Of a DNA stretch of 64,000 nt, positions 1-64,000 are shown in pieces. Each line of letters begins with the position of its first letter. The first letter of the stretch is position 1. The notes beneath the pieces are model-generated. The model saw nothing but the letters and a program-made list of their open reading frames with translations, was not told the origin of the DNA and made no database searches. The DNA is from Mariniblastus fucicola. GTDB lineage: Bacteria > Planctomycetota > Planctomycetia > Pirellulales > Pirellulaceae. Both the position numbers and the translations under genes were made by a program. Where the stretch lies: assembly GCF_008087665.1 (NCBI RefSeq), contig NZ_CP042912.1, positions 2,232,001 through 2,296,000 of the forward strand, given 5' to 3'.

Positions 1-1966
1 CTCGTTTGTGATTGTTGATCGCAACGAACACGGTGTCTTCGTCATGCAGGCTGGCTTCGATATCGTTAATGTATCCAAACTCGGGAACATCCAGCGAACC
101 GAACTTGCTAATTGCAGTCCACTCGTCGCCTCCGTCTTCGGTCACCTGAACCATTCCGTCGTCGGTGCCGACGTAAATCAATCCGCTGACCAGAGGAGAC
201 TCGCTCACGCTGACGATCGTTCCGTACATCGATGTTGACATGTTCTTGGCGACAGCATCGACGCTCCACACGCGGCCCATGACTTTCAGCTTGTTGCGAT
301 CAAGGTCGCGCGACAGGTCAGGACTGATGGCTTTCCAGTTGTCGCCGCGATCGTCAGACTGAAACAGAATCTGCGAACCGTAATAGATGCGTTTGCTGTT
401 GTGTGGAGAAATCAGCAACGCCGAATCCCAGTTCCAACGAAGGGCTTCTCCGTCGGCTTCCGGTTGAGGTTTGATGTCGATGCGCTGACCTGTTTTGCGA
501 TTGAATCGAACCAGTCCACCGTATTGCCACTGCGAGTAAATCGTATCCGGGTCTTCCGGGTCGACTGCTGGGTCAAAGCCATCGCCAAACACGGTCACGA
601 ACCAGTCGCTGTTGGTGATGCCGTTGTTGCTGAGCGTTTGCGAAGGTCCGCCTTGCGTAGCGTTGTCCTGCGTTCCGCCGTAAACGTAGTAAAACGGTTT
701 TTCGTTTGAGACAGCAACTTTGTAAAACTGAGTCAGCGGCAAGTTGGCTTTAAAATCGTAAGTTTTTCCGCGATCCCACGTTTCGTACAATCCACCGTCA
801 CAGCCGATCAGCAAGTGATCCGGATCGGCAGGATCAATCACCATCGCATGGTTATCCACGTGCTTGTTAGACTCGCCCAAACGGCTAAACGTCTTGCCGC
901 CGTCTTCGGTGACTTTGTTGTACGTGTCGAGCGAGTAAACGCGATCGAACTTGTGCGGACATGCGACCAATTCCTGGTAGTACTGCGGGCTGCCGCTGAC
1001 TTCGCCGCTCATTCGCGACCACGATTCACCGCGGTTGGCTGAACGATAAAAGCCACTTGAACTTCCCGTCGCTTCGACGATCGCGTAGATGACTTCTGGG
1101 TTGATCGGAGAGATCGCCATCCCGATACGACCTTTGTCGCCGCCAGGCAATCCCCGATTGATCTGTTTCCATGTCGCTCCACCGTCGGTTGACTTGTGGA
1201 TGCCGGATTCCGGACCACCGTCGATCAAAACCCAGGTATGACGACGACGCTGGTACGAACTTGCATAGATGATGTCCGGATTTGACGGATCGAGGTGGAC
1301 TTCATTGACGCCTGTGTTGGGCGAGATGTCGAGAATCTTCTTCCATGACTTTCCGCCGTCGGTCGTTTTGTACAGTCCGCGATCGCCGCCTTCGCTCCAA
1401 AGTGGTCCTTGAGCCGCGACGTACACGGTGTTCGAATCGTCAGGATGGACGACGATTTTTCCAATGTGCTCACTGTTGTCGAGCCCGACTTTTTTGAAAG
1501 AAGCTCCGCCGTCTGTTGATTTGTACAGCCCGTCACCATAGCCAACGCTGCGCTGCGAATTGTTCTCTCCGGTTCCGACCCAGATTGTAAATTGGTCGTT
1601 GGGATCAATCGCCAGGCAACCAATCGAATAGCTGCCGTATCCGTCAAAGATCGGTTTCCAGGTGACTCCGGCGTTGGTCGTCTTCCAAACCCCGCCGCTA
1701 CAGGCCGCGATGTACCACGTGCTGCGATCGGTCGGGTCCACGACGATGTCGCCGATGCGTCCTGACATGAATGCCGGACCGAGGTTACGGAACTTCAGCG
1801 ACGACAGAAGGCCGGAGTGAATTCCTGGCTGTGGATCTTCCGGTGTGTCGGAGTCCTGTGCGTTCGCCTGCATCGCGATCGAGAACACGATTGCGGCGGC
1901 GATTAGAAAGCGTCCAGCTGGTTTGGTGGCAAAAAACGAAGGTGCAAATTTCACGTTGGGGCCCAT
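1..1966 (-). CDS. BNR/VPS10-like beta-propeller protein, partial (C-terminus outside window)
   Basis: The minus-strand frame is open from an ATG at 1966 to the left edge (about 655 codons), so the C-terminus is missing. The N-terminus has a basic start and a hydrophobic stretch (FLIAAAIVFSIAMQANAQ), which looks like a Sec signal peptide ending at AQA-like residues. The body is a series of BNR/sortilin repeats with the S/T-x-D-G-G-x-x-W/F motif (for example STDGGATWK, TTDGGKSWK, DRGDNWK), each preceded by a DP.[DN]P...Y strand. Such secreted propellers in planctomycetes are usually annotated as VPS10-domain or glycosyl-hydrolase-like proteins; their substrate is generally unknown. The gene lies 77 bp downstream of the xylanase on the same strand, so co-expression is possible. 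The fold is confident; enzymatic activity cannot be judged without the C-terminus. Confidence 0.82.
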   Translation of the reverse strand, partial: MGPNVKFAPSFFATKPAGRFLIAAAIVFSIAMQANAQDSDTPEDPQPGIHSGLLSSLKFRNLGPAFMSGRIGDIVVDPTDRSTWYIAACSGGVWKTTNAGVTWKPIFDGYGSYSIGCLAIDPNDQFTIWVGTGENNSQRSVGYGDGLYKSTDGGASFKKVGLDNSEHIGKIVVHPDDSNTVYVAAQGPLWSEGGDRGLYKTTDGGKSWKKILDISPNTGVNEVHLDPSNPDIIYASSYQRRRHTWVLIDGGPESGIHKSTDGGATWKQINRGLPGGDKGRIGMAISPINPEVIYAIVEATGSSSGFYRSANRGESWSRMSGEVSGSPQYYQELVACPHKFDRVYSLDTYNKVTEDGGKTFSRLGESNKHVDNHAMVIDPADPDHLLIGCDGGLYETWDRGKTYDFKANLPLTQFYKVAVSNEKPFYYVYGGTQDNATQGGPSQTLSNNGITNSDWFVTVFGDGFDPAVDPEDPDTIYSQWQYGGLVRFNRKTGQRIDIKPQPEADGEALRWNWDSALLISPHNSKRIYYGSQILFQSDDRGDNWKAISPDLSRDLDRNKLKVMGRVWSVDAVAKNMSTSMYGTIVSVSESPLVSGLIYVGTDDGMVQVTEDGGDEWTAISKFGSLDVPEFGYINDIEASLHDEDTVFVAINNHKR

Positions 1967-2043
1967 CAAGTATCGAATTCGTGAGTAAAGATCTGTCAAT
2001 CATAGCTAACAAATTCGGGATTGAGCCGGGTTGTCCGAACAGA

Positions 2044-5000
2044 CTATTTCTTTTTGCGACGTTTTTCGCCGTCGAAGTCAAAAAGCTGCCGCGCGAAATC
2101 GTACTTCAGTGAAGAATCCGACGCAACAAAATCGTGCTTCAGTGAAAAATCGGACGCAAAACAGACTTTGTCACGGTCGTCGTCACGTGACTTGAGCAGG
2201 CTGAAAGCGGTGTCGATCGTCGGCAACTGATCGTCCCTAAGTGCCGGTTTATTGTCGGGGAGCTTTTGCAAGCCGGCTCCGCCATTGTTGATCGGAGCCG
2301 TAATCAGATTCAAACCGAAGAAGCCGGAAAGGTTGTTTCGCACGATGCTGACGTCGCTCGCATTGACGCGACCGTCGCGGTTCATGTCGTAACGATTTTC
2401 AATTCCAACAGTGAAGAATCCGGAAAGGTTGTTTCGGACCAAGGAGACATCGTTTGCGTTGACCCGAGCGTTGGAATCTGAGTCGCCTGTGTCACCGATC
2501 GCATTTCCGAAGTAGAAAACGTCCGGTGCCGAGAGCCCTGTCGTTGAGTTGGCCAGCAGCACAACCTGAAGCCACGTGTTCTCGATTGCGTTGTCGGGCC
2601 ACGAGAGCAAAATCTGGTCGACTCCCTCGATCTCGCCCGGCGACGTCGAAACGGTCGGTAGCGGAATGCTGCTGGTGCTGCTCAACAATTCCCAGGATGC
2701 GACGTCGTCATTGTTGCCGACTCGGAATTCAAAATCGTCTACATTCAGGGACGATTCAAGCCCCGCGAACTCAACGACGACTCGATTAATGCCGTGTTCG
2801 AAACTCGTGTAGTTTGCAAACGTTGCGGTTTCACCTGGAAGCAGCGGGACTTTGTCGCTGGCCAGTGTTTCTTCGCCAAAGCTTGACTCGCCGTAGCTCA
2901 CGCCGCGAGAACGGACGTTGGCGACTGCGTTGATCGCAAACGTTGTTTCTGAAGCAGCGCCGGCGGAATCCGTTCCCGTGATCGTCACCGTGTCTGAGGT
3001 GTGGACTTGAGACGGCGTGTAAGTCCAGCTCCATGTTCCGTCATCGTTGAGCGTGACGTTGCCGATCGATGCAGTCAAACCAAGCGTTTGATGGTCGGGC
3101 TCGAACCATGTTCCGGTATTCGTCATCTCATCGGCGACATTGCCAGAGAGTGAATCGTTTTGCGTCGACAAAATCGGAGCGTAGTTCAAAGCTTCGACTG
3201 GCAAGTCGATCACAACGCTGGAGTTGCCGGTCGCGTCGACGGTGACTGTCGCCGAATACGTTTCACCATCGTATTGCACCAGCACATCGTAGTTGCCTCG
3301 GAACGCGTCGACCGACATTGCGCCATTGCGTGTCGACCCCTGAACGTCCGTCCACCAATCGCCGAACACGAGGTCTTCATAGGCCTGACCGTTGGGCTTG
3401 ATCGAGAAATCTGAGCGATATAAAGCAGCGTCGGGAAGCCAATGAGAACTTTCCCAGAATCCCCAGTGGAGAAACTCGGTCACCGAAGACTGGCTGAACG
3501 CCATCGTCATATAGTCGCGCAAATAGTCGGCCTGAAGCTGCTCGTTGGTTGAATTAACGTCGAACTCCGTGATCGCGATCGGAACATCGAACTCCGAATG
3601 GTACTCGTCCAGCAGATCGGCAAAGACCGTGATGTCTGTCAGATTGGCGTCCGAATAATGGCTCTGTTCGCCAATCACGTCCAGCAAATTCTGATCAGCC
3701 AACAGACCAAGCCAGTATTCGAACACGTCGCGATGTTCGGTTCCGGAACCGTTGCCAGCGAAAATGCCAAAGTCATTGAGTGCCAGTTTGATGTCCGGAT
3801 CAAAGTCGCGAACTTGCTGATACCAGTCAACGATCACGTTGTCGCCAACGATATCCATCACGTCGTGGTTGGACCACGGTTCGTTAACCACATCCCATTC
3901 CCGAATGTCGCCGTCGAAATCTGTCAGCACCGTATCGAAATGGTCTTCAATGGTCGTCGTCAGCCATGCGTTGGCCGATGTCTCACCATCGTCGACAACG
4001 CGAGCATCGTACTCCGACCAGACGCTGTCGGGCATGAATTGCCGGCTGGGCCAAATCAGATTGTGGCCTCTCAAATAGATGTCGTTGTCGATCGCAAAGT
4101 CGACGCCCTGTCGGGCTCGCGCAGGGTCCTGCAAATAGCCAGGCCACTTGTTTGAGTTCTCCATCACCGCGGCGTTAAACAGGCGTTTGATCTCGTTCTG
4201 GTACTTCAACGCCGTCGCGTTTCCGTTTGGATCCAGTTTGCCTCCGTAAGCATTGATGGCGCTGCCAAACAGGAATTCGTGCTGGTTCTGCCGCAGGCTG
4301 ACGACGGCGCCGTCGACCGGTTGGCCATTGATATCATTGACCGTGATCGTGACGGTTGACTTGCGTTCGTCTTCGATGCGTTGATCGGCTGCATCGCGCC
4401 ACGGATCAAGACCATCGCGGCCTTCGTAAGACGCAGAAGGGAAACGACTTGGGAGGTCTTCAAGATTGACCGCGTTGCTGAGATTCGACCATCGGAATCC
4501 TCCAATTTGGATCGTCTGCAAAGAATGGCCCACGTTGAAAACGGCTTGCAAGCCACCGGGCGAAAAATCTTCTCCAACGGTCAACTCATGCGAGAAAAAT
4601 TGCCAACTGCCATCCGGTGAGATCGCGTCCGAGAACAGCGTCGCGTAGGTATCGGTTCGCTGAACAGCAAAACTGGCTGCCGGGTCCGCGCCTGCGGTGG
4701 CTCGAATCCAGAACTCAAAACGCATCGTGTCGCCGTCAATCACTGCGGCGTCGTTGATGTCGACCGTCTGAATTTTCCAGTTCATGTCCGGGACCGTCGA
4801 AGTCGTAACCTCGAACGCGGTTGAGAAATCCTGCCCCGTGACCGAAGCGGTTTGCGACGTTCCCCAGTTGCCACCGATGTTGTTCAGGTAGAACGAGTTT
4901 TCCGGCGAAATCAACTGAGGCGGGCCGTAGTTGAGCACGCTGAACTGAGCGAATCGCAAGACTTGAGATTTGTGACCCAAATGGAAGCCAAAACTGGCCT

Positions 5001-6702
5001 CTCCCGCGGCGTAAGATTCGGCCGCGTAAAACGGGATCTGGATTCGCTCCCACTCATCGGTTAGCGCGATGCCCTGCGACAAGGACTTCGTGTATGGAGA
5101 CGACGTTTTTTCGAAGATCGCCGAAATCTCGCCAGGTCCGGCCAGCGATCGAGCGTAAAACTCGACCCATAGAATATCGCCTTCGTTGACCGGGCCGTTG
5201 ATCGATTGCTTGAGTTGAGCATTCCACGCGTTGGCCAACTGCCCTGCAATGTCGGCTTGGATAACGTTTCCGAAAGTAGCGTCCGTTTCCGATGTGAAAG
5301 TTCCGCCAAAGCTCGTGAAATCGCCCAGCGTTTGGCCGTTCCACAGACTCGTTCCGCCCGCCGGAGCCGAAACGTCATCCTGCAAGTTCCCGTACGCAAT
5401 CCGCTGGCTTTTGAAACCGACGGTGTATTCCGGGCCGGCCTGCAGTTCGACGTTCAACGATTCGCTGCCTTCGGTTTCGCTGTCTGAAATCGCGTTGATT
5501 TCGAGCGTCACCGAGCTTTGTCCAGCTGGGATGTCAATGGAGTCGCCGGGGCTCTCGAAATCCGAGCCTTCAACTGCGTCGCCGAACGTTTGCAAATAGA
5601 CTCGCAGTGAGTTTGCTGTCGGACCAGAACGCGTGATCGTGAATTTGGCGGGTGACGCAGAGCCCTCTGCCACGTTCGGCGTGTCCGAAAAGATTGCGAC
5701 TTCGGCGACTTGCGGAGAAAGATCTCCCGCGTCGATCACTTCGATCGTATCGCTGCCGGGCTTGATCCAGCCGACGGACAGATGATCATCGCCACCGGAT
5801 TCTTTATGCAATGCTTCGATGAAATATTCCTGGCCGGCATTCAAATAGACAACAGCCGATCGCTGAGTTGGCGACGCATCCCACTCACGAATTCCAGTCG
5901 CCGAATCGACCGACGCGATCAGGAGTTTTTCTGACTCAGAGTTCGTGTTCGACAGCCATAACTCTGCCGATTCATCTGCTGAGACAAAGAAAGTGTAGGG
6001 CCCGGTTTCCGATGGATGCACGTATCCGTAGATTCTCCGCCCGTAGTCCGTCAGGCTCGAATCCGTTTCCTCAAAGTCGCCGATGAAAGAAGTCAGGTTT
6101 GGCGAATTGGGAAATTCCGCCAACGAAGTCAAATCGGAAACGTCGCTTCCTGCAATCCCGTTCCACCGGTCGAAGCTGATCTGGCCGCGCTGTGAAGGAA
6201 AGAGCTGACCTTGCGGAATGATCTCACGCGATTGGCTTGGGCTCTCCCACTCCAGATCGACAAACGCTTCTCCAGCGACGTCCACGTACTCCAACTGAAT
6301 GTCGTAGCGACGCCCGGCGATCAGTTCGATCGAAGCCCTTTCATCGGCCAGCGAACCGCTTTCAAGTTGGTCAATCAAAAGTTCGCCGTTGACCCAGAGT
6401 CGGACGCCATCGTCGGCGTTGACGATCAAGTCATGTGTTTCCGTGAAACGAGATTCGACCTGGCCAGACCAGCGAACGGCAAAACCGTCGTCAGGAATTG
6501 AGGAGTTTGGCGAACCAAATCCCCAGTTGACGGAAACGTGTTCCTCGACCGTTGAATAGACCGGATTTGAGAGCGTCGTCGAATCATAGAACTGGGCTTG
6601 AAGGCCGATTCCTGCGGCCAGCATCGATCGCGATTCAAGTTTATCAAAACTGTTCAAAAAATTTTTACGGGAGCGCAACTGCAATCGGTTCCAAAGTGTC
6701 AT
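2044..6702 (-). CDS. secreted multidomain GH10 endo-1,4-beta-xylanase with dockerin
   Basis: Predicted secreted xylan-degrading enzyme of about 1552 aa. The open frame extends to 6801, but ATG 6702 (MTLWNRLQLRSRKNF) is preferred because the SRSMLAA motif, a planctomycete N-terminal signature, follows soon after it. Order of domains: two PA14-like regions (about residues 35-320), a Calx-beta-like region (VAEGSASPAKFTITRSG), two carbohydrate-binding-like beta regions, then a GH10 barrel at roughly 815-1100. The GH10 acid/base Glu lies in DVVNEPWS and the nucleophile in ITEFDVNS. A cadherin/Ig-like segment and a type I dockerin (two DxNxDGxVNxxDVSxVRNNLSG repeats) follow. The tail carries a duplicated 11-residue unit and ends in KRRKKK. 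Planctomycetes are not known for classical cellulosomes, so the dockerin may serve another surface assembly. Function is confident; binding-domain assignments are approximate. Confidence 0.9.
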   Translation of the reverse strand: MTLWNRLQLRSRKNFLNSFDKLESRSMLAAGIGLQAQFYDSTTLSNPVYSTVEEHVSVNWGFGSPNSSIPDDGFAVRWSGQVESRFTETHDLIVNADDGVRLWVNGELLIDQLESGSLADERASIELIAGRRYDIQLEYVDVAGEAFVDLEWESPSQSREIIPQGQLFPSQRGQISFDRWNGIAGSDVSDLTSLAEFPNSPNLTSFIGDFEETDSSLTDYGRRIYGYVHPSETGPYTFFVSADESAELWLSNTNSESEKLLIASVDSATGIREWDASPTQRSAVVYLNAGQEYFIEALHKESGGDDHLSVGWIKPGSDTIEVIDAGDLSPQVAEVAIFSDTPNVAEGSASPAKFTITRSGPTANSLRVYLQTFGDAVEGSDFESPGDSIDIPAGQSSVTLEINAISDSETEGSESLNVELQAGPEYTVGFKSQRIAYGNLQDDVSAPAGGTSLWNGQTLGDFTSFGGTFTSETDATFGNVIQADIAGQLANAWNAQLKQSINGPVNEGDILWVEFYARSLAGPGEISAIFEKTSSPYTKSLSQGIALTDEWERIQIPFYAAESYAAGEASFGFHLGHKSQVLRFAQFSVLNYGPPQLISPENSFYLNNIGGNWGTSQTASVTGQDFSTAFEVTTSTVPDMNWKIQTVDINDAAVIDGDTMRFEFWIRATAGADPAASFAVQRTDTYATLFSDAISPDGSWQFFSHELTVGEDFSPGGLQAVFNVGHSLQTIQIGGFRWSNLSNAVNLEDLPSRFPSASYEGRDGLDPWRDAADQRIEDERKSTVTITVNDINGQPVDGAVVSLRQNQHEFLFGSAINAYGGKLDPNGNATALKYQNEIKRLFNAAVMENSNKWPGYLQDPARARQGVDFAIDNDIYLRGHNLIWPSRQFMPDSVWSEYDARVVDDGETSANAWLTTTIEDHFDTVLTDFDGDIREWDVVNEPWSNHDVMDIVGDNVIVDWYQQVRDFDPDIKLALNDFGIFAGNGSGTEHRDVFEYWLGLLADQNLLDVIGEQSHYSDANLTDITVFADLLDEYHSEFDVPIAITEFDVNSTNEQLQADYLRDYMTMAFSQSSVTEFLHWGFWESSHWLPDAALYRSDFSIKPNGQAYEDLVFGDWWTDVQGSTRNGAMSVDAFRGNYDVLVQYDGETYSATVTVDATGNSSVVIDLPVEALNYAPILSTQNDSLSGNVADEMTNTGTWFEPDHQTLGLTASIGNVTLNDDGTWSWTYTPSQVHTSDTVTITGTDSAGAASETTFAINAVANVRSRGVSYGESSFGEETLASDKVPLLPGETATFANYTSFEHGINRVVVEFAGLESSLNVDDFEFRVGNNDDVASWELLSSTSSIPLPTVSTSPGEIEGVDQILLSWPDNAIENTWLQVVLLANSTTGLSAPDVFYFGNAIGDTGDSDSNARVNANDVSLVRNNLSGFFTVGIENRYDMNRDGRVNASDVSIVRNNLSGFFGLNLITAPINNGGAGLQKLPDNKPALRDDQLPTIDTAFSLLKSRDDDRDKVCFASDFSLKHDFVASDSSLKYDFARQLFDFDGEKRRKKK
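2096..2161. repeat. 33-bp tandem duplication in the xylanase tail
   Basis: Two adjacent 33-bp units, 2096-2128 and 2129-2161, differ at only a few positions. They lie in frame in the 3' end of the xylanase gene and encode two 11-residue units (around FASDFSLKHDF and VASDSSLKYDF). The length keeps the reading frame, so this is an in-frame tandem duplication in a low-constraint C-terminal tail. Confidence 0.85.
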
Positions 6703-7099
6703 GGAAGGCTCGTTTATGGTGGTGAGGTGGGTGTCCCATCTTAATCCAACCGAACCCCCAAATAAACAAGATCTTCTCGCGTTCACGGCGAGCATACTCA
6801 CAGCTGCGACGAGTCGAGCGACAGAATTGTGGACAGTTGGTTGCTGCTAGCAGTGCTGGGAGTGCTTGCATTTATTGGTCAGTGGCGCAGACAAGTTTAC
6901 CTGATTTGTGCATCATGCCGTCACAACAGGAAGCAGCTGATCGTCCAACTGCATGGACTTCAATTTTTCTGTTGAAAACGCCGAATAGAGGGAATGCACC
7001 TGTTTCTGTGTCACAGAACGGTAAACCCGACTTTCGATGTTCGTTTAGAAGTCGCTTTTTCGAAAACCGAACAACTCTCATCTTGAACTGAAAAAGACA
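6703..7099. other. divergent intergenic region
   Basis: About 400 bp separates the xylanase start (minus) from the PEP-CTERM gene (plus). It must hold both promoters. I see no convincing -35/-10 pair, hairpin or small gene. The open frame that extends the xylanase upstream into it (to 6801) has no signal-peptide character and is taken as non-coding. Confidence 0.5.
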
Positions 7100-7765
7100 A
7101 TGATCAAAACATCCTTCCTTGCAGTAGTCGCATTGGTTGCACTGACGTGCAGCAGCGCATTCGGACAGGGGTACTTCGCCGTTGCTCCGTCTGACCTCGG
7201 TTTGCCTTCCGGCAGTGGCCCTATCAACGGCATCTTTGATATCAGCGGATTGCTGAGCGAATCTGCCAACACAGTGACCGTTCAAATCGCCAACGGCCAT
7301 GTCAGTTCAATCACGGACTCATGGACGGTCGGCGAAGGCACAACGACTTCGTTCACGCTTGGTGGATCTTCGATGGCGGAAGCTTTCGTAAACCACGGAG
7401 CCAACCTCGGCTCGGAAGCGTTCCAGAACGGCAGTCTTTCTCGCGACGGAATCACGGCATCTGCTGGCGAAACCTGGACGCAGACATCGGATCTCGATAG
7501 CGACTACACCGCCGGACAAAGCGGATCAGATTACTTCATCGATTACTCAGGTCTTGAGACCAATCAGTTGGAGTCTAACAGCGTTGGTTTTCGCTGGGCA
7601 TCCGATCAGCCTGTGTCGACTTTCAGCGTATTCTCGAGCAATACGACTGACCTGAACAACAACTACACCGTCGGATTCCGTACGGTATCGGCAGTGCCAG
7701 AGCCTGCAGCATCTGTTGTTCTGGCTTTCGCCGGATTGGCTTTCTTGCGTCGCAAGCGTAGCTAA
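7100..7765 (+). CDS. PEP-CTERM sorting domain protein
   Basis: A 221-aa exported protein. An N-terminal signal peptide (MIKTSFLAVVALVALTCSSAFG, ending AFG/Q) is followed by a Ser/Thr/Gly/Asn-rich beta-type body with no recognisable enzyme motif. The C-terminus is a textbook PEP-CTERM signal: VPEPAAS, a hydrophobic helix (VVLAFAGLAFL) and the basic end RRKRS. In this family the signal is recognised by an exosortase/archaeosortase and the protein is delivered to the surface or matrix; no exosortase gene lies in this window. The gene is monocistronic, with an intrinsic terminator about 55 bp downstream. The specific role is unknown. Confidence 0.88.
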   Translation: MIKTSFLAVVALVALTCSSAFGQGYFAVAPSDLGLPSGSGPINGIFDISGLLSESANTVTVQIANGHVSSITDSWTVGEGTTTSFTLGGSSMAEAFVNHGANLGSEAFQNGSLSRDGITASAGETWTQTSDLDSDYTAGQSGSDYFIDYSGLETNQLESNSVGFRWASDQPVSTFSVFSSNTTDLNNNYTVGFRTVSAVPEPAASVVLAFAGLAFLRRKRS

Positions 7766-7820
7766 AGCAGAACGGCTGAGACGGATTGGGATGAGCTGAG
7801 ACAAATTGGGATGACATTCA

Positions 7821-7851
7821 GAAGCCCGCTCGTAATGGGCGGGCTTCTTTT
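7821..7851 (+). terminator. intrinsic terminator after the PEP-CTERM gene
   Basis: A perfect 9-bp stem (GAAGCCCGC at 7821-7829 with GCGGGCTTC at 7839-7847) closes a 9-nt loop and is followed by TTTT. It lies just downstream of the PEP-CTERM stop codon. Confidence 0.85.
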
Positions 7852-7996
7852 GTTTGGTCGTGACGTGGCCTTTCGCAATTTCATAATTTCTCAGGTTGTC
7901 AGACCAAGGGCGACGCGGATCGTTCGGCAACCAAAATCCGTACTTCGCATGATCACGTGGTAGCCATGGATCATTGAGGATGCTACGTTTGCTTGT

Positions 7997-8080
7997 ATCG
8001 TTTAACGGCAAGCCGCAGGCGACGGTGCCTCATTGCCAAAACCACGTGACACCGTCGCCTGCGGCTTGCCGTTAAACGAT
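7997..8080. repeat. perfect 31-bp inverted repeat (dispersed-element type)
   Basis: Arms 7997-8027 and 8050-8080 are perfect reverse complements over 31 bp, separated by 22 bp. The arm core reads CGGCAAGCCGCAGGCGACGG. There is no T-run, and the element sits between convergent genes. A diverged single arm occurs at about 41051-41079, which suggests a dispersed repeat family rather than a terminator specific to this locus. The rest of the 7766-8131 gap shows nothing else besides the terminator. Confidence 0.85.
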
Positions 8081-8131
8081 TTGAGCATTCCAAAGGTTTG
8101 GCCAACAACAATCGCGGCCTTTGCGCTACGA

Positions 8132-8812
8132 CTAGGCCTGTTCTTCGGCCTGAAGCTCATGTTGCGCGATCAGTTGCTCTTCTCCCGGCGGACGCATCTT
8201 CAGCACGGCTTCTCTGGCTCGTGTCAGAAACTGCACCTTGTTCTCGTGCGACTCCAGAAAGATAGGCGCACCGATCGAGATACAGCTAAGCAACGGAACC
8301 GGCAGAAACTCTCCTTTGGGCATCACGCGGTTGAGATTGTCGATGTGGACCGGGACGAGTTCCAGATCCGGACGCTTTCTGGCCAAGTGATAAAGGCCGC
8401 TTTTAAAGGTCTGCATTTCGCCGGAAAGATTCCTGCCACCTTCGGGAAATACAATCAGCGAATACTGGTTTCCGATTTCGCGAATCATCATGTCCACTGG
8501 GCTGTTGTGGACTTTGATTTTTTTCCGGTCGATCAGCAGCGCGTTGAACACCGAAGCCATGTATCGGCGCACAGGCCCCTTGATCCAGTAATCTGCTGCC
8601 GCGACAGGCCGCGTGAGCGTGCGAATTCGCTTTGGTAGCGAAGCCCACAGTACGAGAGCATCGAGATGGCTGGTGTGATTGGCAAAGTAAACTCTCTGAC
8701 ACGTATCGGGTTCGCAATCGACCCATCGAACGGTAGCGCCGCTAAGCATTTTTGCAACGAACGCAAGAGTTGGAACCGTAATCTGTTTCATGAAGTGATG
8801 TGCGGTAGGCAA
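8132..8812 (-). CDS. 1-acyl-glycerol-3-phosphate acyltransferase-like (PlsC family)
   Basis: 226 aa. Predicted membrane-associated acyltransferase of phospholipid synthesis, transferring an acyl chain to a lysophosphatidic-acid-type acceptor. Motif I (HX4D) is NHTSHLDALV. Motif III is FPEGGRNLSG, near residue 125, and a further acceptor-site block follows around VPVHIDNLNRV. Size and motif spacing fit the PlsC superfamily. An internal ATG (MKQITVPTLAFVAKML, 21 nt downstream) is an equally good start because the hydrophobic N-terminus begins there. It is convergent with the upstream PEP-CTERM gene and divergent from the GT2 gene. The exact acceptor (glycerolipid or ornithine-lipid type) is not determinable. 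Confidence 0.85.
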   Translation of the reverse strand: MPTAHHFMKQITVPTLAFVAKMLSGATVRWVDCEPDTCQRVYFANHTSHLDALVLWASLPKRIRTLTRPVAAADYWIKGPVRRYMASVFNALLIDRKKIKVHNSPVDMMIREIGNQYSLIVFPEGGRNLSGEMQTFKSGLYHLARKRPDLELVPVHIDNLNRVMPKGEFLPVPLLSCISIGAPIFLESHENKVQFLTRAREAVLKMRPPGEEQLIAQHELQAEEQA

Positions 8813-8863
8813 AATGATGCGACAAGTCTCGGTGTGTCGCTAGCAATCTAACACCAAAACACG

Positions 8864-8892
8864 TTGACAGTATATATGGCGTTCCCTAATCT
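8864..8892 (+). promoter_or_regulatory. sigma70-type promoter of the GT2 gene
   Basis: A consensus -35 hexamer TTGACA (8864-8869) is followed, after a 17-nt spacer, by the -10-like hexamer TAATCT (8887-8892). It stands 40-60 nt before the first sensible ATG codons of the glycosyltransferase. It therefore argues against a TTG start at 8864, which would fall inside the -35 box. Confidence 0.6.
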
Positions 8893-8932
8893 CCGCCGCA
8901 CCGGAATCATCCGGGTGTCAACTATCGTCCAA

Positions 8933-9805
8933 ATGCCAGGTCAGCAAACTGCAATGAAACAGCCGCTCACTGTGCTCGTTCCCTGCAAAAACGAAGAGCT
9001 GAATCTGCGTGCATGCATCGAAAGCTTTTACGATCTTGCAGATGAAATCCTCATCGCAGACTCGGGCTCGACAGACTATACGCGTGAAATCGCCGGACAG
9101 TTCGACAAAACGCGACTGATTGAGCGCGAGTATCGAACCTCGGGCGATTTTAAGAACTGGGCCATCCCTCAGGCAAGGCATGAATGGGTGCTAATCGTCG
9201 ACGCAGACGAACGAATCACGCCGGCGTTGGCTGAAGAAATGCAGTTGGAGCTGAGCCGTGGACCGTCTTGCGATGGTTACTGGATTTACCGCGACAACCA
9301 CTTTATGGGACACCCGCTACGCTACGGCGACGCTCGCAGCGACAAAGTTTTGCGTTTGTTTCATCGCGACAAAGGCCGATATGAAGGGCCCAGCGATCAC
9401 GGCGAAGTCAAAATCTCAACTGGAAAAGTAGGCAAGCTGAAGAATCGCATGCTGCACTTTTCGGTTTGGGAATACGATCAATTTTTCGACAAACTTCATC
9501 GCTACACTTCGCTGCAGGCGAAACAGTGGCAAGAGCAAGGTCGCGACACTTCATACTTCAAGCTTCTCGTGCGACCAGCATTTCGGTTCTTCCGCGAATA
9601 CATTCTGCAAGGCGCGATCCTTGACGGAAAAGCAGGCGTGCAAACGGCTTGGCTGGCGGCGTTCTATTCATTCAGCAAACAGGCTCGTCTGTGGGAGATC
9701 AAGCACGGCCGCAGTCAGTCTGAATTCGAAGACTGCACGACAGGAATTGAGCTGGCTGAATTGCAGGCCGAGCGCGAAATGGAAGAACGACGTCGCGCTG
9801 CGTAG
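8933..9805 (+). CDS. family 2 glycosyltransferase
   Basis: About 290 aa from ATG 8933 (or 283 from ATG 8954); the promoter directly upstream excludes the longer frame. A GT-A fold GT2 enzyme of the WaaE/LpsA-like group, transferring sugar from a nucleotide donor onto a glycan acceptor. Seen: the N-terminal strand LTVLVPCKNEE, the donor-binding ADSGSTD, the DXD motif VDADER at about residue 85, and a C-terminal half with paired aromatic/basic helices. Members act at the cytoplasmic membrane in LPS or exopolysaccharide assembly. No other glycan genes adjoin it, so the acceptor is unknown. Confidence 0.85.
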   Translation: MPGQQTAMKQPLTVLVPCKNEELNLRACIESFYDLADEILIADSGSTDYTREIAGQFDKTRLIEREYRTSGDFKNWAIPQARHEWVLIVDADERITPALAEEMQLELSRGPSCDGYWIYRDNHFMGHPLRYGDARSDKVLRLFHRDKGRYEGPSDHGEVKISTGKVGKLKNRMLHFSVWEYDQFFDKLHRYTSLQAKQWQEQGRDTSYFKLLVRPAFRFFREYILQGAILDGKAGVQTAWLAAFYSFSKQARLWEIKHGRSQSEFEDCTTGIELAELQAEREMEERRRAA

Positions 9806-9856
9806 GTGAGTTTTCGTTTCGCGTTTGATCAGCGCAACCGTGGCGGATGTTGTCGC

Positions 9857-10780
9857 CTACGCATCGAGATTCTGTCCAGCAAAATCTGCGGCACGGTTTT
9901 GCTCAGTTGAGTGACTCGATTTTCCGTTCGTCAACACGAATCCCCGCTCCCGCATGATCACCAGCGGCAGCCACGTAAACAGCGAGCAACCGCACAGGAA
10001 AAACGCCAGCGGTCCGACGACCATGTTGGCTCCAATCGCGATCAAAGGAAGCAGCGTCACGAATCCGAACGTCGCGACGATGATCATTTGGATCGCAAAG
10101 CTGTGGTCGACCTCCTGAAACTTGAATGTCGTCGCCAAGGTCGGAATCCCGTAGATGAACGTGCCGATCAAGAGTATGCCGGCGATGACCATGCAGGCCA
10201 GAACACCTTCGCCGGCGAAAACGCTGGATCGAACTGCGGCCAGGTTCAACGCCGAGACAACGACGGACACATAAGCGGTGATTGCGAACAGGTCTTTCAG
10301 ATTAAACACCGGTCCTCGTTCGGCTCCTTTTCTGTGAAACCTCCAGTCGCGGACAAAACGGAAAAATCCGTACGCAAGCTGTGGCATGACCGAAGCAGCG
10401 ACCGCGAAGACAAGAGTCGTAAATGCAACGTCGGGATCCGGTTTGCCTTGCGAGCCAACAAAGGATCCGCCCAGCATTCCGAGAAAAACGACGACCAGAC
10501 AGCCTTGAGAAATCGCCAGCCGCGTGAAATATCCGCCAGTTCCTAACGCGGCGAAAATACCGGAAAGCTGTGACTGGGCGAACATCGCCGAGAAGGAAAA
10601 GAACAGTAACCATTCTCCATTCCTGATTGCCAACAAGGCGGCAGCGACGAAAGTCAATATGCAATAGAACGCCGACGTTAAAACCAACGGCCTCCAGTAA
10701 GCCCACGCCGAAATGTCCTGGGTAATGTCGTGGTCTTCCGAAACATCGGCGGTCGCAGTCATTTCAGGCGTCTCATCCAT
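9857..10780 (-). CDS. polytopic membrane protein, unknown function
   Basis: 307 aa, not recognised. An acidic, soluble N-terminus (about 28 aa) is followed by about eight hydrophobic segments grouped in pairs, with a charged cytoplasmic-looking stretch in the middle (RFVRDWRFHRKGAERG). No catalytic motif is visible. It is the last gene of a three-gene minus-strand operon: its ATG overlaps the stop of the upstream glycosyltransferase gene by 8 bp, indicating translational coupling. Similar Pirellulales proteins are usually labelled hypothetical. Confidence 0.7.
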   Translation of the reverse strand: MDETPEMTATADVSEDHDITQDISAWAYWRPLVLTSAFYCILTFVAAALLAIRNGEWLLFFSFSAMFAQSQLSGIFAALGTGGYFTRLAISQGCLVVVFLGMLGGSFVGSQGKPDPDVAFTTLVFAVAASVMPQLAYGFFRFVRDWRFHRKGAERGPVFNLKDLFAITAYVSVVVSALNLAAVRSSVFAGEGVLACMVIAGILLIGTFIYGIPTLATTFKFQEVDHSFAIQMIIVATFGFVTLLPLIAIGANMVVGPLAFFLCGCSLFTWLPLVIMRERGFVLTNGKSSHSTEQNRAADFAGQNLDA

Positions 10781-11930
10781 TCACGCAGTTTAGCAGCATC
10801 TGATCCATTTGAAGAACGCGAGATTCGAAAGCAAGTCGCTCTCGTGTGTCGCGAACCAATTCTTCCAGTGCCGCGAAATTCCAGTTCCTGTCTCGATGTA
10901 ACTCGCGAATTTTCGACGCCAACTGCTTGATGGTTTGCGGATAAGTAAACTCATGTTTTCGATTTGGCGCGGAGGCAATCTGCAACAACTCCGGATAAGC
11001 CAGTCGATGCGGGAGCAAAGGCCAAGCTCCGGCGGCAATCGATTCGGCGGCGCTAATGCCAAAGAACTCATGCGCCGACGTCGACAGGAAAACGTCGGCT
11101 GATTCCAGCACTGACCAGTACGATTCGCGGCTGTCCTGATAGCCCCAGTTTTCAATTTGCAAGGCAAACTTTTCATGAATCGTGTCGAAAGCCTTCGGTA
11201 CTGAATCGGCTTGCTGTCCGATCACGCTCAGTCGAAACGGAACTCGTTGCTGAGCCAATAACTCCAGGCATTCCAACAACGCTGCCGGATCCTTGTCGTA
11301 CTCCCAACGCGCCGCCCAAACCAGATGTAACGGTTCGCCCCCAAGCACACGTGACTTGCGATTCGCGATCATCGTTGCAACATCGCAGTCTGGAAAACTG
11401 ATCGGCGGAGGCACAACTTTCGCATTGGCGTTGATCGAAGCAATCTCGGCGATGGGCGAGAAGTCAGGCCACATTTCGCGTTGCGAGTTCAAGCCACGGA
11501 TCATCGAGTCGAGATTGAATTGTGAGTTGAACCAAACTTCGTTTGCAGCCAGCGCGGAAACGAAATTGGTGAACAGGAAGTGATGGTCGGGCTGATGTTT
11601 TCCACGAATCGGATAGGCAAACTGGTTCTCATGAAAGTACACGATCAGCGGAAGCTCTCGAATCGATGGCGCTAAAGATTGCAACTCGGCCGCGTTCATC
11701 ATGTCTGTACAAATGACAACATTCCAGGACTCTCCCTTCGCAGTTCGTTGGCCAATCTGTTTGGCGAATTCGATCGAGGCATGCCGCATCCGCCATTTCC
11801 AGTTCCGATCGGGCAGCCCCAACGTCGTCCAGCGATGGATGCTTCTACCAGACCAACCGTCTGCAAATTGTCGATGACTGCCCCCGTACCAAGGCTGCAG
11901 CGAAAGAACGTTCAGCTGTTGATCGTTCAT
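10773..11930 (-). CDS. tRNA-queuosine alpha-mannosyltransferase-like protein (DUF3524)
   Basis: 385 aa from ATG 11930. The N-terminus (LNVLSLQPWYGGSHRQF) is the hallmark of the DUF3524/GTDC1 family. The animal member is known as QTMAN, which mannosylates queuosine in tRNA-Asp. The C-terminal half has the GT4 GT-B pattern: HLVWAARWEYDKDP (donor-site strand and loop) and SADVFLSTSAHEFFGISAAESIAAG (EX7E-like motif). The open frame reaches 12167, but the ATG at 11930 overlaps the TGA of the DedA gene by 4 bp (ATGA), so coupling fixes this start. Bacterial members are plausible modifiers of Q-tRNA but are little studied. Family assignment is good; substrate is inferred from homology only. Confidence 0.75.
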   Translation of the reverse strand: MNDQQLNVLSLQPWYGGSHRQFADGWSGRSIHRWTTLGLPDRNWKWRMRHASIEFAKQIGQRTAKGESWNVVICTDMMNAAELQSLAPSIRELPLIVYFHENQFAYPIRGKHQPDHHFLFTNFVSALAANEVWFNSQFNLDSMIRGLNSQREMWPDFSPIAEIASINANAKVVPPPISFPDCDVATMIANRKSRVLGGEPLHLVWAARWEYDKDPAALLECLELLAQQRVPFRLSVIGQQADSVPKAFDTIHEKFALQIENWGYQDSRESYWSVLESADVFLSTSAHEFFGISAAESIAAGAWPLLPHRLAYPELLQIASAPNRKHEFTYPQTIKQLASKIRELHRDRNWNFAALEELVRDTRERLAFESRVLQMDQMLLNCVNG

Positions 11931-12565
11931 CGTTTTGCCTTCCAAAACAGCACAAACAACAACGGTACAGCAACGGAAATTCCCATCGCCAGAGGGAACC
12001 AGTTGGCTTTCGCCGAAAACGCGCCCAACCAGCAAAGTGCTGCTGCGATCCCGAGATTCGAAAGCAGCACTGCGGGCCAGAACGCGGTCCACGAAAGCTT
12101 CTTCATCCCCATCAGCAACACGCTGGCCTCGGCAATGATTGGAAGCGAGCGGCACAACACCAGACAAACAATGCTCGACCGTTTGTCGAAGGATTCCAGC
12201 CGCTTCAGTGTTTCTTCGTCGCTAAACTTGACCGCGATGGGACGCCCGTACGCTGCGCCGATCCAGTATCCGATTCCTGCTGACAGATTCAGACCGATCC
12301 AACAAGCGACCGTTCCGGTTGCTCCGCCAAGTTGCTTTCCCGCGAAAGTGCATACCGCTGATGAGGGGATTGGAAGCAGGATGTCGATCGCCAAAATGCC
12401 AACGACCGAGCCAAACGCGAGCGGTGGCGACGCGTCGATCGCCGTTCCTGCCAGCAACGTTTCCAGCCATGGCTCGAACCATGATCCCAGCAAAATGAAG
12501 GGTACGATTGGAATCAGCAGCACGCCGACAATCAGCAGTAGTAGTCTTTGGGTCGGCGATTTCAT
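11927..12565 (-). CDS. DedA/VTT-domain membrane protein
   Basis: 212 aa from ATG 12565 (MKSPTQRLLLLIVGVLL). The longer frame to 12793 would overlap the divergent gene and lacks hydrophobic character. Several membrane segments and the central G-x-x-x-G-rich region with polar re-entrant residues (AIDILLPIPSSAVCTFAG, then GLNLSAGIGYWIGAAYGR) fit the DedA/SNARE-associated family. These act in undecaprenyl-phosphate or phospholipid transport and envelope homeostasis. It is the first gene of the operon with the mannosyltransferase-like gene. The precise cargo cannot be inferred. Confidence 0.75.
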   Translation of the reverse strand: MKSPTQRLLLLIVGVLLIPIVPFILLGSWFEPWLETLLAGTAIDASPPLAFGSVVGILAIDILLPIPSSAVCTFAGKQLGGATGTVACWIGLNLSAGIGYWIGAAYGRPIAVKFSDEETLKRLESFDKRSSIVCLVLCRSLPIIAEASVLLMGMKKLSWTAFWPAVLLSNLGIAAALCWLGAFSAKANWFPLAMGISVAVPLLFVLFWKAKR

Positions 12566-12626
12566 TGGCGATATGATAACATGATCGGCTTTGACCGAAG
12601 CGATCGTTGGCGTCCTCCCAAACATC

Positions 12627-13970
12627 ATGCAGAAACTCAACGCGATCATTCTAGCCGGCCTGTGTATCGTTGCCGGTTGCGACCTGTCGTCCGCTCCGCC
12701 GATTCCGGCAATCATCGAAGGCGATTCGATGGCTCCGACGGTTTGCGGCGACCATCTGGCGGCGTCATGCGTCGAATGCCAGTTCGATTTCAAAACGGAA
12801 CTGGTGCAGAAAGAAAATTTCCAGCTGACGTGCCCGAACTGTGGCTACGGCGGATTGAAAATCGAAGACGCGTCGCTGCAGCGTTCGACTGAGGTCACTC
12901 TACAGCCTTTCGCAAGGTTTCCGCGTCGTTGGCAGGTCGTCGGATTCAAGCTTCCCGAAAAAGCAGACAAAGAAACGGGCCTTAAACGAATCGTCGGGCT
13001 GCCTGGTGAGACGATCACGATTCGCGACGGGGACCTGTACTCCGGCGGAAACATTCTCCGCAAACCGTGGGCGTTGCAGAAGGAAGTTCGCATTTCGGTT
13101 TTCGACTCAAAGTTCAACGCGATCTCGCCTTTCGACAATTCGCATCGATTCCAGACGCCGGATGAATCGTCGGGCTGGAAAGTTGGTGGAAAAGACCTGC
13201 GGTTCAGCTCAAAGGTCGAGGCCGTTGATTGGCTGGAGTACGTGCACTGGCGAAACTTTCGCAAACCGGGCAAGCGGGACGAAGCGTTTCCGGTCGAAGA
13301 CAGCTATGGCTTCAATCAACAGACAGTTCGTGAGCTCAACACGACGCGCGACCTGATGTTGAGTCTTGACGTTGAGTTCGAGAACGATTCGGCGATCCAG
13401 ATTTCATTCGTGCGACAGGACGACGAGTTCATTTTCGATATCGCGAAGACCGAGAAAGAGCTGTTGCTTTCGTTTAGCGGATCGACGGACAGCGAACTTC
13501 GCAAGCCGCTGGTTTATAAATCTCGGCTGGAGGCGGAACTGCCGAGAGCCAGCATTGAGTTTTCCAGTTTCGACCGAACTTTGATGCTGCGAATCAATGG
13601 TACCGCCATGTTTGAATTGCGAGAGCAAAGTGCTGGCTTGCCGGAGGCCGGCGTCGACCTGAACGACGTGCCGAATCCAGCCGCCGATCAGAGCGATCCT
13701 GACGCCGAACAACCACTGGCATTCCGTATTGGCGGCCGCAAAGGGTTCTTCAAAGTCGAACGATTTCGGCTGTGGCGCGACCTGTACTATCTCACGGCAC
13801 CCGCCGGATTCGAAACGGCCGAGGAATTGAAACTGACCGCCGGTCGGGAAGAGTACATCCTTTTGGGAGACAACTCTCCGAAGTCGCTGGACAGCCGAAT
13901 CTGGGAAAAGCCCGGTATTTCCCGATCCAGCCTGATCGGAAGGCTTGTGCTGCCGCTCGATAGTCCTTGA
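12627..13970 (+). CDS. signal peptidase I paralogue, lipoprotein-type, with zinc ribbon
   Basis: 447 aa from ATG 12627. S26 family serine protease that would cleave signal peptides outside the membrane. The N-terminus ends in a lipobox (IVAGC, Cys18) instead of the usual transmembrane anchor. The nucleophile is Ser34 in EGDSMAPT and the general base is Lys120 in LKRIVGLPGE; the late box is LGDNSPKSLDSR. Between Ser and Lys lie two CxxC pairs (48/51 and 69/72), a zinc ribbon. Between the Lys box and the last box is a large insertion of about 250 aa with a lectin/LamG-like beta pattern. Standard SPase I is 200-320 aa. The paralogue downstream shares the same architecture, so this is a duplicated, lineage-specific type. 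Activity is likely, but the preferred substrates are unknown. Confidence 0.8.
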   Translation: MQKLNAIILAGLCIVAGCDLSSAPPIPAIIEGDSMAPTVCGDHLAASCVECQFDFKTELVQKENFQLTCPNCGYGGLKIEDASLQRSTEVTLQPFARFPRRWQVVGFKLPEKADKETGLKRIVGLPGETITIRDGDLYSGGNILRKPWALQKEVRISVFDSKFNAISPFDNSHRFQTPDESSGWKVGGKDLRFSSKVEAVDWLEYVHWRNFRKPGKRDEAFPVEDSYGFNQQTVRELNTTRDLMLSLDVEFENDSAIQISFVRQDDEFIFDIAKTEKELLLSFSGSTDSELRKPLVYKSRLEAELPRASIEFSSFDRTLMLRINGTAMFELREQSAGLPEAGVDLNDVPNPAADQSDPDAEQPLAFRIGGRKGFFKVERFRLWRDLYYLTAPAGFETAEELKLTAGREEYILLGDNSPKSLDSRIWEKPGISRSSLIGRLVLPLDSP

Positions 13971-14049
13971 TTCGCGTGGTGGCAATTCGGGGAAACGGGT
14001 AGAATTTGGAATCAAGCTCCGGAACAACGAAACGACTCTAAGACTCATC

Positions 14050-15828
14050 ATGGCCAAGAAGAAAAAGCGACGCGCTTTTCCAGTTCAAGACTCACCTGCG
14101 CCGCGCAGGGAAAGCATCGCTGAAACTCAGGTGATCGACGCCGACGAGCCCGGATTTGGAGTGTTCGGCTATTTTCGAAACCCCGGCGTGCGGGAAACGA
14201 TTGAGTCGATCGTGATCGCGATCTTGCTGGCTTTCATGTTCAAAACTTACGAAGCCGAAGCGTTCGTGATTCCGACCGGTTCGATGGCTCCAAGTTTGCA
14301 AGGCCAACACCTGGATCTCGACTGTGCCCAATGCGGCTATCGGTACCTGACGGGAGCCAGCAGAAAGAAAGCGATTGAGAAAACGATCTGCCCGATCTGC
14401 AACTATCGGACGGAGATGCGTTCCACCGATCCGGAGCACAAACGTAACAGCGGCGATCGAATTCTGGTCAACAAGTTCATCTACGACTTCCACGAACCGG
14501 AACGTTACGATGTTATCGTTTTCAAATATCCGAACAACGCAAAACAAAACTACATCAAGCGTCTGATCGGTTTGCCGGGTGACAATATCCTGATCGAAAA
14601 CGGCGACATCTATTTGATGAACGGCAGCGATGAACAGGGCTGGAGTCGCGAGATTTCGCGTAAGCCGTCACGCAAAGTGAAACAGGTGCTCATCGACGTC
14701 GACGATACGAAATATGTTAGCGGCAAGTTGAAACTGTTGGATTGGCCAAGCCGCTGGGCTCAGTGGAGAGGCGGTTCCGCCTGGAGCCGAGACGAGAACT
14801 CGAACAGTTTTGCGGCGTCAGCGACAGACAGTGAACAATGGATTCGTTATCGAAACTTCATTCCGCCGTGGAGCAGAATTCTCAGTGGCGGACTTCCTGA
14901 AGAGTACGCCAAACCGTTAAACGAGCTTCCGCCGGGCACGCTCATTAGTGACAACATGGCCTACAACAATGCGTCGTTTTCCGGTGAACCCGTGGCGACT
15001 GGTTACGGCAACCATTGGGTTGGAGACATCGGCGTTGAGGTTTGGACTGAAATCGAAACGTCCAGCGGCGAGTTGTTGCTGGACCTTGTCGAAGGCGGCG
15101 TGCACTTTACGTGTCGCTTTGACGTGGCCACCGGAAAGGCAACGATCGAGTGCGATGATCCGCGAGTCGAGTTTTACAATGACTCCGGTGTTGTTTCCAA
15201 ACCAGTCGCAGAAACGTCCCTTTCGTCTGGCAGCAATCAGATGTTGATGGTCAACGCCGACGACGAGATTCATCTTTGGGTTAACGGATCACTGGTCCAG
15301 TTCGATGCGTCGACTTACCGACGTGACGGAATGCCGATCCCAAAGTATTCGAAACAGGAACCGGGTGACGCTGAACCTGCCGGCATCGGAGCCAAAAATC
15401 TGTCGATGACGGTTAGCCGTATCAAAGTCGTTCGAGACATTTACTACTCGTCGGTGACGCTGGAGCAAGACGGTCAGTCGAACGGCAACGAATCGCATCT
15501 GTCACCATCGATCATCCATGGCATCATGGCGGATCCGGAATCGTGGTCCGAGCAACACGCTTTGGACTATTTCGATGCGAAGAAAGGCCAGACGGAACCG
15601 ATGTTCAAACTGGAATTCGGCCCGGGCAGCGATCGGGATAAAGATCAGTTCTTCCCGATGGGCGACAATAGTACTCAAAGTTTGGATGCGCGAGTCTGGG
15701 ACAGTCCAAATCGATATGTCGAGCGCGACATGTTGATCGGTCGAGCCATTTATGTTTACTGGCCTCACACACTAAACGAGCCTGTTCCTTTCTTTCCGAA
15801 CTTCGGCAAGATGAAATTTATTCGCTAG
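14050..15828 (+). CDS. lepB: signal peptidase I with zinc ribbon and large insertion
   Basis: 592 aa from ATG 14050; the upstream frame overlaps the preceding gene. A lysine/arginine-rich start is followed by one membrane helix (about 51-66, SIVIAILLAFMF). Then come the nucleophile Ser78 in IPTGSMAPSL, zinc-ribbon CxxC pairs (92/95 and 114/117), the SGDRILVNKF box, general base Lys170 in NYIKRLIGLPGD, and the terminal box MGDNSTQSLDARVW. A roughly 300-aa beta-rich insertion sits between the last two. With a true membrane anchor and all boxes, this is the likely housekeeping SPase I, while the upstream copy is lipoprotein-like. The LptB-like gene follows 83 bp later. Confidence 0.88.
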   Translation: MAKKKKRRAFPVQDSPAPRRESIAETQVIDADEPGFGVFGYFRNPGVRETIESIVIAILLAFMFKTYEAEAFVIPTGSMAPSLQGQHLDLDCAQCGYRYLTGASRKKAIEKTICPICNYRTEMRSTDPEHKRNSGDRILVNKFIYDFHEPERYDVIVFKYPNNAKQNYIKRLIGLPGDNILIENGDIYLMNGSDEQGWSREISRKPSRKVKQVLIDVDDTKYVSGKLKLLDWPSRWAQWRGGSAWSRDENSNSFAASATDSEQWIRYRNFIPPWSRILSGGLPEEYAKPLNELPPGTLISDNMAYNNASFSGEPVATGYGNHWVGDIGVEVWTEIETSSGELLLDLVEGGVHFTCRFDVATGKATIECDDPRVEFYNDSGVVSKPVAETSLSSGSNQMLMVNADDEIHLWVNGSLVQFDASTYRRDGMPIPKYSKQEPGDAEPAGIGAKNLSMTVSRIKVVRDIYYSSVTLEQDGQSNGNESHLSPSIIHGIMADPESWSEQHALDYFDAKKGQTEPMFKLEFGPGSDRDKDQFFPMGDNSTQSLDARVWDSPNRYVERDMLIGRAIYVYWPHTLNEPVPFFPNFGKMKFIR

Positions 15829-15911
15829 TTGAGTTGCAAACCTGCAGGCCGGTTTCGAACCCTGAACCGGCTGCAAGAACATCCGACAAATTTGATTCAC
15901 GGAAGAGTCAC

Positions 15912-16814
15912 ATGACAGAAGACAGAGAGCCAATCCTGGTCGCCGAAGGGCTTGTGAAGTCCTACGGTCGTCGCCGCGTCGTCGACGGCGTTGTGCTTGA
16001 CGTGATGCCTGGCGAAATCGTCGGGTTGCTTGGACCCAACGGCGCCGGCAAAACCACGACGTTTCGGATGATCTGCGGTCAAGTCAAACCGGATCGCGGT
16101 CGTGTTTTTCTCGGTTCCAGCGAAGTGACGCGTTGGCCCATGTACTTGCGGGCGCGGAAGGGCGGAATGGGGTACCTGCCGCAAAAATCCAGCGTGTTCG
16201 CCAAGCTGACTTGTGAGCAGAACCTGCGTGGCATGATGCAACTGATGGGGTTTTCACGGCGGCAACAAAAAGAACGCTCGCAGGAATTGCTTGAGCGTTT
16301 TGAGATCACGCACATCCGGAAATCAAAGGCAGGAAACCTTTCCGGTGGCGAGCGACGTCGTCTGGAGATCGCCCGCTGTCTTGTTGCTGATCCAAAAATT
16401 ATCATGCTCGACGAACCCTTCGCCGGTATCGACCCGGTCACTGTTCAAAGCATTCAGGTGGTGATCCGCGAGCTTGCCGAAGACGGCATTTCGATTTTGA
16501 TCACCGACCATGCGGCGCGCGAGATTCTTCAGATTACGGACCGAACTTACGTTGTCAGCGCTGGGCAGATTTTGTGCAGCGGATCGGCCGATGATATTGT
16601 GCGTCACGAAGTGGTGCGAGAAAAATATCTCGGCGAGATCGATATCGACTCGATCGGAGCCAGCAAACGCGAACCCGTTGCCGCGGCGTCGACCATCCGC
16701 ATCGATGAACCGGTTGCGACGGGAGTCAGTGGCTCAAAGATCGTGTTCTCCAAACCGCGAACCAAGAAACTGAATCGCGTTCCGTCGCCGTTCAAGTCCG
16801 ACGACCTGTCCTGA
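15912..16814 (+). CDS. lptB: LPS export ABC transporter ATPase (LptB-like)
   Basis: 300 aa from ATG 15912. ABC ATPase that would energise extraction of lipopolysaccharide from the inner membrane. Seen in order: Walker A (GPNGAGKTT), Q-loop (GYLPQKSS), signature (LSGGERRRLEIARCL), Walker B (IIMLDEPFAGIDP) and the H-loop (ITDHAAREI). The first 240 residues match LptB in length and in the characteristic FAGIDPVTV and ITDHAARE blocks. A 60-aa basic, Ser/Pro-containing tail is extra. No lptC/A/F/G gene adjoins it here. Branched-chain amino acid ATPases are the nearest alternative family, but the motifs favour LptB. Confidence 0.85.
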   Translation: MTEDREPILVAEGLVKSYGRRRVVDGVVLDVMPGEIVGLLGPNGAGKTTTFRMICGQVKPDRGRVFLGSSEVTRWPMYLRARKGGMGYLPQKSSVFAKLTCEQNLRGMMQLMGFSRRQQKERSQELLERFEITHIRKSKAGNLSGGERRRLEIARCLVADPKIIMLDEPFAGIDPVTVQSIQVVIRELAEDGISILITDHAAREILQITDRTYVVSAGQILCSGSADDIVRHEVVREKYLGEIDIDSIGASKREPVAAASTIRIDEPVATGVSGSKIVFSKPRTKKLNRVPSPFKSDDLS

Positions 16815-16977
16815 CGGCAGCGATAAGCACTGGCTATGCGACCAGTCGATTTGTTTTGACTCTTTTGACGCTTGATGGAACTTTATTCAGCCCCGACTCG
16901 TATTGGTTCTGGGGAAGAGGGATTCCCGCGACGACCGTGCGACCTCTCCTTGCTCGAACTCATTCCAGGGAGCTGTT

Positions 16978-18570
16978 ATGCGTGCTTTTTCTTTCGTGCT
17001 GTTGTTGGGATTGTCCTCTGTCGCGTTGGTCTTGATCGGGTGTGACGGCGAGGTCCGTGAAGCGGCCAGGCGACCGACGTCTGATCATAGCTATGCTGCT
17101 CCGATGTCAATCGTTGCGAATCATGACGGGATTGTCGCAAATGAAGGGTTCAACACGGAATCCTACGACATCATCGACGAAAACGAATTCGTCGACTCAA
17201 TGACCAACCCCAAATCGACGTTTTCGATTGATGTCGATACAGCGTCCTACAGCAACGTCCGTCGTATGATCAGCGAGGGCAGCATGCCGCCAAAAGGCGC
17301 CGTTCGGATCGAAGAACTTGTCAACTATTTCGACTACAACTACCAGGGCCCGAAGCAGGGCGATCATCCGTTCTCGGTTCACACCGACATTGGCAAGTGT
17401 CCGTGGAACGAAGAAAATCAACTGGTCCGAATTGCCTTAAAAGGGAAAACGTATCCGCAAAGCAAACGTCCGGATTGCAACCTGGTCTTTCTGTTGGACG
17501 TTTCCGGATCGATGAACTCTCCACGGAAACTTCCGTTGGTGAAATCGGCAATGCGAATGCTGGTTGAAAACCTCGATCGCCGCGACCAGATCGCGATCGT
17601 CGTGTACGCCGGATCATCAGGCGTCGTACTGCCGTCGACTCCTGCATCGAGTGCCAAAGAAATTCTTGAAGCGATGGAAAGACTCGAAGCGGGAGGCTCA
17701 ACCAACGGTGGCGAAGGTATTAATTTGGCTTACATGATCGCAGCCGAAAGCTTCATCGAAGACGGTGTCAATCGCGTCATCCTGTGCACCGACGGAGACT
17801 TCAACGTGGGCACGACGAATCGCAGTTCACTGGTCAGTCTGATTGAAGACAAAGCCCGTTCCGGGATTTCGTTAAGCGTGCTTGGGTTTGGGACCGGGAA
17901 TCTGAAAGACGACACGATGGAATCGCTTGCCGATCGTGGAAATGGAAACTACGCCTACATCGATTCGCAACTTGAGGCTCGCAAGGCGCTCGTTGAACAG
18001 ATCAATGGAACGCTGATCACGATCGCCAAGGACGTCAAAATTCAGGTGGATTTCAATCCCGCCAGAGTCAGCAACTATCGTTTGATCGGATACGAAAACC
18101 GGATGTTGGAAAACGAAGACTTTGCCGACGACAAGAAAGACGCCGGAGAGATTGGTGCCGGCCACACCGTGACCGCGCTGTACGAAATCGTGCCTCCGGG
18201 CGGAAAATCTTTGGCTCGCAAGGATGCGGAATCCGAGTTCGTGGAATCTTCGCTAAAGCCCGATGCTGCCAATTCGGATACTGTTTTGAAAGTGAACTTG
18301 CGATACAAACTTCCGGACGAGTCCGAGAGTCAGACGTTTAGTGTCGCTCTGGATCGAAGCGTTTCTGAGCCCGTCGCCATCCCCAGCGGAGACTTTCAGT
18401 TTGCGGCAAGCGTCGCGGCCTATGGGATGCTGTTGCGTGACTCAAAATTCAAGGGCGACGTCGACTGGGAATGGGTGGTCAACGCCGCGAACGAAAGCCT
18501 GGGCGAAGATCGCAACGGGTATCGCAGCGAATTCGTAAAACTGGCGCGACAGGCTTCCGTGTTAGAATGA
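16978..18570 (+). CDS. von Willebrand factor A domain lipoprotein (YfbK-like)
   Basis: 530 aa from ATG 16978. The N-terminus is a lipoprotein signal (LVLIGC lipobox). An N-terminal VWF-associated domain (FSIDVDTASYSNVRRM) precedes the VWA domain, whose MIDAS metal site is DVSGSMN, followed by the TNGGEG and CTDGDFNVG blocks. The C-terminal third (VKIQVDFNPARVSNYRLIGYEN) is the DUF3520 type. This order is that of E. coli YfbK and many planctomycete VWA proteins. Likely a metal-dependent adhesion or scaffold protein at the outer face of a membrane; partners are unknown. Probably its own transcription unit, 160 bp after lptB. Confidence 0.85.
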   Translation: MRAFSFVLLLGLSSVALVLIGCDGEVREAARRPTSDHSYAAPMSIVANHDGIVANEGFNTESYDIIDENEFVDSMTNPKSTFSIDVDTASYSNVRRMISEGSMPPKGAVRIEELVNYFDYNYQGPKQGDHPFSVHTDIGKCPWNEENQLVRIALKGKTYPQSKRPDCNLVFLLDVSGSMNSPRKLPLVKSAMRMLVENLDRRDQIAIVVYAGSSGVVLPSTPASSAKEILEAMERLEAGGSTNGGEGINLAYMIAAESFIEDGVNRVILCTDGDFNVGTTNRSSLVSLIEDKARSGISLSVLGFGTGNLKDDTMESLADRGNGNYAYIDSQLEARKALVEQINGTLITIAKDVKIQVDFNPARVSNYRLIGYENRMLENEDFADDKKDAGEIGAGHTVTALYEIVPPGGKSLARKDAESEFVESSLKPDAANSDTVLKVNLRYKLPDESESQTFSVALDRSVSEPVAIPSGDFQFAASVAAYGMLLRDSKFKGDVDWEWVVNAANESLGEDRNGYRSEFVKLARQASVLE

Positions 18571-18586
18571 CGCTACGGGAATAACG

Positions 18587-19405
18587 CTACGATTTCTTGC
18601 GGTTCGTCGTGATTTTGACTTCTGGCATCAGCTCACCTGGAGCATGTTCCAGGCGTCCTTCTTCACGGGCCGCAACAATGCTCATCCGGATCCGGTTGTT
18701 GGGGTTTTCGACCAGACGAACCAGTTTTACTTCTTTGAAGCCCAGCCAATTCAGCAGCGCCTGAATGCACTCGGGACCATTGGGAAACCATGACATCTCG
18801 TAAACGCCCGACATGACTCGGGTCGTGCTTTCGCGCGACATCGACATGCCAGTCGGATTCTCAGGAACGTTCACTCCAGCCGTACTGACAAAAATGACAT
18901 CCTTCGTCAGGTCGGCAGCAATCTTCAGCCCGGTTATCGGATCGGGCAAATGATAAAAAATGCCGCTGAAGTACGTGAAGTCGAACTTGGGCAAGTTCTG
19001 TTTTGGCGTATCGTACAGGTCCATCACATCGAAACGAATGTTGTCGACCGGAGCAGTTTTGCGATGCTCCTGAGCAAACTTCGCCTGCTTGATCCAGTGC
19101 TCCCGAACGTCGAACCCAACGACCTGGTTCGCACCAAACTCACGCGCGAGAAAACAGTACGCTCCACCGTTGCAGGCACAATCCAGAAACGACTTTCCTT
19201 CCAGCATTGAATCCGGATAGCAGCCTTTGACCAGGTTCGTAAACTGAACGCGCGGCGAAATCAGCGTCACGCCATCGTTGTCCTGTTTCGGAAGCGTTCC
19301 CGTCGGAGAAAAAACTTTCCCCGTGTGGACTTCGTCATTTAGCTCGATGTCATGATGCCAAGGTGCCAGTTCACGGATTTTTTCGATGAGTGCCTGATTG
19401 TCCAA
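18587..19405 (-). CDS. SAM-dependent methyltransferase (CmoB/DUF1698-like)
   Basis: 272 aa. Class I Rossmann methyltransferase: motif I is FLDCACNGGAYCFLARE with VVGFDV following, and motif III/IV is in FDFTYFSGIFYHLPDP. The N-terminal ELAPWHHDIEL block, and the overall length, resemble the CmoB-related (DUF1698) group, but the conserved carboxy-SAM-binding residues were not checked. Its start codon lies 66 bp from the divergent hydrolase gene. The substrate is unknown; tRNA wobble-uridine modification, small molecules or glycans are all possible. Confidence 0.75.
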   Translation of the reverse strand: MDNQALIEKIRELAPWHHDIELNDEVHTGKVFSPTGTLPKQDNDGVTLISPRVQFTNLVKGCYPDSMLEGKSFLDCACNGGAYCFLAREFGANQVVGFDVREHWIKQAKFAQEHRKTAPVDNIRFDVMDLYDTPKQNLPKFDFTYFSGIFYHLPDPITGLKIAADLTKDVIFVSTAGVNVPENPTGMSMSRESTTRVMSGVYEMSWFPNGPECIQALLNWLGFKEVKLVRLVENPNNRIRMSIVAAREEGRLEHAPGELMPEVKITTNRKKS

Positions 19406-19470
19406 GAGTTCACTTCCTGATTAGTTTTGACGGTCGCCGACGCAATTCTGTGTGCTATAGAATAATCGTG

Positions 19471-20370
19471 ATGAGCGAAACTGCCTACAACCCGAAATCG
19501 AACCGTGATCCCAAGCCCAGCTTTCGGAATCGGCTGATGAAAGCCCTGAAAAAGTTTCTGATGACGGTCAGTATTGCCTATCTGATCATCGTGGTCGCGC
19601 TGGTTCTGATGGAAAACCAGATGATCTATCCGGCTCCGAAATTTCCAGCCGGAAACTGGCAGCCCGATTTTGCTCACGAAGATATCGAATTTAGCTCTGC
19701 TGACGGCGTCAAAATTCATGCGTGGCTGATGCAGCCGACAGAAGATCGAGAGATTCCGCGACACGTGCTCTACTGCCATGGCAACGGCGAGAATTTATCA
19801 CACGCCTGTGGTCATCATGGTCTTGAGGTCATACATAACCTCGGTGGCAACGTGATGGTGTTCGACTATCGCGGCTATGGAAAAAGCGAAGGCTCGCCCA
19901 ATGAAGCCGGCATCAAGCTCGACGCTGAACGCGCATTGGATGTTTTCTGCGATCGTTTCCAGATCAAGCCCTCGGAAGTGATCCTGATCGGGCAGTCGCT
20001 TGGAGGAGCCGTCGCCACGCATCTCGCTTCGACACGAGGTTGCAAAGCGCTGATCCTGCAACGGACGTTTAGCTCGTTGCCCGATGTCGCCGCGTCCAAG
20101 TATTTCTGGATTCCAGTTCGCTGGCTGATGCAGAACGATTTCAATTCTGCAGCCGCGATCGAACACTACACCGGACCGCTGTTTCAGTCTCATGGCGAAG
20201 CTGACACAATCGTGCCCATTCGCTTCGGCGAAAAGATCCATGAGAAAACTTCCCATGAACTCAGCAGATTCGTCCGGCTACCCGGCATCGGGCACAACGA
20301 CGGATTTCCGCAAGGCTACTGGCAGCGAATCGACAACTGGCTCACGGAAGTCGAATCCGCGTCAGAGTAA
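19471..20370 (+). CDS. membrane-anchored alpha/beta hydrolase (BEM46/ABHD13-like)
   Basis: 299 aa from ATG 19471. One N-terminal membrane helix ([18 protein letters not shown]) anchors a serine hydrolase domain. Oxyanion region YCHGNGENL, nucleophile elbow GQSLGGAV (GxSxG), acid in HGEADTIVP and the histidine in GIGHNDGF complete the triad in the right order and spacing. The NQMIYPAP block after the helix is typical of this family. Physiological substrate unknown; esters or thioesters are usual. A 50-bp gap separates it from galE on the same strand. Confidence 0.83.
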
Positions 20371-20420
20371 TCCCACCAACAAAATCAACTAAACATCCCA
20401 TTCCTGGACAACTGCATACG

Positions 20421-21443
20421 ATGAAAAATATTCTTGTCACTGGCGGCGCCGGCTACATCGGAAGTCACACTTGTCTGGAACTTCTTGAGGCCGGTTTCGC
20501 AGTCACTGCGATCGACAACCTGTGTAACAGCTCGGAAGAATCGCTGCAGCGTGTGCAGAAGCTAACCGGCAAGACGCTGGACTTTCAGAAAGTAGACCTG
20601 CTGGATATCGACGGATTGCGGAAAGTCGTGGCGTCGAAGAAGTTCGATGCCGTGATACACTTCGCTGCACTGAAAGCTGTCGGCGAAAGTGTTGCCAAAC
20701 CATTGCTGTACTATCGCAACAACATCACTGGCACGACGAATCTGCTGGAGGCGATCGGTGAAGCCGGGATCAAGAATTTCGTTTTCAGTTCCAGCGCCAC
20801 GGTTTATGGCATTCCGAAATCGTTGCCTCTGACCGAGGACTCGGACACGCCGATCCATGAAGTCACCAATCCGTACGGGCGTAGCAAGCTGATGATGGAG
20901 TACGTGCTGCGTGACTGGCAGGCTGCGAATCCGAAAGTCAACGTCGCGTTGCTGCGGTACTTCAACCCGGTCGGTGCTCATGCTTCCGGTGAGATTGGCG
21001 AAGATCCGAACGGGATTCCAAACAACTTGCTGCCTTTCGTTTCGCAAGTCGCGGTCGGCAAGCGAGATGAGCTGAGCGTCTTTGGTGGCGACTATGAAAC
21101 CAAAGACGGTACCGGCGTTCGCGACTACATTCACGTCGTCGATCTGGCCAAAGGTCACTTGAAAGCGATCGACGTGCTGGAGAAAGATCCGGGCGTGGTG
21201 GTGTTCAATCTGGGAACCGGAAATGGATACAGCGTTCTTGAGATTGTGAAGGCTTTCGAGAAAGCGGCTGGCAAACCGATTCCTTACAAAGTTGTCGATC
21301 GTCGACCCGGCGATATCGCAGCATGTTATGCCGATCCTGCAAAGGCCGAGTCAGAGCTTGGGTGGAAAGCTGAGAATGGGATTGAAGAAATGTGTGCCGA
21401 TGGGTGGAAGTGGCAGTCTCAGAATCCTGACGGGTACAAGTAG
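20421..21443 (+). CDS. galE: UDP-glucose 4-epimerase
   Basis: 340 aa, full length for GalE. Interconverts UDP-glucose and UDP-galactose with a tightly bound NAD. Seen: NAD-binding [10 protein letters not shown] at residue 7, the [11 protein letters not shown] block, the catalytic SSSATVYG and YGRSK (Y-x-x-x-K), and RYFNPVGAH and [11 protein letters not shown] further on. These are diagnostic of GalE among extended short-chain dehydrogenases. The gene supplies UDP-galactose for glycan synthesis in the cytoplasm. Inverted-repeat elements begin 28 bp after the stop codon. Confidence 0.95.
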
Positions 21444-21470
21444 GGCAGCGGTGGCGTTGACGAGGCCAGA

Positions 21471-21612
21471 GGTGGCATAAGCTTCCAGCCTGTGATTGTA
21501 TTGCACCGTATCGGCAACCTCGTTCCCGCTTGGCATCTGTTCGTGGTTGCGGCTTCCAGCCGCAGCAATCGATTTCGTCCACCATGTCCACAGGCTGGAA
21601 GCCTATGCCACC
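21471..21612. repeat. inverted-repeat element, copy 1
   Basis: A 142-bp element bounded by 24-bp inverted arms, 21471-21494 (GGTGGCATAAGCTTCC...) and 21589-21612, with one mismatch. A short inner hairpin (GCGGC/GCCGC type) lies inside around 21549-21565. The same element recurs at 22033-22161. Arms and inner hairpin are shared, while the spacers differ. Confidence 0.9.
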
Positions 21613-21614
21613 TT

Positions 21615-22040
21615 TCACCGTTCGACGGTGGTCTCCAGCCTTCGCCGGTCCAATGCCAACGCGAGCTTCAAAACGCCATAGCCAATCGCGCCACCGATGA
21701 AATACGGTGGAAAATCACCCCAGACAAAAGTCGAGCCCAGCAAAGCTGCTCCGAACTTCGTTCGCCTAAACGCCGCCAGCGGTTCCGGGTTCCACAGCTG
21801 TAGAACTTCCAGCCCGCAAGTCGCCAAGACGACGATCGCGCAAATGCGAACTATCCATTTTGGGTTCGGGAAGATCGTGTAGGCAAGGAAGATGAAAAAC
21901 AGCACGTACGGGATGCCTCCGCCGTGCGAGCTCCACCACTGCGGAAGGTTGGAGCGTGTTGCTGCATAGAGAAAGCAAGCGGCAACAGAAACGGCGCAGA
22001 GCAATGCTGGGACGATTCGCTGGTTTAGAGCCGGTGGCAT
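21615..22040 (-). CDS. DUF2809-like small membrane protein
   Basis: 141 aa with about four hydrophobic segments. The C-terminal half (LEVLQLWNPEPL, FRRTKFGAALLGSTFVWGDF) matches the pattern I know for DUF2809 membrane proteins (E/S-Q-L-Y, R-x-T-x-x-G, F-x-W-x-D). Function unknown in the family. The gene is bracketed by two copies of an inverted repeat; its ATG at 22040 lies in the arm of copy 2 and its last codons abut copy 1. A start further downstream cannot be excluded. Convergent with galE. Confidence 0.7.
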   Translation of the reverse strand: MPPALNQRIVPALLCAVSVAACFLYAATRSNLPQWWSSHGGGIPYVLFFIFLAYTIFPNPKWIVRICAIVVLATCGLEVLQLWNPEPLAAFRRTKFGAALLGSTFVWGDFPPYFIGGAIGYGVLKLALALDRRRLETTVER

Positions 22041-22161
22041 AGGCTTCCAGCCTGTGATTGCATGTCGTCTCGTACTTGCATTGCATCGTCCTCGTCGTTG
22101 CGGCTTCCAGTCGCATTGGTGTATTGCTCAGCGCGTCCACAGGCTGGAAGCCTATGCCACC
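22033..22161. repeat. inverted-repeat element, copy 2
   Basis: A 129-bp element bounded by perfect 24-bp inverted arms, 22033-22056 and 22138-22161, with an inner CGGCTTCCAG hairpin. It is the second copy of the element at 21471-21612 and lies between the DUF2809 gene and the end of serS. Confidence 0.9.
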
Positions 22162-22166
22162 ATCAA

Positions 22167-23447
22167 CTACCCGATCTTCTCGCGTCCGCCCATGAAGGGC
22201 CGCAGCACTTCAGGAATCGTCACGCTCTTGTCAGCGTTTTGGTGATTCTCCAAAATCGAAATCAAAGCCCGACTCAATGCAAACGCGGTCCCGTTGAGCG
22301 TATGCACAAACTTCGTGCCTTTCACATCCTTCTTCTTGTAGCGAATGTTGAGCCGACGTGACTGATAGTCCGTACAGTTTGAAGTCGAAGTCACCTCTCC
22401 GTACTCACCCGCCTCACCGCGGCCAGGCATCCACGCCTCAAGGTCGTACTTTCGATACGCCGGTCCGCCAAGGTCACCCGTTGCCGTGTCGACGACTCGA
22501 TAGGGAACCTCAATCGCATCGAACAAATCGCATTCGATCTGGCGAAGGTCCTCATGAAAGGCATCGCTTTCTTCCGGCAGCGTGAACGCGAACATTTCGA
22601 TTTTTGTAAACTGATGCACGCGATAAAGGCCGCGTGAGGCTCGGCCAGCAGCACCCGCTTCGGTGCGGTAGCAATGACTGATGCCACAAAGTTTGATAGG
22701 CAAATCTTCTTCCGCGATTGTGACGCCCGAGTAAAGTCCGCCAAGCGTGATCTCGGAGGTTCCGATCAGCGACACGTCCATCCCGTCGATGCTGTAGATC
22801 TGCGTTTCCGGGCCGCGAGGGTTGAAGCCGATCCCCTCAAGCACGCTGTCTCGCGCAAGGTCAGGCGTGACCGTTGGCGTGAAGCCACGTTTGACCAACT
22901 CGTTGACCGCGAACTGCTGCAGCGCCAAATCGAGCAAAACCAGATCGCCCTTGAGAAAGTAAAACCCTGCTCCGGTCGTTCGTGCTCCGCCTTCGAAATC
23001 AATCCAGTCATGATGCTGGCCCAAATCCAAATGGTCCATGACGTCGAAATCAAACTCACGAGGCACCGTCTTGCCATCGGAGATCTTCAGGTTGGCTTTG
23101 TCGTCTTTCCCAATCGGCGCGTCCGGATGCGCCATGTTGGGCACAAACTTCTGGATCTCCAGCACTTCCGCGTCGAGCCGATCGTGCTCTTCCTGAGCCG
23201 TGTGCTTTTGTTCGCGAAGCGTGCGGGCTTCTTCCTTGAGCGACTCCCGCTCGGCATCGTCCTTGGCTTTGCCGATCAGTTTCGACGCATCGTTCGACTT
23301 CTTGTTCAGCTCTTCAGCTTCCTGCAATTTCGCTCGTCGACTCGTTTCCAGTTCGACGAATGAGTCCAGATTGATGTCGAGGTTTCGGTTGACGCAGTTT
23401 TCTTTGACAGCGTCGATGTTTTCGAAAATGAATTTGCGGTCGAGCAT
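22167..23447 (-). CDS. serS: seryl-tRNA synthetase
   Basis: 426 aa, normal length. Class II synthetase that charges tRNA-Ser (and tRNA-Sec where present). The N-terminal 100 residues form the long antiparallel coiled coil that holds the tRNA variable arm (runs of Glu/Lys/Ala around LQEAEELNKKSNDASKLIGK). Motif 2 is RGLYRVHQFTKIEMF and motif 3 is LNGTAFALSRALISILEN; the TSTSNCTDYQSRR serine-site block is intact. The stop codon is 5 bp from the repeat element, so its terminator may lie there. No T-box or other leader is evident in the 160 bp upstream. Confidence 0.97.
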   Translation of the reverse strand: MLDRKFIFENIDAVKENCVNRNLDINLDSFVELETSRRAKLQEAEELNKKSNDASKLIGKAKDDAERESLKEEARTLREQKHTAQEEHDRLDAEVLEIQKFVPNMAHPDAPIGKDDKANLKISDGKTVPREFDFDVMDHLDLGQHHDWIDFEGGARTTGAGFYFLKGDLVLLDLALQQFAVNELVKRGFTPTVTPDLARDSVLEGIGFNPRGPETQIYSIDGMDVSLIGTSEITLGGLYSGVTIAEEDLPIKLCGISHCYRTEAGAAGRASRGLYRVHQFTKIEMFAFTLPEESDAFHEDLRQIECDLFDAIEVPYRVVDTATGDLGGPAYRKYDLEAWMPGRGEAGEYGEVTSTSNCTDYQSRRLNIRYKKKDVKGTKFVHTLNGTAFALSRALISILENHQNADKSVTIPEVLRPFMGGREKIG

Positions 23448-23606
23448 TGATCGTCGAGAGGTAAAGAAAGCATTTTGGCGTGAAAATCGACCGGTATGGT
23501 AACAAAACCCATGCAGAATCGATACGCCACGATCTGGCCATGCGTTGTCCGACAGACCAATGTCTCGCCGCGATGCTTCCGGAATCGCCGATTGTGCGTG
23601 GATTGC

Positions 23607-24425
23607 TCAGGCGAGGTTTCGGCGGCGATAGCCTGGAGCACAAACGAGCAAACCGAGGCAAGCAATCAAAGCAGAACCTGGCTCAGGCACGGCAGTGATC
23701 GTTAGCTGAATCGGTTCCGCCAAAGTCGAAAACGATGCGTTCGCAGTCAGGTCGCTTCCGTTGCCGCTAACCAGTTCGACGTCCGAAACGATGCCGTCCA
23801 CAAACTCAAATCCGCCAGCCCGGAACGTGATCGTCGCCGAGGACACGCCTTCGTCCAGCTCAACAGATACTGGAACCGTATTGGTGCCAAATTGGCCGAA
23901 CGTTGCCCGGCCTCCAGAACCTCCGGCTCGAACCGTTTGCCCGCTGGGAGTCGCTCCCGACGCATACTCCCACGTCAGGTTGAACTCTGTCCCGATATTT
24001 CCGCTTTCACCAGAAGCAACCGGTCCGGTAAACGTTGGGATCTCGTTAAACACGTCATCAAGATCAAACGAGCTCAAAGTAAACGAGTGAACTGCGTCGC
24101 CGCTGCTAGTGGCTTCGAAAACCGTCCAGTCGCCAAAGAAACGATTGCCAAGCGTCTGAAAATCCAGCCCGTCGAGGCCGCGGTTAAACAGAGTGAACTC
24201 CGTTCCATCGGGAGATTCAACGCTTCCCATGTTGCCGGCAAATCCGAAAAAGATGCCGGTGCTCTGAATATCCACCCCATAGCTGACGTTCCCATCGCCC
24301 AAAGACTGCTGGAAAAAATTGACGCTAACGTCTGCGGGCTGAGCCGAGGCGGTTGAATTAAAGACACTGAACACGCAAACGAGCAGCATCATCCCGGCAG
24401 CGATTGGCGGGCGGCAGTTGAGCAT
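23607..24425 (-). CDS. PEP-CTERM sorting domain protein
   Basis: 272 aa. Signal peptide (MLLVCVFSVFNSTASAQ) and a beta-rich middle with many Gly/Ser/Thr/Phe residues. The C-terminus is AVPEPGSALIACLGLLVCAPGYRRRNLA, a PEP motif, hydrophobic helix and basic tail. Expected to be exported and handled by an exosortase encoded elsewhere. No enzymatic motif seen. Adjacent to serS on the same strand, but with a 160-bp gap and no functional link. Confidence 0.85.
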   Translation of the reverse strand: MLNCRPPIAAGMMLLVCVFSVFNSTASAQPADVSVNFFQQSLGDGNVSYGVDIQSTGIFFGFAGNMGSVESPDGTEFTLFNRGLDGLDFQTLGNRFFGDWTVFEATSSGDAVHSFTLSSFDLDDVFNEIPTFTGPVASGESGNIGTEFNLTWEYASGATPSGQTVRAGGSGGRATFGQFGTNTVPVSVELDEGVSSATITFRAGGFEFVDGIVSDVELVSGNGSDLTANASFSTLAEPIQLTITAVPEPGSALIACLGLLVCAPGYRRRNLA

Positions 24426-24629
24426 CCAATGATCTCCGAGGCGAATGGTGGGTTCGATCTTGAAAGTGGTATCTCCGATCTTAAGTGCAACTCACTCGCA
24501 TATCAACTTTTATGACACGGCATCCAACCGGAAAATGGCGACAATTCTGACCAATCCGCCACTGGTCGCCATTTGAATCGAAATGTAGACTTCGACTGCG
24601 ATAAAGCTGAAAAAGGAAAAAGTTGATCC

Positions 24630-26141
24630 ATGTTTGATTCACTACAAGACAACCTCAAAGGTGCCTTCAAAACCCTCCGCGGCAAAGGCAAGCTGACCGA
24701 AGCCAATATGCGCGAAGGCCTGAAAATGGTCGAACAGTCGCTGCTGGAGGCCGATGTCAGCTACGACGTCGTCAAAGAGTTCATGCACGGCATCACCAAG
24801 GAAGCGCTTGGTGAAAAAGTCATGTTGGCTCTCGAGCCATCCGAACAATTCATCGGGCTGGTCAACCAGGAACTGATCAACCTGCTGGGCCCGGTCGAAG
24901 ACGGGCTCAACCTCAGCAAAGACATCAACATCATCATGATGTGCGGCCTTCAAGGTGCCGGTAAAACAACGACGTGTGGAAAACTGGCCAAGCTGCTGAT
25001 GCGGCAGAAAGTCAAACCGATGCTTGTCGCGGCTGACTTGCAACGTCCCGCGGCGATCGACCAGCTACACGTGATTGGCGAGCAGGTTGGCGTCGAAGTC
25101 TATTCCGATCGCGACAACAAAGATCCCGTTCAGGTCTGCCGGGACGCCGTTGCGAAAGCGAAAGCTGATGGCTGTCAGGTCGTAATTCTCGATACCGCCG
25201 GCCGCTTGGCGATCGACGAAGAGCTGATGGAGCAGCTGAAAACGATCGACCGCGATGTGCAGCCAGACCACGTTTTCCTCGTCGTCGACGGTATGACCGG
25301 TCAGGATGCGGTTCGCAGTGCAGGTGCTTTCCATGAAGCCCTCGAACTCAACGGTGTCGTGATGACGAAGCTCGACGGTGACACCCGCGGTGGTGCTTTG
25401 CTGTCGGTCAAACATGTCACGGGCGTGCCGATCCGCTTCATCGGTGTTGGCGAGCACCTCGATGATCTGGAGTTCTTTCGTCCTGAAGGCATGGCCGGCC
25501 GAATTCTGGGGCAGGGTGATGTCGTCGGCTTGTTCGAGGAAGCCAGCAAGCTGGTCGACGAAGACGAACAGAAGCGGATGCAGGAGTCGCTGGAGAAGGG
25601 CCAGTTCACGATGGACGACTTCCGCAACCACATGCAGAAGATCGCCAAACCTGGCTTGATGATGAAAATGATGGGCATGCTGCCAGGCATGGGCCAGATG
25701 AAAGACATGATGGCTCAGGTCAATCAGGAGGAACAAGCCGGCCAGATCAAGAAAATGGTCGGGATCATCGACAGCATGACTGCGGCGGAGCGAAAAGATC
25801 CTTCGATCGTCGATGCTCGGCGACGCCAGCGGATTGCGTCGGGTGCCGGATCAGGGGCTCAGCAAGTCAACGAGCTTCTCAAGCAATACGACATGATGAA
25901 GGGCATGATGACCGGAATGGCGGGCATGGGCGCCGGGGACCGAATGCAGAAGATGCAGGAAGTTCAGCAGGCCATGATGGACCCTGCACAGCGTCGGCTT
26001 CCGGGCAGCAAGAAAAGCACGGGTTCGAGGTTGAGTCCAAAACAGCAAAAGAAACGGAAGAAAGAGCTTGAGAAACTTCGCAAGCAGATGAAGCGGGACA
26101 AGAAGAATAAGAAGAAAAAGCCCGGAGAAGATGCGGTTTAG
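24630..26141 (+). CDS. ffh: signal recognition particle protein Ffh
   Basis: 503 aa. SRP54-type GTPase that targets nascent membrane proteins to the Sec translocon together with FtsY and 4.5S RNA. N domain (about 1-85), G domain with P-loop GLQGAGKTT, DTAGRLAIDEE and TKLDGDTRGG, and a methionine-rich M domain from about residue 325 (MMKMMGMLPGMGQMKDMM). The C-terminal tail is strongly basic (KKRKKELEKLRKQMKRDKK). It is the first gene of the cluster with rpsP, trmD and rplS, a common bacterial arrangement, although a 231-bp gap with its own leader precedes rpsP. Confidence 0.97.
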   Translation: MFDSLQDNLKGAFKTLRGKGKLTEANMREGLKMVEQSLLEADVSYDVVKEFMHGITKEALGEKVMLALEPSEQFIGLVNQELINLLGPVEDGLNLSKDINIIMMCGLQGAGKTTTCGKLAKLLMRQKVKPMLVAADLQRPAAIDQLHVIGEQVGVEVYSDRDNKDPVQVCRDAVAKAKADGCQVVILDTAGRLAIDEELMEQLKTIDRDVQPDHVFLVVDGMTGQDAVRSAGAFHEALELNGVVMTKLDGDTRGGALLSVKHVTGVPIRFIGVGEHLDDLEFFRPEGMAGRILGQGDVVGLFEEASKLVDEDEQKRMQESLEKGQFTMDDFRNHMQKIAKPGLMMKMMGMLPGMGQMKDMMAQVNQEEQAGQIKKMVGIIDSMTAAERKDPSIVDARRRQRIASGAGSGAQQVNELLKQYDMMKGMMTGMAGMGAGDRMQKMQEVQQAMMDPAQRRLPGSKKSTGSRLSPKQQKKRKKELEKLRKQMKRDKKNKKKKPGEDAV

Positions 26142-26372
26142 CGCTTCTCGAATGCCGAATATATCGTTACGATACGTGGCTTAAATTGGCCGAATTTGGG
26201 GCTGGAATTCATTTCGCCCCGCAAAAACCGGGCTTTCTGTACCGGTCGCGTTAAGAGTGCAAACTGGCTCGATCCAAGTGCATTTGGCTGATGCCGCTGA
26301 AATAGCGGCCAAAACGATTCAAATACACATTTTTGCTGATTTTCAGCGCCAAGACATCGAAGGAAACCGAAA

Positions 26373-26912
26373 GTGGCAGTCAAAATCCGCCTGAAAAAGA
26401 TGGGACGCTCGCATCGTCCGTTTTTCCGTGTCTGTGCCATGGATGTTCGTTCTCCCCGTGACGGTCGCGTCATCGAAGAACTTGGAACGTACGATCCAAT
26501 GGTTCCGGAAACGGATGCCCGTGCCATTCTCAATGGCGAGCGAATCTCGTATTGGCTTGGCGTTGGAGCGCAACCGTCTCCCAAGGTCGGCACGCTGATC
26601 AAGAAATACGGTGCCGAAGGCTCACACCTTGAAGCTCAAGCCGAAGCGATTGGTCGTCTTGGCGATCGTCGTGCGTCTGCGATTGAGTCGGCTCGTGCGG
26701 CTGCGTCCAGCGTCAAAATGCCTGACGTAACCAAGCCATCAGAAGATCCGGCACCGGCGGAAGGCGAAGCAACTGCTGACGCTCCGAAGGCAGAAGGCGA
26801 AGAGGCCAAAACAGACGACGCTGCTCCAGCGGCTGAAGAAGCCAAAGCAGAAGCTCCAGCGGCTGAGGATAAACCAGCCGAGGCAGCTACTGAAGAGAAG
26901 AAGGCCGAATAG
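26373..26912 (+). CDS. rpsP: 30S ribosomal protein S16 with long acidic/Ala tail
   Basis: 179 aa, GTG start. Residues 1-85 are canonical S16 (VKIRLKKMGRSHRPFFR, DGRVIEELGTYDP, WLGVGAQPS). Typical S16 is 80-90 aa. Here the last 80 or so residues are a low-complexity Ala/Glu/Pro/Lys tail (EEAKAEAPAAEDKPAEAATEE). Such tails occur in some phyla and are probably disordered. The stop codon is 3 bp from trmD, so the two are co-translated or at least co-transcribed. Confidence 0.95.
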   Translation: MAVKIRLKKMGRSHRPFFRVCAMDVRSPRDGRVIEELGTYDPMVPETDARAILNGERISYWLGVGAQPSPKVGTLIKKYGAEGSHLEAQAEAIGRLGDRRASAIESARAAASSVKMPDVTKPSEDPAPAEGEATADAPKAEGEEAKTDDAAPAAEEAKAEAPAAEDKPAEAATEEKKAE

Positions 26913-26915
26913 TAC

Positions 26916-27602
26916 ATGCGTTTCGATGTTCTGACTTTATTTCCCGAGATGTTTTCGGGCTACATGAGTCAAAGCATTTTGAGCAAAGCCATCGAACGCG
27001 AGCAGGTCTCCGTCCACGTTCACAATATTCGTGACTGGACAAAAGATCGTCACCACAAAGTTGACGATCGACCTTTCGGTGGCGGGCCGGGAATGATCTT
27101 GATGGTCGAACCGGTGGTTAACTGCGTTCGCGACGTTCAGGCAATGTCAGAGGAACCCGGATTGGTGATCCTGACGACTCCGCAAGGAAAACGCCTGAAT
27201 CAGCCGCTGTGTGAAGACCTTGCGTCGGACCACAAACGGTTCATCGTCCTTTGCGGGCGATACGAAGGATTCGATCAAAGGGTGATCGACATTCTTCAGC
27301 CAATGGAAATTTCCATCGGTGACTACGTGCTTAACGGCGGCGAAGTTGCTTCGATGGTTTTGGTTGACTCGCTTGTTCGACTTGTTCCCGGAGTTCTGGG
27401 AGACGACTTGAGCAGTTGGGATGATTCCTTTTCCCGCGGCAACCGGATCCTTGAGTATCCGCAATACACGCGACCTCGAACGTTTGAAGGGCATGATGTC
27501 CCTGAGGTCCTGTTAAGCGGCGATCATGGAGCCATCGAGGCGTGGCGGAAAGCCAAGAGCCTTGAGAATACAAAACAGAAGCGAAGCGATTTGCTTGAGT
27601 AG
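26916..27602 (+). CDS. trmD: tRNA (guanine37-N1)-methyltransferase
   Basis: 228 aa, normal length. SPOUT-class enzyme making m1G37 next to the anticodon, which prevents frameshifting. Seen: MRFDVLTLFPEMF start, the catalytic-region HHKVDDRPFGGGPGM, and the knot-forming LCGRYEGFDQRV, SIGDYVLNGGE. The C-terminal PQYTRP block is also typical. It follows rpsP directly; rimM, which usually sits between rpsP and trmD, is absent. Confidence 0.97.
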   Translation: MRFDVLTLFPEMFSGYMSQSILSKAIEREQVSVHVHNIRDWTKDRHHKVDDRPFGGGPGMILMVEPVVNCVRDVQAMSEEPGLVILTTPQGKRLNQPLCEDLASDHKRFIVLCGRYEGFDQRVIDILQPMEISIGDYVLNGGEVASMVLVDSLVRLVPGVLGDDLSSWDDSFSRGNRILEYPQYTRPRTFEGHDVPEVLLSGDHGAIEAWRKAKSLENTKQKRSDLLE

Positions 27603-27689
27603 AACATTTCGGCGACCAGTGTCGTCATTACGAAACATCATTACAACATTTTAACGACCGCCGGTCGAACCGATTTCGAGGACAATACG

Positions 27690-28040
27690 ATGACTCACAA
27701 AATCATGGAACTTGTTGACAAGCAGAGCATGAAGGAGAATCCTCCTGAGTTCGAAATCGGCGACACCGTTGACGTCCACTGCCTGATTCTTGAAGGCGAG
27801 AAAAAGCGTACTCAGGTTTTCACCGGCACCGTTATCGGCCGTAGTGGTTCTGGCGTTAACGAGATGTTCATCGTTCGCCGCATTGTCGCCGGACAGGGCG
27901 TTGAGCGTAAGTTCCCGGTCCACTCGCCTCGCATCGAAAAAGTCGAAGTCAAGCGTTCGTCGGTTACTCGTCGTGCGAAATTGTACTTCCTCCGCGATCG
28001 TATCGGTAAGGCTGTTCGCCTGAAAGAGCGTCGTAAATAA
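27690..28040 (+). CDS. rplS: 50S ribosomal protein L19
   Basis: 116 aa. Canonical L19: FEIGDTVDVHC, the GTVIGRSGSGVNEMFIVRRI block, GVERKFPVHSPRIEKVEV and YFLRDRIGKAVRLKERRK at the end. L19 sits at the subunit interface. Last gene of the ffh-rpsP-trmD-rplS cluster, followed by an intrinsic terminator. Confidence 0.97.
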   Translation: MTHKIMELVDKQSMKENPPEFEIGDTVDVHCLILEGEKKRTQVFTGTVIGRSGSGVNEMFIVRRIVAGQGVERKFPVHSPRIEKVEVKRSSVTRRAKLYFLRDRIGKAVRLKERRK

Positions 28041-28060
28041 ACGAAGTCGAAATCAGAATG

Positions 28061-28094
28061 AAGCTGGATTGCCGTTAGGCTGTCCGGCTTTTTT
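28061..28094 (+). terminator. intrinsic terminator after rplS
   Basis: An 8-bp stem (AAGCTGGA at 28061-28068 with TCCGGCTT at 28083-28090, one U-G pair) runs into a T-run ending at 28094, 20 bp downstream of rplS. Confidence 0.8.
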
Positions 28095-28126
28095 CATGCG
28101 CTGGTGAAATCTTGTACGATGAGTTT

Positions 28127-28723
28127 ATGGACGAGCCAGCAAGCGAATTGGAATCAAAGAACGAGCAACGCACGGAAGCCGGCCCATTGGTTCCGTCGTT
28201 TACCGATGCGGTTCCCGGTGTGATTGCTGATGCGCACGGACCGTTTTGGATGGCGTTCTTTTCGTTGATTGTTTTGACACTTTTTGTCCCTGTCTTCCCA
28301 CTTTACATGCACACGGGGGAAATGATGTGGCTTGTTCCTGTTTGGGCAGTCTACGTTTTGGGCTGGGTCGTGCCGCTTCTTGCAACTCCAATTATCGTCT
28401 TGCATATCACGATCTGTTTTTACGTCGCAAGATTCACTTTTCCGTACGGTGATCACACGCGATCGATTTCCTTGCTTTCAATGATGGTCATTGTCTCAAT
28501 CGTTACCGTGTTCGTCGCAATGACGGTTCGATTTTACGACGTTGGATTCGTTGCCACTTTCATTGTTTTTGCTGTCAGTATTTCATCCGCAAACCTCTTC
28601 GCAGACAGCAGACTCTGCGGCGTTATCTATCCACGACTGAGCGTCAGTGTTGCTCGAATCATCTTTTGGTTGAGTTGTATCATGACTGTTTTTGGTTTGT
28701 TCTCGATAGGTTCTCGCTGGTGA
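28127..28723 (+). CDS. polytopic membrane protein, unknown function
   Basis: 198 aa from ATG 28127 (a TTG at 28112 is a weaker start). An acidic N-terminus of about 35 aa is followed by about six hydrophobic segments rich in Ile, Val and Phe, with little charge in the loops. No recognised family or motif. It is an isolated plus-strand gene, convergent with the permuted-tRNA operon on the minus strand, whose terminator lies between them. Confidence 0.65.
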   Translation: MDEPASELESKNEQRTEAGPLVPSFTDAVPGVIADAHGPFWMAFFSLIVLTLFVPVFPLYMHTGEMMWLVPVWAVYVLGWVVPLLATPIIVLHITICFYVARFTFPYGDHTRSISLLSMMVIVSIVTVFVAMTVRFYDVGFVATFIVFAVSISSANLFADSRLCGVIYPRLSVSVARIIFWLSCIMTVFGLFSIGSRW

Positions 28724-28786
28724 AAATGCAGCGCGAGGTAGGAGTTTTATGGAGCCAAGGTCGCAATCTGTTTGATCGGTTAGCGC

Positions 28787-28824
28787 AAAAAAGAACCCCC
28801 GACTTCATACCCGAAAGTCGGGGG
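28787..28824 (-). terminator. intrinsic terminator of the permuted-tRNA operon
   Basis: Read on the minus strand, a perfect 10-bp stem (CCCCCGACTT at 28824-28815 with AAGTCGGGGG at 28805-28796) with a 9-nt loop is followed by TTCTTTTTT (28795-28787). The T-run is only on the minus-strand exit side, so it terminates transcription coming from the 29.9-28.9 kb unit. Confidence 0.88.
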
Positions 28825-28883
28825 CGGTTTGCACTGGCGCTAAGGCGACTCGTTTACTTTTTCCGTTTAAACCAGACATCAAT

Positions 28884-28980
28884 CTAAGCCTGAGCGCTCT
28901 GCCATTAAGCCATCCCCGCAAAAAATGGTGACTCTTCTGCAAGAGCGGGGAACGGGAGTCGAACCCGTACTTCATCAGTT
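28884..28980 (-). tRNA. circularly permuted tRNA-like gene B
   Basis: Read on the minus strand, the 3' half comes first: anticodon-stem strand CTGAT (28978-28974), variable loop GAAGT, T-arm ACGGG-TTCGACT-CCCGT (28968-28952), 3' acceptor strand TCCCCGC (28951-28945) and a discriminator T (28944). No CCA is encoded. After a 24-nt linker (28943-28920) the 5' half follows: acceptor GCGGGGA (28919-28913), TG, a 4-bp D-stem GCTT/GAGC with the D-loop AATGGCA, and the anticodon-stem strand CTCAG. Acceptor pairing GCGGGGA/TCCCCGC is perfect and TCAG pairs with CTGA. The anticodon is uncertain: CTTAGAT (UAG) is one reading, but it is not clean. An ordinary linear tRNA cannot be drawn from this order. 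A tRNA-derived pseudogene is the alternative. Confidence 0.8.
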
Positions 28981-29041
28981 ATCGTGTCTGGTCTTTGATT
29001 CAACGAGTGACGGTGCGAAGTCAATCTGGAGCAATAATCTG

Positions 29042-29135
29042 AACTTGATGCGATGCCTCTGCCAATTGGGCTATCCCGACATGGTTCAATGTTGAAAAGT
29101 GTCGGGAGCAGGACTCGAACCTGCACTGTGTCGCG
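29042..29135 (-). tRNA. circularly permuted tRNA-like gene A
   Basis: Same reversed order as gene B, directly upstream of it. Minus strand: anticodon-stem strand GCGA (29134-29131), a short variable loop, T-arm GCAGG-TTCGAGT-CCTGC (29124-29108), 3' acceptor strand TCCCGAC (29107-29101) and discriminator A (29100), again without CCA. A 19-nt linker (29099-29081) leads to the 5' half: acceptor GTCGGGA (29080-29074), TA, D-arm with GCC/GGC stem and TTGG loop, and the stem strand TCGC (29053-29050). GTCGGGA/TCCCGAC pair perfectly over 7 bp and TCGC/GCGA over 4. The loop next to it reads ATCAAGT (CAA if standard), but numbering is ambiguous by one. The 3' half begins just after the stop codon of the preceding protein gene. 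Confidence 0.8.
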
Positions 29136-29137
29136 GG

Positions 29138-29154
29138 TTTAGTTTAAGACTAAA
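29138..29154 (-). other. hairpin between the protein gene and permuted tRNA A
   Basis: On the minus strand TTTAG and CTAAA form a perfect 5-bp stem around the 7-nt loop TCTTAAA, starting 1 nt after the stop codon of the preceding protein gene. Its dimensions mimic an anticodon arm but position 33 would be C. It may be a processing signal, or the true anticodon arm if the permutation point of A is at 26/27. Confidence 0.5.
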
Positions 29155-29155
29155 G

Positions 29156-29896
29156 CTAAGACTGGGCTCCAAACACAAAGTCAAAGACCTTGTTTCCAAT
29201 TGTGACGCTGTCCACTTCCATCGAGTTTGCTTCTTCGCGAGCGAACTTGACGCCTTCCTGAAGCCGACGAAGGCGTTCAGTGATTTCGTTCTTCTCCTGT
29301 GCCGCGAGAGCACTGGAAAACTTTACGGTTCGCCATTCGCCAACCTTCACGTCCTCGTGATACATCTCGACCTGAGCCGGGTGTTTTTCAGTCGCTTCGT
29401 ACAGGATGTGGCTGCGCGGAACTTTCTTCGTTCGGTTACTCACCGTCGGTTCTGTCGCGTAGCAGTCCGCGTTTTCGTCCCACGTCCACGAATCTGCCGG
29501 ATCGAGCACCGGGATTTCTTTGACAAATGCGTGCAGATCCGTCAGCTGTTTTTCCAGAAACAACAGCCACGTTACTGGAACCTGTTTCAGAATCACCGCG
29601 TCGTCCACTTTGACATCAGCCTTCGCCTGGCAGTTTCCCCAATCTTGTGTCGCGGTCACGTCGAACAGGTCGTTCAAAGCAGAGCGTGCATCGGCCAGAG
29701 CCTGCCGTGATTTGTACTGAACGTTTTTCTTTTCGGTAGGCTGCGTTTCACCGTCTTCGTCGCTTGGCGTGTATCGGCGCGAGATGCCTTCGAAGAGAGC
29801 TGACTTTTGCAGCAGCTTGTAAACTTCCGTGATCGCTTTCTGCGCCTGTGTTTTCTTGCCGCTGACAACCGCGACAATCTGATTTAGCTTCGCCAT
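29156..29896 (-). CDS. uncharacterised protein associated with permuted tRNAs (DUF7873-like)
   Basis: 246 aa, soluble, start MAKLNQIVAVVSGKK. From memory it resembles a family of unknown function also seen in actinobacteria (DUF7873-like); I cannot confirm this. Visible features: a Lys/Gln-rich N-terminal helix (KTQAQKAITEVYKLLQK), an SRRYTPSDEDGE block, DVTATQDWGNCQAKADV, the helix VTWLLFLEKQLTDLHAFVKEIPVLDP, a basic NRTKKVPRSHILYEATEKHPAQVEMY segment, and a C-terminal helical region ending VFDFVFGAQS. No signal peptide, membrane segment or known catalytic motif. Its stop codon is followed at once by the permuted tRNA-like genes, and the last codons contribute to a possible RNA helix with them. 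This suggests an RNA-linked role (binding, maturation or use of these RNAs), but that is inference from position only. Confidence 0.75.
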   Translation of the reverse strand: MAKLNQIVAVVSGKKTQAQKAITEVYKLLQKSALFEGISRRYTPSDEDGETQPTEKKNVQYKSRQALADARSALNDLFDVTATQDWGNCQAKADVKVDDAVILKQVPVTWLLFLEKQLTDLHAFVKEIPVLDPADSWTWDENADCYATEPTVSNRTKKVPRSHILYEATEKHPAQVEMYHEDVKVGEWRTVKFSSALAAQEKNEITERLRRLQEGVKFAREEANSMEVDSVTIGNKVFDFVFGAQS

Positions 29897-30033
29897 CTTT
29901 TTCTACTCAATGCTTGTTCTATTTTCTTGTAGCTATTGATGACGGGGCAAACGCACCTTCGGTTCGCAAAAAACCTGGATTCCCGGCCAATTCGCGGCAC
30001 CAATTGTCCAGTGAGAATTCGATTTAACGATGG

Positions 30034-30402
30034 TCAATTGCTCGTGTTTTCACGCACAGAAGGTTCCTTTGCCGGGACCGCAGCAGTCAAAGTAACGCAC
30101 AGCTGTCCGAGCGATGCGACAATCGCCAATGCGACGCGAACGGAGGCATCCTTCTCTGGCTGGCCAATGAAACAGGAAAGATAAAACGTCAACGCGATTC
30201 CTGAAGCCACGAGGGTCACGATGGTCGCCATCCAACGACGTTGCGCCCGAAACAAAAATCCGCCGACGACTGAAAGTAACCCAACGACCAGGCAAAAGTA
30301 GAACGCATTCGGCTTGAAAGCCTGAGCTTCGATGCTGCGAAGCAAACCCGTCCAGATCATGAACAGGCCGTAAAGGATGGTTAAAATAAATCGCCAGTTC
30401 AT
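30034..30402 (-). CDS. small membrane protein, unknown function
   Basis: 122 aa with about four hydrophobic segments (LYGLFMIWTGLL, FYFCLVVGLLSVVGGFLF, IVTLVASGIALTFYL, and a last one ending TAAVPA). No family recognised. It begins 9 bp after the moaA stop codon, so it is likely the last gene of that operon. No functional link to molybdopterin synthesis is visible. Confidence 0.6.
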   Translation of the reverse strand: MNWRFILTILYGLFMIWTGLLRSIEAQAFKPNAFYFCLVVGLLSVVGGFLFRAQRRWMATIVTLVASGIALTFYLSCFIGQPEKDASVRVALAIVASLGQLCVTLTAAVPAKEPSVRENTSN

Positions 30403-30411
30403 GAGTACTTT

Positions 30412-31404
30412 CTAACCACCGATTTGATACATGGCCCGATCCGGACGCTCGAACTCACTCGAGTCGATGCCGTGGCCGGCTTTCTTGGCCGCGACGCATT
30501 CTCGCACCAGCGAATCGATCTCGTCGTCGGTCTTGCCGCTGCGAATTGCGTTGCGAACATCCCATTCAATCGTCGAAAACAGGCAATTCCTGAGCTTCCC
30601 TTCTGCGGTCAGTCGCAAACGATCGCAGCTGCTGCAGAAGGGACTGGATACAGGGTCAATGAATCCGATGCTTCCTTGGCCATCAACGTAGTCCCAATTG
30701 ATCGCCGGCTGCGCTTGATAGTTCCGCGTCGCAGGCCTGATCGAGGCGACTTCCGATTCAATCGTAGCGCGAATGTCTTCCCCTTTCAGCACTTTACCGG
30801 TCTGCCAATTCTGATCTCCATCGAGTGGCATGAACTCGATGAACCGCAGCTCAAGATCATGCTGGCGACAGAACCTCGCCAACGGCACGATCTCCTGTTC
30901 TGTGATTCCGGCCATGGAAACGGCGTTGATGCGAGTGTTCTCAAATCCCGCGTCTTTCGCTGCGGCAATTCCAGCCAGCGCCCGATCCAGTTCATCACGG
31001 CGGGTCAGCGATTTGAACTGTTCGCGATCAAGCGTGTCGAGGCTGATGTTGAGCCGATCCAGCCCCGCACGTTTCAAATCCGCGGCGTGTTTCTCCAGCA
31101 AGATGCCGTTGGTGGTCATCGCGATGTCGTCCAGCCCATCGATGGACTTGAGCGACTCAACCAGCCGCCACAGTTCACGCCTAACAAGCGGTTCGCCTCC
31201 CGTGAGTCTGACTCGATTGATTCCCATTTGAACCATCAGTCGCACCACACGTTCGATTTCTTCAAACGAAAGAATCTCGCTCGACGGCAGAAACGTGACC
31301 TCTTCGGGCATGCAATAGACGCAGCGAATGTTGCAGCGGTCCGTCACACTGATCCGCAAATTGCGATGTGTGCGGTCAAAGTTGTCGACGATAGGTAATC
31401 GCAT
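30412..31404 (-). CDS. moaA: GTP 3',8-cyclase MoaA (molybdopterin synthesis)
   Basis: 330 aa from ATG 31404 (a further ATG at 31437 would add 11 residues). Radical-SAM enzyme that, with MoaC, turns GTP into cyclic pyranopterin monophosphate. The first 4Fe-4S cluster is CNIRCVYC; the second, GTP-binding, cluster is CSSCDRLRLTAEGKLRNC. LTGGEPLVR is the SAM-binding GGEP motif. The protein ends in Gly-Gly, as MoaA does. No other moa or moe gene is nearby. Operonic with the upstream 158-aa and downstream 122-aa membrane proteins by short gaps. Confidence 0.95.
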   Translation of the reverse strand: MRLPIVDNFDRTHRNLRISVTDRCNIRCVYCMPEEVTFLPSSEILSFEEIERVVRLMVQMGINRVRLTGGEPLVRRELWRLVESLKSIDGLDDIAMTTNGILLEKHAADLKRAGLDRLNISLDTLDREQFKSLTRRDELDRALAGIAAAKDAGFENTRINAVSMAGITEQEIVPLARFCRQHDLELRFIEFMPLDGDQNWQTGKVLKGEDIRATIESEVASIRPATRNYQAQPAINWDYVDGQGSIGFIDPVSSPFCSSCDRLRLTAEGKLRNCLFSTIEWDVRNAIRSGKTDDEIDSLVRECVAAKKAGHGIDSSEFERPDRAMYQIGG

Positions 31405-31450
31405 GGTCATGCTCCAATTTTCGTGTGGAGCGTCCATTTCGACAAGTGAC

Positions 31451-31927
31451 TCATTCCAGTGAATCCAGAATCATCTGTTTCATCATCTGCATTTCTCGAA
31501 GCGCGAGTTGCTGACCCACCTGCGAAACCAGCCACAGTCCAACGGCAATCAGAATCCACACGGGAATCAGGTAGTACCCGAACGGGCGCTCGCCTGCGAG
31601 CTGTTGAGACCAACCGACAATGGCGGAGAAGAACGTAAGAACTCCGACGGCGAGGTAGGAAAACATGATCGCCGTCCAGATGCTGGGGTGTGGGCTGAAG
31701 CGACCAAACAGATGGTTTTGGTCATCAATTTCCCTCAGCTCCAGATTCAACCAGGGCGACCAAAAGTGGCGTTTCGAATCGACAATCGAAATCGAGGCAT
31801 GTCCGTCTTTGAATTGCCCGCTGACGTCGTCATGGTCCGCAACGGCTGAGCGTAAACGCTGTTCCAGTTCGCCGCGTTGCCGTTCGCTGACGAGGTTGAA
31901 AGTTGGGCGAAATCGAATAGTGGTCAC
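31451..31927 (-). CDS. membrane protein, unknown function
   Basis: 158 aa. An N-terminal soluble region of about 85 aa (RFRPTFNLVSERQRGELEQRL, then a beta-like HASISIVDSKRHFWSPWLNLEL), followed by two membrane helices (WTAIMFSYLAVGVLTFFSAIVG and YYLIPVWILIAVGLWLVSQVG) and a short helical tail. No family recognised. The gap to moaA is short (13-46 bp depending on the moaA start), so it is the probable first gene of the operon. Confidence 0.6.
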   Translation of the reverse strand: MTTIRFRPTFNLVSERQRGELEQRLRSAVADHDDVSGQFKDGHASISIVDSKRHFWSPWLNLELREIDDQNHLFGRFSPHPSIWTAIMFSYLAVGVLTFFSAIVGWSQQLAGERPFGYYLIPVWILIAVGLWLVSQVGQQLALREMQMMKQMILDSLE

Positions 31928-31993
31928 TTCATTCTCCCGAGCACCGGTTTAACGCGGGATAGTCCGCGCCGTGATTGCACTCATTCTATCGCA

Positions 31994-32030
31994 TAAAAAA
32001 AGCCCGCTGCAGGGTTGCTGCAACGGGCTT
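31994..32030 (-). terminator. intrinsic terminator of the DUF1598 gene
   Basis: Minus-strand hairpin AGCCCGTTGCAG / CTGCAGCGGGCT (one mismatch or wobble) at 32029-32001 is followed by a T-run (32000-31994). It is 20 bp downstream of the DUF1598 gene stop codon. Confidence 0.85.
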
Positions 32031-32049
32031 TGATGTTCTCGGAAGAAGC

Positions 32050-33459
32050 TTACTTCTTCGAGTTCCACCACCAGCGATCCGCCGTCGCGACTTTGGCGAC
32101 AGTGGCTACTTGGGTGATGTCATCTTTGATGATTGTGTTCTGGGCGATTCCCCAAGAGTTCAACAGGACGCCGCCAGAAACCTGAACCGCGTACGAATTC
32201 GCAACGCTGACTTGCGAAGGAATCTTTTCCGGAACCGGGTAGGTCGGAGTTTTCAGTTCGCCACCGATCATCGGGATGGTCAAACCTACTTTTGATGCCA
32301 GATCTTCGTTGCGAATGATCGCAGCGATTACTGACATGTCCATCACATTTCGCAAGTCACGAAAGACAGGAACTTCCGCCGACAACGCATCGTAGTGCTT
32401 GGTCATCGTGTCGGCCCAGTCCTCGGCAACCTTGAATTTCTTGCCGCTTGAGCGACGGTTGCCCATCGAATCAGCCAGTTCGTTTTCGGTTTTGACGCGG
32501 ACTCCTTTGCCAGAGATGTGCCAGATGTTGTCATCGCTTGATTTGGCGACAGGCTCGTAGTCGCACTCGATCCACATCCGCGGAGCAGCGTGCTTGAGAT
32601 TGATTCGCTTGCGAGCAATGATCGACATCATCGAAGGAAGCTGTCGCAGAGGAGATTCATCCAATCCCATCGCCAGACGCTTCATCTTGTAATCTGCGGT
32701 TAGCAATACGCGAGAGAAGTGGCTGTTGCGAGGAACGCCAGTCAATGTGACTTGCTGGTCGCCGTAAGCCTGTTCGATTTCGTTAGCCAAAGCTTTGCTA
32801 ACGTGTTGGACTCGCTGCTGATTCATACGAGCGTAAACTTGGCTAACGCGTTGGACGCCTTCCGCGGTTGGATCGATGGAAACCGAAACGCCCTGACCCT
32901 GTCGAGCAGCGTCAACGCTTCGCATCGCAACCATGAAGTCTTGCAAGTGAAGCACAGGCATCCGTGAAGTCACGCCGACGACGTTTCCGTCTTCGTTAAC
33001 TTCAAAGCCTTCGCCGGGACCAGCGAGGATCAGGTCGTTGTTCTCTGTGTCGGCAACGATGTATTCGATACGCTGCAGACCGGCCATGTATTGAACATCA
33101 GCAGGAAGCTTGGTTCCCGATTCGATCGAAGAGGCGATGGCTTTTTCCAGGCCACGCAACGAGATCATGCGAAGTTCGGTTGAATCGTTGATGTCGGATT
33201 CGACGCCAGCGAGTGCTTTTTGGATCCGAGCACGCTCTGCGGTCGGGAGCGATTTTTGCTCTCCACGGACAACGCCAGCAGCGTCAACCATCACACCGCC
33301 GACAACACCGAATGAAACGGTCGTGTTGTTGTTTGTGTCGCCGCCATCGCCGCCGCCGCCATTATTATCCTGGCCGAATGACGACGAAGGAACGATCAGC
33401 AATGCCGCGATGGCCATGCAGATGAAACTGAAAGTTTGTTTGGCATAACTTGACGCCAT
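32050..33459 (-). CDS. secreted DUF1598 protein
   Basis: 469 aa. A signal peptide (FSFICMAIAALLIVPSSSFGQ) is followed by a Gly/Asp/Asn-rich linker (NNGGGGDGGDTNNNTT) and a large domain characteristic of planctomycete DUF1598 proteins (VSFGVVGGVMVDAAG, YIVADTENNDLILAGPGEGF, WIECDYEPVAKSSDD). Function unknown; the family is almost confined to planctomycetes and the protein is likely abundant or structural in the envelope. A clean AGGAG ribosome-binding site precedes the start, and there is a strong terminator after it. Transcribed divergently from the FHA/sigma54 regulator gene; the 330-bp gap between them shows no clear site. Confidence 0.8.
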   Translation of the reverse strand: MASSYAKQTFSFICMAIAALLIVPSSSFGQDNNGGGGDGGDTNNNTTVSFGVVGGVMVDAAGVVRGEQKSLPTAERARIQKALAGVESDINDSTELRMISLRGLEKAIASSIESGTKLPADVQYMAGLQRIEYIVADTENNDLILAGPGEGFEVNEDGNVVGVTSRMPVLHLQDFMVAMRSVDAARQGQGVSVSIDPTAEGVQRVSQVYARMNQQRVQHVSKALANEIEQAYGDQQVTLTGVPRNSHFSRVLLTADYKMKRLAMGLDESPLRQLPSMMSIIARKRINLKHAAPRMWIECDYEPVAKSSDDNIWHISGKGVRVKTENELADSMGNRRSSGKKFKVAEDWADTMTKHYDALSAEVPVFRDLRNVMDMSVIAAIIRNEDLASKVGLTIPMIGGELKTPTYPVPEKIPSQVSVANSYAVQVSGGVLLNSWGIAQNTIIKDDITQVATVAKVATADRWWWNSKK

Positions 33460-33787
33460 GGCATACTCCTAAAAGGTGATCCTGCCCCGGATATTGTAAA
33501 ATGTGGCTACGAAATCCCCACCGAATTTATATCGATCGAATACGGTCCCAATACCATAAATCGCCGAATGTTTCCGGTCACACTGGAAATGAACATACCC
33601 CAACGGGTACGATATACGTGGACGGGGAAGACTCGACCGCGAGGGTGTTTTATCAGGCGCGGGCGAACCGCCGCACCATAAGGCAACACTAACTGCCGTT
33701 TGGCGTAAAATCAAGAAAATCAGGCAATATCCGGGCAAAATGTTGCTCGCGGACGGCTTGAGGAAAAATCCTTCTTTTCAGGCCTCC

Positions 33788-35872
33788 ATGGGCAAATCTA
33801 CGAAAAAGAACAAGTCTGACGGTCCGTTTGCCTATCTGGTCATTCGAGACGGTAAAAAATGGTCTGATGTTTTCAGGCTGATACCCGGTAGGACCGTCAC
33901 AATCGGGCGCTCGCCGACGAATCAGATCGTCATCAAGGAGGATCAGGCCAGCCGCCAACACGCCGAAATCTTCTTTTCCGACGGTGCCTGGACGGTCCGT
34001 GATCTTAACAGCCGCAATGGTACGGCCATCGGAGAAGAACCGCTTTCCGGAGATCGAAAGCTGAATGTCGGTGACGTTGTTTGGATCGCTGGCACCCAAA
34101 TGTCTTTCGTAGAAGATCTTTCTGCAGCTTATGGGAAAAAAGATCAGCAAAAAGTTTTCTCGCGAGTCGAAATCGGCGGAGAAACGATTGTTGGCCTTGA
34201 GGTCAGCGACAGCGACGAAGAGGTGACGCAGACAAACGTTGCAGCAGAAGTCACCGAACCGCAAACGATTACACACCGGCGACAGAAGACCAAGTTCCTC
34301 GACCACGACAACGAGGACCTCGAAGAGCTGAAAGATCCGATTCCCAAATTTGGCATCGCGGCAACAAGGCTATGTCGTCTGGCGTTTGACCTGGCGAAAG
34401 AAACGACGGCTCGAGGCGTTGCCAGAATGGCGATGGACAACCTGATGGATATGTCGGGTGTTGATTCCGGAGCGGTAATGTTGGTGCCACGCGCTCGCCG
34501 GACAACGACCGATCCGGAACACCTCGAAATTCTGGCTTGGTCCAGTACCAATCGTCCCGAATATCAACGCGTGTCCAAGTTTCTGACTGAAACCGTTTTG
34601 CGAAACGGCGAAGCGGTATTGGCTCGTGATGTCCAAGACGACAGCGCACTTGGATTGCGGGACTCGTCAGGCAAGATTCACGCGACCAGTGTGATTTGTG
34701 CTCCGATTCGAATGAACGCTCGCACGGTCGGGCTGATTCATCTCTATTCGACCATCCCGGCAAAAGTTCTCGACCCGGACGATCTGGAGTTTACGTTGGC
34801 CGTGGCGGAGACCGTTGGGCTGGCGTTGAAAACTCGATATCGCGAACAGAAACTTGTCGACGACCTGTCGCGAACTCGCAGCGAAATCGATCAACTGCGA
34901 AATCAGCTGAATGTCGAAAGCGAGATCGTTGGCTCGAGTCCGGCGATGTTAAAAGTCCACCAGCAGATTCACCGCGCGGCGCCAAGCAAAGCGACGGTTT
35001 TGGTCCGCGGCGAAAGCGGCGTCGGCAAAGAGCTTGTCGCGCGAGCGGTTCACTTTTCCAGCGACCGTCGGAACGGGCCGTTTGTTTGTTTGAACTGTGC
35101 GGCATTGACCGAGTCGCTGCTTGAGAGCGAACTTTTCGGGCACGAGAAAGGTGCCTTCACCGGAGCCACGGAACGTAAGGCGGGTAAGTTCGAAGCGGCC
35201 GACAAAGGCACGTTGATGCTGGACGAGATCGGCGAGATGAGCCCTTCGATTCAGGCCAAATTCTTGCGTGTCCTCGAGGGGCATCCGTTTGAGCGAGTCG
35301 GCGGTTCCAAAGCTATTCGAGTCAACGTTCGCGTGATCGCGGCGACGAATCGTGATCTTGAGGAGGAAGTTCGAAACGGCAAGTTCCGCAAAGACCTGTT
35401 CTTTCGTTTGCACGTCGTCCAAATCGATGTTCCGCCGCTACGGCATCGCCCCGAAGACATCCAGGTGTTGGCGGACTTCTTCCTGCAAAAGTACAATGGA
35501 GAGACGGGACGGAAAATCAAAGGTTACTCGCCGCATGTTCGTCACCAATTGCAACGATACCGCTGGCCGGGCAACGTGCGCGAGCTGAAGAACGTGGTCG
35601 AGCGGGCGGTTGTTTTGGCTCAGGGGGAAACCATTGAGATGGAAGACCTGACGCTGACAAAACTCTCGACGGCGAGTGAATCGCAGTTCGATTTGGGGAC
35701 TTTGGTTGATGAGTATCGGCCGATGTCGCTGGAGGAAGTCGAGTGTCGCCACATTGAGCAGACTCTGGCGTCGACCGCGTGGAACAAAAGTAAAGCAGCG
35801 GCGATCCTTGGTGTGGAGCGTTCCACACTGGACCGGAAAATCAAGAAGTACGGACTCAAAAAAACGGTTTGA
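33788..35872 (+). CDS. FHA-GAF-sigma54 interaction transcriptional activator
   Basis: 694 aa from ATG 33788 (MGKSTKKNK). N-terminal FHA domain at about 30-105 ([27 protein letters not shown]), which binds phosphothreonine. A GAF-like sensor region spans about 190-350. The AAA+ sigma54-activator domain at about 380-610 has Walker [14 protein letters not shown], the GAFTGA loop that contacts sigma54, and Walker [12 protein letters not shown] Fis-type HTH closes the protein ([25 protein letters not shown]). It likely responds to a Ser/Thr kinase and activates sigma54 promoters. The adjacent zinc-ribbon/propeller gene begins 3 bp after the stop, implying a common function. Confidence 0.92.
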
Positions 35873-35875
35873 TCC

Positions 35876-38827
35876 ATGGCGAAGCCGGCGAAGAAAATCT
35901 GGTGTCCGAAGTGTCACAAACGACATCGACTTCCAGCAGACGCCGGCGGAATGACGCTCCGATGTCGTGGCTGCAGGTTCGCGTTCCGCGTTCAGGATGG
36001 TTTGACTGAGGAACCCGGATCGTCAGCCGAATTGATGCCAGAAGAAGCTCTGGTTGCTCCGGCCAGAAACGTCGAGCCCGCACACTACGCGTCGACAGAA
36101 GTCCTCCCGTTCAATGAATCGTCCGGTGGAGCATTCCCCGCGACGCCGTCGAACCCGGATCGGCGACCGGAAAACGAGCCTGTTGGTTTGGGTGACGATC
36201 CTGTCGACCTCGACGACGACTACGACGATATTCTGAACGTGCTGGAAACGCCCAGCACCGATCCGCTTGCGCCGCCGCGAGCCCACGCTGGTAAAAAGAA
36301 TAAAGCGTCGGCGAAATCTTTGGTTCAGCGTGACGATGGAAGCCTGCCGGATTCCGCGACTCCCGGTGATGATTCGAATTCGAACGTCACGGCGGTGCGT
36401 GAGCCCGTGACGCGGCAACAGCTTCGGGCGCATCGGAACGCTCGGCAGTTTTGGATGCTGGTTAGCCTGTTGATCGCCTGTGTGCTGGCTGGAGTTTCGT
36501 GGTTTTCGTTGAATCTTTTCATTGCTCCCAAACTCGGACATTGGGAGCGAAAAATGCTCTACGCGATGGGCGTGCCGGCCCGTTGGCTTCCGCTTCAGAA
36601 TGACGGAGGCGAAATTTTGCTTCCGCCAAACCATGTCAAACTGCGCGGAGACCATGTTGAGTTGGCGGATCGCGACGATTTCTTTCGAGACGAGTTTCCG
36701 ACAGCCGATCGAGTGGGAATGCCCGAGCCCGAAGACATGGCCGTCAATGGAGGCCGCGATCGCGAACCGGATCGACGAGGGGATCGGCGAGGCGGATTGC
36801 AACCGATTGGGGGCGCAAGGATTGCTCCAGGAAACAACCCGAACGCCAACAAGGGTGCTGCCAATCGCGCTGATCGTCGCAACTTTGGCCGCCGAGCCAA
36901 CCGTCGGAATCAGCCAGCGGTGGATGCGTGGCAGCCACCTTCGATTTCGAACTCGGATATCCAGATGGTCGCCACGCGCGGCATCGACCCGAAGTTGACT
37001 CAGATGTTTGCTATCGACACGAATTCCGACCTGAACGTCGCTCTGGTTCGAGACCACGTTTTCTCCATCAGTCGCGGCAATCGACTTTCTGTGTTCTCGA
37101 TTCAATCCAATTCCGTGCTGGTCAGCCGCAAGCTCGATCGCGACGTCGCAGCGGTTTGTGCGGCGGCAGAGGATCGAATTTCAGATCGGCCCGCGATGTG
37201 GATTCTTTACGAAAGTGGAAAGCTGGAAAAGTGGGAGTTGCTCGCCGGTCAGCTCAATCGATTGATCGAAACTTCGGTGAGTCCTGTGTTCAAGGAAAAA
37301 CACCGTAACGTTGCCGCGGGCAAGCGAACCATCGCTTACAACCATGAAGGCAAAATTGTCATCGCCAATGTCCTTGAAGCCGCCTCCAGAATCGGAAGCT
37401 CGACCAGCGTCCCGGTTGACGGCGAGGTCTTTGCATTGCGATTCTCGAAAGACAGCTCTCAAGTTCTCGCGGTCGTCGAAGACAGTGCGGTCTTGATCGA
37501 TGCCGCCAACGGAAAAATTGTCTCTACAACGCGGTTGCCGGATTTGTCGGGCAAGCCGCCGCTGCAGAGTTCCGGAGTTAGCGTTTCGGCTGATTTATCA
37601 ACCGTTTTCCTGTGTCAGCGTGGTGTGATCGATGCGATTTCGATCGCTGATCGGGCTGTCGCCGGACAGTATTGGGGAAGCCTGCCAATTCCAATTCGTG
37701 GCGTTTCGGGGAACGGTAACAGCCTGCTCGGGCTAACGGACGGCTCGCCATCGCAAGCTTCCCTGTTCACCGTTTCTGAGATGTTACAACGTTCGGGTTC
37801 GAGTCGTTCAGGGGATTCGGATCGAACAGAACCGATGGCGAAGGATGGACCGGAGGCAGGAAAGTCGCCGACACTGTTGCGTGACGACGATGCATCAAAC
37901 GTCGCAGCCAAAGTTCCTTTCGAGATCGATCGCTCTCCGGCTTTCAGTGCTCCGATCAAGTCGATTCAAACGTTGCCTCGCAACAGAATCGCAGTCCTGA
38001 CTTCCGGGCGAGAGACCAACTCAATCCTGATCGCGACGCGAAACGACGGTTGGAAAACAACTGCTTTAAAGTTGGATCCGGGATTCAAAATACAGGGCGT
38101 TGCGGTTGCTGAAGATCTTTCCCGGTTCGCGATCCATTCCGACAATGTGGTCCAGTCCTGGAAGATCCTTGACCTGGACGCGGGCACAACAGAATTCGTT
38201 TCCGAGTCGCCAGTCAATGATTCAAAGATTACAAAACTGATGCTGACTGGAGACGGCGAACGAGTTGTCTCGGGGGACGCATCGGGCAAAGTGTATGCGT
38301 CCAGTTTTGAAACCGGAAAACAAACGGGAAGTCTGCTCGGATTTCGCAGCGGGATTGTGGAAATCACTTCGCGTGGCAATGAAGGGTTTGTCGCGATGGA
38401 CCGCAGCGGCATTGCGACCGGCAGCGGCAATACAAACCGCGACAGGATCACCTCGTTTGGAACCAGTATCCGTGGTGCATCTGCACTCTCGGAGAACGGA
38501 GGACGAATCGCATATGGCTACAGCGGGAAAATTCGTGTTGCCGATGTGAGCAGTCAGAAAGTTCGGTCGGAGTTCAGCTCTCAAGTTCGACCGGAATCGA
38601 TCAAGTTCTCAAACAGCCAAAAGTATTTGTTGTTGCAGGGACGTGATGCAGTCGCCATTTGGGATTGGCGAAAGAAAGAATTGGTGCGGACGTATCGTTT
38701 TGGTTCGCGGTCTGTACCGGTTACTGTCGATTTGGGCATCGGAGGTGACGATCAAACTGTTGCCGTCGTGACAGGCAGGGAGCTGAATCAAATTTCGATT
38801 TTTGAAATGCCGCAACCGAACGAATAG
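35876..38827 (+). CDS. zinc-ribbon, membrane-anchored beta-propeller (WD40-like) protein
   Basis: 983 aa. An N-terminal zinc ribbon (CPKCHKRHRLPADAGGMTLRCRGC, residues about 10-33) is followed by a disordered acidic region, a membrane helix near 200 (MLVSLLIACVLAGVSWFSLNLF) and a large Asp/Arg-rich linker. The rest is made of WD40/quinoprotein-like beta blades (for example KITKLMLTGDGERVVSGDASGKVYA). No catalytic residues are recognised. It lies 3 bp after the sigma54 activator gene, so it may sense or present a signal to that protein. Very long, with planctomycete-type composition. Confidence 0.75.
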   Translation: MAKPAKKIWCPKCHKRHRLPADAGGMTLRCRGCRFAFRVQDGLTEEPGSSAELMPEEALVAPARNVEPAHYASTEVLPFNESSGGAFPATPSNPDRRPENEPVGLGDDPVDLDDDYDDILNVLETPSTDPLAPPRAHAGKKNKASAKSLVQRDDGSLPDSATPGDDSNSNVTAVREPVTRQQLRAHRNARQFWMLVSLLIACVLAGVSWFSLNLFIAPKLGHWERKMLYAMGVPARWLPLQNDGGEILLPPNHVKLRGDHVELADRDDFFRDEFPTADRVGMPEPEDMAVNGGRDREPDRRGDRRGGLQPIGGARIAPGNNPNANKGAANRADRRNFGRRANRRNQPAVDAWQPPSISNSDIQMVATRGIDPKLTQMFAIDTNSDLNVALVRDHVFSISRGNRLSVFSIQSNSVLVSRKLDRDVAAVCAAAEDRISDRPAMWILYESGKLEKWELLAGQLNRLIETSVSPVFKEKHRNVAAGKRTIAYNHEGKIVIANVLEAASRIGSSTSVPVDGEVFALRFSKDSSQVLAVVEDSAVLIDAANGKIVSTTRLPDLSGKPPLQSSGVSVSADLSTVFLCQRGVIDAISIADRAVAGQYWGSLPIPIRGVSGNGNSLLGLTDGSPSQASLFTVSEMLQRSGSSRSGDSDRTEPMAKDGPEAGKSPTLLRDDDASNVAAKVPFEIDRSPAFSAPIKSIQTLPRNRIAVLTSGRETNSILIATRNDGWKTTALKLDPGFKIQGVAVAEDLSRFAIHSDNVVQSWKILDLDAGTTEFVSESPVNDSKITKLMLTGDGERVVSGDASGKVYASSFETGKQTGSLLGFRSGIVEITSRGNEGFVAMDRSGIATGSGNTNRDRITSFGTSIRGASALSENGGRIAYGYSGKIRVADVSSQKVRSEFSSQVRPESIKFSNSQKYLLLQGRDAVAIWDWRKKELVRTYRFGSRSVPVTVDLGIGGDDQTVAVVTGRELNQISIFEMPQPNE

Positions 38828-38888
38828 TCGAGCCTTTTTCGCGTTCTGGCGACGCTTTTCTAAATCGCGATGCTGTCGTCGCGTAAGT

Positions 38889-40943
38889 CTATTGCTTTCT
38901 GGGGCGAGGAACTTTCGAGGCCTTTCGGCGACCCTTCTTTTTGCGACCTTTCGTCGATGACTCTACGCTGTCGAGCGGCTTGCCGATGTTCTCTTGCAGT
39001 TGTGAAATTCGGTCCCGCAGCGAACCCGCGCGTTCGAACTCCAGATCCTCCGCCGCCTGCAACATCTCGGTCCGCAATTCGTTCACGTATTCTTCCGTAA
39101 TGTACGTTGTATTTTCGGCGGTCGCCTTCGCCGTCGCGTCAGCCCGGTTCTTCAAATCCGCCTGGATGCCATCCTTGATTTCCTTTTTCACCGTGTGTGG
39201 CGTGATATTGTTTGCCGTGTTGTAGTCCTCCTGGATTTTGCGACGCCGCGCCGTTTCTTCGATCGCATTCTTCATCGCCTTGGTGATTTTGTCGCCGTAA
39301 AGGATGACTCGGGCGTTTACGTTTCGAGCCGAACGACCGATCGTCTGGATCAGCGACGTTTCACTTCGTAGAAAGCCTTCCTTGTCTGCGTCCAGAATTC
39401 CGACGAGCGAAACTTCAGGCAAATCGAGTCCTTCACGCAGCAAGTTCACACCGATCAGGCAGTCGTAAACGCCAAGCCGTAAGTCACGTAACAGCTCGAC
39501 GCGTTCAAACGCATCCAGTTCGCTGTGCAGCCACTTTGCGGACACTCCGTTGTCACAAAAGAACGTTGCGAGGTCTTCTGCCAGCCGTTTTGTCAACGCC
39601 GTGACCAGGACGCGATCTCCCGCCGCAATCCGTTCCTTGGCCTCTCCGAGTAGATGGTTTACTTGTCCGCTGGCCGGAAGAACTTCCACGATTGGATCAA
39701 GCAAACCAGTCGGCCGAATGATTTGTTCGACAACTTCGCCCTCGGTTTTTTCCATCTCGTAGTCGTTCGGCGTCGCCGAGACGTAAACGACTTTATTGAT
39801 CCTGTTTTCCCATTCTTCAAACTGCAACGGACGATTGTCACGTGCACTTGGCAGCCGAAAACCGTGGTCGATCAGCGTGTTTTTTCGGCTCTGGTCGCCC
39901 GCATACATGGCTCGAACCTGAGACACCGTGACGTGAGACTCATCGATGAACAGCAGAAAATCCTTTGGGAAAAAGTTGTACAGAGTTTCCGGTTCCTGAC
40001 CTTCCTCTCGACCGGCGATGTGGCGACTGTAGTTCTCGATGCCAGGGCAATGGCCGACTTGCTCCATCATCTCCAAATCAAACCGGGTACGTGCGTTGAG
40101 CCGCTGGGCTTCGAGCAGTTTGCCCGCGTTCTGAAAAAACTCCAACCGCTCTTTTAGTTCAAGACGAATCCGTTTGACCGCCTGCTGGATCCGATCCTCC
40201 GAACTTACAAAGTGCTTGGCCGGATAAATGTAGATGCTGTCCACTTTCTCGAACGACTCACCCGTCAGCGGATTGATGACCGAAATCTTTTCGATCTCAT
40301 CGCCCCAGAACTCAACGCGATAGGCAAACTCCTCATACGAAGGCCAGATCTCGACACTATCGCCGCGGACGCGAAATCGAGAACGCTCGAACGCAATGTC
40401 GTTGCGCTGGTACTGAATCTCGATCAGTTTGCCAAGCATTTTGTCCCGGTCGATCGATTCGCCGACTTTGATCGCCACCATCATGTTCTTGTAGTCTTCC
40501 GGCGAACCGAGTCCGTAAATACTCGAAACGCTGGCGATGATGATCACGTCCTTGCGGCTGACCAGAGAACTGGTGGTTGCCAGGCGAAGTCGATCGATAT
40601 CCTCATTGATCGAAGCGTCTTTCTCGATGTAGATGTCCCGTTGAGGGATGTAAGCTTCTGGCTGGTAGTAATCGTAATAGCTGACGAAATAATGGACCGC
40701 GTTGTGCGGAAAAAACTCTTTGAATTCGCTGTACAGCTGAGCCGCCAATGTTTTGTTGTGCGAGATCACCAACGTTGGCTTCTGAATTTTCTGGATCACG
40801 TTGGCCATCGTGAACGTCTTTCCCGAACCGGTGACACCCATCAGAACCTGGTGCTTTTGGCCGTTTTTGATTCCGGCCACCAGACTGTCGATGGCTTGAG
40901 GTTGATCGCCGCCAGGTTTGAAGGGGGATTCGAGTTTGAACAT
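38889..40943 (-). CDS. uvrB: UvrABC nucleotide excision repair protein UvrB
   Basis: 684 aa from ATG 40943 (a longer frame adds 12 residues). Damage-recognition helicase-like subunit of UvrABC. Walker A is GVTGSGKTFTMANVI, the beta-hairpin region YYDYYQPEAYIPQRD is intact, motif II is LFIDESH, motif VI is QTIGRSARN, and the C-terminal UVR domain (LQAAEDLEFERAGSLRDRI) that binds UvrC is present. A basic tail (KKKGRRKASKVPRPRKQ) is longer than in E. coli. Transcribed alone. Confidence 0.97.
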   Translation of the reverse strand: MFKLESPFKPGGDQPQAIDSLVAGIKNGQKHQVLMGVTGSGKTFTMANVIQKIQKPTLVISHNKTLAAQLYSEFKEFFPHNAVHYFVSYYDYYQPEAYIPQRDIYIEKDASINEDIDRLRLATTSSLVSRKDVIIIASVSSIYGLGSPEDYKNMMVAIKVGESIDRDKMLGKLIEIQYQRNDIAFERSRFRVRGDSVEIWPSYEEFAYRVEFWGDEIEKISVINPLTGESFEKVDSIYIYPAKHFVSSEDRIQQAVKRIRLELKERLEFFQNAGKLLEAQRLNARTRFDLEMMEQVGHCPGIENYSRHIAGREEGQEPETLYNFFPKDFLLFIDESHVTVSQVRAMYAGDQSRKNTLIDHGFRLPSARDNRPLQFEEWENRINKVVYVSATPNDYEMEKTEGEVVEQIIRPTGLLDPIVEVLPASGQVNHLLGEAKERIAAGDRVLVTALTKRLAEDLATFFCDNGVSAKWLHSELDAFERVELLRDLRLGVYDCLIGVNLLREGLDLPEVSLVGILDADKEGFLRSETSLIQTIGRSARNVNARVILYGDKITKAMKNAIEETARRRKIQEDYNTANNITPHTVKKEIKDGIQADLKNRADATAKATAENTTYITEEYVNELRTEMLQAAEDLEFERAGSLRDRISQLQENIGKPLDSVESSTKGRKKKGRRKASKVPRPRKQ

Positions 40944-41050
40944 AGTTCCGTTTTGATGGTGCAAAGAATCGAGCCCCATATTTTACGGCATAGGCTCAAC
41001 ATTGCCAAAGCCATTGCGGAGGGTTCTAATTGGGGGAACGCGTGTCAATT

Positions 41051-41079
41051 GACGTTTAATGGCAAGCCGTACGCGATTG
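41051..41079. repeat. diverged copy of the 31-bp inverted-repeat arm
   Basis: About 24 of 29 positions match the arm at 7999-8027 (CGTTTAA, then GGCAAGCCG..., with five substitutions). Only one arm is present here. It lies in the 240-bp gap between uvrB and the App1-domain gene, where nothing else is seen. Confidence 0.45.
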
Positions 41080-41185
41080 TGTTGGAGAACACGCCATCAA
41101 AATCGGCTGGGACTTGTCGGTGAGTGGCTCGAAGCGTGTCGATGGACAAAATTGAATTTAACCTGAAAAACCATCACTGATCCAA

Positions 41186-42244
41186 ATGATCAATCTCAAG
41201 CCCGGCGGAAGACGGGAATCTCAAACCCAACTGCTGAGCTATCCGGCTTGGGGGTATCAGCTTGAATCCGGAAATTGGCGGCTGAACCTGTCCGGTGTCG
41301 CATGGCTTTCGCCCGTTGTGTTCACACGACGGCAGAAGATGATGATCCGGATGCTGGGTAACGTCATGAAGGTCGCCCCTGAGGAAATGGAGCGTGATGT
41401 TTTTCTCAACCGCATCAATCCGTTCATGGCCGAAGCCGACAAACGCCGCAGGGTCGTCGCCACGGTCGGTGGGCAAGGTTTTTCATTGCGGAAGAAAACG
41501 CGAGGCAACGGTCATTTTCGCAATTGGCTGATTGTGCCCAGCGAACTGGTTGACGCAGCCTGCGACGGATCGTCCGAAGGCAGCCAGGTGCTTCCGATCA
41601 AGCTCACGATTGATGGCGATGAAGCCACGGACAGTGTGAACGCTCGGCTGCTGCCCCACCGCGGTCTGAGCATCGTGTCGGACATCGACGACACGGTGAA
41701 AGATTCCGTTGTCGGCGACCGTCGCGAGTTGCTGAACAACACCTTCATTCGCGATTTTCGTTGCGTTGATGGGATGGCAGAAACCTATCAGGCCTGGGAG
41801 AAGTTAGGCGCCGAGTTTCACTACGTTTCGTCGAGTCCGTGGCAGTTGTTCGAGCCGTTGGTTGAGTTGCAAGAGAATTTTGGGCTGCCGATCGGGACGA
41901 TGCATTTGCGGAATTTTCGCTTGCGAGATCAGCTGTTTAAAAAGCTGATCATCCGCCGACAGGGCAAGCGGCTTGCGATCACCAAGCTGCTGAAGTGCTT
42001 TCCGAACCGGGATTTCGTGCTTGTTGGTGACTCGGGTGAGAAAGACCCTGAAATTTATTTGAAAGTCTGCAAACGTTTCCCGGGCCGCATCAAGGGGCTG
42101 TTCATTCGCGACCTTGAACATCGACCGATGGACGATGAATTGTTCGATGCCATTCAATCAGCGATGGGACCAAATCTGTGTTCCCGGTTTACCGATGGCG
42201 AAGACCTGTTCAACAAAGCATCTTCCGTTTTTGCGGAGTATTGA
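41186..42244 (+). CDS. App1-type (DUF2183) phosphatase-domain protein
   Basis: 352 aa. The C-terminal half carries the DUF2183/App1 signature: IVSDIDDTVKDSVV (DxDxT-like HAD core), FHYVSSSPWQLFEPL, and a following GDSGEKDPEIY block. The yeast member is a phosphatidate phosphatase acting at actin patches, while bacterial members are uncharacterised. The N-terminal half (about 1-150) is a beta-rich domain of the same family (GQGFSLRKKTRGNGHF). No signal peptide. Predicted HAD-fold phosphatase on a lipid or phosphoprotein; substrate uncertain. Confidence 0.83.
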   Translation: MINLKPGGRRESQTQLLSYPAWGYQLESGNWRLNLSGVAWLSPVVFTRRQKMMIRMLGNVMKVAPEEMERDVFLNRINPFMAEADKRRRVVATVGGQGFSLRKKTRGNGHFRNWLIVPSELVDAACDGSSEGSQVLPIKLTIDGDEATDSVNARLLPHRGLSIVSDIDDTVKDSVVGDRRELLNNTFIRDFRCVDGMAETYQAWEKLGAEFHYVSSSPWQLFEPLVELQENFGLPIGTMHLRNFRLRDQLFKKLIIRRQGKRLAITKLLKCFPNRDFVLVGDSGEKDPEIYLKVCKRFPGRIKGLFIRDLEHRPMDDELFDAIQSAMGPNLCSRFTDGEDLFNKASSVFAEY

Positions 42245-42302
42245 ACCGAGGATTGGCAACTGACCCGATCCGGCGGCCAGGAATCTCGAGAAGCACCCGT
42301 CC

Positions 42303-45300
42303 CTAAAGCTGGACATCAAAGACGACGATGTCCGTGTCTCGGTCGGCGCCCGTGGCGATCGTGTTTCCTTCTGCATCGACGGCATAGCTTTGACCGCCGT
42401 AGACCATGCCCAGCCACGGGCCGTGCGCGATGGAGCCGACCAGATTGGTTCCGATCACCGGGCAGTCCAGTTTCTTTGCCGCCGCACTGACCGTACTCTC
42501 CAGCGTCAAACCATGCTGTGGCCAGGCTCCTGCTTTGTTGGCCCAGCCGTAGGGGACCAGCATTAAATTGGGTTTGCGAGGAACCATTTTGTCCAAAGCA
42601 TCCTGATCAAATGTGTCAGCGCAAATTAGCATGCCAATTTTTCCGAACCGGGTATCAGCAACGGAAACCGTTTCTCCCGGAGTGTAGCTGGGCTTCATCA
42701 GGTCGCTCAGGATGTTGATCTTTCGATGCTTCAGGATGACCTCGCCGCGATCGTCGATCAGGATTGCCGAGTCATACAGTTTGTCGCCTTCTTTCTCCGC
42801 GAGGCCAATCGAAACGTGGATCTCATACTTGCGGGCAAGCTCGCAAAGCACGTCGGAGTCCTTGCCCGGAATGGTGGAAGCGAATTCGTGAGCTTCGGGA
42901 TTCACCCAGCCACGCAATGCCATCTCCGGGAGGCAGACAATGTCCGCCTGTTGGTCTTTGGCTTGCTTGATCGCATGTTCGATCCGTGTCAGGTTGCCGG
43001 AAATGTCGTCGTCGATGCACATGATTTGCCCGATGGCGATGCGGCAAGTCGATTCTTTGTTGCTGATGGTCTTCTCCGGCTTTCGGGAGCTCAAAATGTC
43101 TTCGAATGTCTGGTTGCCGATACGATACTTCTTCCAGTCTTTATAGTCGAAGTGCCACCACTCAAATTCATAGACGGAAAAGCCTTCGGCCTCCATCGTT
43201 TGCCGCAACAGATGGCGATACCAACGCTGACTCGCGGTGCCTCCGGGATACATCGGAAATGATCGGGCTGAGAATTCGTCATAGCCCGCCACCATCTGGA
43301 TCGGCTTGCCGGTTTCAAGATCGTAAAGCGTGATGTCAACCGCACAGCCACGATTGTGCCGCGAACCGAGAGCCGGATTTGCGACGAAGTCTTTCATCTC
43401 TCCGGGAGTCGCGTCCCAAAACATTTTCGTCACGAACCATGGACGATAGGCATCATGGACCAACAGGCCCAGCCCGCGTTTCTTGAGCTTGGCATTGGCT
43501 CGCACGACTGCTTCAGCCGCCGGACGTTGCATGAATGCCTTGGGCTGTTTGTAGAAAACGGCTCCCATGAAGTTGTTGGTCGTGGCGTAGCGGATATCCA
43601 TTTTGATCGTCGGATCAAGCGACGCCAAATCTACCAGGTCGGAATTCCGAAACTTACCATGTTCCTCCGGAGGGCTGCCCGCCAGAGCCGTCGTTCGCAA
43701 TTCTTCGATCGGTTTGATAGGGTCAATTTTGAACGTTTCGCCGTCCTTGGTGCCGATCTCGCGTCGAACAAATTTGACTTCCGCCGCAACGACTTCGGTG
43801 GCGGTTCCGTCTGTAGCACGTGTGAACTTGAGTCCCTCACCGTGATACAGGCCGTAATCCGGAAACAGAAACTCGTTTTCATTGACTTCCTTCAACGGAT
43901 AGTAGTAGAACCATTCGATCAACGCATAAAGCTGACCTTCGCGCTCAAGAATGTACAGCGTGTTGTGGTCCCAACCGTATTCGCCAATCAGCCCTTTCCA
44001 ACGGTCGGGAACTTTCGCCGGTGGTTTATTTGCAATGGGAGCAAATGTCGTCCCATTGATTTCGAGCATGTCCGAGTTCTTCTGTGTTACGGTCATGCCA
44101 AAGCCAAGTACGTCATCTGTTACCATCGCACCATCTGAATCGTTGGCGCGAATTTCGTGTCGAAAGGTGCCTCGCTCCAAAAACGTTCGACCGCCAAGTT
44201 CAATGATGCTTGCCGTGCGATCGCCGTCAACTTCCCTGTACCTCCCGACCAGTTGTTTGGCTCGTTGAACGGCAACCGGTGAAGTGCGTTGGTAATCCGG
44301 AAGAGGTTTGCCATCCTGATTCGCGATCATCAACCGCAACGCGTAATGGCTCAACCGCGTTGCAACGCCGTTGCTGCCGTCGAGTGCTGACGCTGCCGCG
44401 ACGCCAATCTTTCGTGAAGGGATGGCTTCGAGTTGCGTCGAGAAGCCGTAGACCGCGCCGCCGTGACCGATGACTTTTTCACCGTCCAGATCGCCAATGT
44501 GGAATCCGATCCCGAATCGTTGAGCTTTCCCGTCCGGTCCGATTTGTGGCGAGGTCATCATCTTCAGCGTCGCCGGTTTGATGACCTGGCCGTTCTTTGT
44601 TCTGCCTTCGTTGAAGATAAACGACGTGAACTTGCAAAGGTCGAGCACGCTGGAGTAGAGGTTTCCTGCCGGGCCGGTTCCCAACAAAAACTTGGGTGCT
44701 TCGAAACGTCGATCGTCGTAAGTCCACATGTAGGCCGTCGCCAACTTTTTCTCGATCTCGGGCGTCAAGTCGAAGCTGCTGCTGTCCATCTGCAGCGGCT
44801 CGAAAATCTCACGCTTTACCAGGTCGGCATGGCGGCCTTTGAGTTTCGATTCCAGGACGGCGCCCACCACGGCGATCGCCGCGTTTGAATATTTGGTCCG
44901 GGAGCCTGGCGGGTAGATGATCGGCGTGCCGTTGAGGCTGGCAACGGTCGCGGCCAGCGAAGGTCCGTCGGGGTCAAAATAGTTCCCCACGGGCGATTCG
45001 CGTACCAAACCCGAACGATGGGTCATCAACATTCGCAATGTAATCGGTGTGCCCGAAGTGTTGTTCGGTTTGAAGTCAGGCAAGTAAGTCGTAACCGGTT
45101 CGTCCAGGTCCAGTTCGCCGGATTCCACCAGCTTCATCACGCTGATGTCCGTCAACAGCTTGGAAATTGAGCCAACGCGATAGACGGTTTGATCGGTCGC
45201 CGGAGTTTCCTGTTCCGCATCCTGGAACCCGAAACCTTTCGACCAAACGACATCGTTGCCTTCGACGATTGCGATCGAGAAAGCGGGCAGATCCTTATGC

Positions 45301-45479
45301 TCGACTTCGTACGCAACCGCCGCCGAGATTTTTTGAATCGCCTCATCGTTGGCTTTTTGTGCGTAACTTTCACTGGTCAGCTGCAAAAGCATACAGGCCA
45401 ATGCCGCGACAAATACGAGACACTGGTATCGAGGATGTCGGTTCACCATGCAGTTCAATCGTTCTGAATTTCCAGTCAT
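42303..45479 (-). CDS. three-enzyme fusion: serine hydrolase + D-Ala-D-Ala dipeptidase + nitrilase
   Basis: 1058 aa from ATG 45479 (or 45449); upstream codons overlap the epimerase gene. A signal peptide (FVAALACMLLQLTSESYAQ) indicates export. Domain 1 (about 35-400) is a class C beta-lactamase/DD-peptidase-type hydrolase with SxxK near residue 105 (GSISKLLTD) and a TYLPDF-type second region; the beta-sheet tail follows to about 600. Domain 2 (about 640-790) is VanX/DdpX-like, with zinc ligands in SRHNRGCAVDIT and EWWHFD. Domain 3 (about 815-1058) is a carbon-nitrogen hydrolase with Glu (LPEMALRGW), Lys (KHRKINIL) and Cys (LICADTFDQDA). All three catalytic sets look intact. A periplasmic multi-step peptide-degrading enzyme is inferred. 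No frameshift between domains. Confidence 0.85.
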   Translation of the reverse strand: MTGNSERLNCMVNRHPRYQCLVFVAALACMLLQLTSESYAQKANDEAIQKISAAVAYEVEHKDLPAFSIAIVEGNDVVWSKGFGFQDAEQETPATDQTVYRVGSISKLLTDISVMKLVESGELDLDEPVTTYLPDFKPNNTSGTPITLRMLMTHRSGLVRESPVGNYFDPDGPSLAATVASLNGTPIIYPPGSRTKYSNAAIAVVGAVLESKLKGRHADLVKREIFEPLQMDSSSFDLTPEIEKKLATAYMWTYDDRRFEAPKFLLGTGPAGNLYSSVLDLCKFTSFIFNEGRTKNGQVIKPATLKMMTSPQIGPDGKAQRFGIGFHIGDLDGEKVIGHGGAVYGFSTQLEAIPSRKIGVAAASALDGSNGVATRLSHYALRLMIANQDGKPLPDYQRTSPVAVQRAKQLVGRYREVDGDRTASIIELGGRTFLERGTFRHEIRANDSDGAMVTDDVLGFGMTVTQKNSDMLEINGTTFAPIANKPPAKVPDRWKGLIGEYGWDHNTLYILEREGQLYALIEWFYYYPLKEVNENEFLFPDYGLYHGEGLKFTRATDGTATEVVAAEVKFVRREIGTKDGETFKIDPIKPIEELRTTALAGSPPEEHGKFRNSDLVDLASLDPTIKMDIRYATTNNFMGAVFYKQPKAFMQRPAAEAVVRANAKLKKRGLGLLVHDAYRPWFVTKMFWDATPGEMKDFVANPALGSRHNRGCAVDITLYDLETGKPIQMVAGYDEFSARSFPMYPGGTASQRWYRHLLRQTMEAEGFSVYEFEWWHFDYKDWKKYRIGNQTFEDILSSRKPEKTISNKESTCRIAIGQIMCIDDDISGNLTRIEHAIKQAKDQQADIVCLPEMALRGWVNPEAHEFASTIPGKDSDVLCELARKYEIHVSIGLAEKEGDKLYDSAILIDDRGEVILKHRKINILSDLMKPSYTPGETVSVADTRFGKIGMLICADTFDQDALDKMVPRKPNLMLVPYGWANKAGAWPQHGLTLESTVSAAAKKLDCPVIGTNLVGSIAHGPWLGMVYGGQSYAVDAEGNTIATGADRDTDIVVFDVQL

Positions 45480-45516
45480 TGCAATCTCTAAATCTGTCGT
45501 CGGGCTAAATTTGGCA

Positions 45517-46590
45517 CTACGAACTTCGATTTGGAAGCGTGGCGCCCGCTGGTTTGTAGTCGTGAAGTTTCTCAAAGTCGATCGACGATCCGCACCCGGG
45601 GGATTGGGGCATTGAGACGACGCCGTTGCGGATCTGCAGTCCGGTTGCCGGTTCGTCTCGCAATAAAATCGCACCGTCGAGATCGGCGAAGTCAAGCAAT
45701 GGTAGCAGCTGAGCCGCCCCGCTGATGCCAACGGAACTTTCGATCATGCAGCCGACCATGGTTTTCATTCCAAGGCTTCTGGCTTGCCGCAACATCGAGA
45801 GCGCTGGCGTTAAACCACCGCACTTGCAGATCTTTACGTTGACGCCATGGTACAGGCCGTGGCACTTTTCGATGTCCGACATGATCTGACAGTCCTCATC
45901 CGCCAGAATCGGAAGCGCGGACTGTTCGAAAAGGTTAAGCTTGTCTTCCCGCGCCGCTTCCACCGGCAGCGGCTGCTCGATGAACTCAACATCCAGTTCG
46001 GCCAACTCTTTCGAGTTTTCAATGGCTTGAGCGGAAGTCCACCCACAGTTGGCATCGACGCGAAATTTCGCTTGGGTGTGTTGCCGCAGTCGCCGGACGA
46101 TTTCAAGATCGTTCTCAGTCCCCAGCTTGATTTTGTAGACCGGCCAGTCGGGTTGTTCCTGAAGTTTGGCGACCATTTTTTCGATTGAGGAAATTCCGAT
46201 CGTGTAGCTTGATGGCACCACGTCTTTCCAATCCAACCCCCAGTTCTGCCAAGTCGGGGTGCCGGACCGTTTTCCTTTTAAATCGTGAGCCGCGATGTCC
46301 AAAGCTGAAAGCGCGAACATGTCGCCGTCGACGATCGTCAGCATTTCATGCCAGACTTCCAGCGGATCGCCATCGACGTATTTTTCCAGGTGCGGCCGAG
46401 CTTTTTCCAGTGAGGCCGAAATGGAATCGAAGGTGTGACCGTAATAAGTGTTTTCGGTGACTTCGCCAAATCCGACAACGCCATCGTGTTCCAGTTCGAC
46501 GTAGAGTGCTGGCTGTGTCGTCAGCGTTCCGCGAGAAATGGTAAACGGATGCTTTAGCGGCAAGTGGACTGGATGTAGTTTCATCTTCAT
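45517..46590 (-). CDS. dgcA: enolase-superfamily dipeptide epimerase or N-acyl-D-Glu racemase (DgcA-like)
   Basis: 357 aa. Enolase-superfamily barrel: N-terminal cap (HPFTISRGTLTTQPALYVEL), catalytic KxK in VYKIKLGTEND, metal ligands in FRVDANCGW, FIEQPLPVE and LADEDCQ, and the second base in NVKICKCGG. It looks like L-Ala-D/L-Glu epimerase; next to a DUF1611 gene, however, the marine D-glutamate pathway enzyme DgcA (N-acetyl-D-glutamate racemase) is a closer contextual match. Its ATG overlaps the upstream TGA by 4 bp. Substrate is inferred from gene order, not shown by the sequence. Confidence 0.8.
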   Translation of the reverse strand: MKMKLHPVHLPLKHPFTISRGTLTTQPALYVELEHDGVVGFGEVTENTYYGHTFDSISASLEKARPHLEKYVDGDPLEVWHEMLTIVDGDMFALSALDIAAHDLKGKRSGTPTWQNWGLDWKDVVPSSYTIGISSIEKMVAKLQEQPDWPVYKIKLGTENDLEIVRRLRQHTQAKFRVDANCGWTSAQAIENSKELAELDVEFIEQPLPVEAAREDKLNLFEQSALPILADEDCQIMSDIEKCHGLYHGVNVKICKCGGLTPALSMLRQARSLGMKTMVGCMIESSVGISGAAQLLPLLDFADLDGAILLRDEPATGLQIRNGVVSMPQSPGCGSSIDFEKLHDYKPAGATLPNRSS

Positions 46591-47675
46591 TGGGCAATTC
46601 CTTTGTCCTGTTTCAGGGCGATGCAGGCGTCGACCAGTTTGTCAGCGCCATCCCGATAAACATCGCAGGCTGGCAATCCGAATTCCTGTTCGATGCGAGC
46701 GACTTCCGCTTTGGCATCGTCTGGCGTTAGCATTCGCGTGTTGACGGCAACGCCGATAAAGCGACTTTCGTTCAGCAGGTTTGCCATGGTCTCAAGAGCA
46801 TTCATCTGGCTGGCAATCGAAGGCAAATCAAGGTCGTTCAAGCCTTTGATTTGCTGCCGACCGGCCTCATAGCAGAAGATCATTCCATCCGGCCGGCAAC
46901 CGTGCAGCAAACCCAGCGTGACGGCAGAGAAAGCCGGATGCGAAATGCTGCCTTGGCCTTCCACCAGAACGAAATCATGCTGATCATTGCGGCGAACAAG
47001 GTCTTCCACGGCTCCGTTGGCGAAATCGGCAGCCACGCAATCGACGGGAACTCCTGTGCCGGTGATCATGATTCCCGTTTGACCGGAGGCAAGAAACTGT
47101 GAATCGAAACCACGCTCGACAAGCCCGCGATTGACTTCGAGCGTGGCAACCATCTTTCCGACGCTGCAATCCTGACCCACTGACAGAATGCGAAGACAGT
47201 CAGGTCGAAAGGGCTGGCCGGTGGCGATTTCAGTGATTTGGTTTTGGCGAACGTCGATCAGCTGCACGTCATTGGCTTCCGCAAGCGCCACGAATTCGGG
47301 GTCGGCACTAAGGAAGTCATGAAGCCCCGAAACGATATCCATTTTCATACGGATCGCATTGAGAACGACAGGCCGCCACTCAGAAGGCAGCTTGCCTCCT
47401 GGAGGTGCGATCCCGATGTACAGGGCGTCGGAATCCTTTGGTATTTCCTTGGCGACTGGAATCTGGCCAAACTCGCCCGACACCTGAAATAGCTCGGCCG
47501 CGTTGGTCTCGTCGACTTGGTCGTCCAAGATCGCCACGATGTCGGCGCCGCGATAACGCAGCATCGAAATCGCGGTCTTGGCGACAAAAAGATTGGAGAA
47601 ACCTTGGGTTAACAGGGTGATTGCCCGGTGTGATCGGAGCGATTGCTCAACGGAGTAAGGTTGGAGTTCAAGCAT
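46587..47675 (-). CDS. dgcN: DUF1611 protein (DgcN-like)
   Basis: 362 aa from ATG 47675. DUF1611 family: a Rossmann-like N-terminal domain, a P-loop-like GQDCSVGKMVATLEV at about residue 165, and a C-terminal VLVEGQGSISHPAFSAVTLGLLHGCRPDG block, all family hallmarks. In the D-glutamate route as I know it, DgcN acetylates D-Glu and DgcA then racemises the product to N-acetyl-L-Glu. The overlap with the epimerase gene supports that pairing. The older name is NAD-dependent epimerase/dehydratase-like, for which there is no support in the sequence. Confidence 0.78.
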   Translation of the reverse strand: MLELQPYSVEQSLRSHRAITLLTQGFSNLFVAKTAISMLRYRGADIVAILDDQVDETNAAELFQVSGEFGQIPVAKEIPKDSDALYIGIAPPGGKLPSEWRPVVLNAIRMKMDIVSGLHDFLSADPEFVALAEANDVQLIDVRQNQITEIATGQPFRPDCLRILSVGQDCSVGKMVATLEVNRGLVERGFDSQFLASGQTGIMITGTGVPVDCVAADFANGAVEDLVRRNDQHDFVLVEGQGSISHPAFSAVTLGLLHGCRPDGMIFCYEAGRQQIKGLNDLDLPSIASQMNALETMANLLNESRFIGVAVNTRMLTPDDAKAEVARIEQEFGLPACDVYRDGADKLVDACIALKQDKGIAQ

Positions 47676-47747
47676 TTTGGTTTTCGGTGTGTGGTGTGTG
47701 GTGAGGTAATGGGCTTCGCGCACCGCTGATGATCTAAATTGACGCGT

Positions 47748-47797
47748 GCCATGTTTACGCACAGCGTAAGCATGCTCATGCTTCGCGTGAGCATGGC
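47748..47797. repeat. 50-bp imperfect inverted repeat
   Basis: Outer arms GCCATGTTTACGC and GCGTGAGCATGGC are complementary except at two positions, and inner CATGCTCATG-type palindromes lie between them. No T-run follows. It sits in the gap between the dgcN-like gene and the DUF1501 gene end and has the look of a dispersed element. Confidence 0.65.
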
Positions 47798-47834
47798 ATC
47801 CGTTGAAACTGTTCAGTTCAGCTTTGACGCACCG

Positions 47835-49277
47835 CTAGGTCAGAATCTCGTTGATGACTTTACCGGCGACATCGGTTAATCGATAGCTGCGTCCGTTGTG
47901 CATGTACGTTAGCCGCTCATGATCGAGGCCCAGCAATTGCAGGATGGTGGCGTGGAGGTCGTTCACGCTGACAGGGTTTTCGACAGCTTCATAACCTATC
48001 TCGTCGGTCGCCCCGTAGCTGGTGCCGCCCTTGATTCCACCGCCGGCCATCCACTGCAGGAAGCCTTTGGGATTGTGGTCACGGCCTTTTCCGTTCTGCG
48101 AAATCGGCATGCGTCCGAACTCGCCGCCCCAGATCACAAGCGTCGAATCAAGCAACCCTCGCTGTTCCAGATCCGTCAACAAGCCAGCCACCGGAACATC
48201 TGTCGCCGCGCAGTGGTGAGTGTGATTTTCTTCAAGGTTGTCATGAGCGTCCCATTCGCCGTCGCTGTAAACTTGCACAAAACGGACGCCGCTCTCCACG
48301 AGACGCCGAGCCATCAGGCATTTGGATCCGTAGGACTTTGAGCGAGGATTATCGATTCCGTAGAGCTTGTGCGTCGCTTCGGATTCTCTGCCGAGGTCCA
48401 CAACTTCGGTGGCTTCCTTCTGCATTCGAAACGCCAACTCAAAGGATGACATTCGGTTGGCGAATTCGGCATCGCGTGTGTGACGCTTCATGTGTTCGTC
48501 ATTGAGCTTTGCCATCAGGTCCAGCTGAGCACGCTGGTCCTGTTTGGTGATCGCTGGCTGGCGGTTAAGGTTAAGAACCGGAGTGCCTGTGGAGCGGAAA
48601 AGCGTTCCCTGAAAAGTCGATGGCAGAAAACCCGCACCCCAATTGTGCGGGCCACCCTTGGCACCTTTGGTATTGCCCAGCACCACGTACCCTGGCAAGT
48701 TCTGATTCTCGCTGCCCAGCCCGTAAGTCACCCAGGCTCCAGCGGTTGGGAATCCGGGACGCGGCAGTCCGCTGTTGATTTGATAGATCGCAGGAACGTG
48801 GTCGTTCGATTCGCTGTGCAACGATTTGATGAACGCCATTTTGTCGACATGTTTTGCGACGTTCGAATACCTGTCGCACACCCACTGACCGCTTTCGCCG
48901 TACTGTTTGAAAGAAAACGGCGACTTCATCAGCGGTCCCGGGTTGCCGAAAAAAGCTTGGATGTCTGTCGTGGCTCCATCGCGTTTATCGAGTTCGGGTT
49001 TGGGGTCAAAGATATCGACCGCGCTGGGTGCTCCTTCCATGAACAGCCAGATCACCGATTTGACCTGCGGAGCAAAATGGCTTTGCCGCGGGGAGAGGCT
49101 CGTGACCGGCCTCGAGGAGTCCGTTGACTTTCGTGCCAACAAATTCTCATCGGCCAGCAACCCGGCAAGCCCAACCATTCCGGCACCGGCGCCGGCGCGG
49201 CATAACCATTCACGGCGGCTCAATATATTGGCGACACGCCCGCAGGGGAAAATTCCGTTTTGCGATTTTTTGGTCAC
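47835..49277 (-). CDS. DUF1501 protein with Tat signal
   Basis: 480 aa with a GTG start at 49277. A GAAGG ribosome-binding site lies just upstream, and the upstream gene's stop is 11 bp away; the longer frame to 49334 would overlap that gene. The N-terminus has a twin-arginine motif (LSRREWLCRAGAGAGMVGLAGLLA). The body is the DUF1501 type (SVIWLFMEGAPSAVDIFDPKP, ATDVPVAGLLTDLEQRGLLDSTLVIWGGEFGR), a sulfatase/alkaline-phosphatase-fold family abundant in planctomycetes. It always pairs with a DUF1553 gene upstream, as here. Presumed role in polysaccharide use; substrate unknown. Confidence 0.9.
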   Translation of the reverse strand: MTKKSQNGIFPCGRVANILSRREWLCRAGAGAGMVGLAGLLADENLLARKSTDSSRPVTSLSPRQSHFAPQVKSVIWLFMEGAPSAVDIFDPKPELDKRDGATTDIQAFFGNPGPLMKSPFSFKQYGESGQWVCDRYSNVAKHVDKMAFIKSLHSESNDHVPAIYQINSGLPRPGFPTAGAWVTYGLGSENQNLPGYVVLGNTKGAKGGPHNWGAGFLPSTFQGTLFRSTGTPVLNLNRQPAITKQDQRAQLDLMAKLNDEHMKRHTRDAEFANRMSSFELAFRMQKEATEVVDLGRESEATHKLYGIDNPRSKSYGSKCLMARRLVESGVRFVQVYSDGEWDAHDNLEENHTHHCAATDVPVAGLLTDLEQRGLLDSTLVIWGGEFGRMPISQNGKGRDHNPKGFLQWMAGGGIKGGTSYGATDEIGYEAVENPVSVNDLHATILQLLGLDHERLTYMHNGRSYRLTDVAGKVINEILT

Positions 49278-49288
49278 GATGGCTACCT

Positions 49289-51616
49289 TCAATCGACGTA
49301 AATAAATTCGTTCAAGCCAAACAATGTCTGGCAATAGTCAGCCAACGCCTCGACCTGCGGTTGCTCTTCGGATCGCCCGGTTCTGGATCCGGCTTGAGAT
49401 CGAATGAACGCGATCGAGGCCTCGATTTCCGCGTCGGTAGGCGCACGGGCAAACGATGTCTCAAATGCCAGTTCAACGATCTGTTTGAGGTCAAGATTCG
49501 CGGGCTCCGACACGCCACCGCTACGCTTGATCAGCAGGCGGGCAAAATCCTTAGCCACCGAACGGACAAAGCGATCATTTAGAATGACCATCGCCTGAGG
49601 AGCCACCGTGGTCGTTTGCCGACGCGCACAAATGGTCATCAGGTCGGGGCGATCGAAAGCTTGAAACATGGGATAGGGAATCAGACGCTTATGAAACATG
49701 TAGACGCTACGCCGGCGCGTGCTGGCGTCGTCAGTAGCATCATTGGGGTAGCTCTCGCCCTGGATATTTCTGGCAAGGTTGGCTTCGGGCGCGATGTACG
49801 GTTTAAAGCCAGGACCGCTGGCTTGAGGATTCAGCGTTTCACTCACCGCCAACATGGCATCGCGAAGGATTTCGGCTTCCAGGCGTTGTGGGGTTCTTCG
49901 CCAAAGTAATTCATTCGATGGATCGCTCTCAAATCCACGCGGATCCCAGCTTTCCTTCGTGCTGGCCTGTCGCCAAACCGCACTGGTCAGGATCTTTCGA
50001 TGCAATGACTTGATATCCCAGCCGTCGGCAACGAAGTCGGATGTCAAACGTTCCAACAACTGCGGATGAGTCGGAGCATCCCCGCGGACGCCAAAGTCTT
50101 CCGTTGTCCGAACCAGTCCGCGGCCGAAATGATGATGCCAAACGCGGTTGACGATGACTCTGGCCAACAACGCCCCGCCCCCCTGTTCGGTGTCGGTGAT
50201 CCATTCGGCGAAAGCACGTCGTTGGAGTGTGCTTTTGGGGGCCCCGATTTTGCGAAAGTCTTGCCTGGCTTTCGCCCAGTACTCCGCGGCGTCTGGGCCG
50301 TTCGACAAAATTGCCGGGAAGCCAATTTCCAGTTCAATCTCTCGATCGTAAAAATCGCTGCGGCGAAACAGCCACGTCGTCCGTCGTTGGGTGTCGAAAT
50401 CGCGGAAAAAGAAACCGTCTTCTCCACCAGGCAATTTGTCCGTTACCCGATCGCCGCTGTGAAAGACGCCAAGCAGTTGGTAGTAGTCTTTTGCCGAAAA
50501 CGCGTCGTATTTGTGATCGTGGCAGCGGGCGCAGGCCACGGTGATGCCCAGCATTCCCGAACCGAGCGTGGAAATCACGTCGTCCAATTCGTTGTAACGA
50601 TTCGACAAACGCTCGCTTTCAAGAAACGTGTCCGGCAGTTTAAAGCTTGGACCCGCCGTTAAAAATCCGGTCGCCGAAACCGCCGCATCATTGTCGGGCT
50701 CATACTCATCCCCCGCTATTTGCCAACGCACAAACTGGTCGTAAGGCATATTGTCATTGAGAGCCTCAATCACGAAATCGCGATAGTGGTAAGCGTGAGG
50801 GCGGTCCATGTCCGCTTCCTGCCCATCGCTGTCCGCATAGCGTGCGACATCCAGCCAGTGCCTGCCCCATCGCTCACCGTAATGCGGCGAATCGAGCAAC
50901 TGGTCAACAAGATTCTTGATCGCGTCGTCAGCGTTTGAGGAATGTGCCTCAACGAACTGGATGGTTTGTTCGGCAGTTGGTGGCAATCCCGCCAGATCAA
51001 AATATAGGCGGCGTACCAGCGTTCTTGCATCGGCCGGTCGGGAAGGCCGAAGACCTGCGGCTTGCATGCGTTTGAAAATAAATCGATCGATTTCACCTTT
51101 CGACCATCCGTTGTTGGATTCGTTTGTGCCCGGCGACGGAACAGCGGGTTGCGTCAGTCGTTGAAACGCCCAGTGCCTTTTTGCCAGATCCATTTTTGGG
51201 TCGACAACATCGGCGGACTCCGGCCAGTTCGCGCCCTGGTCGATCCAGGCTTTGAGAAGCATGATCTGCTTTTCCGAAAGCGGCTCGTTTCCCTCCGGAG
51301 GCATCGAGCGATCTTCTCCTGAAACCACGTCAAGGATCAAGCTTTCTCTAGCGTTCCCGGCATGAATGACTTTCCCGCTATCGCCTCCTTCGATGGCTTT
51401 GGTCCCAACGCCCAGATTCAAACCGCCTTCTTCGGTGGTGCCTGCATGACACTCATAGCAGTGAACACGAAAAATCGGCTGAAGGTCGCGGACAAAATCG
51501 ATGGTCGGGCTTGCATCGCCAACGGACGACTGCGATTCCTGCGCAAAGGTGAGACTGCTCATCAGCCCAGGAAAGACTGCCAGCAAGGCAACGCGTTGTA
51601 TAAACGGAAACGCCAT
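49289..51616 (-). CDS. cytochrome c (PSCyt1)-DUF1549-DUF1553 protein
   Basis: 775 aa. A signal peptide (FIQRVALLAVFPGLMSSLTFAQ) is followed by a planctomycete cytochrome C domain with the haem motif CYECH at about residue 53. DUF1549 (residues about 150-360, RLYFDLAGLPPTAEQ, HYGERWGRHWLDVARYADSDG) and DUF1553 (about 450-740, RVIVNRVWHHHFGRGLVRTTEDFG) follow. This is the standard PSD1/PSCyt1 architecture; the protein is exported. It is translationally close to the DUF1501 gene (11-bp gap), and the two together are a family-wide pair of unknown enzymatic role, often placed in carbohydrate-degradation loci. Confidence 0.92.
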   Translation of the reverse strand: MAFPFIQRVALLAVFPGLMSSLTFAQESQSSVGDASPTIDFVRDLQPIFRVHCYECHAGTTEEGGLNLGVGTKAIEGGDSGKVIHAGNARESLILDVVSGEDRSMPPEGNEPLSEKQIMLLKAWIDQGANWPESADVVDPKMDLAKRHWAFQRLTQPAVPSPGTNESNNGWSKGEIDRFIFKRMQAAGLRPSRPADARTLVRRLYFDLAGLPPTAEQTIQFVEAHSSNADDAIKNLVDQLLDSPHYGERWGRHWLDVARYADSDGQEADMDRPHAYHYRDFVIEALNDNMPYDQFVRWQIAGDEYEPDNDAAVSATGFLTAGPSFKLPDTFLESERLSNRYNELDDVISTLGSGMLGITVACARCHDHKYDAFSAKDYYQLLGVFHSGDRVTDKLPGGEDGFFFRDFDTQRRTTWLFRRSDFYDREIELEIGFPAILSNGPDAAEYWAKARQDFRKIGAPKSTLQRRAFAEWITDTEQGGGALLARVIVNRVWHHHFGRGLVRTTEDFGVRGDAPTHPQLLERLTSDFVADGWDIKSLHRKILTSAVWRQASTKESWDPRGFESDPSNELLWRRTPQRLEAEILRDAMLAVSETLNPQASGPGFKPYIAPEANLARNIQGESYPNDATDDASTRRRSVYMFHKRLIPYPMFQAFDRPDLMTICARRQTTTVAPQAMVILNDRFVRSVAKDFARLLIKRSGGVSEPANLDLKQIVELAFETSFARAPTDAEIEASIAFIRSQAGSRTGRSEEQPQVEALADYCQTLFGLNEFIYVD

Positions 51617-51788
51617 TGGGGTGCCACATTTAAGTTTGCTTAGTCACTGCTAGGGCACATTGTACCGAATAAATCTGGTGCAGTTCCATTCGCTACAGGC
51701 TAAGGCAACCCACTTTCGTAGCAATACGCAAATGCGCAAATCAATTTCGTTTTTTTACCGTCGCCATTTTCGCCGCGACCGGTGAGCC

Positions 51789-53627
51789 TTAATTTTCAGG
51801 CTCGCGATAGTTTAGCTTCAAGGTCCAGTCGCCGATGATGCTCCAGAAATAGGTGCGATTTCGGCTGGGCACGCTGTGGGCCAGTTTTGCATCGTTGGCC
51901 TCGACATCAAAATACGTTTTCAGAATATCGCCGAAGTTGCCTCGATCGACTCCGAAGGCGTTATCGAATCCGCGCGGAATATCGAAGTAAACTTTCGCCC
52001 GGCCGATGAGTGCCAGCCCGTTTCCGTAGAACAACAGGCTTTCGGCGATCTGGTTATGGCCGCCGTATTTTGGCGAGTTGAAAGGTTGGCTTGAGGCTCG
52101 GTAGGGACTGATGGCTTCGCAACCGCCATGCACGTAAAACGCCGGCCCGGCTTGCTGCAGTTTTTCGTTCTCCCAAAGCGTTCGCAGCAATGAAAAGTGA
52201 ATTCGATCGCGGACCGAAGGGTGATTGTAAGTCGGGACATACTGGTCGCCGATCGCTCTCCAAAACCAGAAATTGCCACCTGTCTCCTGAACCAGATCCT
52301 TTTGATCATAGCCCTTCATTAACTCAGAGCAGCCAGGGTTGGAGTGGGCGCTGATGCCTTTGAGGATCGCGGGCGTCTTCATGAACTTGACGAAATCGAC
52401 CGCGTCGGCTTTGGCAAAGGATTCGATCCCGCCCAGTTCTCCGGAAACTTTTGAAAAGTATCTTTTGGAGGGCGTTTGCAAGTCGGTCCACATCGTCGCC
52501 ACGCGTTGTCCATCGGCAGAAGTATTGCCTTTGCGGTGCGCGATATTTCGCTCAATGTATTCGATCAGCAGACGTCGTTCGATATCCTCGTCACGAGCAA
52601 ACTGCTTGTTCGGGTCAGGGTCTGCTTTGGCGACCGGTATCGGCTTGCCGTCGGGATTCAGGTTCCCGGTCGGCTGGACGACACCCACGTGCCGCGCGTT
52701 AATTCTGGAAACCATGATGTCAGGCTTCGCCAGCGGGTTGGGCGAATCCAGTTCGGACTCGCCGACTTCCGGTCGTCGCATTTCGTAGCTGCAGCGGAGG
52801 GTAAGCGTCGAATCGGATCGTTCGAGAATCTCGAAGTTTGTATCGTCGATGAAAAAGAAGTCTTCGAAAGACTTTTCCCGGATCGAGAATTTGTCAGTGA
52901 CGATCGTCTGGTCCAGTCTCGGCCAATCAGACTCGCTGGTCACCTCTTCGTTTGGAATAAACTTGATCGAATCGATGGACGTTTTCGGTTGGACGTAGAT
53001 CTTTTCCCAGTTTCCATCGAGATCACACAGCACGACATCGCTTCGGTGCGAAATTAGTTCGGGGTCCATCGCAACGAACGTTGTCTTCGGCCCTTTTCCA
53101 TCGTTGTAGGTGACTCCCTTGAAAGTCGCGGAACGACCGGCGTGCTTCCAGACCCATCGTCGAACCAGCATGCTTTCCGGAAACGAACCAACCAGCACAG
53201 CACCCGCGAAACCCTCATGGGATTTTTTAATGGCCTGAAACAGGCGTCGAATGGCCAACACCGTTCGTCCGTCCTGATGGACGTTTCCGTCGTAAACCGA
53301 CGTGATCAGAAAAATCGGCTTCCAACCATCGGCGGCAAGGCAATCCGAATACTCATGAAGCGTTTGAGTCAGCGACGAATTGCCCTGATCGGTGTCATTG
53401 CCGATCAAGCGACTTTCTACCATGACGACAAGGACTCGGTCGCGATCCCCAATCGACTTCGCCGAAAGGCTCTCCGAGAATTCAACTTGAACGAGTTCAT
53501 CAGTCCCGTCCGAATTCAGATCAAACTGGCTGAACTGTTCCGCCAATTCGCGAATGTTCGAATCCGAAGCAACCAGAAGGTTCGCGGTCACGAAAACGGT
53601 GATGACGGCCAATAGCAATGAACGCAT
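51789..53627 (-). CDS. secreted protein, possible clan-CD-like peptidase
   Basis: 612 aa with a signal peptide (LLLAVITVFVTANLLVAS). Not confidently recognised. The order of parts recalls C25/gingipain-type clan CD proteases: an early AGAVLVGSFPESM block, a GISAHSNPGC segment with a His, then YVHGGCEAISPY with a candidate Cys. An EF-hand-like FDLNSDGTDE is near the N-terminus. The planctomycete literature has many such proteins annotated as hypothetical. Function is left open. The next gene downstream on this strand is the DUF1553 gene, 172 bp away. Confidence 0.6.
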   Translation of the reverse strand: MRSLLLAVITVFVTANLLVASDSNIRELAEQFSQFDLNSDGTDELVQVEFSESLSAKSIGDRDRVLVVMVESRLIGNDTDQGNSSLTQTLHEYSDCLAADGWKPIFLITSVYDGNVHQDGRTVLAIRRLFQAIKKSHEGFAGAVLVGSFPESMLVRRWVWKHAGRSATFKGVTYNDGKGPKTTFVAMDPELISHRSDVVLCDLDGNWEKIYVQPKTSIDSIKFIPNEEVTSESDWPRLDQTIVTDKFSIREKSFEDFFFIDDTNFEILERSDSTLTLRCSYEMRRPEVGESELDSPNPLAKPDIMVSRINARHVGVVQPTGNLNPDGKPIPVAKADPDPNKQFARDEDIERRLLIEYIERNIAHRKGNTSADGQRVATMWTDLQTPSKRYFSKVSGELGGIESFAKADAVDFVKFMKTPAILKGISAHSNPGCSELMKGYDQKDLVQETGGNFWFWRAIGDQYVPTYNHPSVRDRIHFSLLRTLWENEKLQQAGPAFYVHGGCEAISPYRASSQPFNSPKYGGHNQIAESLLFYGNGLALIGRAKVYFDIPRGFDNAFGVDRGNFGDILKTYFDVEANDAKLAHSVPSRNRTYFWSIIGDWTLKLNYREPEN

Positions 53628-53754
53628 GGGTTGAATTTCCTTTTACATTGAACGTTCCCAAAATTTTAAGCTGGCAACGATCGCTTGTCTTTAAAAGATG
53701 AGTCTTTGGCGGATAAGAGCCGCAGCATTATTGACGTTGCCATACACCATACAG

Positions 53755-54912
53755 CTAATTCGAGCGGTTGGTTGCCCGGTAATCGCTGGGGGTGACGCCA
53801 AAGTGCTGACGAAAGGCCTGCGACAACGAAGCGCTGGTCGCGAAACCTGCTCTGGCCGCAACGCTTGAGATTGGCAAATCCAAATCGAGCAGTAACCGGG
53901 CGACGTAAGCCATGCGGATGCGTCGGATCTCCTGAGCCGGGCTGCGATTGATTTCGGCGCGAAATCGCTGCTCGAGTCTTCGCCGCGAGACGGGAAACTG
54001 CCGCAGCAAGTCGGCCACCGTAATCCCTGTCGGCGCCCGGTCACGAATGAACCGCAGGACTTCCGCGATTTCGTCATCGTCCATCGCCAGGATGTCAGTC
54101 GAATGGCGGCCCCGCACTCGCAACGGAGGCAATAGTTTTTCCCGCTTTGGCGTCGCGCCGCCGTTCATCATCCGAGCCAACATTTTGGCTGCCGTTTCTC
54201 CAATCTGATGGCTTGCCAATTCGACCGCTGATATTTGGGGCCAGGCGACGTTACAAAGAAGCTCATCGTCATCCCCTGACAGGACCGCGACTTCATCCGG
54301 AATGTGAATGGACTCCATCGAACAGATTTCGACCAGTTGCCGCGCCGGGTAAGGATCCGCAGCAAAAATTCCCAAAGGGCGTGGCAGCGTTGCCAGCCAG
54401 CGCCGCACATTCGAGTAATTTGTTAGCCACCCCGCCGCGTCGTCGCCCGAAGGTTCATAGCTTGCACAGGAATAGCCCGCATCCGAGACCGCGTTGGCGA
54501 AAGCCGCGGATCGCGAATCCGAATAGCGGCCAATGGGCGGAGCGTAGCAGGCGAAACTGGTTAGTCCACGATCGCGCAAGTGCTCAAACGCCATTTCCCC
54601 GCGGGCCGCGTCATCGGTCGCTACCCGTGCCAGCCAGTCATACTTTGGGACCATGATGCCAACATCGACAACCGGCAACTGCAGGCTTTTGACGTGCCGC
54701 ACAGAAGGTGAATTGCGTAGCGAAGCGATAACGCCATCCCCGTTCCAGATTGTGGGCAGTCGCAAACGCCCCTGGGAATCGCGAGGCGAGATCAGAACCG
54801 CCCAGGCATTGGACTGAGCAAACTTGCAGACCGCTTCGACGATATTCCTGCCCCATGAATCGTCCGTTTCGACCAGAATGCCGACGTGTCGCGGCCGTTT
54901 GTTTTTTGTCAC
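53755..54912 (-). CDS. XylR-type AraC family transcriptional regulator
   Basis: 385 aa. Residues about 8-270 are a LacI-like periplasmic-binding-fold sensor (HVGILVETDDSWGRNIVEAV, DVGIMVPKYDWLARVATDDAARG). The last 100 residues hold two AraC helix-turn-helix units (TVADLLRQFPVSRRRLEQRFR and SSVAARAGFATSASLSQAFRQHFG). This sensor-AraC fusion is the XylR architecture, usually responding to a pentose or other sugar. It has no obvious target beyond the neighbouring genes, though the secreted protein gene lies 130 bp downstream on the same strand. Confidence 0.9.
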   Translation of the reverse strand: MTKNKRPRHVGILVETDDSWGRNIVEAVCKFAQSNAWAVLISPRDSQGRLRLPTIWNGDGVIASLRNSPSVRHVKSLQLPVVDVGIMVPKYDWLARVATDDAARGEMAFEHLRDRGLTSFACYAPPIGRYSDSRSAAFANAVSDAGYSCASYEPSGDDAAGWLTNYSNVRRWLATLPRPLGIFAADPYPARQLVEICSMESIHIPDEVAVLSGDDDELLCNVAWPQISAVELASHQIGETAAKMLARMMNGGATPKREKLLPPLRVRGRHSTDILAMDDDEIAEVLRFIRDRAPTGITVADLLRQFPVSRRRLEQRFRAEINRSPAQEIRRIRMAYVARLLLDLDLPISSVAARAGFATSASLSQAFRQHFGVTPSDYRATNRSN

Positions 54913-55044
54913 CGAGCGGACTCAACTGATGTGATACAGAACTCAACCTGCGCATTGTAGCAAATCAAATTCGTATCTGCGCAGGTGTTAACCAAGCGAC
55001 GTTCGAGCTGTCGGACTGGCGGACAGGGACGTGAGAGCTAAAAG

Positions 55045-58000
55045 TCAGTTTTCATCGTTGTCGAGAATGTTGACTGGCCTGGTTTCGAATCGGTTTCCTC
55101 GCAACTGAATCACTCGCAGGTTGGCTACGTTATCATCAACCAAAACGTCTCCTTCGGCGGTGATGCATTGATCCCACGCTCCGGTCAGCTTTCCTTCTTC
55201 GCGTGGGCTGGTCGTCACCCACGTCTTTAGAATGTTCATCTTAAGGTCTCTTTTCTCCATCCGCCGGCTGCCAACGAGCAACCAACCGTCTTCGGTGGGG
55301 ATGATTGCTTTATACCACCTACCTTGTTCGGTCTTTACAAGTTCATCTTGATCAGCATTCCAATAGACCAACCTGTAGTCGTCTAGCCAAGCGACGATTG
55401 GCGAGTTTGGATGCCACGCTATTTCTAACTGAAGGTCTTTGTCGCTTCGACTGAAAGTGTGAACAGGGCGAAACGAATCCTTTTCCGAGTCAAGTTTCCA
55501 TATCTCGATGCCCTGTCCCGATAAAAATGCGACCAGAGGTCTGGTCGGAGAAACGTACGGAATCCCAGGCTTCAGTACGTCACCCGTTCGCCTGCTGCGA
55601 ACTCGAGAATCCGGGTTAAGGTTGCTGTAAAGCAAACCGTATTGAGGATTCGTGCCATAAAAAAGATTTCCTTTGTTTCTGTCAAGCACGATGAAGGAGT
55701 CAACATTGGATCTGTCAAATTCAGATCTGGCTCCGATCATGATCATCTGGTCGGTGACTTCCAGACGGGTCCCTTCGAAAGCATGTTTCAACTCAACGAC
55801 TTCAAGCAACTTTCCAGTTTTGATGTCGAAAAAACCAAGCCGGTCATTAGGTTTCACTTGCTCACGTTTGCCATCGATTGTGCGGTGAGTCGTCGTGTGG
55901 CTGCCATTTCCATAAGTCGATGTGTCGAAAAGTGGAAGCACAATCTGGTCTTTGTAGAAAGCGGGAGCGGCGATTTGCCAGTCTGATGATCCTCGTTGGA
56001 AGCAAAACTTGACGTCGCTTTTTGATCCCGGCAGCGTAGGCGACAGTACAATTTGTTCGTCGTCGCTGAGGCTGATGATCTTTGTTTCCAACTCGCCGCG
56101 GCGAGCACGGGACGACCCGCGGTTATTGCGCGCTTCGAAGGCGGCGGCGTAGGCTTTGTACTCGTCAACGGTAACGAACCCATCCTTGTCCTTGTCCACT
56201 CTCATCAGATTAGAATTCGACATTTCTTTGGAATCCAGCTTGCCATCGTTATTTTTGTCCGACCTCCCAATGACCTCGCGATACAGCTTGTTTCTGCGAG
56301 CTTCCGCCTCCTTCTCGGCTTCCTCTTTCGTCTGATACCTGAGTACGGATACCACAAGTCGATCTGAATCTGGAGTCCACGAAAGTGACTGTGGCCTGCC
56401 TGTCTCGAAGGTCCGGACGACCTCGGCAGTTTCAACGGAGCAAACACGAACCTTGCTGACATCCTTGCTCCATTGCTTGCTCAGGCCTCCACTATCAGAC
56501 GGCGAGTCAGAGCCTACGATCGCAAGGTACTTCCCGTTCGGGCTGATACGATAACTGGCTCCCGTTTCGAACATCTTGATTTTCGAATCAGGCAAGCTCT
56601 TGTTGGACTTGAGATCGAAAATGGAAACTGGCTCTGGTTCTTCCGGGTTCGCATAGGATCTGTTCAGCCAGGCAATCCTTCCATTGTTCGAATAGTCTGC
56701 CATCGGAAGCTCACTAGACGAACGATAAGAAAAAGACACAAATCGTCTTTCAAATTCACCAACACGCGTAATGTCAGCAAGCCCCTCAAGCGCTCCATCT
56801 CCGGAAGCCTCCGAGATTAACGTTCCATCCCCAAACAATGAAAACACAATTCCATTGCTATCTGCCGCCCAGTGAACCCTTCTTAGCTTCAAGACAAGTT
56901 TTCGTATGCTGGAGTCGCTCTTAATCGTTTCACCAGAGATGGCATCTTTGACAACAATGACGTTTCCCTTGGTCAAACCAAGTTGCTTTTTAAAATCTGG
57001 TGAACACCACGTTTGCTTCCAGTTTGATTCAAGCATCAATAAACGTTTTCGCTCAAACGTTCCAAGGTCCCAAACTTCCCAGCCAAGTTTGGCCTCGACC
57101 GCGAGCATGTTATCCTCAGGCAGGAACTTTGCTTCTGACTTTTTCGCAAACACGTGCACAACGCGCTGATCTTCAAGATCCCAAACCCCCACTTCGTCTT
57201 CGAGACTGGCCGCAAAATAGCGTCCGTTGTTGGACCAGGGGCGATCCGAAATTGATCCTTCTATCCCAAGATTCGGTTGCGTGAAAACGCCTCCTTTTTT
57301 GGCGAGATTCACGAATGTGATTTCGTTGGAATCTGCGGACTTGAGCGCCAATTTCAGGCCATCCCACGACCAGCCAATTTTCTCGCAGTCACACGGAATC
57401 ACATCGATAACCTCCACGTGATCAGGTGACAGCTTCCAAACAACGACTCGCTTTTGCATATCGCCGTTTACTATGACCGCGATAACACTGGGGTCAGGCG
57501 ACCATGAAACTTCCGCGATGGAATCGCCAGCAGGAATCAGATGTAACAACTTTCCGCTTCGGTCCCGGATCGCAGTTTGCTGGCTACTTCGGGCTGAAAA
57601 TGCAATTAGTGACCCATCTGCGTTGAGCTGGGTAGAACTCGGTCCGAAACAACTTTCGACGCTCCACGAAGTAACGCCTTTTTTTGGCGAAGGATTCGAC
57701 ACATTCGCAGCCGGGAAAAGTCGCTTACCGGCAACGAAACCCAACTTTCGATTTAGTTCAGAGGCATCCAAGGTCGGCAAAGCGCTCAGTGAAAGGTTCG
57801 GCACCGACGCCGTTGCCACCGCGTCGACAACGTTTGCTTTGACCTCGCCATCCTTGACCTTATTCTCCTTGGCAACGTCGGCCGCTGCTACGCCTGGTTC
57901 AGCAGGCTTGAGCTCCACGCGAACGATCTGCTTTTCACCTCGGCGAATGGTGATGATGTTCGAGGAAAGCGTGTAGCCGGATTCGTCGGCCAACTGCAGC

Positions 58001-59385
58001 TGGTAAACGCCGGATGGAAGTGGATTCTCTCCAATCGTGACTTTGAAGTTCTTTCCAGTTTGCGGATCCTCAATCGAAACTTCTTCGTTTGCGATACTAA
58101 CGTTGATTGACGGATCAGCCTCAACAACTAACGTCCCCTTGTCATTCAGCTGAAACAACAGGACCGCCAGGGCCAACAAGCAGGCTCCAGCGAATGCGCC
58201 CAATAATCCAGCAAGGCTCGGGCTCATGGCCGATTTGTTTAGCTTCGGTTGCAAGGACGGCATCTTGCCATCTACATTCTTCAACGCGGAAATCAACTGA
58301 TCAGCTGACCCAATTCGATCCTCAGGCGATTTCTGCAAGAGCGATTCCACAATCAACCTGAGCTCATCAGGAATCGTTGTCGATTTCGTGTCTTCGGGGA
58401 AAGTCAGCGTGTCATTCGCCACCGACATCATCGTCGAAAACAGGTTCGACTTTCCGAAAGGCGATTCGCCAGTCAGCATCTCGAACAGGACCGTTCCGAC
58501 GCTGAAAAGGTCGCTCTTGGCATCCAGGTCTTTGCCTTGAACCTGCTCCGGCGACATATAGTTCGGCGTCCCGAGAATCGTGCCCGAATGAGTCAGGTTG
58601 TCTGACTCTTCGATCGCCCGAGCCAGACCGAAATCAAGAAGTTTGACATCGCCTTCGGGTGTCACCCAAATGTTCTCGGGTTTGATATCGCGGTGAAGAA
58701 AGCCACGTTGATGCGCGTAGCGTAAGCCCTCCGCGATTTGGATCGTGATTTTCCTGGCAGTCGCGGGCGAGAGCTTTCCTGCTACGTTCAGCTTATCGCG
58801 AAGCGACTGTCCCTCCAGCAACTCCATCACAAGATACGGCAGCTCTCGATGTTCTCCGAACTCCAACACCGTCGTGATGCGAGTATTTCTCAGCTTCGCC
58901 GCAGACTTGGCCTCTCGCGAAAACCTGGCGACCGCGTCGCGATTGTTTTCAAGCGACGGGTTAAGAACTTTGATGCAAACGAGCCGATTCAGTTTTGTGT
59001 CTTCGGCTTTGAACACCAGCCCCATTCCGCCGCCGGCGATAAATTCAATAACGCGATAGTGAGCGATTCTTCCCAGCTCGTCACTGTTTTCCGCCGGGCT
59101 AAGAATGCGATCGAAGTCTTCCGGTGCCGTTTGGCGATTTGCCACAAGTGACTGAATCTGTTCCAGCAGTTCCCTCGATTCGCCGGATGCGGGCGGGGCA
59201 GTATCCGTTTCATTGCCAAGACTACGCAAGGTTTCGACGAGTGAGTCATCGTTTGACGATAAGCCCAATTCGCCGATCAGCTCTTCAACGCTGCCTGATT
59301 CTTTCAACCACTGCTCGCACTGCAGCGACTCGTCGGCATTGGCGTCACCAGCAAGGTATTTCGATAGAAGCGAAGAATCTTTCAT
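55045..59385 (-). CDS. giant Ser/Thr protein kinase with membrane anchor, WD40-like and EF-hand regions
   Basis: 1446 aa. An N-terminal helical extension (about 100 aa) leads into a Hanks-type kinase at about 110-370: glycine loop FIAGGGMGLVFKAED, Lys in CIKVLNP, catalytic loop HRDIKPENI, DFGLA, and GTPNYMSPEQ. A single membrane helix (LLGAFAGACLLALAVLLFQL) follows. Then comes a PEGA-like region and a long extracytoplasmic part of beta-propeller blades. An EF-hand pair (DKNNDGKLDSKE, DKDKDGFVTVDE) is inserted near residue 1050. The ECF sigma gene lies 132 bp upstream on the same strand, a common planctomycete pairing. Signal and targets unknown. Confidence 0.92.
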   Translation of the reverse strand: MKDSSLLSKYLAGDANADESLQCEQWLKESGSVEELIGELGLSSNDDSLVETLRSLGNETDTAPPASGESRELLEQIQSLVANRQTAPEDFDRILSPAENSDELGRIAHYRVIEFIAGGGMGLVFKAEDTKLNRLVCIKVLNPSLENNRDAVARFSREAKSAAKLRNTRITTVLEFGEHRELPYLVMELLEGQSLRDKLNVAGKLSPATARKITIQIAEGLRYAHQRGFLHRDIKPENIWVTPEGDVKLLDFGLARAIEESDNLTHSGTILGTPNYMSPEQVQGKDLDAKSDLFSVGTVLFEMLTGESPFGKSNLFSTMMSVANDTLTFPEDTKSTTIPDELRLIVESLLQKSPEDRIGSADQLISALKNVDGKMPSLQPKLNKSAMSPSLAGLLGAFAGACLLALAVLLFQLNDKGTLVVEADPSINVSIANEEVSIEDPQTGKNFKVTIGENPLPSGVYQLQLADESGYTLSSNIITIRRGEKQIVRVELKPAEPGVAAADVAKENKVKDGEVKANVVDAVATASVPNLSLSALPTLDASELNRKLGFVAGKRLFPAANVSNPSPKKGVTSWSVESCFGPSSTQLNADGSLIAFSARSSQQTAIRDRSGKLLHLIPAGDSIAEVSWSPDPSVIAVIVNGDMQKRVVVWKLSPDHVEVIDVIPCDCEKIGWSWDGLKLALKSADSNEITFVNLAKKGGVFTQPNLGIEGSISDRPWSNNGRYFAASLEDEVGVWDLEDQRVVHVFAKKSEAKFLPEDNMLAVEAKLGWEVWDLGTFERKRLLMLESNWKQTWCSPDFKKQLGLTKGNVIVVKDAISGETIKSDSSIRKLVLKLRRVHWAADSNGIVFSLFGDGTLISEASGDGALEGLADITRVGEFERRFVSFSYRSSSELPMADYSNNGRIAWLNRSYANPEEPEPVSIFDLKSNKSLPDSKIKMFETGASYRISPNGKYLAIVGSDSPSDSGGLSKQWSKDVSKVRVCSVETAEVVRTFETGRPQSLSWTPDSDRLVVSVLRYQTKEEAEKEAEARRNKLYREVIGRSDKNNDGKLDSKEMSNSNLMRVDKDKDGFVTVDEYKAYAAAFEARNNRGSSRARRGELETKIISLSDDEQIVLSPTLPGSKSDVKFCFQRGSSDWQIAAPAFYKDQIVLPLFDTSTYGNGSHTTTHRTIDGKREQVKPNDRLGFFDIKTGKLLEVVELKHAFEGTRLEVTDQMIMIGARSEFDRSNVDSFIVLDRNKGNLFYGTNPQYGLLYSNLNPDSRVRSRRTGDVLKPGIPYVSPTRPLVAFLSGQGIEIWKLDSEKDSFRPVHTFSRSDKDLQLEIAWHPNSPIVAWLDDYRLVYWNADQDELVKTEQGRWYKAIIPTEDGWLLVGSRRMEKRDLKMNILKTWVTTSPREEGKLTGAWDQCITAEGDVLVDDNVANLRVIQLRGNRFETRPVNILDNDEN

Positions 59386-59517
59386 GCAATTATGCCGCGG
59401 GTTGGAGCGTAGGTTCAGGGTTCAGTTTCAATTACGAAGCCCGCTGCCGAACCCTGTCCCGAAAAATTGAAATGTTTTTCTCGAATCCGAACGGCACCAC
59501 GATCGGCACCACGAAAA

Positions 59518-60084
59518 CTACTCCCAAAGCCCGGCCAACTCCTGTTTTAAACGTTGAAGCACGCGTCCCCGCGCAAGGTAAACCGCGTTCGGCGAAATTC
59601 CCAACTCCGCAGCCACCTCCGGAGCCGGCCTTCCCTTGGCCACGTGTTCCCAGCAAGCCCGCCAAGTCGTTTCGGAAAAGTGTTTCTTCATCAGCGACAG
59701 CGCGTTGGCGGCCAAATGGCTTCGATACTCCTGCTGCGTCAGCAATTGCGTGTCGTCGGCTTCCGCCAGTTCAAGATGTGCCACGAAGGTAGGCTCAGAC
59801 AGACGATTTTGCTTTCTCAGAAAGTCACGGCATTTGTTGATCGTGACCGTGCGGAGCCATCCGCGAAAACTCAGTTTGGCGTCATATTGGAAAGTTGAGA
59901 TCTTTCCCAGCAAGACAATGAAGACTTCCTGAACGACGTCGTTTCGTTGCGGCGTCGGGACTCGCAGATCGGCGACCCATTGGCAGATCAGCGGCGTGTA
60001 AAGATGCACGAACTTCGACCAGGCTCGCGAATCCTGTTTACATCGCAGTTGCTGCAGCAAGCTTACTCGTGTTGTTTCCGCCAT
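59518..60084 (-). CDS. ECF-type RNA polymerase sigma factor
   Basis: 188 aa. Region 2 is seen in DVVQEVFIVLLGKIS and SFRGWLRTVTINKCRDFLR; region 4 in the C-terminal helix-turn-helix APEVAAELGISPNAVYLARGRVLQRLKQEL. The linker and length suit a planctomycete-type ECF factor that works with an adjacent Ser/Thr kinase rather than with a classical anti-sigma factor. The kinase gene lies 132 bp downstream, so the two are likely co-transcribed. Confidence 0.9.
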   Translation of the reverse strand: MAETTRVSLLQQLRCKQDSRAWSKFVHLYTPLICQWVADLRVPTPQRNDVVQEVFIVLLGKISTFQYDAKLSFRGWLRTVTINKCRDFLRKQNRLSEPTFVAHLELAEADDTQLLTQQEYRSHLAANALSLMKKHFSETTWRACWEHVAKGRPAPEVAAELGISPNAVYLARGRVLQRLKQELAGLWE

Positions 60085-60550
60085 GGTCGAAATCGGATAA
60101 AGAATCGATTGCCAGCAGTCATAATGGCACAGGCTGTGGTCACAATCTACCTGACGCTTCTTCGGTCAGCTGACCGGATGATTGGGCCATCCGGTCGTCC
60201 ATCGTAGATGTCGGAATTGAGTGATACAGCGAAATCGGACTCTTTCGACTGCAATCGACGGTCAACGCTGCCGATAAGAGCCCAAAGATGGTCTGATAAT
60301 TCCGTTTTTCCGTTGTGAAAGCGGAATGACTCTGATAGCCTATCGCGTCCCGTCAAGGTGTTATTTGCCCGGCAATGTTGCCCGGCCGCCAAGACTCGTC
60401 ACTGACGTGTTCCGACACGCAACCCCCTCGATGCACTCTGCATGCAAGCAGCGAATTCTTCACGCTGACGATCGCCCGTCTGATACCCGGCATTGCCAGA
60501 TCCGTGAACCGCTGATTTCGTAGAGACGCTCGAAAGGTAATTCTCTCACA
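60085..60550. other. intergenic region upstream of rpsA
   Basis: About 466 bp between the divergent sigma-factor and rpsA genes. It holds one perfect 9-bp hairpin (GACCGGATG at 60172-60180 with CATCCGGTC at 60188-60196, 7-nt loop) without a T-run. I see no small gene and no clear promoter. The hairpin could be a leader structure of the minus-strand sigma gene. Confidence 0.5.
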
Positions 60551-62374
60551 ATGGTTAATCAAAACCTCATTCACTCTCTTGAAGACGAAGACATCGAACG
60601 CCAGTTAGGCTCGGCGTTCTCTGAATACGAAGACATCGATCTTGGCGACATCCTTTTCCCGCCAGAAGCTCAGTCTCAAAACTATTCAATCGACTCGATG
60701 GTCAAGGGTACCATCGTCCGCATCGACAACGACCACGTCATCGTCGACGTTGGCTTCAAGAGTGAAGCAACCATTCCAAGCAACGAATGGACTGAGGAAG
60801 ATCCACCAGAAGTTGGCCAGGTTATCGATGTTCTGATCGAAGATCTCGAAGACGCTCAGGGCCGCGCCGACGATCCTTCTGGCTTGATCGCTGTTTCCAA
60901 GAAGCGTGCTGACCAGCGTAAGATCTGGGACGACGTTATCTCCAAGATCACCGAAGGCGACATCGTTACTGGTAAATGCCAGCGTAAAATCAAAGGCGGC
61001 CTTCTCGTCGACATCGGCGTTTCGGTTTTCCTGCCGGCATCGCAAGTTGACATTCGCCGTCCTGGCGACATCGGTGACTACATCGATCGCGTCGTTCAGT
61101 GTGAAGTCCTGAAGATCGACGACGTTCGCAAAAACATCGTTGTCAGCCGTCGTTCGCTGATCGAAAAAGAGCGTACTTACGCTCAACAGAAACTCATGGC
61201 CGACCTCGAAAAAGGTCAGGTCCGCAAAGGTGTGGTCAAGAACATCGCCGACTTTGGTGCGTTTGTTGACCTCGGCGGAATCGACGGTCTGTTGCACATC
61301 ACGGATATGTCGCACACACGTATTTCCAAGCCATCTGAGATGGTGAAGATGGATCAGGAAATCGATGTAATGATCCTGAACGTGGATCGCGAGAAAGTGA
61401 AGATCGCTCTTGGTCTGAAGCAGCTTCTCCCGAACCCATGGGATCACGTCGAAGAAAAGTACCCGGTTGGCAGCGTGCAAAACGGCGAAGTCGTCAACGT
61501 GCTTCCTTACGGTGCGTTCGTCAAGCTCGAGCCTGGAATCGAAGGTCTGGTTCACATCTCCGAGATGTCCTGGGTCAAGCGTGTTAACCATCCAAACGAG
61601 TTGGTTCAAACAGGCGACGAGATCAAGGTTTCGGTCCTCAAGATCGATCGTCAGGGCGAGCAAATGTCTCTCGGCATGAAGCAGACTCAGGACAATCCTT
61701 GGGACAAAGTCGAAGAGAACTACCCGATCGGTCGCGAGATCAACGGTCGCGTTCGCAACCTGACGAACTACGGTGCTTTCATCGAACTCGAAGAAGGCAT
61801 CGATGGCCTGCTTCACGTTTCGGACATGTCGTGGACTCGCAAGATCAGCCATCCAAACGAAGTTTTGGAAAAAGGCCAGGAGCTTTCCTGCAAAATTCTT
61901 GCTGTCGACATCGAGCGTCACCGAATCGCACTTGGTCTGAAGCAAATGAACGACGATCCATGGTCGACGGACATTCCGGATCGCTACCAGCCTGGTCAGC
62001 TGATCAAAGGCAAGATCACGAAGATCACCAACTTCGGTGTATTCGTTGGTCTCGAAGACGGTCTCGAAGGTTTGCTCCACATCTCTGAGCTTTCCGACGA
62101 CAAGGTCGAGAATCCGGAAGAGTTGGTGAAGGTCGGCGAAGAAGTCGAAGTCAAAGTCCTTCGCGTCGATACCGACGAGCGAAAGATTGGTCTCTCGAAG
62201 CGTCGCGTTGGCTGGTCTGCTGAGCAGGAAGCCGCTGCGATGAAGGAAGAGGGAATCGTTACCGGTACGTCCAGTAGCGGTGGGCAGAACGTTCCTGCTT
62301 CTGAGCTCAAAGGTGGACTTGGCGACAGCGGTCCTCTGATCAAGCCAGCTGCTCCTGCGGAAGACTCTGAGTAG
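60551..62374 (+). CDS. rpsA: 30S ribosomal protein S1
   Basis: 607 aa with six S1 (OB-fold) repeats, the full E. coli-type number. The first two are diverged (SMVKGTIVRIDNDHVIVDVG; GKCQRKIKGGLLVDIG). The last four are canonical (for example VKNIADFGAFVDLGGIDGLLHITDMSH and VRNLTNYGAFIELEEGIDGLLHVSDMSW). S1 binds mRNA leaders on the small subunit. An acidic N-terminus and a Ser/Gly/Pro tail complete it. Ends in an intrinsic terminator. Confidence 0.97.
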   Translation: MVNQNLIHSLEDEDIERQLGSAFSEYEDIDLGDILFPPEAQSQNYSIDSMVKGTIVRIDNDHVIVDVGFKSEATIPSNEWTEEDPPEVGQVIDVLIEDLEDAQGRADDPSGLIAVSKKRADQRKIWDDVISKITEGDIVTGKCQRKIKGGLLVDIGVSVFLPASQVDIRRPGDIGDYIDRVVQCEVLKIDDVRKNIVVSRRSLIEKERTYAQQKLMADLEKGQVRKGVVKNIADFGAFVDLGGIDGLLHITDMSHTRISKPSEMVKMDQEIDVMILNVDREKVKIALGLKQLLPNPWDHVEEKYPVGSVQNGEVVNVLPYGAFVKLEPGIEGLVHISEMSWVKRVNHPNELVQTGDEIKVSVLKIDRQGEQMSLGMKQTQDNPWDKVEENYPIGREINGRVRNLTNYGAFIELEEGIDGLLHVSDMSWTRKISHPNEVLEKGQELSCKILAVDIERHRIALGLKQMNDDPWSTDIPDRYQPGQLIKGKITKITNFGVFVGLEDGLEGLLHISELSDDKVENPEELVKVGEEVEVKVLRVDTDERKIGLSKRRVGWSAEQEAAAMKEEGIVTGTSSSGGQNVPASELKGGLGDSGPLIKPAAPAEDSE

Positions 62375-62442
62375 TCCTGTCCGGCAGTGATGCCGTCGAC
62401 GACAGATGCGAAACTTCAATGCTTCGCAAATTAAAACAAAGG

Positions 62443-62473
62443 CGGCCTGTGAGAAATCGCAGGCCGTTTTTTT
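62443..62473 (+). terminator. intrinsic terminator after rpsA
   Basis: Perfect 7-bp stem CGGCCTG (62443-62449) with CAGGCCG (62460-62466), 10-nt loop, followed by seven Ts (62467-62473). Confidence 0.88.
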
Positions 62474-62649
62474 GTTGTTCAGGCTTCGTTGGCCTCGCCG
62501 CGCCGCAATTTCAAGTCGGCCTCTCGGACTGCTTCGATGAAAAGCTTACGATGGAGTCCACAATCGTCCGTCTTCCGTGGCTCCCATCATGTCTCACCCT
62601 CGCGTGAGCATACAATTGCCGCTTCGAACTTCAACAACGAGAGAGTCCG

Positions 62650-63621
62650 TTGTCTACACAACCCAAATTCATCGATCGGCTCAATCCTAACGCCAACCTG
62701 CTGTTGGAGCAGTCCCGTCCGTCGTTTGACGTTCTCGGAATTGAGACCCACACGCTATCCAACGGTGCTGAAGTTTTCGACTTTGGTTCCAACCGATGTG
62801 GTGCATCTGCTGCCGGTACCTTGCTCGCGAAAATCTGCATGGCGGACCTCGCCGACGTCAGCCTGTCGACCAACGGTCAGTCAGCTTTTCCAATGTGGGT
62901 GGACGTTAAAACGGACTATCCACTTCAAAGCTGCATGGCGGCTCAATACGCCGGTTGGCCGCTTTCGCTCGAAAAATACTTTGCCATGTGCAGCGGACCG
63001 GCTCGTTCAGCAAGAGGCAAAGAAGAAGTCCTCGACGAATACTCGTTGGTGGCGTCCTCCAAGATCGTGGTCGCCGTCCTCGAAACCAAAAACCTTCCCG
63101 ACGAATCAGTTGCCGCCGCCGTCGCCAGCGAGTGCCGAGTCTCGCCCGACCACGTGCAGCTTTGCGTCGCGCGAACCGCCAGCTTGCCGGGGACGATTCA
63201 GGTGGTTGCTCGCAGCGTTGAAACAGCACTGCACAAGCTTCACGAGCTCAAGTTCGATCTTGGCTGCATCAAAAACGCGTTCGGAACCGCACCACTGCCG
63301 CCGATCGCCAAGGATGACCTCACAGCGTTAGGCTGGACAAATGATGCTGTGCTCTATGGAGCCGTCGTGCAGTTGATCGTCGATTGTGAAGACAGTCAAA
63401 TCGAAGAAATTGGAATCCGTGTTCCCAGCAGTTCGTCCGCGGACTTTGGAAAACCGTTCCTCGAGATTTTCGAGAGCTTTGATCGCGACTTTTACAAGAT
63501 CGACAAAATGCTGTTCAGTCCCGCCAAAGTCATCTTCAACAATTTGCGCAGCGGCAATACGTTTTCGTACGGCGAACAGAAATTCGATGTGCTGCATCAG
63601 TCCTGGGGAACCAATTCGTGA
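62650..63621 (+). CDS. mch: methenyltetrahydromethanopterin cyclohydrolase
   Basis: 323 aa with a TTG start; a GAGAG ribosome-binding site lies 5 nt upstream. Interconverts methenyl- and formyl-tetrahydromethanopterin in C1 oxidation. Family blocks: NGAEVFDFGSNRCGASAAGTLLAKICMADL at the N-terminus, the WVDVKTDYPLQSCMAAQYAGW core, AMCSGPARS, and DVLHQSWGTNS at the end. Length matches Mch. Planctomycetes are known to carry H4MPT-dependent C1 genes used in formaldehyde handling. Its stop codon overlaps the next gene by 4 bp, so it is in an operon with the RimK-like gene. Confidence 0.93.
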   Translation: MSTQPKFIDRLNPNANLLLEQSRPSFDVLGIETHTLSNGAEVFDFGSNRCGASAAGTLLAKICMADLADVSLSTNGQSAFPMWVDVKTDYPLQSCMAAQYAGWPLSLEKYFAMCSGPARSARGKEEVLDEYSLVASSKIVVAVLETKNLPDESVAAAVASECRVSPDHVQLCVARTASLPGTIQVVARSVETALHKLHELKFDLGCIKNAFGTAPLPPIAKDDLTALGWTNDAVLYGAVVQLIVDCEDSQIEEIGIRVPSSSSADFGKPFLEIFESFDRDFYKIDKMLFSPAKVIFNNLRSGNTFSYGEQKFDVLHQSWGTNS

Positions 63622-64000
63622 GCCTGCGGGTTGGAGTACTCGCACCGGAATCCAGTTGGCATTTTCGTGACTTGCAACGATCCAATTCGATGGCTGCCAA
63701 CGGACAGAAAGTCGAGCTCGTCGCTGTCGATTTTGCGACTCTCGCCGCTTCGGTCGGGATCGAAGAGATTGCTCCGTTTTCGGATTTCGCCAACTCTGTC
63801 CAGGCGATGGATGCGGTTATCGTGCGGACGATGCCCAAAGGTTCATTGCAACAGATCGTTTTCCGCATGGATTTGCTGCACCGTTTGGAATCAGCAGGAA
63901 TCCGAATCGTCAACTCGCCGCGTAGCGTTGAAATCGCGATCGACAAATACCTGTCGCTGGCTTTGATGGCCGACAACGGGATTTCGATTCCGGCATTCGC
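63618..64000 (+). CDS. RimK-like ATP-grasp ligase, partial (C-terminus outside window)
   Basis: GTG start at 63618, overlapping the mch stop (GTGA). About 127 codons are visible and stay open to the right edge. The N-terminal RimK-type domain is seen: SLRVGVLAPESSWHF, AMDAVIVRTMPKGSLQQIVF, RLESAGIRIVNSPRSVEIAIDKYLSLALMADNGI (the D-K-Y-L and A-x-x-G-I-x-x-P block that opens the ATP-grasp domain). RimK-like genes sit beside mch in methanopterin-dependent C1 clusters, where they may add glutamate to the cofactor. Catalytic residues lie beyond the window. Confidence 0.8.
   Translation, partial: MSLRVGVLAPESSWHFRDLQRSNSMAANGQKVELVAVDFATLAASVGIEEIAPFSDFANSVQAMDAVIVRTMPKGSLQQIVFRMDLLHRLESAGIRIVNSPRSVEIAIDKYLSLALMADNGISIPAF

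What the first reader, a model, noticed from the sequence alone, without database searches (positions are those of the whole stretch)
28884..29135. Two tandem, circularly permuted tRNA-like genes in a bacterial chromosome
On the minus strand two units each carry T-arm and 3' acceptor strand first, a 19-24 nt linker, then 5' acceptor strand and D-arm. Acceptor strands pair perfectly within each unit (GTCGGGA/TCCCGAC; GCGGGGA/TCCCCGC) but not as well between units. T-stems are perfect 5-bp stems with TTCGA-type loops, D-arms look normal, and anticodon-stem strands pair (TCGC/GCGA; TCAG/CTGA). Permuted tRNA genes are established in some red and green algae and an archaeon; I know of none in bacteria apart from permuted tmRNA, which lacks a D-arm of this type. 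Two independent units with the same order make chance or a single rearrangement unlikely. Anticodons are not resolved and no CCA is encoded.
Basis: partly seen in the sequence, partly recalled or inferred. Interest (0 to 1): 0.97.

Follow-up and report, generated by a model that had tools for sequence, protein, structure and literature searches.

The report
Twin tRNA-mimic RNAs beside DUF7873
Two small RNAs that imitate a tRNA with its halves in swapped order sit behind a gene of unknown function, an arrangement shared with many phages; they look like relatives of bacterial Y RNAs with a different protein neighbour, not like tRNA genes that must be spliced.

Summary
In detail: two tandem minus-strand units carry T-arm, 3' acceptor strand, linker, 5' acceptor strand and D-arm, with perfectly pairing acceptor strands. 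They are conserved: models built only from viral relatives find unit 1 (29166-29019, 110.1 bits) and unit 2 (29013-28854, 85.5 bits) over full length, with strong covariation.

The reading as permuted tRNA genes is probably wrong. No anticodon loop closes the head; in unit 2 of relatives both strands run on into a covarying basal stem. T-arm/acceptor/D-arm on a basal stem is the plan of bacterial Y RNA (YrlA), which superposes on tRNA by circular permutation (passages). So the topology is known in bacteria.

What looks new is the setting: the RNAs follow DUF7873, not Ro60/TROVE. In viral DUF7873 loci 70 of 78 have a unit downstream, 47 of 78 two; 36 of 40 such contigs show no TROVE (fragments possible). 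Many viral linkers encode NCCA (44 of 109); the window's do not. I propose a Y-RNA-like particle with DUF7873 in Ro60's place; partner binding and function are inferred.

The parts
29156..29896 (-). DUF7873 gene, 246 aa, first gene of the cassette
   Evidence: Pfam PF25283, E 3e-107; found beside such RNAs in other genomes and phages
29019..29166 (-). Unit 1: Y-RNA-like RNA with permuted tRNA-like head; its 5' end overlaps the end of DUF7873
   Evidence: Full-length match to model R2 of 28 viral unit 1s, 110.1 bits, E 6.6e-21
29108..29124 (-). Unit 1 T-arm
   Evidence: Sequence
29101..29107 (-). Unit 1 3' acceptor strand
   Evidence: Pairs 7 of 7 with 29080-29074; helix 3 in relatives
29081..29100 (-). 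Unit 1 linker between acceptor strands
29074..29080 (-). Unit 1 5' acceptor strand
29055..29073 (-). Unit 1 positions 8-9 and D-arm
29025..29041 (-). Unit 1 3' motif CAGATTATTGCTCCAGA
   Evidence: Similar motif follows unit 1 in many viral loci (read by eye)
28854..29013 (-). Unit 2: Y-RNA-like RNA with permuted tRNA-like head
   Evidence: Full-length match to model R1 of 26 viral unit 2s, 85.5 bits, E 1.3e-19
28993..29000 (-). Unit 2 5' side of the internal loop (AATCAAAG; AUCGA in most relatives)
   Evidence: 39 of 43 viral second units have [AG]TC[GA]A within 55 nt upstream, 6 of 43 first units
28986..28992 (-). Unit 2 upper basal helix, 5' strand ACCAGAC
   Evidence: Pairs with GTCTGGT 28877-28871; fold; helix 2 in relatives
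28952..28968 (-). Unit 2 T-arm
28945..28951 (-). Unit 2 3' acceptor strand
   Evidence: Pairs 7 of 7 with 28919-28913; helix 4
28920..28944 (-). Unit 2 linker between acceptor strands
28913..28919 (-). Unit 2 5' acceptor strand
28896..28912 (-). Unit 2 positions 8-9 and D-arm
28864..28877 (-). Unit 2 upper basal helix 3' strand and conserved TTTAAACG
   Evidence: TTAAA[CTA]G follows 40 of 43 viral second units and 1 of 43 first units
28795..28825 (-). Likely intrinsic terminator of the cassette
   Evidence: 12-pair stem then TCTTTTTT (4 terminator-like sites in the region against 2.4 in shuffles, so the count alone is no evidence)

Best explanation
The locus is a cassette of DUF7873 followed by two Y-RNA-like RNAs and a likely terminator. 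Each RNA carries a tRNA-like head (anticodon-like stem, T-arm, acceptor hairpin, D-arm) on a basal stem. The head is attached at its anticodon end, so its halves read in swapped order and no splicing is needed. Shown: the anatomy, its covariation, and its linkage to DUF7873 in phages and bacteria, mostly in records without a Ro60/TROVE gene. Inferred: the RNAs are cut out of a transcript that also carries DUF7873; DUF7873 binds the basal stem at the conserved internal loop, as Ro60 does in Y RNAs; the head then holds or blocks a tRNA-handling enzyme (for YrlA: PNPase, DusA and TruB).
For: Units downstream of DUF7873 in 70 of 78 viral loci, two in 47 of 78, controls 6 and 0 of 78. Covariation with shuffle and slide controls. 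Models without the window find both units over full length. Over 294 genomes of the phylum, the 11 R1 matches of 62 bits or more are all full length and beside DUF7873. TROVE found in 7 of 24 DUF7873-carrying genomes and records and in 4 of 40 viral contigs. The order and stem are those described for YrlA (passages). The own genome has separate YrlA-like RNAs at its TROVE gene, 57.7 and 55.7 bits; these fit R1 only in part, 38.6 and 37.4 bits, and R2 at best at 25.2 bits in the head.
Against: No binding or expression data; no promoter-like site on the minus strand. The DUF7873 model gives no convincing relative of known function. One DUF7873 locus lacks the RNAs (L048, same as L049). One TROVE-side RNA, in a genome that also has DUF7873, fits R2 over full length at 48.3 bits (L043), so the two RNA groups are not sharply separate. 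The basal stem of unit 1 is not supported by covariation here: R2's consensus structure has no basal pairs. Viral contigs may be fragments and hosts were not searched for TROVE.
Confidence: 0.65

Rival explanations
1. They are plain Y RNAs that bind a Ro60-like protein (Rsr) encoded elsewhere in the cell or by the host; DUF7873 is a co-inherited accessory.
For: Same head and topology as YrlA; YrlA model scores up to 45.8 bits on DUF7873-linked RNAs; the own genome and Deinobacterium chartae have both TROVE and DUF7873; L043 RNA beside TROVE fits R2 over full length.
Against: TROVE absent from 17 of 24 genomes and records and from 36 of 40 viral contigs searched; basal motif of unit 2 differs from that of the TROVE-side RNAs by eye; below the YrlA gathering score in 16 of 16 genomes and records.
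Confidence: 0.2
2. In phages the linker is cut as in a pre-tRNA, leaving a two-piece tRNA-like RNA with a CCA end that is charged and used in translation or as a decoy, comparable to two-piece tmRNA.
For: NCCA follows the 3' acceptor strand in 44 of 109 viral units, shuffle mean 3.4, maximum 14; ordinary tRNAs in the same loci 29 of 237. T precedes the 5' acceptor strand in 67 of 109 and G starts it in 91 of 109. Two-piece tmRNA is a precedent (passage).
Against: The window units and 65 of 109 viral units lack NCCA; acceptor sequences vary too much for one synthetase (79 distinct 5' strands); no processing data.
Confidence: 0.1
3. The units are a 3' untranslated regulatory element of the DUF7873 mRNA, with the tRNA-like heads controlling its stability or translation.
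For: They lie directly downstream of DUF7873 and the 5' end of unit 1 overlaps its last codons.
Against: Two independent, differently conserved units; the plan matches a known free RNA; nothing specific to regulation was found.
Confidence: 0.05
4. They are permuted tRNA genes whose transcripts are circularised or spliced into working tRNAs.
For: The rotated halves are called tRNAs by ARAGORN, 64 of 64 joins.
Against: No fixed anticodon; basal stem where the anticodon loop should be; ordinary tRNAs for all 20 amino acids. In a 2014 review permuted tRNA genes are listed only from algae and one archaeon, processed at BHB motifs (abstract and passages).
Confidence: 0.03
5. They are junctions or fragments of ordinary tandem tRNA genes.
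For: Such junctions do give head-only model matches, up to 53 bits; the best one crosses tRNA-Lys and tRNA-Asn.
Against: No ordinary tRNA in the window; full-length matches and covariation.
Confidence: 0.01

Closest known systems
Bacterial Y RNA YrlA (Rfam RF02553, structure 6CU1)
   Same: T-arm, acceptor hairpin and D-arm in permuted order on a stem made from the RNA's two ends; often two RNAs in tandem (recalled for Salmonella YrlA and YrlB; seen beside the own TROVE gene)
   Different: Linked to DUF7873 and not to Ro60/TROVE; other conserved internal loop in the unit 2 stem; anticodon-like stem; NCCA in many viral linkers; below the YrlA gathering score
Circularly permuted tRNA genes of algae and Thermofilum
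   Same: Order of the halves; the halves can be joined to a tRNA that ARAGORN accepts
   Different: No fixed anticodon; basal stem in place of the anticodon loop; BHB motif not looked for
Permuted, two-piece tmRNA
   Same: Permuted acceptor with a linker; could be processed likewise
   Different: Full D-arm, no tmRNA called by ARAGORN or Rfam, two copies, tied to DUF7873

Membership tests
Bacterial Y RNA (YrlA) | tRNA-like domain with T-arm, acceptor and D-arm in permuted order | tested here: met
   definition from passages
Bacterial Y RNA (YrlA) | stem formed by the RNA's 5' and 3' ends | tested here: met
   Unit 2: basal helices 1 and 2, each pair with changes on both sides. Unit 1: only single-sequence folding; R2's consensus structure has no basal pairs
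Bacterial Y RNA (YrlA) | score above the Rfam gathering threshold of 69 bits | tested here: not met
   Window unit 1 19.4 bits, unit 2 no match at E 1 or better; 0 of 16 genomes and records above the threshold, among them the RNAs at the own TROVE gene with 57.7 and 55.7
Bacterial Y RNA (YrlA) | encoded near a Ro60/Rsr (TROVE) gene | tested here: not met
   The one TROVE match of the genome is over 2 Mb away; definition recalled from Chen et al. 2014, which is not held
Bacterial Y RNA (YrlA) | binds Ro60/Rsr through the basal stem | not testable with these tools
   Needs a binding assay
Circularly permuted tRNA gene | a defined anticodon loop after joining the halves | tested here: not met
   Anticodon changes with the join; basal stem instead
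Circularly permuted tRNA gene | BHB motif at the termini | not tested
   No BHB search was run
Circularly permuted tRNA gene | mature ligated tRNA in the cell | not testable with these tools
   Needs RNA-seq
Permuted tmRNA | called as tmRNA, with a tag reading frame | tested here: not met
   ARAGORN calls no tmRNA in the window; Rfam nothing at gathering score
DUF7873-linked twin RNAs (group described here) | full-length match to the viral unit 1 and unit 2 models just downstream of DUF7873 | tested here: met

The most novel reading that the evidence does not exclude
A second, Ro60-independent Y-RNA-like particle: DUF7873 binds two tRNA mimics, and in phages the linker is cut so that an exposed CCA end can be charged, giving two-piece tRNA-like RNAs that act on translation or on tRNA-directed nucleases during infection.
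Probability: 0.12. Interest if true: 0.88.

Novelty: new variant of a known kind. Interest (0 to 1): 0.66.

Why it matters
It would show that permuted tRNA mimics are not tied to Ro60: a separate group of them travels with an uncharacterised protein through phages, Planctomycetes and Actinomadura. It gives DUF7873 a testable role, and it offers a simple phage setting for the open question of what bacterial Y RNAs mimic tRNA for.

Tried and rejected
Ordinary tRNA or tmRNA in the window: none. DNA search of 60 relatives with the RNA region matched 2 of 60, one of them the own genome, so relatives were gathered through DUF7873. R1 over 294 genomes: 142 have a match at E 0.001 or better; I used only the 11 full-length matches of 62 bits or more, because tandem tRNAs give head-only matches; the others, some of them full length at 35-50 bits, were not examined one by one and may hold more RNAs of this kind or Y RNAs. 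Phrogs and NCBIfam: no family for DUF7873. Peptidase_U49 at E 0.0008 is below its cut-off and in 1 of 70 members; PADLOC CARF3 at E 0.0079; both dropped. PDB by sequence: nothing below E 0.08. PDB by fold: no Foldseek match at E 0.001; best VIA-align Z 8.3, rmsd 9.2, 148 residues, to 3kdq of unknown function; viral models: one at E 7e-4 with TM 0.21. A TROVE chain is not among the rows, which proves nothing. Plasmids: 4 records match over up to 40% of the cassette.

Rows dropped or doubtful: one search left out 2 of 80 loci as too short, 4 of 80 matched stretches hold a stop codon and 9 proteins are duplicates. Of the 8 misses, the relaxed scanner finds a unit only in L082; units in L052=L053, L064 and L107=L108 were read by eye. 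A2: 15 of 16 short-linker loci (L074 out of range) plus L106 and L119. A3: 37 of 38 viral unit 2s plus the window. A5: 26 unit 2s with linkers up to 26 nt, without L062, L068, L074, L077. A6: 28 of 36 candidates, eight left out by hand for long linkers or variant D-arms. A4: 65 of 67 distinct viral proteins (L104, L111 left out), L027-L030 and the window. Among the 109 units, L062 third and L068 second look like tandem-tRNA junctions (by eye). The scanner demands at least 6 of 7 acceptor pairs, so 102 of 109 fully paired is partly built in; likewise it favours T8. G035 and G353 look like one genome (same contig number, place and score) and both count in the 24.

Papers: PMC11472068, PMC6340977, PMC7765460, PMC7790460, PMC7824862, PMC8394870, PMC8058203, PMC3978253 and PMC12282133 were seen as passages (PMC3978253 with part of its abstract); PMC10085705 as one reference-list passage; the others only as listings. 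Chen et al. 2014 (RNA) and the reviews of Sim and Wolin are not held and are recalled. What I say about absence in print rests.

Full report
OBSERVATION. On the minus strand of 29166-28854 lie two units with the order anticodon-stem strand, T-arm, 3' acceptor strand, linker, 5' acceptor strand, D-arm, anticodon-stem strand. The acceptor strands pair 7 of 7 within each unit. The linkers are 20 and 25 nt, counting position 73; neither starts with NCCA. ARAGORN and Rfam at gathering score find nothing in the window. With relaxed thresholds Rfam gives a tRNA made from halves of the two different units (21.7 bits), a tRNA-Sec (19.6) and YrlA on unit 1 (19.4). YrlA was the useful lead.

THE NEIGHBOUR. 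The gene just upstream on the same strand, 29896-29156, is DUF7873 (E 3e-107). It occurs in 13 of 294 genomes of the phylum, in 69 phage records, in 4 loci of the genome collection, two of them Actinomadura, and in 479 viral stretches, of which 80 loci were kept. In the window's genus 2 of 28 genomes match, the own one and a fragment with a stop codon, so it is sporadic. In the window it lies between genes that I read as ffh, rpsP, trmD and rplS on one side and a moaA-like gene on the other (translations, names recalled).

THE RNAS TRAVEL WITH THE GENE. A scanner for the permuted head, run on 900 bases downstream of DUF7873, finds at least one unit in 70 of 78 viral loci and two or more in 47 of 78; upstream control 6 of 78, shuffled control 0 of 78. 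Of the 8 misses, six loci (L052=L053, L064, L082, L107=L108) hold variant units, mostly by eye, and two (L048=L049) hold none. The loci are redundant: 9 proteins are duplicates.

STRUCTURE AND COVARIATION. In 17 twin loci 54 consensus pairs were counted: 93.5% of cells paired against 37.8-44.9% with slid partners, 44 pairs with changes on both sides, 0 of 500 shuffles as high on any measure. In 38 unit 2 sequences including the window, 26 pairs: 92.7% against 35.1-49.3%, 25 pairs with changes on both sides; on that last measure 1 of 500 shuffles reached the value. The acceptor helices are paired in 100% and 97.7% of cells with exchanges among GC, CG, AU and UA. Unit 2 has an upper and a lower basal helix around a conserved internal loop, AUCGA on one side and UUAAACG on the other. 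TTAAA[CTA]G follows 40 of 43 second units and 1 of 43 first units. Unit 1 has its own 3' motif and a weaker anticodon-like helix (76.5% of cells). A basal stem of unit 1 is seen only in single-sequence folding; the consensus structure used for R2 has none.

INDEPENDENT TEST ON THE WINDOW. Model R2 from 28 viral unit 1s finds window 29166-29019 with 110.1 bits, E 6.6e-21. Model R1 from 26 viral unit 2s finds window 29013-28854 with 85.5 bits, E 1.3e-19. The window was in neither model. Over 294 genomes of the phylum the 11 R1 matches of 62 bits or more are all full length and all on contigs that carry DUF7873. Weaker matches appear in many genomes (142 of 294 at E 0.001 or better); the best of them is head-only and crosses two ordinary tRNAs, so head-only matches are not evidence.

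WHAT IT IS NOT. A permuted tRNA gene would need an anticodon loop. In unit 2 the strands that would form it lead into the basal stem. ARAGORN calls all 64 rotated joins a tRNA, but the anticodon changes with the join. The fetched stretches of the genome hold 62 ARAGORN tRNA genes for all 20 amino acids. A 2014 review counts 34 permuted tRNA genes in six algae and one archaeon, spliced at BHB motifs (PMC3978253, abstract and passages).

WHAT IT RESEMBLES. Bacterial Y RNA YrlA is described as a large stem from the RNA's ends that tethers Rsr, plus a domain like the D, T and acceptor arms of tRNA, modified by DusA and TruB and bound by PNPase (PMC8394870, passage). Its structure 6CU1 superposes on tRNAs as a circular permutation (PMC11472068, passages). 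The own genome has one TROVE match and beside it two RNAs that fit the YrlA model at 57.7 and 55.7 bits, also below the gathering score of 69. Those RNAs match R1 in part (positions 28-126 and 22-134, 38.6 and 37.4 bits) and show another basal motif by eye. So this genome seems to hold both systems. The line is not sharp: an RNA beside TROVE in a genome that also has DUF7873 fits R2 over full length at 48.3 bits (L043), and DUF7873-linked RNAs reach 45.8 bits with YrlA.

RO60 INDEPENDENCE. TROVE was found in 7 of 24 DUF7873-carrying genomes and phage records, among the phages 1 of 8, and in 4 of 40 viral contigs. Contigs may be fragments, and hosts were not searched. In a Listeria phage with an Rsr-like gene, abundant RNAs nearby were suggested to be Y RNAs (PMC12282133, passage); for the group described here there is no expression evidence.

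CCA. In 109 distinct viral units NCCA directly follows the 3' acceptor strand in 44, against a mean of 3.4 and a maximum of 14 in 2000 shuffles of the linkers; 29 of 237 ordinary tRNAs in the same loci encode CCA. T stands before the 5' acceptor strand in 67 of 109 (T is 26% of linker bases) and that strand starts with G in 91. This fits tRNA-type end processing of the linker but does not show it.

DUF7873. The AlphaFold model is confident (mean pLDDT 92.6, pTM 0.67): long helices and two long strands (151-166, 175-190), the first carrying the nearly invariant K157 and K158. No solved structure is a convincing relative. RNA binding is inferred from gene order.

VERDICT. Real, conserved, of a known topology (Y-RNA-like tRNA mimic), in a new setting with a new candidate partner: a new variant of a known kind. 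The library held no paper naming DUF7873, and the listings showed none on such RNAs beside it; most of the Y RNA literature is not held.

Noticed in passing
L011 (own genome 6391063-6394260), minus strand from 478 and from 281: The genome's one TROVE match (617-aa frame) has two YrlA-like RNAs beside it, 55.7 and 57.7 bits, so the genome seems to hold a Ro60/Y RNA system besides the DUF7873 one.
   Followed up: partly
L035 4950-5159 (Microcoleus phage): A HEARO RNA (129.1 bits) lies just downstream of DUF7873, before the next gene; no clear permuted unit was seen right behind DUF7873 there.
   Followed up: no
L182 (same-genus genome G013, C69:38021-38266): A fragment of DUF7873 with a stop codon, perhaps a decayed copy; R2 finds no RNA there.
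   Followed up: partly
5' flank of unit 1 in viral loci; window about 29160-29135: The flank is periodic, with CTGA, CTCA or TTGA-like steps about every six bases in many loci; unexplained.
   Followed up: no
L031, L032, L036 (Gordonia, Arthrobacter and Rhizobium phages): DUF7873 sits among large tRNA arrays in these phages; 32 of 71 viral loci have at least one ordinary tRNA nearby (no control).
   Followed up: partly
own genome 2656262-2658351: Twelve tRNA genes of low score in about 2 kb, like a mobile tRNA array.
   Followed up: no
L039/L040 (Rhizobium phage RHph_TM39): This phage has DUF7873 and, about 5 kb away, a TROVE gene with several permuted units upstream of it.
   Followed up: no
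window:29156-29896: Weak match of DUF7873 to Peptidase_U49, below the cut-off and in 1 of 70 members.
   Followed up: no
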